Shown here one piece after another: positions 1 to 44,824 of a stretch of 44,824 nucleotides of DNA (position 1 is its first letter; every line of letters begins with the position of its first letter). The DNA lies in contig JAGVOW010000007.1 in assembly GCA_020052515.1 (NCBI GenBank), forward strand, positions 1 to 44,824, in the 5' to 3' direction. The notes under the pieces are model-generated. The model saw only the letters and a program-made list of their open reading frames with translations, made no database searches and was not told where the DNA came from. Position numbers and translations under genes: made by a program. This DNA comes from Brevinematales bacterium. GTDB lineage: Bacteria > Spirochaetota > Brevinematia > Brevinematales > JAOACQ01.

Positions 1-227
1 AATTTGTGGCTGATTTTGAATATTTATCTGGTTATAGGCCGTTTTTAAAAATTGTGCTAATTTAAACGCTTATAAATCAGCCAGATTTTCAGCAATATCG
101 GGGGGTGAGGCGGCGCTTATATTCTACCACAATCCCTTAAATCCGCAAGGAAATTTTGGTTCTGTCGTTTTCTTGAAATTATTCCCTTTTTTTGTTAACA
201 TCTATAATAGCCTTAAAGGAGAGACAA
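1..227. other. Upstream non-coding region at window edge
   Basis: No gene is supported here. The stretch holds a 10-bp inverted repeat (TGGCTGATTT at 7-16 and its complement at 74-83). It also holds a 14-nt match (99-112) to the right end of the GC-rich repeat at 28414-28514. A TATAAT box lies at 203-208, just ahead of the ribosome binding site of the first gene. An ATG at 192 in frame with that gene lies upstream of the TATAAT box and is not used as the start. Confidence 0.5.
203..208 (+). promoter_or_regulatory. Probable -10 box of the exbB/exbD operon
   Basis: A perfect TATAAT hexamer lies 20 nt before the start codon at 228. No good -35 hexamer is found at 16-18 nt spacing, so this is a weaker promoter call than the others in the window. 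Confidence 0.35.
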
Positions 228-452
228 ATGAATCAGGCAAAATTATTAAAAATAGTCAACGTGCTGCTATTTCTTTCGGTTCTCACTCAGGTAACCACAG
301 TGGTCATTTTTAAAACCATCGGTGGGTCAGAAGCAATAGGTGAGTTGCATGAAATAAACGGTTACGTGTTTATTGCTTTGATTATAACTCATCTGGTTTT
401 AAACTGGAATTGGATAAAAAGTGTTTTGTTTAAGAAAAAGATTAAATCGTAG
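228..452 (+). CDS. Small two-helix membrane protein, DUF4405-like
   Basis: This 74-residue protein has two hydrophobic helices. The second carries a pattern HEINGYVF...THLVLNW, resembling the small cytochrome-b-like DUF4405 proteins in which histidines at helix ends can bind haem. Haem binding is inference. The start at 228 is chosen over an in-frame ATG at 192 because AAAGGAGAG sits just before it and a TATAAT box lies between the two ATGs. It is 9 nt upstream of the ExbB gene and surely co-transcribed, so it may sense or feed the energy-transducing complex. Confidence 0.7.
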   Translation: MNQAKLLKIVNVLLFLSVLTQVTTVVIFKTIGGSEAIGELHEINGYVFIALIITHLVLNWNWIKSVLFKKKIKS

Positions 453-461
453 GGGAAAAAC

Positions 462-1079
462 ATGTTTCAGAATCTCAATTTGTTTGAATTTTTATTAAAA
501 GGCGGATTCATTTTTATCCTGCTGATAGCCTGTTCGATTTTCTCGATCGCTTTGATTATCGAGCGCGCGTCTGCGTTTTTTGCAATTTTCAAAGAATCCC
601 GTAAAGTTTTTGACGATGTCCTCTGGAAGCTGAAGAAAGGAAACTTCTCAGAGGCTCTGGAAATTTGTATGAGAAGCCCTTCACTCGCGGGTAAAATTCT
701 TCTTTCCGCCCTGGAAAGAAAGGGTAAGCCCAAAGAGAAAATAGAAGAGGCTGTCCAGAGGGAAGGAATTAAGCTTTCTCTGGAACTGGAAAAAAAGCTG
801 GTATGGCTTGCTACTACGGGAAGCGTGGCCCCATTTATAGGGCTTTTCGGCACGGTACTGGGCATTATCAACGCTTTTAAAAGCATTTCTTTTGCCGAAG
901 CTTTTTCACCCAGTCTGGTGGCAAACGGCATAGCGGAAGCTCTTTTGAACACAGCGGCAGGGCTTTTTGTGGCTGTTCCGGCTGTGATTGCCTACAATAT
1001 TTTTATTAACCGGCTCCAAGCTTTCATCAAAGAGATCGAGACAAAGACCTCTGAAATAGTCGAAATAACAGCGGGGTAA
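462..1079 (+). CDS. exbB: MotA/TolQ/ExbB proton channel family protein
   Basis: A 205-residue inner-membrane protein of the TolQ/ExbB family, which forms the proton-conducting channel with ExbD/TolR to energise outer-membrane processes. Hydrophobic segments fall at about residues 14-33, 118-138 and 160-182. The family signature around TM2 ([17 protein letters not shown]) and the small-residue-rich TM3 are clear. An AGGGG ribosome binding site precedes the ATG. It is followed after 3 nt by the ExbD partner. No TonB, TolA or receptor gene is seen nearby, so the process it drives is unknown. Confidence 0.9.
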
Positions 1080-1082
1080 GAG

Positions 1083-1511
1083 ATGATTTCTTTTCAAAAA
1101 GATAAAAAGGGCCCTTTGTGGGAAATAAACATTATACCATTTACCGACATTCTGCTGGTGATTCTGGTAGCTTTTATGGTAACAACTCCGCTTTTAATTC
1201 AATCCTCAATCAAGGTAAAGCTTCCAAAGTATAAGCTGAACTCTCCTTCTGTTCTTGAAAAAGAACAGAACAAGCTGATTATCGCCATTACGCAGGAAGG
1301 GAAAATATTTTTGAATGATCATCCAGTACGGGATCTGCTGGATCTGGAAAACAAGCTTAAAAGCGCTTCCATTCAAGAAAAGATAGTTACGGTAAACGCG
1401 GACCAGAATGCTTACTACGGCATAGTAGCAAAGGTGTTGAGCCTGTCCCAATCGCTGGGGGCCTTAAAATTAGAGCTGTCTATTCAAAATGAGAAGGAAG
1501 AAAATCCTTAA
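1083..1511 (+). CDS. exbD: Biopolymer transport protein ExbD/TolR
   Basis: A 142-residue ExbD/TolR protein: short cytoplasmic N-terminus, one transmembrane helix at about residues 19-40 (NIIPFTDILLVILVAFMV), then a periplasmic domain. Asp22 in the helix matches the conserved proton-carrying Asp of the family. It completes the channel with the preceding gene. Its last 4 nt overlap the 3' end of a gene on the opposite strand, with no terminator between them. Confidence 0.9.
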   Translation: MISFQKDKKGPLWEINIIPFTDILLVILVAFMVTTPLLIQSSIKVKLPKYKLNSPSVLEKEQNKLIIAITQEGKIFLNDHPVRDLLDLENKLKSASIQEKIVTVNADQNAYYGIVAKVLSLSQSLGALKLELSIQNEKEENP

Positions 1512-1822
1512 TGAAATCGAGCTGCAGCGACAAAAAAGATCATTCGCACGACAATAATTCCAACCAAAGTTATTGCTACAAACAATAGAGTGTTCAGAAA
1601 ACCCCGGCGATATTGCGAAAAAACCTCGCTCTTTGGCTTGATTTTTATCTTTTCACGAAAACGGCTTGCGATAGAGATAAAGATCAGCAACAACACAAGT
1701 ATAACAACAAAGGCAAAATAGCCCATTTTAGAAAAGCTCGCAAAGGCAAACAAGCTGTAAACCAGGCCCAGTTCTAAAAGAACTACTAAAATCATTAGAA
1801 AAAAATATTGAATGGTTTTCAT
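1508..1822 (-). CDS. Small membrane protein of unknown function
   Basis: A 104-residue protein with three predicted helices (about 5-27, 33-53 and 76-98) and a basic loop between the second and third. I do not recognise a family. Its start overlaps the stop of pncC in an ATGA arrangement, so it is translated as the last gene of the GtrA-FAD oxidoreductase-PncC operon. Its 3' end overlaps the exbD stop by 4 nt. Confidence 0.65.
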   Translation of the reverse strand: MKTIQYFFLMILVVLLELGLVYSLFAFASFSKMGYFAFVVILVLLLIFISIASRFREKIKIKPKSEVFSQYRRGFLNTLLFVAITLVGIIVVRMIFFVAAARFH

Positions 1823-2358
1823 GCATTTCCCCTATCGATTTTCGGTACAATCTGGATCTCTATTAGGTTCTTTAAATCAGCAAAAATAAAGTTCTTGTTT
1901 TCTAAAAATTTCTCTATCAGTTCTAAACTTCTTTTGGCCGTTTGGGTCCTGATACTTTTTCTCGAGCCTTTGAACTGAAAATGCAGAACCACCGTTTCAT
2001 TTCTATCCCCAAAGCCGATATAAACAGTCCCGACAGGCTTCTGCTGGCTTCCCCCGCCAGGCCCGGCAATGCCGGTAATAGATAAAAACAGATCCGCTGA
2101 TATTATTTTACGCAGGCCTTCTACCATCGCCTGCGCTGTTTCAAAACTCACCGCGCCGTACTGATCTAATGTTTGCTCCCCAACATCCAAAAGCCTGGTC
2201 TTTAGAAGATTGCTATAGACTACAAGGCCTCCATAAAAAGCAAGAGAGGCCCCCGGGATATCCGTTATTTCTTTTGTCAAAAGCCCGCCAGTGCAGGACT
2301 CAGCGCAGATAAGCTTCTTACCGGATTCCAGAAGTTTATTTACAACACGCTTCAGCAT
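1819..2358 (-). CDS. pncC: Nicotinamide-nucleotide amidase (CinA C-terminal domain)
   Basis: A 179-residue stand-alone CinA C-terminal domain. Family members deamidate NMN to nicotinic acid mononucleotide in pyridine nucleotide salvage. The signature AESCTGG is at residues 19-25, followed by IPGAS and a later GIAGPGGG loop, all typical. The N-terminal MoCF-like domain of full CinA is absent, as in E. coli PncC. It overlaps the upstream FAD gene by 7 nt and the downstream membrane gene by 4 nt. Confidence 0.88.
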
Positions 2359-3932
2359 TTTTTCTCCTCATGGTAATCCTCTTCCGCATTTACTGCCCAA
2401 ATATTGTCTTTTGACAAAATACCGCTTTTTATATTTTCGACCGCGGCCATCGCTGAAAGCATAGAATGATCCATATTATTATAGCGATGCATCCCATTTC
2501 GGCCTATCAGGAATAAATTCTCAAAGGAATTAAAAAAAGTTTTGACCAGGTCAAAATGCTGATACGTCCCAAAATAAGCCGGATAGGTCTTGGGCACCCG
2601 AATCACTACACTGTCCAGGACATCTTCCTCTTCTATTATACCGATAGAAGCAAGTTCCCGCACCGCAAACTTTGTAAAATCCGGGTCGCTCTGATTCCAG
2701 AGCTCATCCCCTTCATTACAGAAGTATTCGAGACCAAGCCAGGCCTTTTTCTGATCTGAAGCCATATAGGGGCTCCAGTTATTGAAAAACTGAAGTCTGC
2801 CTACTTTCACTTCTCTTTCCTGAATATAAATCCAATTGTCCGGAATGAAATCATAAAGCGTCTTTATGTTCGTTTGATTTTTTATTTTGAGTTTCTTTAA
2901 GAGAAGCCCTACCGTAATGAAATCACGGTATTTCAAACCATCTGCTATCTTTAAAACGCTTTGTGGAATTTTGATATTAAAAGCATGGATAAGATCCTTT
3001 ACCGCCATAGTAGAAAAGAAATAATCCCCTTTTAGCTTTTCTGTTTCTCCATTTTTCTCATTTTTCACAATCACTTCTTCAACCCGGTTTCCCTTTGCCT
3101 CTAACCCCACTACTTTCTGAAAGAAGCGGATTTCCCCGCCTTTTGCCAGGATCATCTTAGCCGCTTCTTCCCACAATTGGCCTGGACCGTATTTCGGGTA
3201 GAGAAATTGTTCAATCAGGCTGGTCTCCGTATTTTTCTGCGACAAAGAAGCATCTTTTATAAAAAGGCTTTTCAAAGCATGAAAAAGCGCCTTTGTGAGA
3301 GAAAGCCCTTTTATTCTTTGAGCTCCCCAGTCTTTGCTGATTTCGCCGCATGGAATGCCCCATACTTTTTCGGTATAATCCTTAAAAAATGTCTGATAAA
3401 GCCTTTTTCCAAAACGGTTGATAAAAAAATCCTCCAATGAATTCTCATTGCGGATAGGAAAAATTTTTGTTTTCAGGTAACTAAACCCAATGAATAAAAT
3501 ACGGAAAAAACCCAGATTTCGAAAAGTATTCCAGTTGAAAGCGACCGGATAATCAAAAAACCGCTTAAGATAATAAATTCGTGATAGGCGGCTTCTGATC
3601 AGCATAACTTCATCTTTCTTTTCTGGATCCGGCGCATTCGGCGTTTTCGAAAGGGGGATCTGCCTATTCAGAAGCTCATCGTCCCTGGAAGGCGCACCCT
3701 GCAGAGGAAGTATTTTGTTCCACCACTCCCTGACTTTGGCGGATTTTGAAAAAAAGCGATGCCCCCCAATGTCTATGCGGTTGCCTTTGTAATTTACCGT
3801 TTTAGAAATTCCACCTATATCTCCTGTCATTTCCAAAATCACCGGCCGGATTTTTGTCTTTTCAAGAAGTTCCAGCGCGGCTGTAAGGCCGGCAGGTCCA
3901 GCCCCTATGATAATGGCGGTCTCTTCTTTCAC
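2352..3932 (-). CDS. FAD-dependent oxidoreductase, amine-oxidase/UGM-like
   Basis: A 526-residue flavoprotein with an N-terminal FAD-binding GxGxxG motif (residues 10-15), a following GGISKT region and a C-terminal second FAD contact ([16 protein letters not shown]). The fold belongs to the NAD(P)/FAD oxidoreductases related to protoporphyrinogen oxidase and UDP-galactopyranose mutase. Members next to GtrA genes are thought to act in glycan or lipid-linked sugar metabolism, but the substrate is not known. The start is GTG after AAGGGG. It lies 14 nt after GtrA in the same operon. Confidence 0.75.
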
Positions 3933-3946
3933 CGATTGTTCCCCTT

Positions 3947-4444
3947 TTATTCTTTAACTTTTTCAGGCTTCCGGAAAAGTAAAACTTTTTTTGCCGTAAA
4001 ATTCCATAAATAGACTATAGCTGTAGCAAAAAGCTTCGCGATCATAATACGAAGGCGTTTTTCTTCTATCCAGAACAAAGAAGTAAAAACATGTTCTGTA
4101 AAAAACCATATAAAAAAAAGGTTAAGCATAAGGCCAGAAAGCCCAATCAAGGCAAAAACGCCAAATTCGATCAGAGGATTTTTTACCGAGCGATCTGCGA
4201 AAACCCATCTAATACTCAAGATATAATTGACCGTTATGCCCAGTAAAAAAGAAAGCGAGGCCGCTAAAAGATAATATTGCCGAAAAAAATCAAAATTAAT
4301 CAAAAGAAAAAGCAAGCCCGCATCCAGCAAGAAAGCAAAAGTCCCAACCAGACTATAACGAAAAAACTGAACTAAGACATGGCTAGACCGATTTACAAAA
4401 AGCTTCTCAAACAAAAGATTTTTTCCTCTCATCCAATACATCAT
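3947..4444 (-). CDS. GtrA-like membrane protein
   Basis: A 165-residue four-helix membrane protein. The opening pattern ([22 protein letters not shown]) and the [15 protein letters not shown] region are typical of the GtrA/DPMS family, often taken to move polyprenol-linked sugars across the inner membrane. It heads a four-gene operon with its own promoter (4465-4493). No good ribosome binding site precedes the ATG at 4444, and the predicted transcript begins only about 14 nt upstream, so the exact start is uncertain. Confidence 0.8.
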
Positions 4445-4464
4445 TGCTAATTTAAAGCGGTAAT

Positions 4465-4493
4465 ACTATAAACAAAATCGGTCGAAAAATCAA
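4465..4493 (-). promoter_or_regulatory. Sigma70-type promoter of the gtrA operon
   Basis: On the minus strand TTGATT (4488-4493) and TATAGT (4465-4470) are separated by exactly 17 nt, placing the transcription start about 14 nt before the GtrA ATG. Confidence 0.65.
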
Positions 4494-4514
4494 ATTTAAT
4501 CCTTCTATAGAAAC

Positions 4515-5939
4515 TCATCTCATTGTCATTGCCCTTTCCAACAAATTTTTGATGGAAACATCTTTTGCGAAATCCAGGGCAGTATTATTTTCCTTATTTT
4601 TTTCATTGGCATCCGCACCTTTTTCCAGCAAGAATTTTACAATGTCAAAATTTCCATTATAAGAAGCCGCCATTAACGCGGTATAACCCTCATCGTTTCT
4701 TGCTTTCACATCCATTCCTTTATCCAAAAAAAGTTTAACAAGCTCCAGTTTCCCATTATAAGAAGCCGCCATTAACGCGGTATTCCCATAATTATTTTTA
4801 ACATGGGGGTCTGCCCCTTTCTCTAAAACAAGCTTCACCAACTGTAAATCGCAATTATTAGCCGCTAGAATTAATGCCGTATTACCATTAGCATCTTTCA
4901 CATTGGCATCAGCACATTTTTCTAAAAGCAGTTTTGCAATATTAGAATTGCCCTTATAACAAGCTTTCATAAGAGAAGTCCAGCCAAAGTGATTCTTTTT
5001 ATTGACATCAGCGCTTTTTCTCACCAAAAGCTCTGCAATATCCAGATAACCCTTCTCTGAAACGCTCAAGAGAGGCGTTTTTCCGCTTTCATTTTCCGTA
5101 TTAACATCCGCGCCATTTTTAAGCAATGTACTTGCTACCTCGAAATTGCCATTATCGCAGGCCAACAAAAGTGCCGTATTACCGTTTAGATCTCTGGAAG
5201 ACAGATCAGCACCATTCTGAAGTAAAAGTTTTACTATTCTCAAATCATTATTATAAGAAGCTATCATCAAAGGAGTCCAGCCTTTGCTGTTTTTGACGTT
5301 TAATTCCGCTTTTCTGTTAATTAAATTCTTCACTGCCAATTCTTCGTTTCTCAAAACCGCCACCATTAAAGCCGTCCAACCATCTTTATTCTTAACATTA
5401 ACATCGGCTCTCTGATTTAATAGAAGTTTAAAAATTTTATCCTGTTTTTTATTAATAGCCCACATAAGCACACTATTGCCGTCTCTATCACGATTATTTA
5501 AAAAAGCGGAAATTTTAGCAAATTTCCCCGCTTCTTTTGCCATACCGCAGGCTGTGTAAATCAAAAGAGGGGAAATCCCGCCGTTTTTTTCAGGAGAAAG
5601 TATGTCTTTACTTTCAACCAGAAGCTCGACCAATTCTCTATGACCATTTAAAGCCGCTAGTACTAACGGAGTACATCCGTTCTCATTGGTCACATAAACA
5701 TCCGCCCCTGATTTTATGGCAAATTTAGCCATCTCCAGATCACCATTCTGGCAAGCCAATAAAAGAGCCTCTGATTTTTGAGCATATTTTTTATCCAATT
5801 TTTCCGTTCCATTGACTATTTTCCATTGAATCAACCCGATATTGGCCTTTTCCATCACACAAAAAACCTTGCCTGGGTTCAAATAAAAGAAGGCAAAAGA
5901 AATAAAACAAACAATTTCTAAAAAAAGCCTGAAAAACAT
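4515..5939 (-). CDS. Exported ankyrin-repeat protein
   Basis: A 474-residue protein with a hydrophobic N-terminus (about residues 1-20, signal peptide or anchor) and then roughly a dozen ankyrin repeats of about 33 residues covering most of the chain (patterns such as GNTALMAASYNG and LLLEKGADAN). Ankyrin arrays bind protein partners, and the export signal places this one in the periplasm or membrane. A GAGGAGGG ribosome binding site precedes the start. Two neighbouring repeats near the C-terminus are almost identical at DNA level, a sign of recent unit duplication. It is a single-gene unit. Confidence 0.85.
   Translation of the reverse strand: MFFRLFLEIVCFISFAFFYLNPGKVFCVMEKANIGLIQWKIVNGTEKLDKKYAQKSEALLLACQNGDLEMAKFAIKSGADVYVTNENGCTPLVLAALNGHRELVELLVESKDILSPEKNGGISPLLIYTACGMAKEAGKFAKISAFLNNRDRDGNSVLMWAINKKQDKIFKLLLNQRADVNVKNKDGWTALMVAVLRNEELAVKNLINRKAELNVKNSKGWTPLMIASYNNDLRIVKLLLQNGADLSSRDLNGNTALLLACDNGNFEVASTLLKNGADVNTENESGKTPLLSVSEKGYLDIAELLVRKSADVNKKNHFGWTSLMKACYKGNSNIAKLLLEKCADANVKDANGNTALILAANNCDLQLVKLVLEKGADPHVKNNYGNTALMAASYNGKLELVKLFLDKGMDVKARNDEGYTALMAASYNGNFDIVKFLLEKGADANEKNKENNTALDFAKDVSIKNLLERAMTMR
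4654..4783 (-). repeat. Duplicated ankyrin unit at DNA level
   Basis: A 31-nt stretch is repeated exactly at 4654-4684 and 4753-4783. The offset is 99 nt, one 33-codon ankyrin unit. Both copies encode TALMAASYNG. Confidence 0.8.
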
Positions 5940-5964
5940 ACTTCCCTCCTCAAAAATTGCCCGC

Positions 5965-6116
5965 TTTTTATCCTACTTTTCCCCCTCCTTTTTTTATCAT
6001 GAATAATACTTTCTTAACTTTTTTTGCCCCCTAATACAGATATTTTATCATACTTCATATCATCCATACAAGCTACCTGAGGTACTGTTTTTATCCTACT
6101 TTTGGTAGGATAAAAA
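5965..6116. repeat. TTTTTATCCTAC repeats, one pair forming a 12-bp hairpin
   Basis: TTTTTATCCTAC occurs at 5965-5976 and 6088-6099, and its complement at 6105-6116. The last two make a 12-bp stem with a 5-nt loop. The direct repeat extends to 16 nt (5965-5980 and 6088-6103). The first copy is about 26 nt upstream of the ankyrin gene start. It could be an operator pair, or a backup terminator behind the one at 6115-6148. Confidence 0.6.
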
Positions 6117-6148
6117 AAGGCGGGACACAATAATATGTCCCGCCTTTT
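6115..6148 (-). terminator. Rho-independent terminator of the sigma-factor operon
   Basis: A 13-bp stem (6115-6127 with 6136-6148) with a GGCGGGACA core and an 8-nt loop is followed on the minus strand by a T-run. It lies 22 nt after the stop of the small membrane gene and overlaps the next hairpin. Confidence 0.85.
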
Positions 6149-6170
6149 CCTTAAAACACAAGGATAATCT

Positions 6171-6602
6171 CTACTTTTTGGCTTCCTGGTTATTTTCAAT
6201 ATGCTTTTCAAAAAGCGCCTTCCCTTCTTTTACCCACCAGTCATCAAAATACTTCCAGTTTCGCCAGCCGCCTTTTATATTCCATTCATCACCGGCCCAA
6301 TCTTCCCCATGTTTCCATTGCCTGAAACGTCTCTGCATATGCCAATGCCCTCCAGAAGCAGCATGCCGCCAGCCGCCGAAAACCCTGAAAAGGCTTCCCA
6401 ATATCATTAAGAACGCCATCATTCCCGCCGCCTGCCAGAATTCAAGGGCTTTTATCCCAAACAATCCGGGAAGCAGCCAATTCCAGAGATTTTGAAACGC
6501 CAGTGTAAACCCATAAAGAGCAATAATCACAAAGGCTATTCCAGCAACAACCGAAAAGAAGATTACCAAAGGATTTCTCCAGTACCCTCGCCTCATAAAC
6601 AT
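6171..6602 (-). CDS. Small membrane protein paired with ECF-like sigma factor
   Basis: A 143-residue protein with two hydrophobic segments (about residues 12-35 and 55-76) and a Trp-, His- and Arg-rich cytoplasmic tail. The pattern LWNWLLPGLFGIKALEFWQA is one I know from small proteins that commonly follow sigma-70-like genes in diverse bacteria. A role as membrane regulator or target of the sigma factor is inference. The ribosome binding site AGGAGGTG fits the start at 6602 better than the second ATG. It lies 3 nt after the sigma gene and is closed by a strong terminator. Confidence 0.7.
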   Translation of the reverse strand: MFMRRGYWRNPLVIFFSVVAGIAFVIIALYGFTLAFQNLWNWLLPGLFGIKALEFWQAAGMMAFLMILGSLFRVFGGWRHAASGGHWHMQRRFRQWKHGEDWAGDEWNIKGGWRNWKYFDDWWVKEGKALFEKHIENNQEAKK

Positions 6603-6605
6603 AAT

Positions 6606-7145
6606 TCACCTCCTATCTTCCCATTGATCTTTTAAAATTTTCCTAAGAGCTTCCTCCGCCCTTGCTTTGCGGGACAAAAGAGTTCCTATTGGAACTCCCC
6701 ATTCCTCCGCAAGTTCCTGGTAGCTCCATTGATCCAGCTCAATAGCTTCCCATATTTTCTTTTGGCCCGGCTTAATATGATCCAATGCCTCAAAAAGAAC
6801 TTTCCGGTATTTTTCATTCTCCAATATTTTTTCAACACCGCTATTTTCATCCAGAAACCCCTCGATCAGATCATCCGGCCCTTCTTTCAATTGAATTTCC
6901 GGATTGCGTTCCTTCTTGCGGAAATAATCCGCCAGCCAATTACACGCCGTACGATAGATATAAGCCGCCATATTTCCAATAGAGGTATTTAAAGGCGCGG
7001 AAAGCACCCGAAGCACGACATCCTGAACAATATCTTCCGCCTCCATCCCCGATACCCGATAAAGTTTTTTCCGGATAAAGCCTTCCAACACTTCTCTTTC
7101 TTCCTGAAAAAAACGAATTATTTCTTCTTCGTTTTCTTTGAGCAT
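6606..7145 (-). CDS. RNA polymerase sigma factor, sigma-70 family (ECF-like)
   Basis: A 179-residue two-domain sigma factor: region 2 around residues 33-50 (AEDIVQDVVLRVL) and a C-terminal region 4 helix-turn-helix (YQELAEEWGVPIGTLLSRK). Size and domains match ECF sigma factors, which direct RNA polymerase to stress or envelope genes. No recognisable zinc-type anti-sigma gene follows. The next gene is a small membrane protein that may take a similar role. A GGAG site precedes the ATG. No convincing own promoter was found in the 128-nt upstream gap. Confidence 0.87.
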   Translation of the reverse strand: MLKENEEEIIRFFQEEREVLEGFIRKKLYRVSGMEAEDIVQDVVLRVLSAPLNTSIGNMAAYIYRTACNWLADYFRKKERNPEIQLKEGPDDLIEGFLDENSGVEKILENEKYRKVLFEALDHIKPGQKKIWEAIELDQWSYQELAEEWGVPIGTLLSRKARAEEALRKILKDQWEDRR

Positions 7146-7273
7146 AAAAGAATTTCTCCTTCGCTTTTCTGATGATATAGACGCGGAGGGGCCATTTTTA
7201 TTTCATAATTGTAAATATTCTTAAAAGGAATGGGTTTTTGCGAAAGTTACATCATAAGAATAGTAAAAAGAAT

Positions 7274-8497
7274 TTACTCGCCAATATAATTGTCGAGGTA
7301 TTTTTCCAGTTTCTTGGGAATATTTAAAAAGATAACACCTATTCGAAACGAATTCTGCTTCTTTTTTTCTTTGTAAACAATTTTGCAAGGCACTTGAAGG
7401 GGCTCGCGAACATCGGGCAAATAAATCCGGCACAAGCAACCATGAGATTGAATATCCCGAGTAACAAAAAAAGACATCCCTAATCTCGAAATATCCTGCA
7501 GCTCAACTCCTTTGCTTTCTTTTGTGTTTTTTTCTTCTTTGATTTCTATATTTAAGTTCCCGATTTTTTTTAAACGAATAGAGCTCCTTCTTTCGACTAC
7601 GACGGTATTCCTTCCCCTTCTTTTTGCCTGGTATAACAAATCATCAACCGCGTTGATTAATTCGTCTACACTCTGGCCATGATCAGGAAAAGAAACAACC
7701 CCGGCGCTAAAACGCATAGGCGAATGCATGTATTTCAGGATGTTTGCCGGAGCGGCTTCAAAAGAAGATAGTTTTTTTTTGATCCGTTCTAAAACAATCA
7801 AAGTCTGCTTAATTTGAAAATCGGGCAGAATGACCAGGAATTCATCGCCGCCATAACGGCCAACCATATCAATCTCCCGAACGCTATTACACAGAATAGA
7901 AGTAAACCATTTTAAGAATTTATTCCCCACAATATGACCATATTGATCATTGATTTCTTTGAAATAATCAATATCCAGCATCACTATTGTCATTTCCCGT
8001 CCATACCGCCTGCTTTCTAAGATTTTTCTTTCCAGAAGTTCTATCACAAAGCGGTAATTCATACAGCCTGTCAATTCATCCCGAAACGCGATGCTTTTAT
8101 ATTCTTCTCTCTGTTCCTTAATTTTCTTCTCATTGTCTGAAAGATATCCAATAATGATGCCGCCTGAAAAATAGGCAATAAAACGAACCACAGCAAATTG
8201 ACTGGCGACATCCGTGTACCCATAGCCTGGAAATAGAGAAATCTCCATGAAAAATATCAGCACCGACAAAACAGACATACCAATGCCGCCTTTCAGGCCG
8301 AACCAGAAAGCTCCGATATTAATCAAGAGCATATAGATATAGCGTAACCCAACATTGAAAGAATGCGTGTGAATTCTTATGATAACCAGAATCGCGACAC
8401 AGACAAGCAAAAGAACTATTTTAGCCGTTTTTAGACAAAAAACTCTTTTCAACGATGGAAAAAAAGAAGTCAAACAAGAAAAAGGAATGGATTTCAT
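7274..8497 (-). CDS. Membrane diguanylate cyclase with C-terminal PilZ domain
   Basis: A 407-residue protein with about four N-terminal helices, a GGDEF domain and a PilZ domain. The catalytic GGDEF (residues 216-220) is intact. An RxxD inhibitory site (REID, 207-210) sits exactly five residues before it. The PilZ motifs RRSSIR (303-308) and DISRLG (335-340) are intact. So the protein should make cyclic di-GMP and also bind it twice. The start at 8497 is chosen over 8509 because GAGG lies just before it and the promoter puts transcription start near 8509. It has its own promoter and no partner gene. Confidence 0.92.
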   Translation of the reverse strand: MKSIPFSCLTSFFPSLKRVFCLKTAKIVLLLVCVAILVIIRIHTHSFNVGLRYIYMLLINIGAFWFGLKGGIGMSVLSVLIFFMEISLFPGYGYTDVASQFAVVRFIAYFSGGIIIGYLSDNEKKIKEQREEYKSIAFRDELTGCMNYRFVIELLERKILESRRYGREMTIVMLDIDYFKEINDQYGHIVGNKFLKWFTSILCNSVREIDMVGRYGGDEFLVILPDFQIKQTLIVLERIKKKLSSFEAAPANILKYMHSPMRFSAGVVSFPDHGQSVDELINAVDDLLYQAKRRGRNTVVVERRSSIRLKKIGNLNIEIKEEKNTKESKGVELQDISRLGMSFFVTRDIQSHGCLCRIYLPDVREPLQVPCKIVYKEKKKQNSFRIGVIFLNIPKKLEKYLDNYIGE

Positions 8498-8515
8498 GTT
8501 TTTCCTCATAAGATA

Positions 8516-8543
8516 ATTCTATCTCATTCTAATAGATTGTCAA
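8516..8543 (-). promoter_or_regulatory. Sigma70-type promoter of the GGDEF-PilZ gene
   Basis: On the minus strand a consensus TTGACA (8538-8543) and TAGAAT (8516-8521) are 16 nt apart. Transcription would begin around 8509, on top of the upstream in-frame ATG, which supports translation from the ATG at 8497. Confidence 0.7.
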
Positions 8544-8598
8544 CTAGTTCTAATAACTTTATATATCTTCCACAAAAATGATTTTAAAAATTCTTTTT

Positions 8599-8627
8599 TT
8601 GAGCCTATCTCGGTACTATATTATAAA
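8599..8627 (+). promoter_or_regulatory. Sigma70-type promoter before the 30-aa ORF
   Basis: TTGAGC (8599-8604) and TATAAA (8622-8627) are separated by 17 nt. The predicted start lies about 29 nt upstream of a short ORF that has a strong ribosome binding site. Confidence 0.5.
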
Positions 8628-8661
8628 TTTAAGGTGTATATTGTAAAAAAGGGGGAGAAAA

Positions 8662-8754
8662 ATGGCAAAAAATAATCGCTTATTTCGCCGCATCGTTTGG
8701 GGTATGTTAAGTAATTCTTCGATTGATATAAATGAAATCATATGCTATAATTAA
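8662..8754 (+). CDS. Possible 30-residue small protein
   Basis: ATG at 8662 opens a 30-codon frame (begins MAKNNRLFRRIVWGML) ending in TAA at 8752-8754. It has an excellent GGGGGAG ribosome binding site and a promoter with 17-nt spacing upstream. The N-terminal half is basic and amphipathic. The 3' end carries a second promoter that serves the M50 gene. It could be a real small protein, a leader peptide, or the stub of a gene whose remainder was lost. No homology is claimed. Confidence 0.4.
   Translation: MAKNNRLFRRIVWGMLSNSSIDINEIICYN
8723..8751 (+). promoter_or_regulatory. Sigma70-type promoter of the M50-TPR operon
   Basis: TTGATA (8723-8728) and TATAAT (8746-8751) are separated by 17 nt. 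Transcription would start near 8758, giving a leader of about 22 nt before the ATG at 8781. Confidence 0.75.
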
Positions 8755-8780
8755 GAATCAACAGCAAAAACGGGGAAAAG

Positions 8781-9434
8781 ATGTTTGATTTTTCGCTTCC
8801 AGATATTATTTCAATCGTAGTTATTATTGCCGGTGTGTTTTACAGCATCATCCTGCATGAAATCGCGCATGGTTTAGCCGCGTATTCTTTTGGGGATGAG
8901 ACAGCAAAGCGCAATGGAAGAATATCTCTTAATCCATTTCCGCACATCGATATTCTGGGCAGCATAATTGTCCCAATCGCCGGATATTTTTTGGGTGGTT
9001 TCGTATTCGGTTGGGCTAAACCCGTACCTATTAACCCCAATAATTTTAAAAATATAAAGCTAGGGGAAATTGTTGTTTCCTTAGCGGGTGTTTTTGTAAA
9101 TTTTTCTATATTTATTTTGCTTTTATTAGTAATAAAATTCGCTGAATTAAACGATCAAAGCGTTAGAATTCTATTAAAAATAGCGCAAATTAATTTTGGC
9201 CTCTTCTATTTTAATTTATTGCCTATTCCGCCGCTAGACGGTTATCATTTTCTAGCCAATATTCTGCCGTCATCGGCCTCATATAATATGCAAAAGATAA
9301 CTGCCGGAAGGGAAATAGTATTTCTGATGATATTATTAGCGCTCATGAATTCTCCAATAGGAAGGTTTATTTATCTGCCCGCTAATTTATTACACAATTC
9401 TATAATTGGATTGTTATTTGGAACGGCAATATGA
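8781..9434 (+). CDS. M50 family (site-2-protease-like) membrane peptidase
   Basis: A 217-residue membrane zinc protease. The metal-binding HEIAH is at residues 26-30 in the first helix, and the second metal ligand motif NLLPIPPLDG ends at about residue 154. These are the two signatures of the S2P/M50 family, which cuts substrates inside the membrane. The small size without PDZ or CBS domain matches the minimal Rhomboid-sized M50B group. Substrate unknown. It overlaps by 4 nt the following secreted TPR gene, so the two are translationally coupled. Confidence 0.9.
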   Translation: MFDFSLPDIISIVVIIAGVFYSIILHEIAHGLAAYSFGDETAKRNGRISLNPFPHIDILGSIIVPIAGYFLGGFVFGWAKPVPINPNNFKNIKLGEIVVSLAGVFVNFSIFILLLLVIKFAELNDQSVRILLKIAQINFGLFYFNLLPIPPLDGYHFLANILPSSASYNMQKITAGREIVFLMILLALMNSPIGRFIYLPANLLHNSIIGLLFGTAI

Positions 9435-11335
9435 AAAGACTTCTTTTTTTATTGATGCTTTTCTTGCTCACAAACTCTGTTTTCGCAAAGACAATCAAAG
9501 AGCTAAAAGAAGAGCAGGCAAGGGAAATTTACTTTGATAGTGTCAATCTGGCGTTTGACGGATATTATGACCAGGCAATTGAAAGCTTTGAGTTTTTAAT
9601 ATCAAAGGGTGTGAAGGACAAGTACCTTTATTATTCTCTTTTAGATACTTTAGTGTCAAAAATAGCTTCATTCCAGATAGCAGGAAATCCAGAAACTAAC
9701 TTTGTAAAGGAATATTTAACAAAAGGAAAAGAGAGGGCAAAAGAAGCCAATCTGCTCTACCCTGAAGACAAGAAAATCCTCTACCGTTATGCTGAATTTT
9801 TAAGAGATTTAGCTGAGTATCAAGACTTTTATAAAGTTCTTCAAAAAATATTAGACATCGATCCTCAAGACATTTACGCCAATTATTTTTTTGGGGCCTA
9901 TTATCTTTATTACAAGGAATTCAATAAAGCCATTCCCTATTTCCAGAAAGTGATTTTAACTCAAACTTCCCAGAAAGATTTTGAGATGAAAGCTATTTAC
10001 CGCTCTTATTTTGAATTGGGAAATATCGCCCTTTATCAGCAAAATTATTCTCTTGCCGCTTTCTATTATGAAAAGGCTAAAAATATTTACCGTCAGGACT
10101 ACGAGCTTATTAAAGCGCTCGCCTTCACTTACGCAAAGCTGATCGATGCGGAAAAATCGATTGAAAGTTTCAAATCAATTCCTGAAATGGCTTACAATTT
10201 AGATGTTGTAAATGGCTATGCCGGAGTTTTATTTTACAAAGGCCTTTCGGATTGGAAAATTTTGGTAAAAAACTACGGTGAAGAATCTGTTTTCCTTCAA
10301 GCGCTGGAACTATACGAAGATCATCATTACAGCAATTCTATCGAAAAAACTTTAGAGCATATCGAAACAAATAAATTCGGAGACTTTTACACCTATTACT
10401 TGCTCTACTTAAACTACCAGGCTCTAGGAGACTCAAACAAAATGCTTCAGCAAGCGTTTTTGCTGGGCAACGCGGCAAAAGAGTCCGGAAAAACAGAGCT
10501 GGCTATTGAATATTACATGCAGGTTCAAAACAACAGCAACTCCCAGCCAGATATTTATTGGCTGATCGGTTCCCTTTACGACGATAAAAGTAATTATAAA
10601 GACGCCGCCGCGTATTATGAATTGTACATTAGCTTTCTGGAAAGTAGAGAATACAGGCTTTCTGCCCTTGTCCGGCTTTCTTATGTCTACTATAAAATGG
10701 GATATCTGAAGAAATCGGAAGCGGCCATACAAAGTGCCAAAAAATCTGCCTTAACCAAAAACGACCTCTTTCAAGTCTATTTTTATTCTGGCCTCGCGAA
10801 TCTGGAAATAAAAAATCACAAAAAGGCAATTAAGGATTTTCAAGAAGCGTTAAAAACAAAAAAAGAAACCCCCAGGATTTATTACTTTCTGGCTGTCGCG
10901 AATTACGAAACAAAAAACAATAAAAAAGCCATGTATTACCTGGAAAGCGCCAGAAAATCCGAAAAAAACATGCCTGAAATAAACAACCTGCTGGCTTATC
11001 TTTATTCATTAGAAAAAATCCATTTGAACAAAGCCTTAGAATTAATCCAGCAAGCCATTATCTACAGTCCCGATAATACAGCTTACCTGGATACACTCGG
11101 CTGGATTTATTTTCAAAAATCAGAGTATAAAAAAGCGATGGAAGTATTTGAAAAGGTAATTGCTTTATTAGAGCGGCTAAACTCTTTAGAAGAAATGGAT
11201 GAAATTTATTATCACATCGGTATGACTTATGAGAAAACAGGAAAGAAAGAAGAGGCGGAGAGATATTATCTTGCCGGATATAAAATCAATCCAAAAAACA
11301 CCCTTTTGAAATTAAAGACTCAAGATTTGCGGTGA
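9431..11335 (+). CDS. Secreted or periplasmic TPR protein
   Basis: A 634-residue protein with a signal peptide (MKRLLFLLMLFLLTNSVFA) followed by TPR-type helical pairs over the full length; the clearest units lie in the C-terminal half (for example NPKNT, ALELIQQAIIYSPDNTAYLDTLGW and YYHIGMTYEKTGKKEEAERYY regions). TPR proteins act as scaffolds for other proteins. Coupling to the M50 protease suggests a membrane-side adaptor or substrate, as inference. Its 3' end overlaps the next convergent gene by 16 nt. Confidence 0.85.
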   Translation: MKRLLFLLMLFLLTNSVFAKTIKELKEEQAREIYFDSVNLAFDGYYDQAIESFEFLISKGVKDKYLYYSLLDTLVSKIASFQIAGNPETNFVKEYLTKGKERAKEANLLYPEDKKILYRYAEFLRDLAEYQDFYKVLQKILDIDPQDIYANYFFGAYYLYYKEFNKAIPYFQKVILTQTSQKDFEMKAIYRSYFELGNIALYQQNYSLAAFYYEKAKNIYRQDYELIKALAFTYAKLIDAEKSIESFKSIPEMAYNLDVVNGYAGVLFYKGLSDWKILVKNYGEESVFLQALELYEDHHYSNSIEKTLEHIETNKFGDFYTYYLLYLNYQALGDSNKMLQQAFLLGNAAKESGKTELAIEYYMQVQNNSNSQPDIYWLIGSLYDDKSNYKDAAAYYELYISFLESREYRLSALVRLSYVYYKMGYLKKSEAAIQSAKKSALTKNDLFQVYFYSGLANLEIKNHKKAIKDFQEALKTKKETPRIYYFLAVANYETKNNKKAMYYLESARKSEKNMPEINNLLAYLYSLEKIHLNKALELIQQAIIYSPDNTAYLDTLGWIYFQKSEYKKAMEVFEKVIALLERLNSLEEMDEIYYHIGMTYEKTGKKEEAERYYLAGYKINPKNTLLKLKTQDLR

Positions 11336-11502
11336 ATAAAAGCAAAAACAACGCTTCCGGCGCCCATCAAAAACAGCAGAAATAAAACCAAAACAGGATG
11401 CACCTCATCCGCGAAGGGATTCCCCAGAACAGCTTGATAGATGGTAAAAAAAAGCATAATGAGTGTAAAAAGAATCAAAACTACTTTTACGCTTATTTTC
11501 AT
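11320..11502 (-). CDS. Small two-helix membrane protein
   Basis: A 60-residue protein with two hydrophobic helices (about 3-24 and 36-57) joined by a short acidic loop. No family is recognised. It is the last gene of a minus-strand cluster: its start overlaps the stop of the TPR-Mrr gene by 4 nt, which is the main reason to accept it. It also overlaps the 3' end of the convergent TPR gene. Confidence 0.6.
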   Translation of the reverse strand: MKISVKVVLILFTLIMLFFTIYQAVLGNPFADEVHPVLVLFLLFLMGAGSVVFAFIHRKS

Positions 11503-12869
11503 TCCTGCGGCCCTTTCTGTTTGAAAACATTGGTAAGCCTCTGCCTATCATATAAATCAACCGGCCTATTTTCCGAATAACGTATAGCCTGGGGAGTAAA
11601 TTTACCAGTACAAACATAAATTGCCCGTATACCATGGATAAGCTTCAAATTTTCGACCAGTTTAGCGACCTGGTCTTCATTTACATCTTCATTGTCACGT
11701 GAAATTTTAATGAGGACTTTTCCGCCCCTGACATTTCTCCGCTTTACGCTCCTTTCCATGCCGATGACCTCAATATTATCATCATCAATCATCTGGCTTT
11801 CCAGCGTTTCATAACCGAGCGTTCTCAAAAGATTCTGGCTGATGATTTCAAAAGTAGTTGGTGTAGAAGTCAGCAAATCTTTTAGTTTATCATCCACACG
11901 CAAATCTTCGTATTGAGCCAGCTTCGCCTGTATATCCTGATAATTCGGGCGAATTTGCGCCACTTTTTCCCACTGCTCTACCGCCTCCACCAAACGTCTT
12001 TCCCGTTCATACGTCAAACCCAGCGTATAACGAATGGCAATAGTGGTATTGTTCTCCTCAGAAGAATATTTAAGAGCCCTTTCAAAATCGGATTTTGCCC
12101 CTTCCAGCTCCCCTACCTCCAATTTACAAAGCCCCTTCTGAAAGATGGTTCTGATCTTCAACTGGTTATCGGTTGTCTGCTCCGCGATTTCAAACTCCTG
12201 CACCGCTTTACCAAAGCTGTTTGAAGCTTTCAATATCAGGCCGATATAATAATGCGACTCGGTATTGCGCGGATCCAGTTTTACGCAGTTGCTGAAAGCA
12301 GCCAGGGCCTCGTTGCTTTTGGAAAGCTCATAATAAATTTTTCCCATCAGGAAGAAAATCTCCGCGTTGCTTTTCCCAGCTTTCAAGGCTTTATCTAAAT
12401 AAGCCAGAGCCTGCTCGCGCATCCCGCGCTGATAAAAAATACTTCCAATTTGAAAAAGATAATCCGAGTTATGCGGTTCAAGCTTTGACAGAACCACATA
12501 TTCTTTCTGAGCTTCCTCCAACTGGCCGAATTTCTGATAGATTTCAGCTAAACGCTTGCGAATGACTCTCTCGGTAGCGTTGTTGGAAAATCTGCCTGAA
12601 CTCAAAACCTGTTTGTATTCAACCATAGCAATATCAAAATTATTATTAAAAAAATAAGCCTCGGCTAAATAGAGATGCGCTAATGGGTTTTTATCATCTT
12701 TCTTCATCAGCGCATTTAAAGCGCTGATAGCTTGTTCATACTTTCCGGATTCCAGCAAGCCTTTAATCGAATCCAGACGGTGCGGATTGACAAAATTCTG
12801 CATAAGATAAAGAAATCCCAAAGAAACTACCAACAGCACCAGACCGCTCATGATTATCATTTCTATCAT
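11499..12869 (-). CDS. Membrane-anchored TPR protein with Mrr-like nuclease domain
   Basis: A 456-residue protein: N-terminal helix at about 5-25, TPR repeats to about residue 320, then a C-terminal domain (about 335-456) with the layout of an Mrr-type restriction endonuclease fold (TTFEIISQNLLRTLGYETL, then GGKVLIKISR, then ICTG-like CTGKFTPQAI). In Mrr enzymes the core strand ends in QxK. Here the aligned residues read KxS, and the upstream Asp position is NIE, so cleavage activity is doubtful. It is part of the TPR cluster between two TPR or membrane genes. The domain assignment is from pattern recognition. Confidence 0.8.
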   Translation of the reverse strand: MIEMIIMSGLVLLVVSLGFLYLMQNFVNPHRLDSIKGLLESGKYEQAISALNALMKKDDKNPLAHLYLAEAYFFNNNFDIAMVEYKQVLSSGRFSNNATERVIRKRLAEIYQKFGQLEEAQKEYVVLSKLEPHNSDYLFQIGSIFYQRGMREQALAYLDKALKAGKSNAEIFFLMGKIYYELSKSNEALAAFSNCVKLDPRNTESHYYIGLILKASNSFGKAVQEFEIAEQTTDNQLKIRTIFQKGLCKLEVGELEGAKSDFERALKYSSEENNTTIAIRYTLGLTYERERRLVEAVEQWEKVAQIRPNYQDIQAKLAQYEDLRVDDKLKDLLTSTPTTFEIISQNLLRTLGYETLESQMIDDDNIEVIGMERSVKRRNVRGGKVLIKISRDNEDVNEDQVAKLVENLKLIHGIRAIYVCTGKFTPQAIRYSENRPVDLYDRQRLTNVFKQKGPQE

Positions 12870-12893
12870 CTCTTTCTCCCTTGCTTATTTTCC

Positions 12894-14675
12894 TTACAAC
12901 CCGGAAAGATAACTATCCACCGTCGACATATTTTTATAGTCAGAAAATTTCCTTTTCAATTCACTCAAAATTTCTTTGGCATTGTCATTCTGGCCCATTT
13001 TTATATAGCTCTCCGCCAGACGAAGATATACATCCGGATTCTTCCCTTCTAATTTTTTTGCCTTTTCATACTGGGCAGCCGCGTTATTAAAATCCTTGTT
13101 CTTAAAATATATATCGGCTAAAGCCGTCATTGTCTCAATATCGGTAGGATTGATATCAAGCGCCTTTTTGTAGGAGGAAATGGCGTCATCAAAAATCTCA
13201 GTTTTTACATACGCGTCTCCCATACCTTTATAAGCAACTTCAGAATTTGGGCTCAAATCCAGCGCCTTTTTAAAGCTTTTTAAAGCCTTATCATAATTTT
13301 CCTGCTTCAAGTAAAGGTACCCCAGCCCATTGTAAACATCGGAATCGTTTTTGTTGATCTGCAAAGCTTTGTTGTAAGATTCCTCAGCCTGAGAAAATTT
13401 CTTCATCTCAAGGTAACTATTGCCCATATTGGCGTAGGCATCGTAAAAATCGGGCTTGGTGTCAATCGATTCTTGATAGTACTTTACGGCCTCAGCGTTA
13501 TTATCATTCGCAGAGAGCATCCGCGCGTAATTATAAGAAGCAAAATAATTATCTTTATTCAATAAGTATGCCTTTTTATAAGCAGCAAGCGCGTCCTTCT
13601 TTTTGCCATTTTCCTCATAGGCGCTTCCCAGTTTCACATAAGCCTTGTCATTCGAAGGATCTATCTCCACGCTTTTTTCAAAGAACTTTTCCGCTTTTTC
13701 AAAAAGCCTGTTATTATAATAAATCTGCCCAATATTCACAAGGGCTTTTGCGTTAGAAGGGTCTTTTTTGATAGTGTCCTGAAAGCTTTTCAGAGCATTG
13801 TTATCATCACTAAGCGCGGAATAAGTAAGCCCAAGGTTGTAGTATGCTTTAACATATTCAGCATCCAGCGATATGCATTTCTGGAATTCCTGCTTGGCTT
13901 CCTTGTACAATTTTTTCATATAATAGATCACACCCATTAAAAAATGAGCATCCGCATTATCATAGCTTCCACTCGTAGCGTCTTTCAACTCCGAAAGCGA
14001 TTCATCATACATCTTTTTATCAAACAAAATTTTTCCCGTCGTATAATGCGCGACACCGTTATTCGGGTCTTTCTTCAATGCCTCTCTGCTTTTTTCAATC
14101 GCGTTTTGAATATTATTCATTTTATAATGAGTCAAACCCTGATACCCATCCGCGTCGGCATTGGCATTGTCCAACTTTTCAGCCGTGGTAAACTCTCCCA
14201 TCGCTTCTTTATTCCCACTGTTATCCAGATACTTTTTGCCTTTTTCTATGTGCTGCTTCGCTTGATCTTCTTTGCTCAATCCCGGCTGAATTTTTACAGG
14301 CTCTACCTTAGTCTTTGGCTTGTTTTTTTGTGTTTTTTCGGGAGTTTCCAGAGTTGGTTCCTCTAGCGGCTTTTTCTGAGCCAATTTGTCCCTTTCTTCT
14401 TTTGCGTTCTTGAGCCGCATAATCTTCTGGCGGAGTTCATCAATCCGTAAATCTTTCGGGTTCTCGAGATAGGCTTTATCCAGATAATCCAGAGCCCTAT
14501 CGTAAGATCCATTCTGAGTGTATTCATCAGCTAAAGCCAGGTACTTTTCAATATTTCCCTGACGCGTCTGGTTATAAAGAATAAATCCAGCGGGGACAGA
14601 CACTGCTAATAGGCCAATTAAAAGCCAGAGCAAACCCAGTTTATTCGGCTTCTTTTGCGGCTTTTTCTTTACCAT
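12894..14675 (-). CDS. Membrane-anchored TPR protein
   Basis: A 593-residue protein: a very basic cytoplasmic N-terminus (KKKPQKKPNK), one helix at about residues 13-33, a charged Lys/Pro/Glu-rich linker, then about 13 canonical TPR units (for example KALQINKNDSDVYNGLGYLY). The array faces the periplasm if the anchor is N-in. Such arrays bind peptides or other TPR proteins. It is spaced 10 nt from the upstream TPR gene and 24 nt from the downstream one, so it belongs to the same operon. Confidence 0.85.
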   Translation of the reverse strand: MVKKKPQKKPNKLGLLWLLIGLLAVSVPAGFILYNQTRQGNIEKYLALADEYTQNGSYDRALDYLDKAYLENPKDLRIDELRQKIMRLKNAKEERDKLAQKKPLEEPTLETPEKTQKNKPKTKVEPVKIQPGLSKEDQAKQHIEKGKKYLDNSGNKEAMGEFTTAEKLDNANADADGYQGLTHYKMNNIQNAIEKSREALKKDPNNGVAHYTTGKILFDKKMYDESLSELKDATSGSYDNADAHFLMGVIYYMKKLYKEAKQEFQKCISLDAEYVKAYYNLGLTYSALSDDNNALKSFQDTIKKDPSNAKALVNIGQIYYNNRLFEKAEKFFEKSVEIDPSNDKAYVKLGSAYEENGKKKDALAAYKKAYLLNKDNYFASYNYARMLSANDNNAEAVKYYQESIDTKPDFYDAYANMGNSYLEMKKFSQAEESYNKALQINKNDSDVYNGLGYLYLKQENYDKALKSFKKALDLSPNSEVAYKGMGDAYVKTEIFDDAISSYKKALDINPTDIETMTALADIYFKNKDFNNAAAQYEKAKKLEGKNPDVYLRLAESYIKMGQNDNAKEILSELKRKFSDYKNMSTVDSYLSGL

Positions 14676-14685
14676 GATCCCCTCC

Positions 14686-15396
14686 TTATTTTTCGATGTC
14701 TTCCAGAGCTTGATCCGACAATTTTCCTTTATCGGAAGGTTTTACATCACTCAAAACGCCTTCTATATCAATAAGCGGTTGAACATTCGGCAAAGGAGGC
14801 TTTTCCGTATTGGTTTTTGGCGCACTTCCATCCGGAACCAGCTGGTAACGGTCAAAATTAAAATTTGAGGATTTAAGTATATCCAGTGCCTTCCGAATAT
14901 TGCCGCTTTCTCTTCCGTTAGGTGCCAGAGTTAAATAGGTTTCCCACTCTTTAATCGTACTGTCTTTGTTGCGCAAGAGATAAAAGGCATTGCCTTTCAG
15001 CCAGTACACTTCATTTAATTTATTATTGACTTCATAAGCCTGATTAAAAAAATCAATAGATTTCAAATACTCTTTTTTTAAATAACTGACATAAGCCCGG
15101 TTAAACTGCACCATTCCCTGAAAGTCAGCAGAAGAGGAAGCTTCCTCCGCATATTTATATTGCTCAAGTGCTTTATCGTAGTTTTCATTTGCCACATAAG
15201 AATTACCCAGGTAAAAAAACAAATTCGCATCCTGATAACCAAGCTCCAGGGCTTTCCGGAAGCTTCCTATAGCCAGAAGAAATTTTTTTTCCAGATAATA
15301 TTCCCTGCCTTTCTTATAAAAACTCTCTCCTTCCCCAGTTTGACAAAACAATGCAAAAGGAACCAGTATAAAAAAAAACACTATTAATCGTCTCAT
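14686..15396 (-). CDS. Secreted TPR protein
   Basis: A 236-residue protein with a signal peptide (MRRLIVFFFILVPFALFC) and three to five TPR units, then a Pro- and Asp-rich tail. The Cys after ALF is close to a lipobox, but Phe at the -1 position is atypical, so lipidation is uncertain. It is 57 nt downstream of the coiled-coil protein gene and 10 nt upstream of the next TPR gene. Confidence 0.75.
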   Translation of the reverse strand: MRRLIVFFFILVPFALFCQTGEGESFYKKGREYYLEKKFLLAIGSFRKALELGYQDANLFFYLGNSYVANENYDKALEQYKYAEEASSSADFQGMVQFNRAYVSYLKKEYLKSIDFFNQAYEVNNKLNEVYWLKGNAFYLLRNKDSTIKEWETYLTLAPNGRESGNIRKALDILKSSNFNFDRYQLVPDGSAPKTNTEKPPLPNVQPLIDIEGVLSDVKPSDKGKLSDQALEDIEK

Positions 15397-15453
15397 AACA
15401 TTCCTAAAACTCTATTGATTATATTAAAAAGAATTAATAAAAATATCTATAAT

Positions 15454-16986
15454 TCATTTCAATTTATTTTCTAAATTTTCCGCCGCTTTTCGAATTTCCT
15501 CAAGTTTATCCGGGGGAAGCTGTCCAAAATCCGCAGAAAAGCCCATTAAAGTCTCAATGAGCATAATCTTTTTATCCAGGTCAGCTATAGCTTTATCCAT
15601 CTCCTGAACTTTTGGGTTCTTTCCTTTCTGACTGAAACGAGGTTTTTCTATAATGTTAGTTACTTCTTTCTCCTTCTGTTGCAGAAGATTCTCGTAATAT
15701 CCTTTCAGTAAGTCCAATTTTTGATTGTATTCCTTCTGATTTTCTTCCAGCTTTTTTTTCAGCTCTTCTGTATCTTTGTTTGTTTGGACAATGGCCACAT
15801 TAATTTCTGGTTTATAAAAATTGGTTTCTACTTCTCTGGCTACTGTCGCATTACTTATGAAATTATTAGTATTTGTGGCCGGGCGGCTCACAGAAGGCGG
15901 ATAATTTCGTGCCGCTAAAAGCCGGTCTACAGCCTCTTCCAGGCCTTCCGCAAAACCGCTTTTTTGTCCTTTTTCGTTTGTAGAAAAACGGGAACCATTA
16001 ATCAGGACATCCATTTTATCGAGAAGTTGATTCATTTTTTCAAATAAGCCTACCTCCGCTTGTACTAATCCATAAGGCGCTCCGCTCAACTGTACAGCGC
16101 TGACAGACGACGGATTGGTCTCTAAACTTTTCGGCAAAACAGAAACGGGTTCAAAAAGCTTCAGCGGCAGAGAAAGTTTAGAGCTTGAAAGAACCGTCCC
16201 CAGAGCAATTTGTTCCATGGTTTTAATGGTTATCTCATTATAGCACACCGCTACAGAACCATCAGGATTAGAAAACTGGTTATAGCGAAATTTTGCGAGC
16301 GGCTCAACAGAATAAGAAAAATCTTTTTCATCCAATTTTTTCCAATTTCCTAAAATTACCATATCTGGCCTGAGCTCGTTGCAGGCCGGATAAATATAAA
16401 GCCCCTCTCCAAAAGACAGATTTTCGGCATCCATCATCCCGCTGAACAGGAAACCGGGAATCAGCTGATCTTTGAAAATCCGGTCATACTCTATTTTTTC
16501 ACCACCCATCGTATAAAGATAAACTTTTTTATTGGCTTCGTCGTAAACGGTATCAAAAAGAAACCGCACTCCAGCCCGGATAGGACGGACGTCTTTATTA
16601 TTAATGGATACCACGCAAACAATAGAATCATAATCATTCTGCGAAAGATTGGTGAGGATAAAGGAAATTTTAAAACCGGTATTTCCTTTTCTAAATTCCC
16701 CAGAAATTCTATTGTTTTCTACTTGCAAAGGCTTGTCAAAAGGCACTTCGTCTAAACGAAAAGACTTCCCTTCCAATAAAATGCTGACATAAGAAGCCGG
16801 AGGAGCATCGTAAAACAAAAGGTTTTTTAACCTCTTTGAAGGATTGGGGTTTTCCAGATAAAAATGAGAACTCTTCTCATCTAAATAGAAAGCAATTTTT
16901 TTTCCATAAAGGGAAAGAAAATCACCAAATAAAAATGAATGCCCCAGGATAAAAAATGTTAATAAAAGAAATATCAAGCGCTTCAT
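15454..16986 (-). CDS. Secreted beta-rich protein with C-terminal coiled coil
   Basis: A 510-residue protein of unknown family. It has a signal peptide (residues 1-21), an N-terminal region of about 250 residues that reads as mostly beta strand (many alternating hydrophobics, FRLDEVPFDKPLQVEN and similar), a low-complexity linker, and a long charged coiled coil from about 395 to the end. The coiled coil suggests oligomerisation or a rod. Its start overlaps the stop of the upstream YbgF/BamD-like gene by 4 nt, so the two are coupled. Confidence 0.7.
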   Translation of the reverse strand: MKRLIFLLLTFFILGHSFLFGDFLSLYGKKIAFYLDEKSSHFYLENPNPSKRLKNLLFYDAPPASYVSILLEGKSFRLDEVPFDKPLQVENNRISGEFRKGNTGFKISFILTNLSQNDYDSIVCVVSINNKDVRPIRAGVRFLFDTVYDEANKKVYLYTMGGEKIEYDRIFKDQLIPGFLFSGMMDAENLSFGEGLYIYPACNELRPDMVILGNWKKLDEKDFSYSVEPLAKFRYNQFSNPDGSVAVCYNEITIKTMEQIALGTVLSSSKLSLPLKLFEPVSVLPKSLETNPSSVSAVQLSGAPYGLVQAEVGLFEKMNQLLDKMDVLINGSRFSTNEKGQKSGFAEGLEEAVDRLLAARNYPPSVSRPATNTNNFISNATVAREVETNFYKPEINVAIVQTNKDTEELKKKLEENQKEYNQKLDLLKGYYENLLQQKEKEVTNIIEKPRFSQKGKNPKVQEMDKAIADLDKKIMLIETLMGFSADFGQLPPDKLEEIRKAAENLENKLK

Positions 16987-17798
16987 TTTTTCTCCTCAAC
17001 ATCTATAGATGGTTCCTCGTTTGTTTCTTGAATCCATTTGTTTTTCTCTTGAATAGCCTTTTCTTTCAATTCCAGAAGCTTTGCTTTCAGTTCTATCAAT
17101 TCCTGATAGCGCTCTACCTCCGCAAGCCGTTTTTTACTTTCCTGCATTTCTTCTTCCCCTGCCAGGGCATTTGTGTCCGTTTGAACACCTTGATTAGAAA
17201 TCATATTGGTCAAAGCTCCAGTTTCCAGCTCTTCTAAAACAACTATATTGAGATTTGTGATCTTAATTTTTTCCGCCGCCTCTTGATAATAACGGCTTTC
17301 TTTAAAATGAAGCACAATATACTCATAAAGCTTCCCGGCTTCTTTAGGCATATTTAAAGCCTCATAAGAATGCGCCGCGTAATAAAAAGATGCTGGCCGC
17401 GCGGGCGAATTCGTGAAGCGGAGCGCAAAATCTAAAAAAGAGGCGGCAGAATGGGTATAATCTTTCAGATGATAATAGCTCTCTCCTATTCCAAAGAGCA
17501 ACTGCCGTTTTTCCAAATCATTCCCGTTTCTTTCTTCCAATTCCAGAAAGCTTTCCAGTGCCTTTTTGTGATTTCCCAGAGCAAAAGCTGATTTGCCAAG
17601 ATAATAAAGCGCTTTATTAAAAAACAGGGAAACATGGTATTTTGAAGTAAATTCGGAAAATTCGGAAAAGCTCTGCTTGTAATTTTTCTGTTCGTAGAGT
17701 TTTTGTGCAAACCGGAATTTCGCTTCATCAATTTCAATAGAAAAGACTGTGCCAGATAAAAACAAGGAAAGAATTAAAAAAATAATAACCCTTTGCAT
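16983..17798 (-). CDS. Periplasmic TPR protein, YbgF/BamD-like, first gene of cluster
   Basis: A 271-residue protein with a signal peptide (residues 1-20), about four TPR units with the Tol-Pal YbgF/CpoB or BamD spacing (YYLGKSAFALGNHKKALESF, FYYAAHSYEALNMPKEAGKLY), and a coiled-coil tail rich in Glu and Lys. It opens the six-gene minus cluster. Its ribosome binding site AGGAG is part of a 32-nt hairpin leader (17805-17836) that is also found in front of the sugar dehydratase gene at 31597. Confidence 0.75.
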   Translation of the reverse strand: MQRVIIFLILSLFLSGTVFSIEIDEAKFRFAQKLYEQKNYKQSFSEFSEFTSKYHVSLFFNKALYYLGKSAFALGNHKKALESFLELEERNGNDLEKRQLLFGIGESYYHLKDYTHSAASFLDFALRFTNSPARPASFYYAAHSYEALNMPKEAGKLYEYIVLHFKESRYYQEAAEKIKITNLNIVVLEELETGALTNMISNQGVQTDTNALAGEEEMQESKKRLAEVERYQELIELKAKLLELKEKAIQEKNKWIQETNEEPSIDVEEKK

Positions 17799-17804
17799 TC
17801 CACA

Positions 17805-17836
17805 CTCCTATGAGAAAAATTGCTGCGCAATTTTTC
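17805..17836 (-). promoter_or_regulatory. Hairpin-plus-RBS leader element, copy 1
   Basis: Minus strand: AAAAATTGC, a 3-nt loop, GCAATTTTT, then CTCATAGGAG containing the ribosome binding site, 6 nt before the ATG at 17798. The same 32 nt recurs at 31559-31590 with four differences, three of them in the loop and one that keeps pairing as G-U. Confidence 0.65.
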
Positions 17837-17938
17837 ATACATCGCTCTTTATATTATCTACACTTTTTGAAAAAAAATAAGATTTATTTTACCTTTTCGC
17901 CTCTTTATGTTAAACTATAAAACCTAAGGAGAAAAACC

Positions 17939-18154
17939 ATGAAAGCAAATATCCGATTATTTCTGGCAATCATACTCCAGACAGGGGTTTCTTTTATAAT
18001 CGCCGCGCTTTTTGTAATTTTTTATTTCCGGATCTACCCGAATCTGTTTTCTTTTGTGTTTCCAGCCGCTTTTATTCTGGGAATATTAGTTGGCGCTCTT
18101 TTCTACATTCCTACAAAGTATTTTTTAGAAAAAAATAAGGAGAAAGAAAAATGA
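17939..18154 (+). CDS. Small two-helix membrane protein
   Basis: A 71-residue protein with two hydrophobic helices (about 7-31 and 36-60) and a lysine/glutamate-rich tail. No family is recognised. AAGGAG precedes the ATG, and a TATAAA box sits at 17916-17921 without a good -35. It overlaps the next gene by 4 nt (ATGA), so the two likely act together. Confidence 0.65.
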   Translation: MKANIRLFLAIILQTGVSFIIAALFVIFYFRIYPNLFSFVFPAAFILGILVGALFYIPTKYFLEKNKEKEK

Positions 18155-20166
18155 AGCCCCTCAGAATTACTTCATATATTTTATTGGGTTTGATTCTGAT
18201 TGCCCTCATATTAGGCAATCTATTTTATTCATCCATTAGAAAAATCGCTGATCCAAACTACTCTCCTTTAGAAATGGCTCAGAAAGAACTTTCTAAGATA
18301 AATCAAAACAACAACCCGGATTATAAAATGGAATTGTATACAGACAAAAACGCTTATCATAAATACGAGAAAATAAAGGTTTTTGCCCGGATTATCAGAA
18401 ATAAAGACAGAAAAATACAGGAAAATTCTGTTATTGAAGTCGAATTCTACTTAAACGGTGAAAGATTAAAAAGCCTGTCCGGAAACGAAAAAATCAAACT
18501 GATTTACAATGCCAGTGAAAAATGCTGGGCGGGATACTGGTACCCTTATAACATGTCTATTGCCGGGAACATCGAATTAAAAGCCGCCGGATTTCCGGAC
18601 ATGCCGGAAGGGCCTGTAACCGCTGAAAATCAAATTTATATTGACGATTTAAAGCCAAAATTCTCTTTAAAAAAGGGAAGCGCCTTTATTGGAATTGATT
18701 CTTTGGAAAGAATATCCAAACGTAATATTATTTCCGTAGAAGGAAAGGAAGTAGATTGGAGTTATATCCCGGAATGGCTTAATTTCATATCTGCTGACGG
18801 CATACTGATGCTGGGAGGAATCACAAAAACATTCCAGGAAGAAACCACCCTTGATTCCCCGTGGGACAATGATAAAATCAATGAAACTATTATGCTCGCC
18901 GAGCGCTTGAAACAAAAAGGCAAAAGCTTTGGCGCATGGATTAATTGCTTAAAGGTTGAAGGCATTAATACAAAAAAAATAGGTTTTAAGACTGGCCTTG
19001 CGCTAAACGGAGACAAGTATTCTGAAAACAATTCCGTAATTTCAATTCTGGATGAAAACAGAAAGAAAAATATAATCAAACTCGCTTCCAGTTTCATAGA
19101 AAACAATTCTTTTTCTTATGTTGGTCTATCTGATATATTCTTGTCTCCCGAACAAAATCTAGAGCTCATTGACCAATTTGTAAAAGAATTTGAAATAAAT
19201 ATTCCTCAAAACTGGGAAGGCCTGAATTTTGACGCGAAATTCGTTTTCATCTCCAATTTACTTAAAGATAAAAATTTATTCAGCCAATTTCTAGCCTGGA
19301 AAAATTACGCTGTCGCGGAATATTTAAGAGATATTATTGAAGAATCCGGGCATAAAAAGCCTTTTTTTTATATGATGGATTACCTTTATTTATTGGAAAA
19401 TCCTTCTTCTGTCAGCGCGATTATAAATTCCGGGGTTGATTTTATTGTGCTGGATTTCAACATCAGCTATGATAGAATCAAGGAAGTCATAGATCTCTTT
19501 TCAAAGGATAGTAAGATAGCTCCTTTCTTTAATAGAATTGTTGTTTCCTGTTACATCGATTATAAAAACATGGATGTCAATGGTTTTGAATTAAGCGCTA
19601 TCGAAAATTATGTGAAGGCCAATCTGGAACTGGCTAAACAGGGATCTGATATACTAAACGCAAATGGTATTTTGATCAATGATTTATATAAGGCTATGTT
19701 CGGCAAAAGAGGGCCCTATTCTCCCTATGATTGGATGCTCGCAATCGGAGAAACTGTTTACCGGTTCAAAGAAATGAATAACGCGGCGCCCCTGGATGTC
19801 CGTTTTTCAGTCCCCCACATTGTCCATGCAGGGGAATCCTTCCTGGCACAGATTGACATAGGGAATTATTCATCTAAAACTATTGAAAACTTAAAGATTG
19901 ATTTTCTTCCCATTTCCGGGAAAAATTCGCAGAAAAGCGTCTCTTTAAACAATATAGCCGCAGGAAAACAACTTTTTCTCTCTATTCCAATAGAATTGGA
20001 GACCAACAGTTTCCAATTTGTTCGGAAAAAAAATTTTTTAGGGATTCGTTTTTCGTGGTCTGACCCGGATGATAAAAACAGTAGCAAACCCAGAAGCTTT
20101 GTCACTCTTCAATCTGTCGATCTGAGCGAGCGTATTGGCAGCACAAATACTATAACAAATAAGTAG
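18151..20166 (+). CDS. Large membrane-anchored surface protein, TIM-barrel-like core
   Basis: A 671-residue protein of no recognised family. N-terminal helix at about residues 5-28, then a beta-rich Ig/macroglobulin-like segment (about 60-175), a central alpha/beta region (about 180-560) whose alternation (FIGIDSLER, DGILMLGG, SFGAWINCLK, YVGLSDIF, FFYMMDYL, DFIVLDF) resembles a glycoside-hydrolase TIM barrel, and a C-terminal beta domain. The catalytic residues cannot be assigned. A hydrolase acting on a surface glycan is one guess. It is coupled to the small membrane gene upstream. Confidence 0.65.
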   Translation: MKPLRITSYILLGLILIALILGNLFYSSIRKIADPNYSPLEMAQKELSKINQNNNPDYKMELYTDKNAYHKYEKIKVFARIIRNKDRKIQENSVIEVEFYLNGERLKSLSGNEKIKLIYNASEKCWAGYWYPYNMSIAGNIELKAAGFPDMPEGPVTAENQIYIDDLKPKFSLKKGSAFIGIDSLERISKRNIISVEGKEVDWSYIPEWLNFISADGILMLGGITKTFQEETTLDSPWDNDKINETIMLAERLKQKGKSFGAWINCLKVEGINTKKIGFKTGLALNGDKYSENNSVISILDENRKKNIIKLASSFIENNSFSYVGLSDIFLSPEQNLELIDQFVKEFEINIPQNWEGLNFDAKFVFISNLLKDKNLFSQFLAWKNYAVAEYLRDIIEESGHKKPFFYMMDYLYLLENPSSVSAIINSGVDFIVLDFNISYDRIKEVIDLFSKDSKIAPFFNRIVVSCYIDYKNMDVNGFELSAIENYVKANLELAKQGSDILNANGILINDLYKAMFGKRGPYSPYDWMLAIGETVYRFKEMNNAAPLDVRFSVPHIVHAGESFLAQIDIGNYSSKTIENLKIDFLPISGKNSQKSVSLNNIAAGKQLFLSIPIELETNSFQFVRKKNFLGIRFSWSDPDDKNSSKPRSFVTLQSVDLSERIGSTNTITNK

Positions 20167-20233
20167 AGAAAATTTTAAATCTTCCGATAATTTTAGCAAC
20201 GAAAATGATTGCCGTGATAATTAGGAGGGGCTT

Positions 20234-20551
20234 ATGCAGATCGGAAGCGAACAACTTTTTATCAATCGGGAAAAAATCAGCTCAGACAGGATTTCTTCCC
20301 TTCAGAACAGAAATTATAAATCGATGAGCGACTCAAAGCTAAAAGATGTATCACAAGAATTTGAATCCCTTTTCATTAATCAGCTTTTTAAATCTATGAG
20401 GAACACCGTTCCCAAAAACGAATGGTTAAATGGCGGTTTAAAGCAGGATGTTTTTGAAGATATGCTTTATAATGAATATTCAAAAAATATTGCCAAAGGC
20501 GGCGGATTTGGCCTCGGAGAAATGGTGTTTCGGTTTTTGAAGAGAAAATAA
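20234..20551 (+). CDS. Rod-binding protein, FlgJ N-terminal domain
   Basis: A 105-residue protein matching the N-terminal rod-binding domain of FlgJ: LKDVSQEFESLFINQLFKSM followed by GGLKQDVFEDMLYNEYSKNIAKGGGFGLGEM. The muramidase domain of enterobacterial FlgJ is absent, as in many other phyla. It helps build the flagellar rod through the cell wall. GGAGG lies before the ATG. No other flagellar gene is in the window; the neighbours are an unknown surface protein and rpmB. It is followed at once by a terminator. Confidence 0.85.
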   Translation: MQIGSEQLFINREKISSDRISSLQNRNYKSMSDSKLKDVSQEFESLFINQLFKSMRNTVPKNEWLNGGLKQDVFEDMLYNEYSKNIAKGGGFGLGEMVFRFLKRK

Positions 20552-20583
20552 AAAAAACGGCGGTTTTCACCGCCGTTTTTTTT
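20551..20583. terminator. Bidirectional rho-independent terminator
   Basis: A CGGCGG/CCGCCG stem extended by A/T pairs, loop TTTTCA, flanked by A7 on the left and T8 on the right. It ends flgJ (+) and rpmB (-), which converge here. Confidence 0.9.
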
Positions 20584-20601
20584 ATTCTATTTCATTTTCT
20601 T

Positions 20602-20790
20602 TTAAACTATGGGCACTTTCCCAGCATGGAGACAGCTCATACAGACTTTTACGTTTTTAGATTCTCCATCCACTTTCAATTTCATTCTCTTGAGATTGGG
20701 CTCCCATCTGGTTCTTGTTTTTCTATGAGAATGAGAAACATTATTCCCATACATTGGACCCTTTCCGCAAAAATCACATCTTCTGGACAT
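20602..20790 (-). CDS. rpmB: 50S ribosomal protein L28
   Basis: A 62-residue L28 with the family opening MSRRCDFCGKGPMYGNNVSH, the WEPNLKRMKL strand and a closing CMSCLHAG. Four cysteines in two CxxC pairs (CDFC and CMSC) mark the zinc-binding form. The start at 20790 is preferred to the ATG at 20802 because GGAGG lies between them and the family begins at MSRR. It lies 22 nt downstream of tRNA-Glu on the same strand. Confidence 0.95.
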   Translation of the reverse strand: MSRRCDFCGKGPMYGNNVSHSHRKTRTRWEPNLKRMKLKVDGESKNVKVCMSCLHAGKVPIV

Positions 20791-20812
20791 AAAATCCTCC
20801 ACTTTTAAAAAC

Positions 20813-20884
20813 TACCCCTAGGGGGAATCGAACCCCCGCTGCAGGGATGAAAACCCTGTGTCCTAACCACTAGACGATAGGGGC
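20813..20884 (-). tRNA. tRNA-Glu (anticodon UUC)
   Basis: On the minus strand a 72-nt cloverleaf: acceptor GCCCCTA with TAGGGGT (a G-U first pair), D arm, anticodon stem CAGGG/CCCTG with 7-nt loop TTTTCAT, and a GGGGGTTCGATTCCCCC T arm. The anticodon TTC reads Glu codons. CCA is not encoded. Confidence 0.95.
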
Positions 20885-20913
20885 AAAAAGCTCCCGTTTA
20901 AATACGAGGCAAT

Positions 20914-20942
20914 ATTATAACCTATTTCAACGAGAAGGTCAA
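20914..20942 (-). promoter_or_regulatory. Promoter of tRNA-Glu (and probably rpmB)
   Basis: On the minus strand TTGACC (20937-20942) and TATAAT (20914-20919) are 17 nt apart, about 30 nt before the tRNA 5' end. Confidence 0.8.
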
Positions 20943-20987
20943 AAAATAATCGACTTGTTCAGCAAACCCTATATGGCTAAAAATTAC

Positions 20988-21011
20988 AGGCGCGGTTAAT
21001 TAACCGCGCCT
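20988..21011. repeat. 24-bp perfect palindrome, copy 1
   Basis: A perfect 24-nt palindrome with arms AGGCGCGG and centre TTAATTAA, 36 nt past the stop of the minus-strand gene ending at 21048. A near-identical copy is at 26847-26872. There is no U-tract, so it is not a classic terminator, although as RNA it would fold strongly. Confidence 0.8.
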
Positions 21012-21047
21012 AAAGTATTAGATATTTAACTGCAACCCACTAAACAA

Positions 21048-22988
21048 TTAATCGTGCATCCATGTCATATATAATTCTCCCTGATCGTCCGTATAAAATG
21101 TCATCAGGATATTTCCACCCGAATCATAAATAGCTGATTGGCCAGTCTTTCCTGACAAAGCCTGAGAAGCATCTCCAAACACTACAGCTACATCGTACCA
21201 GGTCTGCTGAGACTGAAAGCCGGGAACAGCCGGAGCCTGCCCCAGATCAAACACAGTTTGTGTCTGAGACGCCATTCTAAAGGCGCTGTCCACTGTATTC
21301 AACATCGGAGAAACCGGTTGAGTAGAAACCCGCCGGAATGGCCTTAAAAAATAGGCAGGAGAGGTTTTCTTACCCGTTAGCGGCTTGAATTTACTTCCAG
21401 CTGGTAGTGGTATGCTCTTAAAAGCGTTTCTGCCGATCATAATATTTTCTGATTTAACAAGCCTGTTCTTCAAAATATCAGAAAGGTGAAAAGCGCTTCT
21501 TCTAGCAATAACCATGCTGCCTTTCGCTGAAATTGCCCCGCCCAGCTTCATCTCATAAGAAGAAACCCCCAGGCCTAAATAAGTTGTATTTTGAACGGCG
21601 CTTACATGGCCCGTTTCTTCATCAAAATATAGCGTTTTTTCCCCATGCTCTGCCAGGCCTTTGGTATCGCCATAAGTAGTGTTTTCTAAAGCAATCGTAT
21701 AATCGGCGTTGTACCAGCCTCTCCATCTGTCCCACCAGGGCCCCGATTTTAATCTATAATTGATCTGAAGGCCCGTTCCTGAAAGATTTTCCGTCAGATC
21801 CGAAAGATGATTACGCGATATTTCGTTTTTGGAAAAACTCCTGCTAATCCAGGGAACAAGGGGTGTATAGGTTTCATAATAAGATTTGGTTGTGTCGCCC
21901 CACCCATGGTCATCCTGAGTTTTTCTAATCTGATAATAACCAACACTTTGAGCGCTCCAGATACCATTCTGCCAGATAGTATAGCTGATGCGAACGGGTA
22001 TCTGCTCTGGCCTCTGCACATAAACAGTAAAAATAGCGCTTTTATTCGTATCGTCGCGGTCAATCCGGACATAATAAGTCCCGCTCGCCTTAGTAAAAAC
22101 TTCCAGCGGCACGCTTATCTTGTTGGGATTAATCGAAGCCCTGTTTTCGGGAAGTAAATTATTCTGATCTCTACCGATCATCAGTTTGGATGACCCTGCT
22201 TTCGGCAGAAAATTCATTCCAAGCAGATCCATCGTCCCTCTGTCATTAAATTTTAATGCCGTTGGAGAGATAACCAATATCTGCGGCGGATCTACACTGT
22301 CGTCTAATTTAATTGTTTTGGAAATGCTTGACCAGTTTGAAACAAGGCCGCTAAACAGCGGTGTAAAACAGAAAATCACAATCAATAATCCGACGCTCGC
22401 GACAACAATGCCGGGAATCCTTACTTTTATCAGGATGATAACACCGACAATGAGAACCACAAAAGCGCAGATAAGCGTAATAATTCGGATCAATTGAACC
22501 AAAGAAGAATCGACAATGACCGCGACTCCCTGCTCGAACTTAACCACCAATTTTTCTGTGTCTTTTGAAACATTCTTCCAGGTAATATTAGCCAAATGCA
22601 CGGCATCGCGGATTTGTGCCGCGGCCTGCGCGTCAATTCTGTTCTCCAGTCTTGTTATATCGGCTATTGCGGCATTCAAGGTATTGTCCACCTGATTGAG
22701 AGAATTACCGGTAAGGCTTTCAATATCCGCTACCGTCATATTCTCAAACCGGAACAAATCAGTACCCACAGTTCCTTCCAGCGCCTGCGCTTCGCTTTTT
22801 GCCTGGTTCAAGATTGTCTTTACTTCACCGGACACCTTGTTTATGACATCTCCCAGCAAAGCATCCAGAGCCCCCGCGGCTACAGCGATCCCGCCAACCG
22901 TCTCAATAAAGCAGAAGCCCTTTGAAACAGCCCCCGTACACAACACCAAAGAAAAAACAATAGACCAAAAAAAATTTTTCTTTCTCAT
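21048..22988 (-). CDS. Membrane protein with helical N-terminus and Ig/TIG-like domain, unknown
   Basis: A 646-residue protein of no recognised family. Signal peptide (about 1-26), a helical region to about 155 with heptad-like pattern (VNKVSGEVKTILNQA...), two close helices at about 165-215, then a TIG/IPT-like Ig segment (ISPTALKFNDRGTMDLLGMNF and YYVRIDRDD) and a beta-rich C-terminal half. The layout suggests a surface protein held by two membrane helices. A GGAGG site precedes the start. It stands alone, and a deleted insertion sequence ends 44 nt upstream, so its promoter may lie in that element. Confidence 0.65.
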   Translation of the reverse strand: MRKKNFFWSIVFSLVLCTGAVSKGFCFIETVGGIAVAAGALDALLGDVINKVSGEVKTILNQAKSEAQALEGTVGTDLFRFENMTVADIESLTGNSLNQVDNTLNAAIADITRLENRIDAQAAAQIRDAVHLANITWKNVSKDTEKLVVKFEQGVAVIVDSSLVQLIRIITLICAFVVLIVGVIILIKVRIPGIVVASVGLLIVIFCFTPLFSGLVSNWSSISKTIKLDDSVDPPQILVISPTALKFNDRGTMDLLGMNFLPKAGSSKLMIGRDQNNLLPENRASINPNKISVPLEVFTKASGTYYVRIDRDDTNKSAIFTVYVQRPEQIPVRISYTIWQNGIWSAQSVGYYQIRKTQDDHGWGDTTKSYYETYTPLVPWISRSFSKNEISRNHLSDLTENLSGTGLQINYRLKSGPWWDRWRGWYNADYTIALENTTYGDTKGLAEHGEKTLYFDEETGHVSAVQNTTYLGLGVSSYEMKLGGAISAKGSMVIARRSAFHLSDILKNRLVKSENIMIGRNAFKSIPLPAGSKFKPLTGKKTSPAYFLRPFRRVSTQPVSPMLNTVDSAFRMASQTQTVFDLGQAPAVPGFQSQQTWYDVAVVFGDASQALSGKTGQSAIYDSGGNILMTFYTDDQGELYMTWMHD

Positions 22989-23032
22989 CTTTTCCTCCTA
23001 CCTTAAATATATTTCAAGAAACTCACCCCCCT

Positions 23033-23292
23033 CAGGTTGTCGATAAACTGTAATTCAGAAAAAGCAATTCCCTTTCAAGGCAGCCATAGATATTGCCTAT
23101 AATTTCATCTTAATATTATGCCCATACCACATTATTACCTTTTATATTGAATATTCTCCTCTGTATTTACAATCTGCCTGATAAACTTCCGCTGTATGCT
23201 GCCTTATTTTATAAATTGCCTTTCCTTCTTCACTTTTATACCGTTCCAATACTTTCATGAACTCCCTATCACCCCAATTTATCGATAACCTG
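23033..23292 (-). mobile_element. Internally deleted insertion sequence (IS1182-like)
   Basis: A 260-bp block is bounded by inverted repeats: CAGGTTGTCGATAAA at 23033-23047 and CAGGTTATCGATAAA on the opposite strand at 23278-23292 (14 of 15 match). Between them on the minus strand is the C-terminal piece of a transposase (next entry). The left repeat is followed almost directly by that fragment, so most of the transposase gene is gone. No target-site duplication is evident. The family name is from memory of IS1182-type C-termini and needs a database check. It fills the only gene-free stretch above 300 bases (22989-23334). Confidence 0.6.
23142..23258 (-). pseudogene. Transposase C-terminal remnant, frameshifted
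   Basis: A 38-codon frame reads MKVLERYKSEEGKAIYKIRQ then HTAEVYQADCKYRG, matching the conserved C-terminal block of IS1182-type DDE transposases (SEEGK..Y..R...VE..FG..K). After the stop at 23142-23144 another frame reads MWYGHNIKMKL, like the usual terminal AHN(I/L)KK. So the gene is truncated at the front, missing the RGF..FLLRG part, and frameshifted. Confidence 0.6.
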
Positions 23293-23334
23293 CAAGGGAG
23301 ATGTTTGCCAAATGCTATCAGCTAAACGGCTAAA

Positions 23335-24741
23335 CTACGCATCCCTCAAGAATGCTTTATAACCCCGGTAGGTTTCATAAATATCCGCTTTGCTGGACAC
23401 CTCAAAGGGCGAATGCATGCCGTCTACGCCGGTGCCGCTGTCCACTACCTGAATGCCCAGGTCAGCCAGGTAAAGCGCTACTGTCCCGCCGCCGCCCTCA
23501 TCGACTTTTCCTAAAATACTGGGCTGCCAGACAATTTTATTGTCATTAAAGATTTTTCTTACCTTCCCCATTAGTTCGGCTGAGGCATCACTCGCGCCGG
23601 ATTTACCGCGCGAACCAGTGTATTTCTCCAACAAAATCCCATATCCCATTTTTGGGGAATTGACTGAATCAAAGACTTCTTTAAACATAGGGTTTATCAC
23701 AGCGCCTACATCGCCTGAAATAGCGAATGAATTCTCCAGAAGATTCCTCAGGTCAGACTCCCGGTAATCAGGAAACTTCAGCCCCAAAATCCTGCCGATC
23801 GAGTTGTACAAAAATTTAGACCGGATACCGGAAACCCCATAAGAACCTATTTCCTCTTTCTCCACCAGAAAGACCAGAATTGTCCTTTCCGGTATGCCTT
23901 CAAAATCCAATGTCGCGCGGAAAGCGGCGTAACTGCAGACACGGTCATCCTGACCATAAGAACCCACCATGCTCCGGTCAAAACCGACATCGCGGGCCTT
24001 GTAAGCTGGGACTACTTCCAGCTCCGAAGAAATAAAATCTTCCTCGGTCATGCCGTACTGCTCAGAAAGCTTTCTCAAAGTCATTTCTTTTACTTTTTCC
24101 TCAATCTCTTTGTCATTAACCGGAATATTGCCTACCAGCATTTTCAGGTTTTCACCCTCTATTCCTTCCAGAAGCTTTTTCTCGCCCTGCACTTTGCTGG
24201 ACAAATGGGGCAGTATATCATTAATAGTAAACACAGGGTCATTCTCGTCTTCGCCGATAGAAATATCGACCGTGCTTCCATCCGCTTTAACGATACGGCC
24301 ATGAATTGCCAGCGGGATATTCACCCATTGGTACTTTTTGATGCCTCCATAATAATGCGTTTTCAGAAGAGCCATATTGCCTTCCTCCAGGAGAGGCATA
24401 GGCTTTAAATCCAGGCGCGGAGCATCCAAATGAGCGGCGATAAGATTGATCCCTTCTTTGATATCTTTCTTTCCCAGAATAGCGAAAATAATATTTTTAT
24501 GATTATTTTTAATGTAAATCTTCTCTCCCGGCTGGTATTGAGCAAGGTTAATGTCCTTAAAACCCAGTTTTTTCGCTTGCTCTTCCGTACAACAAACGCT
24601 TTCTCTCTCTGTTTTACAGGTATTCATAAATTTTTTATAATCTTCCGCGAAATCAAAAATAAGATTCTTTTCCGTCTCATTTACAGATTGCCAGACGCTT
24701 TTACTTTCATAAGCCAGCGCTGATTTTTTCTTCTCGGCCAT
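23335..24741 (-). CDS. M18 family aminopeptidase
   Basis: A 468-residue cytosolic zinc aminopeptidase of family M18, which removes acidic or other N-terminal residues from peptides. The metal-binding AAHLDAPRLD is at about 100-109, followed by the family features GGIKKYQWVNIPLAIHG, VFLVEKEEIGSYG and the C-terminal GGGGTVALYLADLG and GVDGMHSPFE motifs. All expected zinc and catalytic segments are present. A GAGGAG site precedes the ATG at 24741. Likely a single-gene unit. Confidence 0.93.
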   Translation of the reverse strand: MAEKKKSALAYESKSVWQSVNETEKNLIFDFAEDYKKFMNTCKTERESVCCTEEQAKKLGFKDINLAQYQPGEKIYIKNNHKNIIFAILGKKDIKEGINLIAAHLDAPRLDLKPMPLLEEGNMALLKTHYYGGIKKYQWVNIPLAIHGRIVKADGSTVDISIGEDENDPVFTINDILPHLSSKVQGEKKLLEGIEGENLKMLVGNIPVNDKEIEEKVKEMTLRKLSEQYGMTEEDFISSELEVVPAYKARDVGFDRSMVGSYGQDDRVCSYAAFRATLDFEGIPERTILVFLVEKEEIGSYGVSGIRSKFLYNSIGRILGLKFPDYRESDLRNLLENSFAISGDVGAVINPMFKEVFDSVNSPKMGYGILLEKYTGSRGKSGASDASAELMGKVRKIFNDNKIVWQPSILGKVDEGGGGTVALYLADLGIQVVDSGTGVDGMHSPFEVSSKADIYETYRGYKAFLRDA

Positions 24742-24826
24742 AGTTCACTCCTCTATAGAATCCAGGCAATATGTTATATTATCTCTTAAAAAAACTCAAA
24801 TACAAAGCGTAAGATCAAAACTTAAG

Positions 24827-24855
24827 TTGCAAATAGTTTGAAACTAAATTACAAT
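24827..24855 (+). promoter_or_regulatory. Sigma70-type promoter of mnmG
   Basis: TTGCAA (24827-24832) and TACAAT (24850-24855) are 17 nt apart, giving a leader of about 100 nt before the GTG start at 24964. A CTTTTTCGAAAAAG palindrome lies within the leader. Confidence 0.6.
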
Positions 24856-24963
24856 AGGGCCGTATTAAAATAAGAACTAAAATGCAGTTTGCTTTTTCGA
24901 AAAAGAGGCTTCAAAAGAACAGCTTCTGCTCAGTAATTGAATATAACGAAAAGGAAGACTTGA

Positions 24964-26859
24964 GTGAGAAATAATTCTGGATTTGACGTCATCGTTGTCG
25001 GCGGGGGACATGCCGGCATTGAGGCAAGCCTCGCTTCCGCCCGGATCGGCGCGAGAACCCTCCTGATCACCTCTCATATTGACCTCATTGGGCAGATGCC
25101 CTGCAACCCCTCAATTGGCGGAATCGGTAAGGGCCAGCTGGTAAAAGAAATAGACGCTTTAGGCGGAGAAATGGCTAAAGCCGTTGACTCTACGGGAATC
25201 CAATTCCGCACGCTCAATATGCGCAAAGGTCCTGCCGTACGCTCATCCCGCGCTCAGGCGGATAAAGCGCTTTACCGGGCCTATATGCAGAAAACACTGG
25301 AAAGCCAGAAAAATCTGGAAATCAAACAGGACATGGTAAACGACCTGATCCTCCATGAAGGAAAAATCGAGGGGATTATCAGCGCTTTGGGGCAAACCTA
25401 TTCCGCAATGTGCGTGGTCATTACCCCGGGCACTTTTCTCAACGGCCTGATCCACATCGGCGAAAAGACTTTCCCGGCAGGCCGGCTTGGCGAAGGCCCT
25501 GCTATTATGCTCTCTGAAACCTTAGAAAAAAACGGCTTCAGAATGGGCCGTTTCAAAACCGGCACGCCGGCTCGATTGGACAGCAGAACTATTGATTTCG
25601 GAAAAACGGAAATCCAGGAAGGCGATATTCCGGCAAAGCCCTTTTCATTCTGGACAAATCCAGATCCAGCTTTTCTTGAACAGAAGCAATTACCCTGCTA
25701 CTTAACCCACACTACAGAGAAAACGCATCGCATTATTCGCGAAAATATTCATCTCGCGCCCATGTATTCCGGAAAAATCCAGGCCACCGGAGTCCGCTAT
25801 TGCCCATCAGTAGAAGACAAAGTCATGAAATTCCCAGAGCGCGAAAACCACCATGTCTTCCTGGAGCCGGAAGGCCACGATTCTATCGAATACTACCCAA
25901 ATGGCCTGTCCAATGGTTTTCCCATTGAGATTCAACTGGAATTGATCCACAGTGTTCCAGGGCTGGAGAATGCGGCGATGATGCGCCCGGCATACGCCAT
26001 TGAACATGACTACGTTGATCCTACGGAGCTTTTGCCTACTTTAGAAACCAAGAGAATTGAAAATCTTTACCTGGCAGGGCAAATCAACGGCACCACCGGC
26101 TATGAAGAAGCGGGAGCGCAGGGTTTAATCGCCGGAATCAACGCTGCCAATCGCGCCCTGGGGAAACCGCCTTTTGTACTGGATAGAAGCGAGGCTTATA
26201 TCGGTGTTTTGATTGATGACCTGACTACCAAAGGTACAAATGAGCCATACCGGATGTTTACTTCCCGCGTAGAGTACCGCTTGATCCTTAGAGAAGACAA
26301 CGCGGATAGAAGACTGTCAAAGAAAGGGGTTGAATTAGGAATTTTGCCTCTGGATTGCTACCAGAAAACGCTCGAAAAAGAGAGGCGTATTGAAGAAGCT
26401 CTTTCGATACTCCGAAAGCTTCATTTAAACCCCAATGAAGAAACAAATCAAAGATTGGAAAAATTAGGCACCCCAGCTATCCGAAAACCCTTTCGCTTAA
26501 TTGAGATTCTCAGAAGGCCAGGAATTTCGCTGGATTTGTTTTTTGAAAAGTTTCCAGAATTAAAGAGTCCGGGCGTTTTTGATGGCCATGCTATTTCAGA
26601 AGAAGTTGAGATCGAGATCAAATACGAAGGGTATATCGCTGAAGAAAGATTGATGGTAGAAAGTTTTAAGAAATTTGAAAACATCCCCATACCAGACCAT
26701 TTTAATTATGAAAATCTTCCCGGCCTCAAGCGCGAAGAAATAGAAAAACTAACCCGGATGCGGCCGATCAATTTAGGGCAGGCAAGCCGGATATCTGGAG
26801 TCAGGCCCGCCGCCATTCAAATCCTTTTGATTTATTTAAAGGAGCGTAGGCGCGGTTAA
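24964..26859 (+). CDS. mnmG: tRNA uridine-5-carboxymethylaminomethyl modification enzyme
   Basis: A 631-residue MnmG (GidA). With MnmE it installs the cmnm5 group on the wobble uridine of tRNAs, including tRNA-Glu(UUC). FAD-binding GGGHAG is at residues 13-18, and the family blocks [14 protein letters not shown] and [13 protein letters not shown] are intact, as is the C-terminal helical domain. It starts at GTG with AAGGAAG 6 nt upstream. The last codons and stop lie inside the palindrome at 26847-26872. It converges on the phosphatase gene. mnmE is not in the window. Confidence 0.97.
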
Positions 26860-26872
26860 TTAACGGCGCCTA
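26847..26872. repeat. 26-bp near-perfect palindrome, copy 2
   Basis: Same core as 20988-21011 (GGCGCGGTTAATTAAC) with one mismatched pair, extended by one base on each side. The TAA of mnmG is at 26857-26859 and the stop of the convergent phosphatase gene is at 26870-26872, so both stops fall inside the element. Confidence 0.8.
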
Positions 26873-28399
26873 CAGTTTGATCACCAGGATCGTCCTGTCG
26901 TCTTTCTGAGGGGCGCCTTCAAAAAAATCTTCCAGCCGGAATAAAATATTCCCGATCATGTCAGAAGCGCTGCTATCTTCTTTTTTCACTTCTAAAAAAA
27001 TATTTTCCAGGCGTTCTTTACCAAATTGTTCCCCTTCCGGATTGGCTCCTTCAATAATGCCGTCGCTGAACATTAGAATAGCGTCTCCATTTTGATAAGT
27101 AATCGTGTCAGCGGAAAATTTCGCGTTTCTAAATGTCCCAATAATCGGGTTTTTATTTTTGATCCGATTGACGGCCTTTTCACGGGCGGAATAGTAAAGC
27201 TGGTCGGTATGCCCGGCGGAAATATAGCTGACGGTCTTGTTTTCAATATGAATCAAACATGCAAAAAGCGTAGCGTAAGAATAGGTGTTTTCCAGAATTT
27301 TGGTGATTCTTTGATTCAAAAGCGTAAAAGTCTGAGAGAGGTCATTAAAGATCTTTTCCTCGATCATCTCCTCCACTTCCACTTTCAACATAGCCCAGAT
27401 CATTGCTGCGTAAACTCCATGCCCCGAGGCATCTCCCAAAAGGATGAGGAAAGTTTTTTCATCCAATTTGTAATAATCATAATAATCGCCGCCTACACTT
27501 TGCATTGGCATATAAGATATTTCCATATCCAGATAATTCTGAATAGCTTTCTGTTTTTCCAGAGGTAAAAGTGATATTTGAAGGGATTGGGCCGTTCTCA
27601 CATCATCCATCATCTGGCGGTTCAATTCTGTTAATTTCTTATTGGATTCATAAGCGCGGCTTAATACATCGCTGTACTCAAAAACCAGGTTTAGGCCCAG
27701 GCCGAGAGCTAAAAATATCAGGCCTAAAGAGTACAAAGGCACCGTTTTTGAGAAAACAGGGCTCTGCCCTGAAATAAAATAAAAAATATCTAATGATACC
27801 AGAATAACAGCCGCCATCCCGCATATAATGACAATTCTATAGCGGGCCTGATTTAAAGGGTTTAATTTACCGCTTTCCCGGCTAAAAACCCTTAAAAAGT
27901 TGATGTTTTCAATGATAGCCGCCAAAATCAGATAACCCATAAAAATAGCAGCAAGAATCCTCTCATTTGTGTGAAAAAAAATCTTCAAGTGGTCAGAAAC
28001 CAGCACCAAAAAAACAATGGCAGTAGAAAAGCTCAGAAAAACAATAACATACTTTTTGCTGATACTTTTATAATCATCCGTTTCAACAAAAATAGAGTCT
28101 TTTATCGCTATGAGAGTGTTTCTCAAGAAAAGGATGTAGGCAGAAAAACCGATTACTCCCGTTAGAAATTCCAATTTGGTTAAGAAAAAACCAAAATGCC
28201 CTCCCGCAGAAATCCTTAAAGATCCCAGAATGCCGGCCGAGGCAATAAAAATACCCAGAAAGGCTGTTAAAAACACCGACAGCACATTTTTCTTGAGTTC
28301 TCTCTGCATTAAAATCAACACAAAGAAAACAAGGTATTCCAGGCACAAAAACAGTCCGAAGCCAAAACTAACAAGAAAAAAACAAGCGTAAAGATTCAT
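26870..28399 (-). CDS. Membrane SpoIIE/RsbU-type serine phosphatase
   Basis: A 509-residue protein with about eight N-terminal helices (to about residue 240), a short coiled linker (ANESNKKLTELNRQMMDDV region) and a C-terminal PP2C/SpoIIE domain. The metal-binding acidic motifs are present: GGDYYDYY, LGDASGHG, FSDGIIEG and KDDRT. Such enzymes dephosphorylate anti-sigma antagonists in partner-switching systems, but no partner gene is near. The start at 28399 (GAGGTG upstream) replaces an upstream ATG at 28441 that would run the N-terminus into a repeat. Confidence 0.9.
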   Translation of the reverse strand: MNLYACFFLVSFGFGLFLCLEYLVFFVLILMQRELKKNVLSVFLTAFLGIFIASAGILGSLRISAGGHFGFFLTKLEFLTGVIGFSAYILFLRNTLIAIKDSIFVETDDYKSISKKYVIVFLSFSTAIVFLVLVSDHLKIFFHTNERILAAIFMGYLILAAIIENINFLRVFSRESGKLNPLNQARYRIVIICGMAAVILVSLDIFYFISGQSPVFSKTVPLYSLGLIFLALGLGLNLVFEYSDVLSRAYESNKKLTELNRQMMDDVRTAQSLQISLLPLEKQKAIQNYLDMEISYMPMQSVGGDYYDYYKLDEKTFLILLGDASGHGVYAAMIWAMLKVEVEEMIEEKIFNDLSQTFTLLNQRITKILENTYSYATLFACLIHIENKTVSYISAGHTDQLYYSAREKAVNRIKNKNPIIGTFRNAKFSADTITYQNGDAILMFSDGIIEGANPEGEQFGKERLENIFLEVKKEDSSASDMIGNILFRLEDFFEGAPQKDDRTILVIKL

Positions 28400-28413
28400 C
28401 GTTTCACCTCTTT

Positions 28414-28514
28414 GCCTCATCCCCCCAGCCCCCTTCTCCACTTTGCGGAGAAGGGGGAGTTACTTTGCCTTTCACCCCCTCTCCAGACTTGGAGAGGGGG
28501 ACGGGGGGTGAGGC
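28414..28514. repeat. GC-rich double-hairpin repeat element
   Basis: Outer arms GCCTCATCCCCCC (28414-28426) and GGGGGGTGAGGC (28503-28514) enclose two hairpins: an 11-bp stem (28429-28439 with 28447-28457) and a 10-bp stem (28475-28484 with 28491-28500). The right end recurs alone at 99-112. The element lies between two divergent genes and resembles the interspersed palindromic repeats found in many genomes. Confidence 0.75.
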
Positions 28515-28545
28515 GCATAATTATTTTTAAAAACATTTCACAAAC

Positions 28546-28574
28546 TTGACTTTCCACCGGTATATTTATATTAT
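28546..28574 (+). promoter_or_regulatory. Sigma70-type promoter of the lipoprotein operon
   Basis: TTGACT (28546-28551) and TATTAT (28569-28574) are 17 nt apart. The predicted start is about 34 nt before the lipoprotein ATG at 28615. Confidence 0.65.
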
Positions 28575-28586
28575 AAGGGTAGAAGT

Positions 28587-28622
28587 ATGAAATTTCAATC
28601 ATGGAAGGGCAAATATGAATAA
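28587..28622 (+). CDS. Possible 11-codon leader peptide
   Basis: ATG at 28587 opens an 11-codon frame (MKFQSWKGKYE) in the leader of the lipoprotein gene. Its stop overlaps the lipoprotein start in another frame. It could couple translation or be chance. Confidence 0.25.
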   Translation: MKFQSWKGKYE

Positions 28623-29727
28623 ATTTGTTTTTATTCCTCTTTTTTTAATGTCATTTCTATCTGGATGCAGTCTCGCAAACATGGATCAGACAGAGGGCAT
28701 AGTATGGGAACAGTATGTAGACTATCCCATAGTAAGAGGTGTGGAGCAAAAAAACAATCAACTTTTTGTCGCGGATAATAATGGAAGTATTTATTCACTC
28801 TGGATGGATACCGGCACATTGGTGTGGAAAATAAATCCAGGAAGCGGAAGCGAGGGCTTGATTGCTCTTTGTCCGGATGATTCCAGTTTAGTAGCAGCAT
28901 CTATTTTAGGTTCTTCGACCCGTATTCGAAGACATTCTTACTTGGATGGTTCGATTTCATTTGTTACCAATATTCTTTCTTTCTCTGCCAAAGACAGCTA
29001 CTTAGCCGATAGTGGAAACTTGGTTCTCCACTCCGATAAAAAAATAGCTGTGTACAATCTGTCGAATGATACCTGCCAGGTAATTGATTATACAGTTTAT
29101 GGAGCAAATAATATTGCGGCCGTTGTGAAAGGCGGTTTTAATTATTATCTGGTCGAAACCAATAGCACTATTCAAGTTTTAGACAGCAGTTTTGGCTGGA
29201 TAAGAACGTTGCCTTTTTCCTCCAGCGCGGATTTTTATGGATCAGCGGATTTTTATTCGAGCACTAGCAGCTATTTATATCTGGCTACCGAAACGGGGAT
29301 ACGGCAGATGCAAGTTCCTTTTGGGCCGGCCATTTTCTCGGGCGATGGAAGGAAAATTTATTATTCCGGGCTTGTTTTAGACTCAGGATACCTTTATACT
29401 GCCTTCGCTGACAGCACGAAAGGCATAGCGAAATATGACACTTCTCTTTCTCTCATGAGGTCGGGTACCCTTTCCGCGAAAGTTTCTTATTCCCCAATCG
29501 CCTATTCGTCTTCTACCTCGACTGTCTCTGCAGTGGATGACAGCGGGATATTGAACATATTTGATAAAAACACCATGAATATGGTTTACAATAAATACAT
29601 TGGTTTTTTAGGTGAGCCCTACCTGAAAATCGGCCAGGATTCCAGTGGATCAATATTTATACCGCTTACTTCGCCGGCCAAAATCACCTGTTATTCCTTG
29701 AATTACGCTATTTCTCAAAGAAGATAA
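28615..29727 (+). CDS. Lipoprotein with PQQ/beta-propeller-like repeats
   Basis: A 370-residue protein with a lipoprotein signal (FLSGC, lipid-modified Cys18). The rest is beta-rich with repeated patterns of the PQQ/WD-like kind (NNQLFVADNNGSIYSLWMDTG, then LVWKINPG), suggesting a propeller. BamB has a similar layout, but similarity to BamB itself is not claimed. GAAGGGC precedes the ATG. It is followed after 4 nt by a second lipoprotein gene. Confidence 0.7.
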   Translation: MNKFVFIPLFLMSFLSGCSLANMDQTEGIVWEQYVDYPIVRGVEQKNNQLFVADNNGSIYSLWMDTGTLVWKINPGSGSEGLIALCPDDSSLVAASILGSSTRIRRHSYLDGSISFVTNILSFSAKDSYLADSGNLVLHSDKKIAVYNLSNDTCQVIDYTVYGANNIAAVVKGGFNYYLVETNSTIQVLDSSFGWIRTLPFSSSADFYGSADFYSSTSSYLYLATETGIRQMQVPFGPAIFSGDGRKIYYSGLVLDSGYLYTAFADSTKGIAKYDTSLSLMRSGTLSAKVSYSPIAYSSSTSTVSAVDDSGILNIFDKNTMNMVYNKYIGFLGEPYLKIGQDSSGSIFIPLTSPAKITCYSLNYAISQRR

Positions 29728-29731
29728 GCTG

Positions 29732-30568
29732 ATGAAACTCAAAATGCGTTTTCCAAAACTCTTTTCTCTGTTGGTTATCCTTGCTCTTTTTTCGTGTGAA
29801 AAAGATCCTCCTGTTTCGCAGGAGCCAATGAAAGCTTCTGTTTTGCCGTTTTCCCATCAGGAAATCTTAAAATACACCCAAACTAAAGCCTCAGAAAAAT
29901 TGGGCGAGTTTTTTGTCTCTATAGAAAAAGAAAAAAAATCGATTTACGCAAACGCCTATTTTATTTATTTCCCAGCAGGGAAAACCAATACATTTAACCC
30001 TTCCATCCAGGGAAATTATCCTGTTTCCGTGAGGGTTTGTCTGACAAATGGGTCTTTAGAAAAGTATCGGCAATCTGGAAACCTGAACGAATCAAACCGT
30101 TCCAAAAGCGCCAGTATATTGAATTATTACCAATGGGACAGAAAAGAGAATGTTTTTTTTCATCAGGAAATACTCTGGAATGGGAAATCCTTTAAAACCA
30201 ATGAAAGTCAAACACCCCTGGGCGGGGGTTTCCCCATCTGGGAACTCGAGTCTTTCTTTAGTTTTGGCATTCAATTTTTGGACGTAAAAAGCGGCGGACT
30301 GGTGGCCTTATTCCACCCTTATTGGATCAAAGGTTTTGTCCCAATCGGCTTTAGAGTTGCAGGCAAGGAATCAATCAAAACAAAGATAGGTATTTTCCCG
30401 GTGGTCAAAGTCAAATTTTTCCTTCCCAAGCCCCTTCAGGCGGATTGGCTCGACCGCTATTCCAAAGATTTCACGCTCTGGGTAGAGGAAGGCAATTCCA
30501 GCAGAATCATTAAGGCAGAACTGCCAGACGGCGTGGTTAATCTTTTAGAAGAAAAAACAGATTATTAG
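29732..30568 (+). CDS. Lipoprotein of unknown function
   Basis: A 278-residue protein with a lipoprotein signal (LFSC, lipid-modified Cys22). The mature part is beta-rich, with a segment that ends in a run typical of a DUF3108-like outer-membrane or periplasmic domain (KTKIGIFPVVKVKFFLPKP and LWVEEGNSSRIIKAEL). That family assignment is weak. It lies between the propeller lipoprotein and the TIM-barrel gene with 4- and 15-nt gaps. Confidence 0.6.
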   Translation: MKLKMRFPKLFSLLVILALFSCEKDPPVSQEPMKASVLPFSHQEILKYTQTKASEKLGEFFVSIEKEKKSIYANAYFIYFPAGKTNTFNPSIQGNYPVSVRVCLTNGSLEKYRQSGNLNESNRSKSASILNYYQWDRKENVFFHQEILWNGKSFKTNESQTPLGGGFPIWELESFFSFGIQFLDVKSGGLVALFHPYWIKGFVPIGFRVAGKESIKTKIGIFPVVKVKFFLPKPLQADWLDRYSKDFTLWVEEGNSSRIIKAELPDGVVNLLEEKTDY

Positions 30569-30583
30569 GCAAGGGGATTAGCG

Positions 30584-31342
30584 ATGTTTCAGCTGGGACT
30601 CAAGCTCTGGTCTACCAATGAAAATTATATCGCTCAAGCAAAACAAATTTATAAGAAAGGAATTTGTCATTATATTGAGCTATACGCGGTTCCCGGTTCC
30701 TTTGACCAATTTATTCATTTGTGGACAAAGCTAAGTGTGCCTTTTATCATCCATGCTCCCCATTATACCAGCGGAATGAATTTAGCTGACAGCGGGAAAA
30801 AACTTGAAAACAGAAAAATGGCTAAAGAGGCAATTCAGTTTGCGGACGCCTTGAAAGCTGTTCATATTATCTTTCATCCCGGCGTAAATGGGAATTTAGA
30901 AGAATTGATCCGGCAGATAGAAGAAATCTATGACGAGCGTATTTTAATAGAAAACAAACCTTATTTTGGCGCGGGCGGGCAAGTGGTCTGCAACGGCAGT
31001 TCCCCGGAAGAAATAAGATGGATCATAGAAAAGACCGGGCTGGGTTTTTGCCTGGACTTCGGCCATGCGGTCTGCGCCGCAAACGCCCAGAAAAGAGAGC
31101 CATTATCTTATATTCAGGAATTTCTGGAACTTTCCCCGAAAATGTTTCATTTTACAGACGGTGATTACAAAAGCGTTACGGATCAACACCTGCATTTCGG
31201 GAAAGGAAGCTTCCCTTTACAGGAAATGACTGTCCTTTTCGCGGAGAATGCACGGATTACCAATGAGGCAAAGAAGGATTCTGAAGAGAATCTGGATGAC
31301 TTTGTCCGGGATATGGAAATTCTTTCGAAAATCTTACCTTGA
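30584..31342 (+). CDS. Sugar isomerase / AP-endonuclease-like TIM-barrel protein
   Basis: A 252-residue protein of the xylose isomerase-like TIM-barrel superfamily. Metal-binding positions can be read in order: HAPH, HPG, ENKP, LDFGHA, HFTDGD and HLHFGKG. These match the endonuclease IV / sugar-phosphate isomerase fold, but the substrate cannot be chosen between DNA and sugar. An AAGGGG site precedes the ATG. It ends the lipoprotein operon. Confidence 0.75.
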   Translation: MFQLGLKLWSTNENYIAQAKQIYKKGICHYIELYAVPGSFDQFIHLWTKLSVPFIIHAPHYTSGMNLADSGKKLENRKMAKEAIQFADALKAVHIIFHPGVNGNLEELIRQIEEIYDERILIENKPYFGAGGQVVCNGSSPEEIRWIIEKTGLGFCLDFGHAVCAANAQKREPLSYIQEFLELSPKMFHFTDGDYKSVTDQHLHFGKGSFPLQEMTVLFAENARITNEAKKDSEENLDDFVRDMEILSKILP

Positions 31343-31438
31343 CAACTCCAGCTTGAAACCTTATAATCTTGGCACGATAAATCGAAGCAATTCCTGCGCA
31401 GTAAACTGCTTCACGGAATTGGATTATTATACCAGGTA

Positions 31439-31539
31439 ATACCAAGTTGCAATCAATATTAGTGATACTTGCGTAGATATGATAGCGAGGACAAAGCTTC
31501 ATAGATGCGCTTAGTATCACTTTGATTGCAACTTGGTAT
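31439..31539. mobile_element. MITE-like inverted-repeat element
   Basis: Perfect 18-nt terminal inverted repeats beginning ATACCAAGTTGC (31439-31456 and 31522-31539), then a further 9-nt pair AGTGATACT (31461-31469 with 31513-31521) offset by 4 nt on the left, and an imperfect inner extension. There is no room for a transposase. Size and structure fit a MITE or a large folded repeat. Confidence 0.65.
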
Positions 31540-31558
31540 AAGAGGTTTGAAAATAGCC

Positions 31559-31590
31559 GAAAAATTGCTATGCGATTTTTCTCATAGGAG
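31559..31590 (+). promoter_or_regulatory. Hairpin-plus-RBS leader element, copy 2
   Basis: AAAAATTGC, a 3-nt loop, GCGATTTTT, then CTCATAGGAG, ending 6 nt before the ATG at 31597. Same as the leader at 17805-17836 apart from the loop and one change that keeps pairing as G-U. Confidence 0.65.
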
Positions 31591-31596
31591 CAAAAA

Positions 31597-33000
31597 ATGA
31601 AAAAACTCCTCATTGTCGGCGCGGGCGACGCGGGAAAAATGGTCGCGAAAGAAGTGACCGCTCACCGCGAGACGGCTAAAAAATACGAGCTTATTGGTTT
31701 TCTGGATGATAATCCGCTCAAAAAAAGCGCTGAAAACAAGCCTGTCCTGGGAACAATTGATGACATCCGCAAGATTATAGAAAAACATTCTATTCAAAAA
31801 GTGATCATCGCCATTCCATCGGCCAGTAAAGAGCAAATCAACCGGATTTTTTCCCTTCTTTCCGGGATTTCCGTAGAAACAAAAATTGTTCCCGGAATTT
31901 ATGAAATCATCGCGGGCAATGTCTCTTTAAGTCAGATACGTCCCATTGAGCCCTCAGACTTGTTGGGGCGTGAAGAAGTGGGCTTTGATGAGGAAGAACT
32001 GACCGCCTTTTATCAGGATAAAAGGGTTTTTGTTTCTGGAGCGGGCGGCTCTATCGGAAGCGAGCTCTTTATCCAGCTTTTAAATCTGCCCATAAAACAG
32101 GCCGCGGCTTTCGGACATGGCGAAAACTCTATCCATATTTTGATCCAAAAAATTGGAAATGATCCCCGTTTTGCCTACGCTATCGGCGATATACGCGATA
32201 GCGATAAATTAAGTCACGAAATGCGGCGTTTTTCCCCGGATTTTGTTTTCCATGCCGCCGCGCACAAACATGTCCCGTTGATGGAAGATTATCCCGATGA
32301 AGCCGTGAAAAACAATATCCTTGGGACTTACTATTGCGCGGCGGCGGCGATCAACGCGAAAGCAAAGAAATTCATGATGATCTCGACAGACAAAGCTGTA
32401 AATCCTACATCCGTAATGGGGGCAACAAAACGCGTGGCTGAGAAGATTGTACTTTCTCTGGGAAAAATCCAGGAAGGCACAGCCTTTTCTCTTACCCGTT
32501 TCGGCAATGTGCTGGGCTCGCGCGGAAGCGTAATCCCTATCTTCAAGAGCCAGATCGAAAAGGGAGGGCCTATTACGGTGACCCACCCGGATATTGAACG
32601 GTACTTTATGTCTATCCGGGAAGCGGCCAGATTAGTCATAAAATCAGCCTCCATTGAGGAAGGAGAAGTGTTTGTGCTGGATATGGGCAAGCCGATGAAA
32701 ATCCTGGAATTGGCCAAAAGCATGATCCGGCTTTACGGCTACAGAGAAGACGAAATACCATTTGTCTTTACAGGCCTTCGCGCTGGAGAAAAGATGTACG
32801 AAGAGGTACTCAGCAATCAGGAGAATCTGGCTAAATCGGCCTTTGAAAAGCTGTTTATCTCGCGTGAAACGCAGGACCTTTTTTCAAAAGAAGAATTAGA
32901 CCGGCTAATTTCGGAATTTACCGCCGTGTCAAAAAACAATAATATCAAAGAAATAAAAACCCTCATTAAGAATTATGTTCCGGAATACCGGGGAGAATAG
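31597..33000 (+). CDS. Nucleoside-diphosphate-sugar 4,6-dehydratase, CapD/PglF-like
   Basis: A 467-residue protein: N-terminal Rossmann domain (KKLLIVGAGDAG) and a C-terminal SDR with GAGGSIG at 148-154. In place of the usual YxxxK it has MGATK (Met274, Lys278) after STDK (263-266), typical of CapD/FlaA1/PglF dehydratases acting on UDP-GlcNAc. The N-terminal membrane helices of full CapD/PglF are missing, so it should be soluble. A DegT aminotransferase follows at once, as in pathways to UDP-4-amino-6-deoxy-N-acetylglucosamine. Confidence 0.85.
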   Translation: MKKLLIVGAGDAGKMVAKEVTAHRETAKKYELIGFLDDNPLKKSAENKPVLGTIDDIRKIIEKHSIQKVIIAIPSASKEQINRIFSLLSGISVETKIVPGIYEIIAGNVSLSQIRPIEPSDLLGREEVGFDEEELTAFYQDKRVFVSGAGGSIGSELFIQLLNLPIKQAAAFGHGENSIHILIQKIGNDPRFAYAIGDIRDSDKLSHEMRRFSPDFVFHAAAHKHVPLMEDYPDEAVKNNILGTYYCAAAAINAKAKKFMMISTDKAVNPTSVMGATKRVAEKIVLSLGKIQEGTAFSLTRFGNVLGSRGSVIPIFKSQIEKGGPITVTHPDIERYFMSIREAARLVIKSASIEEGEVFVLDMGKPMKILELAKSMIRLYGYREDEIPFVFTGLRAGEKMYEEVLSNQENLAKSAFEKLFISRETQDLFSKEELDRLISEFTAVSKNNNIKEIKTLIKNYVPEYRGE

Positions 33001-33002
33001 TG

Positions 33003-34211
33003 ATGCAGGAAAAAACGATCCCTTTTTCGCCTCCAGATATAAGCGACGCTGAAATTGAAGCCGTTGTCCAGGTCTTGAAATCCGGCTGGATCACGACCGG
33101 GCCGAAGACAAAAGAATTTGAGAAGCAGCTAGCCGCTTATTGCGGTTGTGAAAAGGCTATTTGCCTAAATTCCGCTACAGCGGGGTTGGAATTAGTCCTT
33201 CGCCTTTTGGAGATAGGCCCGGAGGATGAAGTGATCACTACCCCCTATACTTTCGCCGCTAGCGCCAATGTGATTGTGCATACAGGCGCGAGGCCTGTTT
33301 TTGTGGATGTAAAAAAGGGAGGATTTAATATTGGCCCAGGAGAAATAGCGAAAGCCATAACGCCCAGGACAAAAGCCGTGATTCCGGTCGATATCGGCGG
33401 ATGGCCCTGTGATTATGAAGAAATCAAAGCTGTCCTGGAAGAAAACAGAAAAAAATACCATCCCAAAAGAGGAACTCTTCAGGAGAGCTTTCATCGGCCT
33501 GTTATTCTTTCTGATGCCGCTCATTCTTTTGGCGCCGCCTATCAAGGAAAAAAAATCGGCAACGCGGCGGATTTTACGGTTTTTTCTTTCCATGCCGTAA
33601 AGAACTTGACTACCGCGGAAGGCGGCGCGGTCGTTTTTAATTCCTTTGACGGCTTCTCATCCGATGAGGTTTACCGATTGATCAAGCTTTTTTCACTCCA
33701 TGGCCAGAGCAAAGACGCGCTCTCAAAATTAAACCCAGGCGATTGGCAGTACAGCATTGAGCTTCCAGGCTATAAAACCAATATGGCCGATATCGCCGCA
33801 GCGATCGGTTTAGAGCAGCTCAAGCGCTACGATAAAGAATTGGTACCAAAAAGAAAGCTCCTGTTTGAAGCGTACATCAACCAGCTTCAGAATGACAGCC
33901 GCTTTATTCTTCCTCCTTTTGAGGACAATCAAAAAATCAATGCTTATCACCTTTTTATGTTGCGAATTCGGGATACCGACGAGCAAAAGCGTACAGAAAT
34001 TATTCAAAAAATGGCTGAGAAAAAGATTGCCGTCAATGTCCATTTTATTCCCGTTGTGATGCATCCCGCTTACACAAAATTGGGACACCGAATAGACAAA
34101 TACCCTCATACTTATGAAATGTACCAGAATGAAATTACCCTTCCGCTTTATACAAAGCTTTCCCTGGAAGACGTAGAAATAGTCTGCGACGCAATCAAAA
34201 GCTGTGTTTAA
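33003..34211 (+). CDS. DegT/DnrJ/EryC1/StrS aminotransferase
   Basis: A 402-residue PLP enzyme. The active-site lysine is Lys200 (FHAVKNLTTAEGG), so this is a true aminotransferase, unlike the two His-type relatives further on. DAAHSFGA, a PLP contact, is intact. An insertion at about 145-166 (EENRKKYHPKRG) is longer than usual. Paired with the dehydratase upstream it likely forms a C4 amine on a UDP-linked sugar. The start at 33003 (GGGGAG 7 nt before) is preferred to the GTG at 33000. Confidence 0.85.
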   Translation: MQEKTIPFSPPDISDAEIEAVVQVLKSGWITTGPKTKEFEKQLAAYCGCEKAICLNSATAGLELVLRLLEIGPEDEVITTPYTFAASANVIVHTGARPVFVDVKKGGFNIGPGEIAKAITPRTKAVIPVDIGGWPCDYEEIKAVLEENRKKYHPKRGTLQESFHRPVILSDAAHSFGAAYQGKKIGNAADFTVFSFHAVKNLTTAEGGAVVFNSFDGFSSDEVYRLIKLFSLHGQSKDALSKLNPGDWQYSIELPGYKTNMADIAAAIGLEQLKRYDKELVPKRKLLFEAYINQLQNDSRFILPPFEDNQKINAYHLFMLRIRDTDEQKRTEIIQKMAEKKIAVNVHFIPVVMHPAYTKLGHRIDKYPHTYEMYQNEITLPLYTKLSLEDVEIVCDAIKSCV

Positions 34212-34231
34212 CCTAAAATCTTTTCTGTTTT

Positions 34232-34262
34232 TTGTGCAAAATTTTCTGCGGCGCTTTATAAT
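34232..34262 (+). promoter_or_regulatory. Possible promoter of the Uma2-family gene
   Basis: A perfect TATAAT (34257-34262) lies 17 nt before the Uma2 start. The best -35 (TTGTGC, 34232-34237) is at 19 nt, longer than ideal. Confidence 0.35.
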
Positions 34263-34278
34263 AAAACCAGAGGTATTT

Positions 34279-34863
34279 ATGGGATTGCCTATAGCTAATA
34301 TGCCTGAAAGGTACAATTACGGCGACTATTCAAAATGGCCGGAAGGCGAGCGCTGGGAATTAATAGAAGGCAGGGCTTATGATATGAGTCCGGCTCCCGG
34401 TACGATGCACCAGAGTATTTCTTTTGAAATGAGTGCTCAGATTCATGATTTTCTAAAAAATAAAAAGTGCCGGGCTTTTTCCGCTCCCTTTGATGTCCGC
34501 TTGCCTGATGAGAATAATGAAAAAGATAAAGATATTGAGACCGTTGTCCAGCCGGATATCGTCATTGTCTGCGAGAAGAAAAAATTGGATGAAAAAGGAT
34601 GCCGGGGAGCGCCGGATTTTGTTGTTGAAATCCTTTCCCCTTACACGGCTGAAAAGGATATGAAAGAAAAGTTTTTTCTCTATGAAAAGCATCGAGTGAA
34701 AGAGTATTGGATAGTAGACCCTTCCAACAAGACTGTGCTGGTTTACGAATTGGGGCCGGGTAAAAAATACAAGCGCGCTGATGCTTATGTGGGAAAAGAC
34801 AAAGTACCTTCTAAAGCCATAAAAGGGCTTACTATTGATATGGGTTTGGTATTTGCAAAATAG
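34279..34863 (+). CDS. Uma2 family (DUF820) endonuclease-fold protein
   Basis: A 194-residue protein of the Uma2/DUF820 family, which has a PD-(D/E)xK restriction-endonuclease fold. Motifs: [22 protein letters not shown] (Asp93), [10 protein letters not shown] (Glu117) and EYWIVDP. The role of the family is not established; members are very numerous in some genomes. AGAGGT precedes the start at 34279; an upstream in-frame ATG at 34204 lies before the -10 box. It sits between sugar genes but is not a sugar enzyme. Confidence 0.85.
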
Positions 34864-34876
34864 AGAGGAAGTGTGT

Positions 34877-35923
34877 ATGAAAAAAGCTTTAATCACCGGC
34901 ATCACAGGGCAGGACGGGTCTTTTCTCGCGGAGTTTCTACTGGAAAAAGGGTATGAAGTGCACGGCATTATCCGGCGAAGCTCTTCTTTTAACACGGGCA
35001 GGATTGAGCATCTCTATATAGACGCCTTAATTAAAGATATCCATAAGGGCAGAAAAATCAAACTGCATTACGGCGATATGACGGATTCGAGCAATCTCAT
35101 CCGGCTGATCCACCACATTCAGCCCGATGAAATTTACAATCTTGCCGCACAGTCGCATGTTAAAGTTTCTTTTGAAGTACCAGAATACACAGCTGAGGTC
35201 GATGGAGTGGGAACACTCCGGCTCCTGGAAGCGGTTAGGTTGCTGGGAATGGAGAAAAAATGCCGTATTTATCAGGCCTCTACTTCGGAATTGTACGGCC
35301 TTGTACAGGAAATCCCCCAGAAAGAAACAACTCCTTTTTACCCGAGGAGTCCCTATGGCGTAGCAAAGCTCTACGGCTTCTGGATCACCAAAAATTATCG
35401 TGAGGCTTATGGACTTTATGCTTGTAACGGCATTCTTTTTAACCATGAGTCTGAGCGGCGCGGCGAGACTTTTGTGACGCGGAAAATCACCCTCGCGGTA
35501 GCGCGGATCATAAAAGGCAAACAGGATAAATTATACCTTGGAAATATGGACGCCAAGCGCGACTGGGGTTACGCAAGGGATTATGTCGAATGCATGTGGC
35601 TGATCCTCCAGCAGCATGAGCCGGATGATTTTGTGATCGCGACCGGCGAAACCCATACTGTGAGGGAATTTACAACCATGGCCTTTAAAGAAGCCGGAAT
35701 CGATATAGAATGGAAAGGAAGCGGGGTTAATGAAAAAGGTGTGGATAAAAAAACGGGACATGTCCTGATAGAGATTGATCCGCAATACTTCCGGCCGACA
35801 GAAGTGGATTTGCTTCTGGGCGACCCGACTAAAGCCAGGACAAAATTAGGCTGGAACCCAACTCAGACGCCATTTCCAGAGCTGGTGAAAATTATGGTAC
35901 AGCATGATTTGAAGAATGTTTAG
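34877..35923 (+). CDS. gmd: GDP-mannose 4,6-dehydratase
   Basis: A 348-residue SDR enzyme converting GDP-mannose to GDP-4-keto-6-deoxymannose. NADP-binding GITGQDG is at residues 8-14, the catalytic STSE at 135-138 and YxxxK at Tyr160/Lys164. [15 protein letters not shown] near the N-terminus is characteristic of GMD. The start at 34877 (AGAGGAAG upstream) is preferred to the longer frame. Its product would feed the Fcl-like and His-type DegT enzymes downstream. Confidence 0.95.
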
Positions 35924-35937
35924 GTGAAGGGTTTGTT

Positions 35938-36219
35938 ATGCGGCTAACTCCTAAGGAAATAAAAGTCATCCAAGAGACGATTTTAAAGTACGATCCGGAA
36001 GCAAAAATTCATCTGTTTGGTTCTAGAGTGGATGATCATAAAAAAGGCGGCGACATTGATTTGCTTGTTTTTTCGAAAATCTTAACTTATAGCGATAGAT
36101 TGAAAATAAAAGCAAAGCTTTATGATGACATTGATTGGCAGAAAATTGATCTGGTTGTAACAACAGATGGCCGAAAGACATTTGAAAAAATGGTTTTAAA
36201 AGGGAGCGTGCCGCTATGA
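35938..36219 (+). CDS. MNT-domain nucleotidyltransferase, antitoxin-like (MntA-like)
   Basis: A 93-residue minimal nucleotidyltransferase: HLFGSR (Gly28-Arg30), Asp39 and Asp41 in GGDIDLLV, and Asp71 in KIDLVV. The GSX9DXD spacing is typical of small MNT proteins paired with HEPN partners. In type VII systems the antitoxin adenylylates the HEPN toxin. It overlaps the HEPN gene by 4 nt. Confidence 0.85.
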   Translation: MRLTPKEIKVIQETILKYDPEAKIHLFGSRVDDHKKGGDIDLLVFSKILTYSDRLKIKAKLYDDIDWQKIDLVVTTDGRKTFEKMVLKGSVPL

Positions 36220-36668
36220 CCTTCAGCGAATTAGAGTATTTGAAAGAAGAAATGAATCTTTTAGAAGATGCGGCCAAAATTTTAGATTACTCTTATCAAT
36301 TATGTTCTCAGATTGGAGTAAAAGAAGAATATTCTTTTGAAGAGATGGATCATTTCGAAGCATTAACCAGCCGCTTTGCCAGAACGAATGATATCCTGAT
36401 TCAAAAAGTTTTCAGAGCGATAGATGAATTGGAGCTGGAAAGTAGCGGGACGGTTAGAGACAGAATTCAGAGAGCTGAAAAGAAGAGCTTGATTGATTCC
36501 GCTGAGGATTTTGTGGAGATGAGAATACTAAGAAATGACATTGCCCATGAATATCTCCCTTCCGTGGTGAAGGATATTTTTGAAAAAGTATTGGATTTTA
36601 CTCCGGAATTATTAGAAAGTATCCAGAGAGTAAGAGATTACTGTGAAAAGTTTAATGAAAAAAGGTGA
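36216..36668 (+). CDS. HEPN-domain toxin-like protein (HepT-like)
   Basis: A 150-residue all-helical protein with the RNase motif RX4HXY: Arg106, His111 and Tyr113 (RNDIAHEY). This is the HEPN catalytic motif of HepT-type toxins. With the MNT gene it forms a probable type VII toxin-antitoxin pair, inserted between gmd and fcl and running straight into fcl. Confidence 0.85.
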   Translation: MTFSELEYLKEEMNLLEDAAKILDYSYQLCSQIGVKEEYSFEEMDHFEALTSRFARTNDILIQKVFRAIDELELESSGTVRDRIQRAEKKSLIDSAEDFVEMRILRNDIAHEYLPSVVKDIFEKVLDFTPELLESIQRVRDYCEKFNEKR

Positions 36669-36673
36669 TAATA

Positions 36674-37624
36674 ATGGATAAAAGCTCTAAAATATATGTC
36701 GCCGGACATCGAGGTCTGGTCGGCGCGGCGATAGTCCGAAGACTGGAGGCAGAAGGTTTTAGCAATTTGCTTCTGAGAACTCACGCGGAGCTGAATTTGA
36801 CCGATCAAATGGCTGTGAGGACCTTTTTTGAAACAGAAAAGCCCAATTATGTTTTTTTATCGGCAGCCAGAGTCGGCGGCATTCTCGCGAACAAAACCTA
36901 CCCGGCGGAATTTCTTTACCAGAATCTTATGATCGAAACCAATATCATTCACAACGCTTATTTAAGCGGGGTAAAAAAGCTGATGTTTCTGGGCAGTTCC
37001 TGTATTTACCCCAGACTCTGCCCCCAGCCGATGAAGGAAGAGCATCTTTTAACAGGGCCGCTTGAGCCGACCAATGAAGCTTATGCCCTTGCTAAGATAG
37101 CGGGACTAAGGATGTGCGAATATTATCATAATCAATATAATGTTAATTTTATCAGCATTATGCCGCCTAATGTCTACGGCCCGGGAGATCATTTTGAGCC
37201 CCTTAATTCCCATGTTATTTCCGCCTTGTTGCTAAAGGCCCATCAGGCAAAGCAAAATGGCCAAGACCATATCGAAATCTGGGGCACCGGCAACGCCCGG
37301 AGGGAAATGCTTTTTGTAGACGACCTGGCCGACGCATGTTTATTTCTAATGGATAATTACAATCAGCCGGAATTTATAAACGCCGGATGTGGGATAGATT
37401 ATACCATTCGGGAATTCGCGGAAATGATTCGGGAAACCGTCGGCTTCTCGGGAGAGCTCCGGTTTGATAAAAGCAAACCCGATGGCATGCCGAAAAAACT
37501 GCTGGACAGCTCCAGAATTCAAAGCTTAGGCTGGAAGGCAAAAACAGGAATGCGGGAGGGTTTACAAAAAACCTACCAATGGTATTTGAATAATAGAGCG
37601 GAGAGAATAAAAAATGAACGGTAG
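36674..37624 (+). CDS. fcl: GDP-L-fucose synthase-like epimerase/reductase
   Basis: A 316-residue SDR of the GDP-4-keto-6-deoxymannose 3,5-epimerase/4-reductase group. NADP-binding GHRGLVG at 11-17, SSC (108-110), Tyr137 and Lys141 (EAYALAK) match Fcl. ColC, which makes GDP-L-colitose, is a close relative and cannot be excluded, especially because the next gene is a His-type DegT dehydratase overlapping its stop by 11 nt. Start at 36674 preferred over GTG at 36665 by AAGGTG spacing. Confidence 0.85.
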   Translation: MDKSSKIYVAGHRGLVGAAIVRRLEAEGFSNLLLRTHAELNLTDQMAVRTFFETEKPNYVFLSAARVGGILANKTYPAEFLYQNLMIETNIIHNAYLSGVKKLMFLGSSCIYPRLCPQPMKEEHLLTGPLEPTNEAYALAKIAGLRMCEYYHNQYNVNFISIMPPNVYGPGDHFEPLNSHVISALLLKAHQAKQNGQDHIEIWGTGNARREMLFVDDLADACLFLMDNYNQPEFINAGCGIDYTIREFAEMIRETVGFSGELRFDKSKPDGMPKKLLDSSRIQSLGWKAKTGMREGLQKTYQWYLNNRAERIKNER

Positions 37625-38825
37625 AAGAGTAATGGTGGGCGATTATAAAATCGGCCAGGAAGAAAAAGATGTTATTATGGAAATACTGGACTCCGGAAGA
37701 ATTTCGGAGTATAAATATGTGGCTCAGTTTGAAAGGGAGTTTGCTAAAATTATCGGAGTAAAATATTGTGTTTTAGTAAACTCCGGCACTTCCGCGTTAA
37801 TAGCCGCATTAACCGCGTTGCTTTATGACGAGCGTTTTCCGAAAATCAAAAAAGGGGCGAAAGTCATCACTACACCCCTTACCTATATCGCGACTTCTAA
37901 CGCTATCAAGCTGGTTGGAATGGAACCGGCCTTTGTGGATGTTCATTTAGACACATTTGATATGATTCCCGAACAGGTAGAAGCTGTTTTAAAGAATGGA
38001 AACCCCGATGATTTTGCGATGCTGCTTCCAGTGCATTTGATGGGCTATCCAGCCGATATGGACGCGCTAAACGCTATCGCGAAAAAGTACGGTCTGGTGA
38101 CCTTTGAAGATACCGCGCAAGCCCATGGAACAAAATACAAAGGGAAAAATACCGGCACACTTTCGCTCATTGCCGATTATTCGTTTTATATTGCCCATAA
38201 TATTCAGGTTGGAGAAATGGGAGCGGCTATTACCAATGATGAAAAATTGTACCGGTTGATCAAAAAAATTAAAGCCAATGGACGGATGTGCGACTGTGTG
38301 GTTTGCACCCGGTCTCAAGGTACTTGTCCAAAAGACAATCTGGGTTCAGACCCGCGATTCTTGCATGATATGATCGGGTATAATTTCAAGACTATGGAAT
38401 TCCAGGCCGCGCTGGGAGTCCTCCAATTAAAACGCTTTGATGAAATCATTCGCAGCCGGCAGGATAATGTAAAGTATTTAAACGAAGGGTTGAAAACTTT
38501 CTCCGACCGGCTGGTACTGCCGAAATGGGATGAAGCCATTAGTTATCTGGCTTACCCCATCGTTGTCCGGAAGGGTTCCGGTATTGAGCGGGAGGCTTTG
38601 CGTAAAAAATTGGAAAAACTGGGAGTGGAAAACCGCCCGCTATTTGGTTCTATTCCCACAGGGCAGCCGGCTTATCATGACTATAAGGCTTACTACGAAG
38701 GAAAACTTCCAAACGCTGATTATCTTGGGGAAAACGCGTTTTATATTGGGTGCCATCAGTACCTGGAAAAGGAAGACCTGGATCATATTATCGATGCGTT
38801 TTATGAAGCGATGAAGTTTTGTTGA
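37614..38825 (+). CDS. His-type DegT family 3-dehydratase-like with four-Cys cluster
   Basis: A 403-residue DegT-fold protein in which His195 (IAHNIQVGEMG) takes the place of the PLP lysine, as in ColD and the E1/RfbH 3-dehydratases, so it should bind PMP and remove the C3 hydroxyl rather than transaminate. The C-terminus (NADYLGENAFYIGCHQYL) resembles ColD. It also has four clustered cysteines, Cys226, 228, 231 and 238, near the site where E1 carries its 2Fe-2S cluster, although the Cys equivalent to Cys189 of RfbH is Ala168. ColD itself has no cluster. Overlap with the Fcl-like gene suggests a shared GDP-sugar route. Confidence 0.75.
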   Translation: MNGRRVMVGDYKIGQEEKDVIMEILDSGRISEYKYVAQFEREFAKIIGVKYCVLVNSGTSALIAALTALLYDERFPKIKKGAKVITTPLTYIATSNAIKLVGMEPAFVDVHLDTFDMIPEQVEAVLKNGNPDDFAMLLPVHLMGYPADMDALNAIAKKYGLVTFEDTAQAHGTKYKGKNTGTLSLIADYSFYIAHNIQVGEMGAAITNDEKLYRLIKKIKANGRMCDCVVCTRSQGTCPKDNLGSDPRFLHDMIGYNFKTMEFQAALGVLQLKRFDEIIRSRQDNVKYLNEGLKTFSDRLVLPKWDEAISYLAYPIVVRKGSGIEREALRKKLEKLGVENRPLFGSIPTGQPAYHDYKAYYEGKLPNADYLGENAFYIGCHQYLEKEDLDHIIDAFYEAMKFC

Positions 38826-38836
38826 CACCCTTTTTA

Positions 38837-38869
38837 AATTCCCCTAACCCCCTTTTTAAAGGGGGAATT
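38837..38869. repeat. Short palindromic repeat
   Basis: Arms AATTCCCC (38837-38844) and GGGGAATT (38862-38869) with a CT-rich/AG-rich interior that can pair further. It lies just after the stop of the His-type DegT gene and before the rfbF promoter. Palindromes of this C-run/G-run kind are widespread intergenic repeats. Confidence 0.55.
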
Positions 38870-38878
38870 CATGATTTT

Positions 38879-38907
38879 TTGCCTTTTTACTTGTATTTCA
38901 TTATAAT
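38879..38907 (+). promoter_or_regulatory. Sigma70-type promoter of the CDP-sugar operon
   Basis: TTGCCT (38879-38884) and a perfect TATAAT (38902-38907) are separated by 17 nt, about 36 nt before the rfbF ATG at 38944. Confidence 0.75.
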
Positions 38908-38943
38908 AGTTTTTGTAAATATTCTTGTTGGGGATGGAAATAA

Positions 38944-39726
38944 ATGAAGGTAGTGATTTTAGCCGGAGGGATGGGAACCCGTATCAGCGAAGAAACAGAT
39001 ATCCGCCCGAAACCGATGATAGAAATTGGCGGTAAGCCGATCATCTGGCATATTATGAAGCTTTATTCTTCCTTCGGCTTTAATGATTTTATTATCTGTT
39101 TGGGTTACAAAGGTTTCGTAATTAAAGAGTATTTTCATCATTATTACCTTCATTTATCGGATGTAATTTTTGATATGAAAAACAATAAAGAAAAATTTTT
39201 GTATTCTAAAGCAGAGCCATGGAATATAACGCTTGCTGACACAGGCCTCGCAACTATGACCGGCGGAAGGTTAAAAAGAATTCAGAAGTATCTGGACAAT
39301 GAGACTTTTATGATGACGTATGGAGACGGCTTGTCCGATGTGAACATACCCGCTTTACTGGATTATCATAAGAAGAATAAAGGTTTAGCTACATTAACCG
39401 CCGTACAGCCAGCCGGAAGGTTTGGGGTGCTTAACATTACGGATAAAGATAAGATTACCGCTTTTTTAGAAAAGCCGAAAGGCGACGGTTCGTGGATCAA
39501 TGGGGGGTTTTTTGTATTGGAGCCTGAAATATTTAAAACCATAGAAAATGACCAGACAATCTGGGAAAAAGAACCTATGGAAAGGCTCGCGAAAGAAAAT
39601 CAGCTTTCCGCTTTTAAACATAGCGGCTTCTGGAAACCGATGGATACGCTTCGGGACAAAAAAGAGCTGGAAGACATGTGGAATAGCGGTAAAGCGCCAT
39701 GGAAATTGTGGAAAGATCAATTATAA
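38944..39726 (+). CDS. rfbF: Glucose-1-phosphate cytidylyltransferase
   Basis: A 260-residue enzyme making CDP-glucose from glucose-1-phosphate and CTP, the entry to CDP-3,6-dideoxyhexoses. The nucleotide-binding LAGGMGTRISE (from residue 6), RPKPMIEIGGKP and the LxTxxGxG-like MMTYGDGLSDVN are typical of RfbF/AscA/DdhA. It is the first gene of a new transcription unit with its own promoter. Confidence 0.95.
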   Translation: MKVVILAGGMGTRISEETDIRPKPMIEIGGKPIIWHIMKLYSSFGFNDFIICLGYKGFVIKEYFHHYYLHLSDVIFDMKNNKEKFLYSKAEPWNITLADTGLATMTGGRLKRIQKYLDNETFMMTYGDGLSDVNIPALLDYHKKNKGLATLTAVQPAGRFGVLNITDKDKITAFLEKPKGDGSWINGGFFVLEPEIFKTIENDQTIWEKEPMERLAKENQLSAFKHSGFWKPMDTLRDKKELEDMWNSGKAPWKLWKDQL

Positions 39727-39738
39727 TTGAGGATTTGA

Positions 39739-40848
39739 GTGGAAAACGCTTTTAAAAACGCTTATAAAGGGAAAAAAGTTTTTATAACGGGTCATACCGG
39801 TTTTAAAGGTTCCTGGTTATCTCTCTGGCTTTCTTACCTGGGGGCTGAAGTTACGGGTTATTCTTTAAAACCGCCCACACAGCCGAATATGTTCGAAGCA
39901 ATTGGCCTGGAGCAAGTGATTCAGAGCAAAATAGGCGACATTTTAGACCCAAAGAGTCTCAATCTCGCCATTGAAAATTGCCGGCCGGATTTTGTTTTCC
40001 ATCTGGCCGCCCAGCCTCTGGTGCGTTTGTCTTATCAGGAACCAAAGCTGACTTATGAAACAAATGTGATTGGGACTCTTAACGTTCTGGAAGCCGTCCG
40101 AAAAACCCCTTCGGTCAAATCCTGTGTTGTAATTACGACAGATAAGTGCTACGAAAATAAAGAATGGCCCTATGGCTACAGAGAAAATGACCCGCTCGGA
40201 GGATACGATCCATACAGTTCCAGCAAAGCCTGCTCGGAATTGGTGGTTTCCGCTTACCGGAATTCATTTTTTAATTCTTCTGAATTTGGTAAGGCTCACG
40301 AGACAGCATTAGCTTCCGCCCGGGCCGGCAACGTTATCGGCGGCGGGGATTGGGCCGCTGACAGACTTGTGCCGGATTGTATCCGCTATTTAAACGAAGC
40401 CCGGCCTATTGAGCTTCGAAATCCTGGAGCCACAAGGCCCTGGCAGCATGTCATGGAGCCTATCGCCGGGTATTTGTGGCTGGGGGCATTGTTGTACAAT
40501 AAAAACACACTTTACAATGAAGCCTGGAACTTTGGGCCTTATGATGAAAGTGTCGTGAGTGTGGAAAAAGTGGTCAGAGAAATCATCCGTCTGTGGGGAA
40601 AAGGGGAGATTATCATCAACAAAGAAAAACATCCCCATGAAGCAAGTTTGCTTAAACTGGATATCAGCAAGGCGCAATCAAAATTAGGCTGGAAGCCGGT
40701 TTACTCTATTCAAAACGCGCTTGATAAAACCGTAAAATGGTACATGGAATATTTTGATAATAAAGACAACATAAAAGAATTTACCATACGCCAGATTGAA
40801 GAATACACAAAATCGGCCCGGTCATTAAATATTGAGTGGAGCTTATAG
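39739..40848 (+). CDS. rfbG: CDP-glucose 4,6-dehydratase
   Basis: A 369-residue SDR converting CDP-glucose to CDP-4-keto-6-deoxyglucose. GHTGFKG at 18-24 is the NAD-binding loop of this subfamily, and YDPYSSSK holds the catalytic Tyr/Lys. The start is GTG with GAGGA 5 nt upstream. It follows rfbF by 12 nt, the usual order in ddh/asc clusters. Confidence 0.95.
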   Translation: MENAFKNAYKGKKVFITGHTGFKGSWLSLWLSYLGAEVTGYSLKPPTQPNMFEAIGLEQVIQSKIGDILDPKSLNLAIENCRPDFVFHLAAQPLVRLSYQEPKLTYETNVIGTLNVLEAVRKTPSVKSCVVITTDKCYENKEWPYGYRENDPLGGYDPYSSSKACSELVVSAYRNSFFNSSEFGKAHETALASARAGNVIGGGDWAADRLVPDCIRYLNEARPIELRNPGATRPWQHVMEPIAGYLWLGALLYNKNTLYNEAWNFGPYDESVVSVEKVVREIIRLWGKGEIIINKEKHPHEASLLKLDISKAQSKLGWKPVYSIQNALDKTVKWYMEYFDNKDNIKEFTIRQIEEYTKSARSLNIEWSL

Positions 40849-40858
40849 ATTAACGACA

Positions 40859-40884
40859 AAGGCGGCAATAATTATTACTGCCTT
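40859..40884. repeat. 26-nt near-palindrome before rfbH
   Basis: AAGGCGGCAATAATTATTAC extended to 26 nt folds on itself with two G-U pairs. It ends 3 nt before the AAGGAG site of rfbH. No U-tract follows, so it is not a terminator. It could protect or pace translation of rfbH relative to rfbG. Confidence 0.6.
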
Positions 40885-40899
40885 GCAAAGGAGCATGGA

Positions 40900-42204
40900 A
40901 TGGAACGGAAAATCATACTCAATCAAGTAGTAGAGTATTACCACGAAAAGTTTGAAAATAAAAAATTTACTCCTGGTAAAGATATGGTTCGGTATGCGGG
41001 AAGAGTTTTTGATGAAAAGGAAATGCTCAATTTAATTGATTCCAGCCTTGATTTCTGGTTGACCGAAGGGCGATTTGCCCAGGAGTTTTCTGAAAAAATC
41101 TCAGAGTTCCTGAGTGTTTCAAATGTTATGCTAACAAATTCAGGATCATCTTCTAATTTGATTGCTTTTTCCGCTTTAACATCGAAGAAGCTAGGGGACA
41201 GAAGGCTTTTGCCGGGGGATGAAGTTATATCGGTAGCAGCGGGCTTCCCGGCTACGGTTACTCCGATTATCCAGAATGCTATGGTGCCTGTTTTTGTCGA
41301 TGTGGATCTTAAAACTTACAACATAGATATTGAAATGATGAAGAAGGCTATTTCTCCTAAAACAAAGTGTGTATTTTTAGCCCATACTCTGGGAAATCCA
41401 TTTAATATTGCGCAAGTGGAAGAGCTTTGCGAAAAGCATAACTTATGGCTGATTGAAGACAATTGCGACGCGTTCGGAAGTAAATACAACGGAGCTTACA
41501 CGGGCACCTTCGGGCATATAGCGACTATATCATTCTATCCTGCGCATCACATTACAACAGGAGAAGGCGGGGCAGTAATAACAGAAGACGAAGAGCTGGC
41601 CAGGATTATCCGGTCTTTCAGAGATTGGGGCCGGGATTGTTACTGCAATAGCGGAGAAAATAATACCTGCGGGAAGAGGTTTACTCAGCAATTTGGAACT
41701 TTGCCGGCAGGTTATGACCATAAATATGTTTATTCGGAAATCGGCTATAATTTGAAAATGACAGATATGCAGGCCGCGATCGGAAGCGCCCAGATGGACA
41801 AACTGGAACAATTCTGTTCAAGAAGAAAAGAAAACTATAACCGCTACCGAAAAATATTTGGGAAATACAGCGATTTTTTTATGCTTGCCGAGGCGACATC
41901 AAATTCCGATCCGGCATGGTTTGCGTTTATTGTAACTTTGAAAAACCAGGCGCCTTTTCAGAGGGACGAATTGATCGGCCACTTCAATGCTAATTTGATT
42001 GAGACCCGGTATTTATTTGCGGGTAATATGACCAGGCAGCCTTTTTTTGAAGGCGTTAATTATAGGCTTGCCGACAATCTCCAGAATACAGATTATATTA
42101 TGAACAATACATTTTTCCTTGGCACCTACCCGGGTCTGACCATAGAGATGCTGGATTATATTGAAAGTGTTCTGGATTCGTTTGTTGCGAAATACCTGAA
42201 ATAG
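40900..42204 (+). CDS. rfbH: CDP-4-keto-6-deoxyglucose 3-dehydratase (E1)
   Basis: A 434-residue PMP/iron-sulfur 3-dehydratase. His216 replaces the lysine (FYPAHHITTGEGG), and the cysteines Cys189, 247, 249 and 257 fit the C-X57-C-X-C-X7-C pattern described for E1's 2Fe-2S cluster. The N-terminal YAGRVFDEKEMLNLIDSSLD is typical of RfbH. With an E3 reductase it yields CDP-3,6-dideoxy-4-ketoglucose. The start at 40900 (AAGGAG 6 nt upstream) is used, not the out-of-frame ATG at 40895. Confidence 0.95.
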   Translation: MERKIILNQVVEYYHEKFENKKFTPGKDMVRYAGRVFDEKEMLNLIDSSLDFWLTEGRFAQEFSEKISEFLSVSNVMLTNSGSSSNLIAFSALTSKKLGDRRLLPGDEVISVAAGFPATVTPIIQNAMVPVFVDVDLKTYNIDIEMMKKAISPKTKCVFLAHTLGNPFNIAQVEELCEKHNLWLIEDNCDAFGSKYNGAYTGTFGHIATISFYPAHHITTGEGGAVITEDEELARIIRSFRDWGRDCYCNSGENNTCGKRFTQQFGTLPAGYDHKYVYSEIGYNLKMTDMQAAIGSAQMDKLEQFCSRRKENYNRYRKIFGKYSDFFMLAEATSNSDPAWFAFIVTLKNQAPFQRDELIGHFNANLIETRYLFAGNMTRQPFFEGVNYRLADNLQNTDYIMNNTFFLGTYPGLTIEMLDYIESVLDSFVAKYLK

Positions 42205-42216
42205 GAGCGCCTGCTT

Positions 42217-42906
42217 ATGGCGATTGTTAAAAAATATAAATCGGAAATCGTTGATATTCAAAGGCCCTTTTCTGATATATATGTGGTAAGTTTTAAGAGC
42301 CTGGAAAGGCCTTATAAATATCTTCCCGGCCAGTTTCTTCACCTGGCTCTGGATCCTTACGACCCCTCATGCGCCTGGCCGGAATCCAGGTGCTTTTCAA
42401 TGCAGACAAATGATAGCGAAGAGTTTATCAAAATCACCTATTCTGTAAAAGGAGCTTTCACCCACCGGATGGCAGAAGAGCTTTCTGTCGGCAAAGAGGT
42501 TTGGCTCAAATTGCCTTATGGCGAATTATTCAGCCTGTCTACAAAAAAAGAGAATGTGGTATTTATAGCCGGAGGAACTGGCATCACTCCCTTTCTTTCA
42601 CTGTTTACCTGCATGGAATTCAGCTCCTATGTAAAGCCAAAATTATATCTGGGCGTGAAGGAAGCTAATTATCATATTTATAAAGAAGAATTAGACAAAG
42701 CTCAAAATATTAATCCAACTTTTAGCAGTAATATTGTTTATCAGGATAAAGAAGGTTTGCTGGAAATAGAAAAAATAGCTCGCTATCACGGAACATCGTC
42801 AATCTATTTTATATCCGGGCCTCCTTTGATGATCCGTAAATTTAAAGACTATTTGTTGAAAGAAAATGTGAATCCGGATAATATTAAGACAGATGACTGG
42901 CAATAA
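42217..42906 (+). CDS. E3-like FAD/NAD reductase for RfbH, lacking ferredoxin domain
   Basis: A 229-residue ferredoxin-NADP reductase-type flavoprotein: FAD-binding RCFS (58-61, as RxYS), GAFTH, NAD-binding GGTGITP (119-125) and SGPPLM near 200. By position it is the CDP-6-deoxyglucoseen reductase partner of RfbH (AscD/DdhD). Known E3 proteins have an extra plant-type 2Fe-2S domain of about 100 residues at the N-terminus. This one has none, nor at the C-terminus. Electrons would pass straight from flavin to RfbH or through another ferredoxin. Confidence 0.85.
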   Translation: MAIVKKYKSEIVDIQRPFSDIYVVSFKSLERPYKYLPGQFLHLALDPYDPSCAWPESRCFSMQTNDSEEFIKITYSVKGAFTHRMAEELSVGKEVWLKLPYGELFSLSTKKENVVFIAGGTGITPFLSLFTCMEFSSYVKPKLYLGVKEANYHIYKEELDKAQNINPTFSSNIVYQDKEGLLEIEKIARYHGTSSIYFISGPPLMIRKFKDYLLKENVNPDNIKTDDWQ

Positions 42907-42915
42907 AGGTGGTAT

Positions 42916-44670
42916 ATGAAATTATCTGATTATATAGTTAGTTACCTGGTTGAAAAAAAGATAGCTCTAGTATTTGGATACATTGGGGGCGCGATAACCC
43001 ATATTGTAGATTCTATTACCAGAAGCAGCTCGTTACAGTATGTACAAGTGTACCATGAACAAACCGCCGCGATAGCCGCGGAAGGTGTTTCGAGAAACTC
43101 AAGTTCTATTGGAGTAGCTATAGCGACAAGCGGGCCTGGGGCGACAAATTTAATAACGGGTATAGCTGACGCCTATTTTGATTCAATTCCTACTTTGTTT
43201 ATTACCGGGCAGGTCAATACTTATGAATATAAATACTCGAAACCTATCAGACAACAAGGATTTCAAGAGACAGACATTGTATCCATAGTAAAACCCATAA
43301 CAAAATACGCAAAAATGATAGATAGGCCGGAAATTATCCGGTATGAATTGGATAAAGCAATTTACCTTGCTAACCATGGGCGTAAAGGGCCCGTGTTACT
43401 GGATATACCAATGGATATACAACGATCGGAAATTGATATTAATAATTTAAAAAAATTCGCTTTTAAAAAAGACATTCAAAAAATTGGAAGAAATAAAATA
43501 AATCATATTATCAAGCTGCTGAATAACGCGAAAAGGCCAATGATACTATGCGGGGGAGGTATCATTTCTTCCGATGCTAAAGAAGAACTTTTATCTTTCG
43601 CGGATAAATATGAATTACCAGTCGCTGTGACTTTGATGGGTAAAGGGGCTTTCCCTGAGGACAACAAAAATTTTGTAGGTTTTATTGGGTCGTATGGGAA
43701 TCGATGCGCTAACATGATATTGGCTAATTCTGATTTACTGATATCTATTGGCGCGAGGCTCGATACGAGGCAAACGGGCACAAGCTTGAAAAGTTTTATC
43801 CGCAGCGGGAAAATTATTAGAATAGACATTGACAAGAACGAATTATTATATCACCGGTTAAAAAATGTATTTAAACTTTTAATTGACGCGAAACAGTTTT
43901 TACAAATAATGAATAATAATAATAAAATTAGAATGAATAATATATTAAATTGGATTGATTATATTAAAGGGATAAAAAACAATTTCAGTCAGGAAAAAGA
44001 AGTTTCACTTAATATTCCTAACAAATTACCTTATCAAATTATTAAACTGTTAAGTGATTTTTCGTCCTCAAATCAAATTTTCACAATTGACATTGGCCAA
44101 AATCAAATGTTTTCAGCTCAAATGCTAAAAATTAAAAAGGGGCAAAAGTTTTTTACCAGCGGCGGAATGGCCCCCATGGGATATGCGTTGCCTATTGCGA
44201 TAGGCGCTAGTTTTGCCAACAATAAATCTGAAAATATTTTTGCTATTACCGGAGACGGCGGATTTCATATAGCGACACAATCTTTAATGTTAATTTCACA
44301 ATACAATCTTCCTATAAAAGTGATTGTTCTAAACAATCAATCACTTGGCATGATAGTTCAATTTCAAGATTTATATTTTGAAAAAAGGATGGGGGGGACA
44401 ACTAAAGAAAGCGGCTATTGTGTTCCAGATATTGCTGGTATCTCAGCCGCCTATCAAATCAAATATTACCAGATAACTGAAGCTATGATTCAAGATGTTC
44501 CTACTATTAAGAAAATATTAACTGAAACAGGCCCTTCCATTATTGAAGTTATTTTAGGAACAAATACCAGTGTGTTTCCTAAGTTAGAAGTAAATACTCC
44601 TCTGGAAGATGTTAGCCCAAAATTAGATAGAGATGAACTGAAAAAATCTATGCTCATTGATTTATATTAA
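42916..44670 (+). CDS. ThDP-dependent acetolactate-synthase-like enzyme, YerE-like
   Basis: A 584-residue ThDP enzyme: catalytic Glu48 in YHEQTAA, GPGATN, and the ThDP motif GDG (446-448) with NN at 473-474 (GDGX24NN). In family terms it is an acetohydroxyacid synthase relative. Placed right after RfbFGH and E3 it matches YerE, which in Yersinia transfers a two-carbon unit from pyruvate onto CDP-3,6-dideoxy-4-ketoglucose to start yersiniose. An AHAS with another role cannot be excluded, but no small subunit or ilv gene is near. Confidence 0.85.
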   Translation: MKLSDYIVSYLVEKKIALVFGYIGGAITHIVDSITRSSSLQYVQVYHEQTAAIAAEGVSRNSSSIGVAIATSGPGATNLITGIADAYFDSIPTLFITGQVNTYEYKYSKPIRQQGFQETDIVSIVKPITKYAKMIDRPEIIRYELDKAIYLANHGRKGPVLLDIPMDIQRSEIDINNLKKFAFKKDIQKIGRNKINHIIKLLNNAKRPMILCGGGIISSDAKEELLSFADKYELPVAVTLMGKGAFPEDNKNFVGFIGSYGNRCANMILANSDLLISIGARLDTRQTGTSLKSFIRSGKIIRIDIDKNELLYHRLKNVFKLLIDAKQFLQIMNNNNKIRMNNILNWIDYIKGIKNNFSQEKEVSLNIPNKLPYQIIKLLSDFSSSNQIFTIDIGQNQMFSAQMLKIKKGQKFFTSGGMAPMGYALPIAIGASFANNKSENIFAITGDGGFHIATQSLMLISQYNLPIKVIVLNNQSLGMIVQFQDLYFEKRMGGTTKESGYCVPDIAGISAAYQIKYYQITEAMIQDVPTIKKILTETGPSIIEVILGTNTSVFPKLEVNTPLEDVSPKLDRDELKKSMLIDLY

Positions 44671-44694
44671 GCAGTAGTAATTTGTGAGAATTTT

Positions 44695-44824
44695 ATGAAG
44701 ATTGCACTTTTAGGCGCTACCAGCCATATCGCAAAGGGTTTGATCACGCACTTTAAATCATCTGATCCGTTATTTTTATTCGCCCGCCGCCCGGATGAAG
44801 TGATTGATTTCTTAGACTCGGAAA
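44695..44824 (+). CDS. N-terminus of NAD(P)-binding Rossmann protein (cut by window end)
   Basis: ATG at 44695 opens 43 codons to the window end (MKIALLGATSHIAKGLITHF). The GATSHIAKG loop is a Rossmann dinucleotide-binding turn. Known yersiniose clusters end with YerF, a reductase of the branch ketone, and this gene sits in that position. The rest lies outside the window, so the assignment is tentative. A weak GTGAGA precedes the start. Confidence 0.7.
   Translation, partial: MKIALLGATSHIAKGLITHFKSSDPLFLFARRPDEVIDFLDSE

Follow-up and report, generated by a model that had tools for sequence, protein, structure and literature searches.

Small palindromic repeats are usually dispersed over non-coding DNA. 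The SDR repeats of Nostoc, attributed to Elhai et al. in 2008, are reportedly very small and structured, with compensatory changes and nesting, and one of them, SDR5, is said to be confined to HIP1 sites. REP and REPIN palindromes, some of them perfectly palindromic around a 3-nt loop, are mobilised by RAYT (TnpA-REP) transposases (PMC3733652, PMC8266576, PMC3116915), and by definition a REP has a GTAG or CGTC tag adjoining its palindrome (PMC3733652). The BOX, RUP and SPRITE repeats of pneumococcus are modular and dispersed, can be transcribed within 5' leaders, and are over-represented between convergent genes, at a distance from translation signals (PMC3049150).

The element analysed here comes from a genome of 2.6 Mb in 114 contigs (G000), one contig of which (C30) is the window, that is, the whole stretch of 44,824 nt that was analysed. 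By FtsA, its nearest named relative is Brevinematales bacterium SKW211 (76% identity), which makes an uncultured Brevinematales spirochaete the most likely source. It resembles REP, MITE, SDR or BOX repeats, yet it lacks the REP tag, the link to a RAYT and the placement of these families, and it is filed here as a variant form among small dispersed palindromic repeats. Like REPs and REPINs, it consists of short palindromes dispersed in the non-coding DNA of one lineage, with compensatory stem changes, and G000 has five Y1 transposase genes. Unlike REPs, its perfect hairpin (SL2) carries no GTAG or CGTC tag, the flanks in the alignment being TAGCC on the 5' side and TCATAGGAG on the 3' side, and its copies stand in a single orientation at Shine-Dalgarno (SD) sites, whereas REPs are arranged as inverted doublets across extragenic space in general. 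A RAYT-driven REP was rejected because the five Y1 loci are all without the element's hairpin and are flanked by other palindromes instead. Like the Nostoc SDR, the element is a tiny structured repeat with one short target, although the phylum and the sequence are different and the target here is the Shine-Dalgarno sequence. Unlike BOX, RUP and SPRITE, it occurs almost only directly upstream of start codons. Separate palindromes, AGGCGCGGTTAATTAACCGCGCCT, lie in the window at 20988-21016 and 26848-26876, and a Y1 gene (C54, L236) has a closely similar sequence, TAGGCGAGGTTAATTAACCTCGCCTA, at its flank; these palindromes may be the RAYT-linked REPs of G000.

Extent and anatomy of the hairpin family

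A sequence-only reading had pointed to two nearly identical 32-nt leaders in the window, and the triloop and one A-to-G change (U-A to U-G) are indeed the sole differences between the two; as read from the sequence, both stop 6 nt short of the ATG and include the ribosome binding site. Copy A (minus strand, 17836..17805) is GAAAAATTGC-GCA-GCAATTTTTC-TCATAGGAG and copy B (plus strand, 31559..31590) is GAAAAATTGC-TAT-GCGATTTTTC-TCATAGGAG, with the common form GAAAAATTGC-NNN-GC(A/G)ATTTTTC-TCATAGGAG (Table 1). The two matches are weak by themselves, as shuffled windows gave a mean of 0.92 when 3 mismatches were allowed. The leader of an ankyrin gene (minus strand, 5960), put forward as a weaker third match, was ruled out as a copy by its missing pairing partner (MFE about -0.1 kcal/mol). 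The ankyrin gene itself, on the minus strand, contains a tandem array at 4579-4974 made up of four 99-nt units (33 aa each) with 61-72% identity.

The family extends far beyond the window. A search of the genome with the hairpin pattern, which might have found no further copies, returned 24 sites compared with 0 for a reversed control. A covariance model was built on the 53-nt core (the last 53 nt of the element) from 13 copies with indel-free cores, and at a threshold of E<=1e-3 it found 31 copies in the whole genome, including a tandem pair at C45; two weaker matches, at C55:48368 and C25:16272, likewise lie just upstream of start codons. An assembly artefact was rejected, since more than 20 contigs bear copies, beside ordinary housekeeping genes and with differing flanks.

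The 32-nt leader is thus real, but it makes up just the 3'-terminal part of a longer repeat. A full copy consists, 5' to 3', of a stem-loop of about 65-75 nt (SL1), a 20-nt linker (TAAGAGGTTTGAAAATAGCC), the perfect hairpin SL2 with the consensus (A)5-8T(T/C)GC-NNN-GC(A/G)A(T)5-8, and CTCATAGGAG. SL1 is laid out as CTGGTATGATAAACCGATCGCAATTCC, an inner palindrome of at least three forms, and GGAATTGGATTATTATACCAG. The 5' ends differ in length between copies, and the 3' end is constant at CTCAT+AGGAG. Copy A retains SL2 and the tail only, and its model match (41 bits, E 1e-5) spans model positions 22-53 only. Copy B matches the model over 31538-31590 (E 1.2e-14) and is split by a 103-nt MITE-like repeat that is foreign to the element proper, other copies being without it there. 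This repeat (ATACCAAGTTGCAATCAA / TTGATTGCAACTTGGTAT) has 13 end-matches in the genome, and it interrupts the copy at C67:8329 as well.

SL1 has peculiarities of its own. It reads as a small ORF, MINRSQFLRSKLLHGIGLLYQ (31376-31440 in copy B), in roughly half of the full copies, often with GGAG 5-6 nt ahead of the ATG. This upstream ORF was rejected as a conserved feature because, by eye, the start codon or frame is lost in the other half. The SL1 interior in L028, L003 and L013 reads GTTTGTAGAGACGCAC...GTGCGTCTCTACAAAC, which contains GTAG beside a palindrome and resembles, at the level of sequence, a GTAG-tagged REP nested inside the element.

Table 1. Features of the two window copies and the genes that follow them
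Feature	Position	Strand	Basis
Copy A SL2 hairpin GAAAAATTGC-GCA-GCAATTTTTC, 10 bp + triloop	17814..17836	-	sequence, genome pattern, model match
Copy A tail TCATAGGAG; Shine-Dalgarno AGGAG 17805-17809; ATG 17798-17796, 6 nt on	17805..17813	-	sequence
Gene after copy A: 271-aa TPR protein	16983..17798	-	ORF, Pfam TPR
Promoter-like TTGACA-17-TATAAT, upstream of copy B	31339..31367	+	consensus match by reading
Copy B 5' stem-loop SL1; P1 CAATTCC 31388-31394 / GGAATTG 31415-31421	31370..31435	+	sequence, fold, P1 covariation elsewhere
MITE-like repeat between SL1 and linker of copy B, ends ATACCAAGTTGCAATCAA ... TTGATTGCAACTTGGTAT	31436..31538	+	end-matches
Copy B conserved linker TAAGAGGTTTGAAAATAGCC	31539..31558	+	alignment
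Copy B SL2 hairpin GAAAAATTGC-TAT-GCGATTTTTC	31559..31581	+	sequence, model match
Copy B tail TCATAGGAG; Shine-Dalgarno AGGAG 31586-31590; ATG 31597, 6 nt on	31582..31590	+	sequence
Gene after copy B: 467-aa CapD-like nucleotide-sugar epimerase/dehydratase	31597..33000	+	ORF, Pfam Polysacc_synt_2 1e-105

All 31 copies are oriented as the next gene, and the expectation that they precede start codons was borne out, with AGGAG 4-12 nt upstream of the start codon in 28 of them; random insertion into non-coding DNA would be expected to place roughly 1-2% of copies at such positions. The exceptions are C5:5387, where the next gene uses its own SD further on, C67:8329, which is followed by a 16-codon ORF and then a lipoprotein gene, and the upstream member of the C45 tandem pair. 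Some copies lie downstream of promoter-like sequence, copy B being a putative example (Table 1), and others are intra-operonic, right behind a stop codon (rplE-rpsN, ftsQ-ftsA and pstB-phoU). The downstream genes include rpsN, ftsA, lysS, phoU, dapA, galE, galT, purL, leuC, mtnP and a capD-like gene, as well as flagellar, TPR, glycosyltransferase, ABC ATPase, antitoxin-like and lipoprotein genes, ten of these assignments being checked with Pfam and the rest made by reading the protein sequence. Their roles are mixed (ribosomal protein, cell division, amino-acid, purine, sugar, phosphate, flagellar and lipoprotein), and no shared theme was found among the genes downstream of copies.

Structural constraint and its possible causes

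The proposal that the leaders contain a selected RNA hairpin stands in part. Copies across the genome and covariation of the stem arms point to a pairing constraint before start codons, but the lack of a shared function among the genes that follow puts a dedicated RNA regulator behind other readings. In SL2, the run of A is as long as the run of T (5/5, 7/7 or 8/8) in 25 of 33 copies, compared with a shuffle mean of 13.3. In the model alignment, which itself leans towards structure, 98.6% of cells are paired; 0 of 500 shuffles were as high, and all slid versions were lower. The inner stem of SL1 (P1) carries compensatory changes as well, to CAATCCC/GGGATTG at C92 and GAATTTT/AAAATTC at C100:8333 (shuffle p 0.008), and covariation in the outer stem (P0) was not above that of shuffles. 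Taken singly, the leaders have ordinary folding z-scores (-1.0 to -1.5), so the case for the hairpin stands on the family evidence.

Sequence constraint is uneven along the element. Among the 13 core copies, the triloop has a mean pairwise identity of 36%, the linker 88%, the stem 97-99% and the tail 100%, the last figure being somewhat flattering because these copies were picked as indel-free model-builders; outside them, the tail also appears as CTCTTAGGAG, CGTAGGAG or TTCCAGGAG. The 31 copies have 19 different triloops, and the free triloop is useful for distinguishing copies.

One possibility is that the element is a cis-acting regulatory RNA leader, in which a protein, a small RNA or a condition such as temperature reads the hairpin and CTCATAGGAG and controls how the roughly 30 genes of a regulon are translated. 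The SD distance, fixed in nearly all copies, the co-varying stem arms, and the invariant tail of the core copies beside a free triloop would all suit such a leader, and the CTC of the tail is able to pair with the GAG of the SD. We nevertheless consider it unlikely, since the genes downstream have no theme in common, their orthologues in a related genome (G001) do without the hairpin, the SD lies outside the stem, and the triloop, where binding often takes place, is unconserved. Moreover, a search of six loci against Rfam 15 (E up to 1) matched a tRNA region only, which weighs against the leader and led us to reject a known RNA family. As for CTCATAGGAG itself, it does not appear to be an extended Shine-Dalgarno sequence, as CTCAT is not enriched before GGAG in 187 other genes, although it would become one if the 3' end of the 16S rRNA were CACCTCCTATGAG.

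An alternative explanation is that any insulating hairpin before the SD is selected independently and that the family spread merely by chance copying. Of 257 genes sampled, 22 do have a perfect inverted repeat of at least 8 bp ahead of the SD, compared with 1.1 in shuffled sequence, and about half of the 22 are other hairpins. What makes this account improbable is that the copies have linker, stem and tail sequence in common, beyond structure, and that the corresponding excess in G001 is small (14/619 versus 6.1). Finally, the palindrome AAAAATTGC-N3-GCAATTTTT could be a DNA operator bound by a dimeric transcription factor, and its symmetric arms and unconstrained centre are indeed operator-like. 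We give this very little credence, as some sites separate the promoter from the SD and others are intra-operonic (rplE-rpsN, ftsQ-ftsA), the distance is fixed to the SD and not to the promoter, both arms change length together (from 5 to 7 to 8), and the non-symmetric linker and tail fix the orientation.

Probable gain, dispersal and docking at Shine-Dalgarno sites

The nearest relative compared, G001, belongs to another genus of the same family. Six of its orthologues (ftsA, rpsN, dapA, galT, phoU and a flagellar gene) are without the element, and the six empty sites keep the promoter or operon junction (stop codon), the SD and the start; the rplE-rpsN junction, for example, is AAAATAGGGAGGATTTATG in G001 and AAAATAG, about 54 nt and GAGGAAATAATG in G000. 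Because these six orthologues have an SD without a hairpin, the element would have been gained in the G000 lineage by dispersal, and a gain in G000 appears more economical than six losses in G001, a polarity based on the single genome G001 and on the family being missing elsewhere in the order. The covariance model did not find the family in 30 relatives, among which G025 and G007 had one match each, at just 23-26 bits, and pattern or BLAST searches did not find it in GTDB r220, IMG/VR, plasmids or phages, two phage matches being 26 nt long with an E of 0.3. Carriage by a virus or plasmid was rejected on the outcome of the IMG/VR, plasmid and phage searches.

The element also seems to have left shortened copies. 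CTCATAGGAG occurs 31 times in the genome, compared with once in the control, and it stands without SL2 at six or seven more SDs (C3, C33:55216, C40, C55:50123, C66, C98 and C110), where the base frequencies predict about 0.7 (Poisson). To judge by their sequences, these sites look like remnants of the element: C3 keeps a linker-like GTAGAGGTTT, C66 and C98 have half a stem left, and C33:55216 starts with an SL1-like GTATGATTAACC with another palindrome within. Since the sites without SL2 end in CTCATAGGAG, the 3' end is the constant part. An acetolactate-synthase-like gene (L272; C55, near contig position 50154) also has CTCATAGGAG at its SD; it follows a short ORF, MGPFSTIIVLVLVVVTLSF..., and a strong T-run terminator hairpin, and its leader looks like a classical ilv-type attenuator.

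The reading that we favor, and regard as reasonably probable, is that of a lineage-specific dispersed palindromic element located directly 5' of Shine-Dalgarno sites and expected in the mRNA leaders of unrelated genes. The element would spread as DNA, in the manner of a REP or MITE, and would either dock at GGAG/AGGAG or survive only there. Insertion may be tolerated with the SD and start codon intact right behind a self-contained hairpin, which would separate them from upstream RNA and leave the SD free. If insertion were targeted to AGGAG alone, copies away from SDs should be more numerous than they are (p about 0.0002-0.005), so selection or another bias must act besides targeting. Retro-copying was rejected, as the genome has no reverse transcriptase (no PF00078 match). 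Dispersal covers neither the near-random triloop nor the well-kept tail, and a near-saturated triloop beside a conserved linker and tail suggests constraint after insertion.

It is possible, if rather doubtful, that this is a mini-element that targets Shine-Dalgarno sites for insertion and keeps the SD intact, behind an insulating hairpin. Insertion would then be silent and add a standard leader, with the triloop re-randomised each time. Like IS200/IS605-derived elements, the repeat has a hairpin close to either end and a short motif (AGGAG/CTCCT) fixed at one of them, features that by analogy would fit target-directed single-strand insertion of that kind. Unlike them, its SL1 has no evident guide sequence, and no partner TnpA transposon with the element's ends is present among the G000 Y1 loci, a partner that may be extinct or unassembled. 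With regard to the inverted ends and target-site duplication of MITEs, SL1 and SL2 are separate hairpins, and the left GGAG/GAG-like flank at C21, C108 and C33 resembles the SD and is inseparable from the element itself.

For a dispersed repeat, the placement at the SD is unusually precise. A family docked at SDs in one orientation, with essential genes included, tests how much structure is tolerated just upstream of the SD. If dispersal of the element to these sites is true, it would illustrate how, in nature, one repeat can rewrite many mRNA leaders at once.
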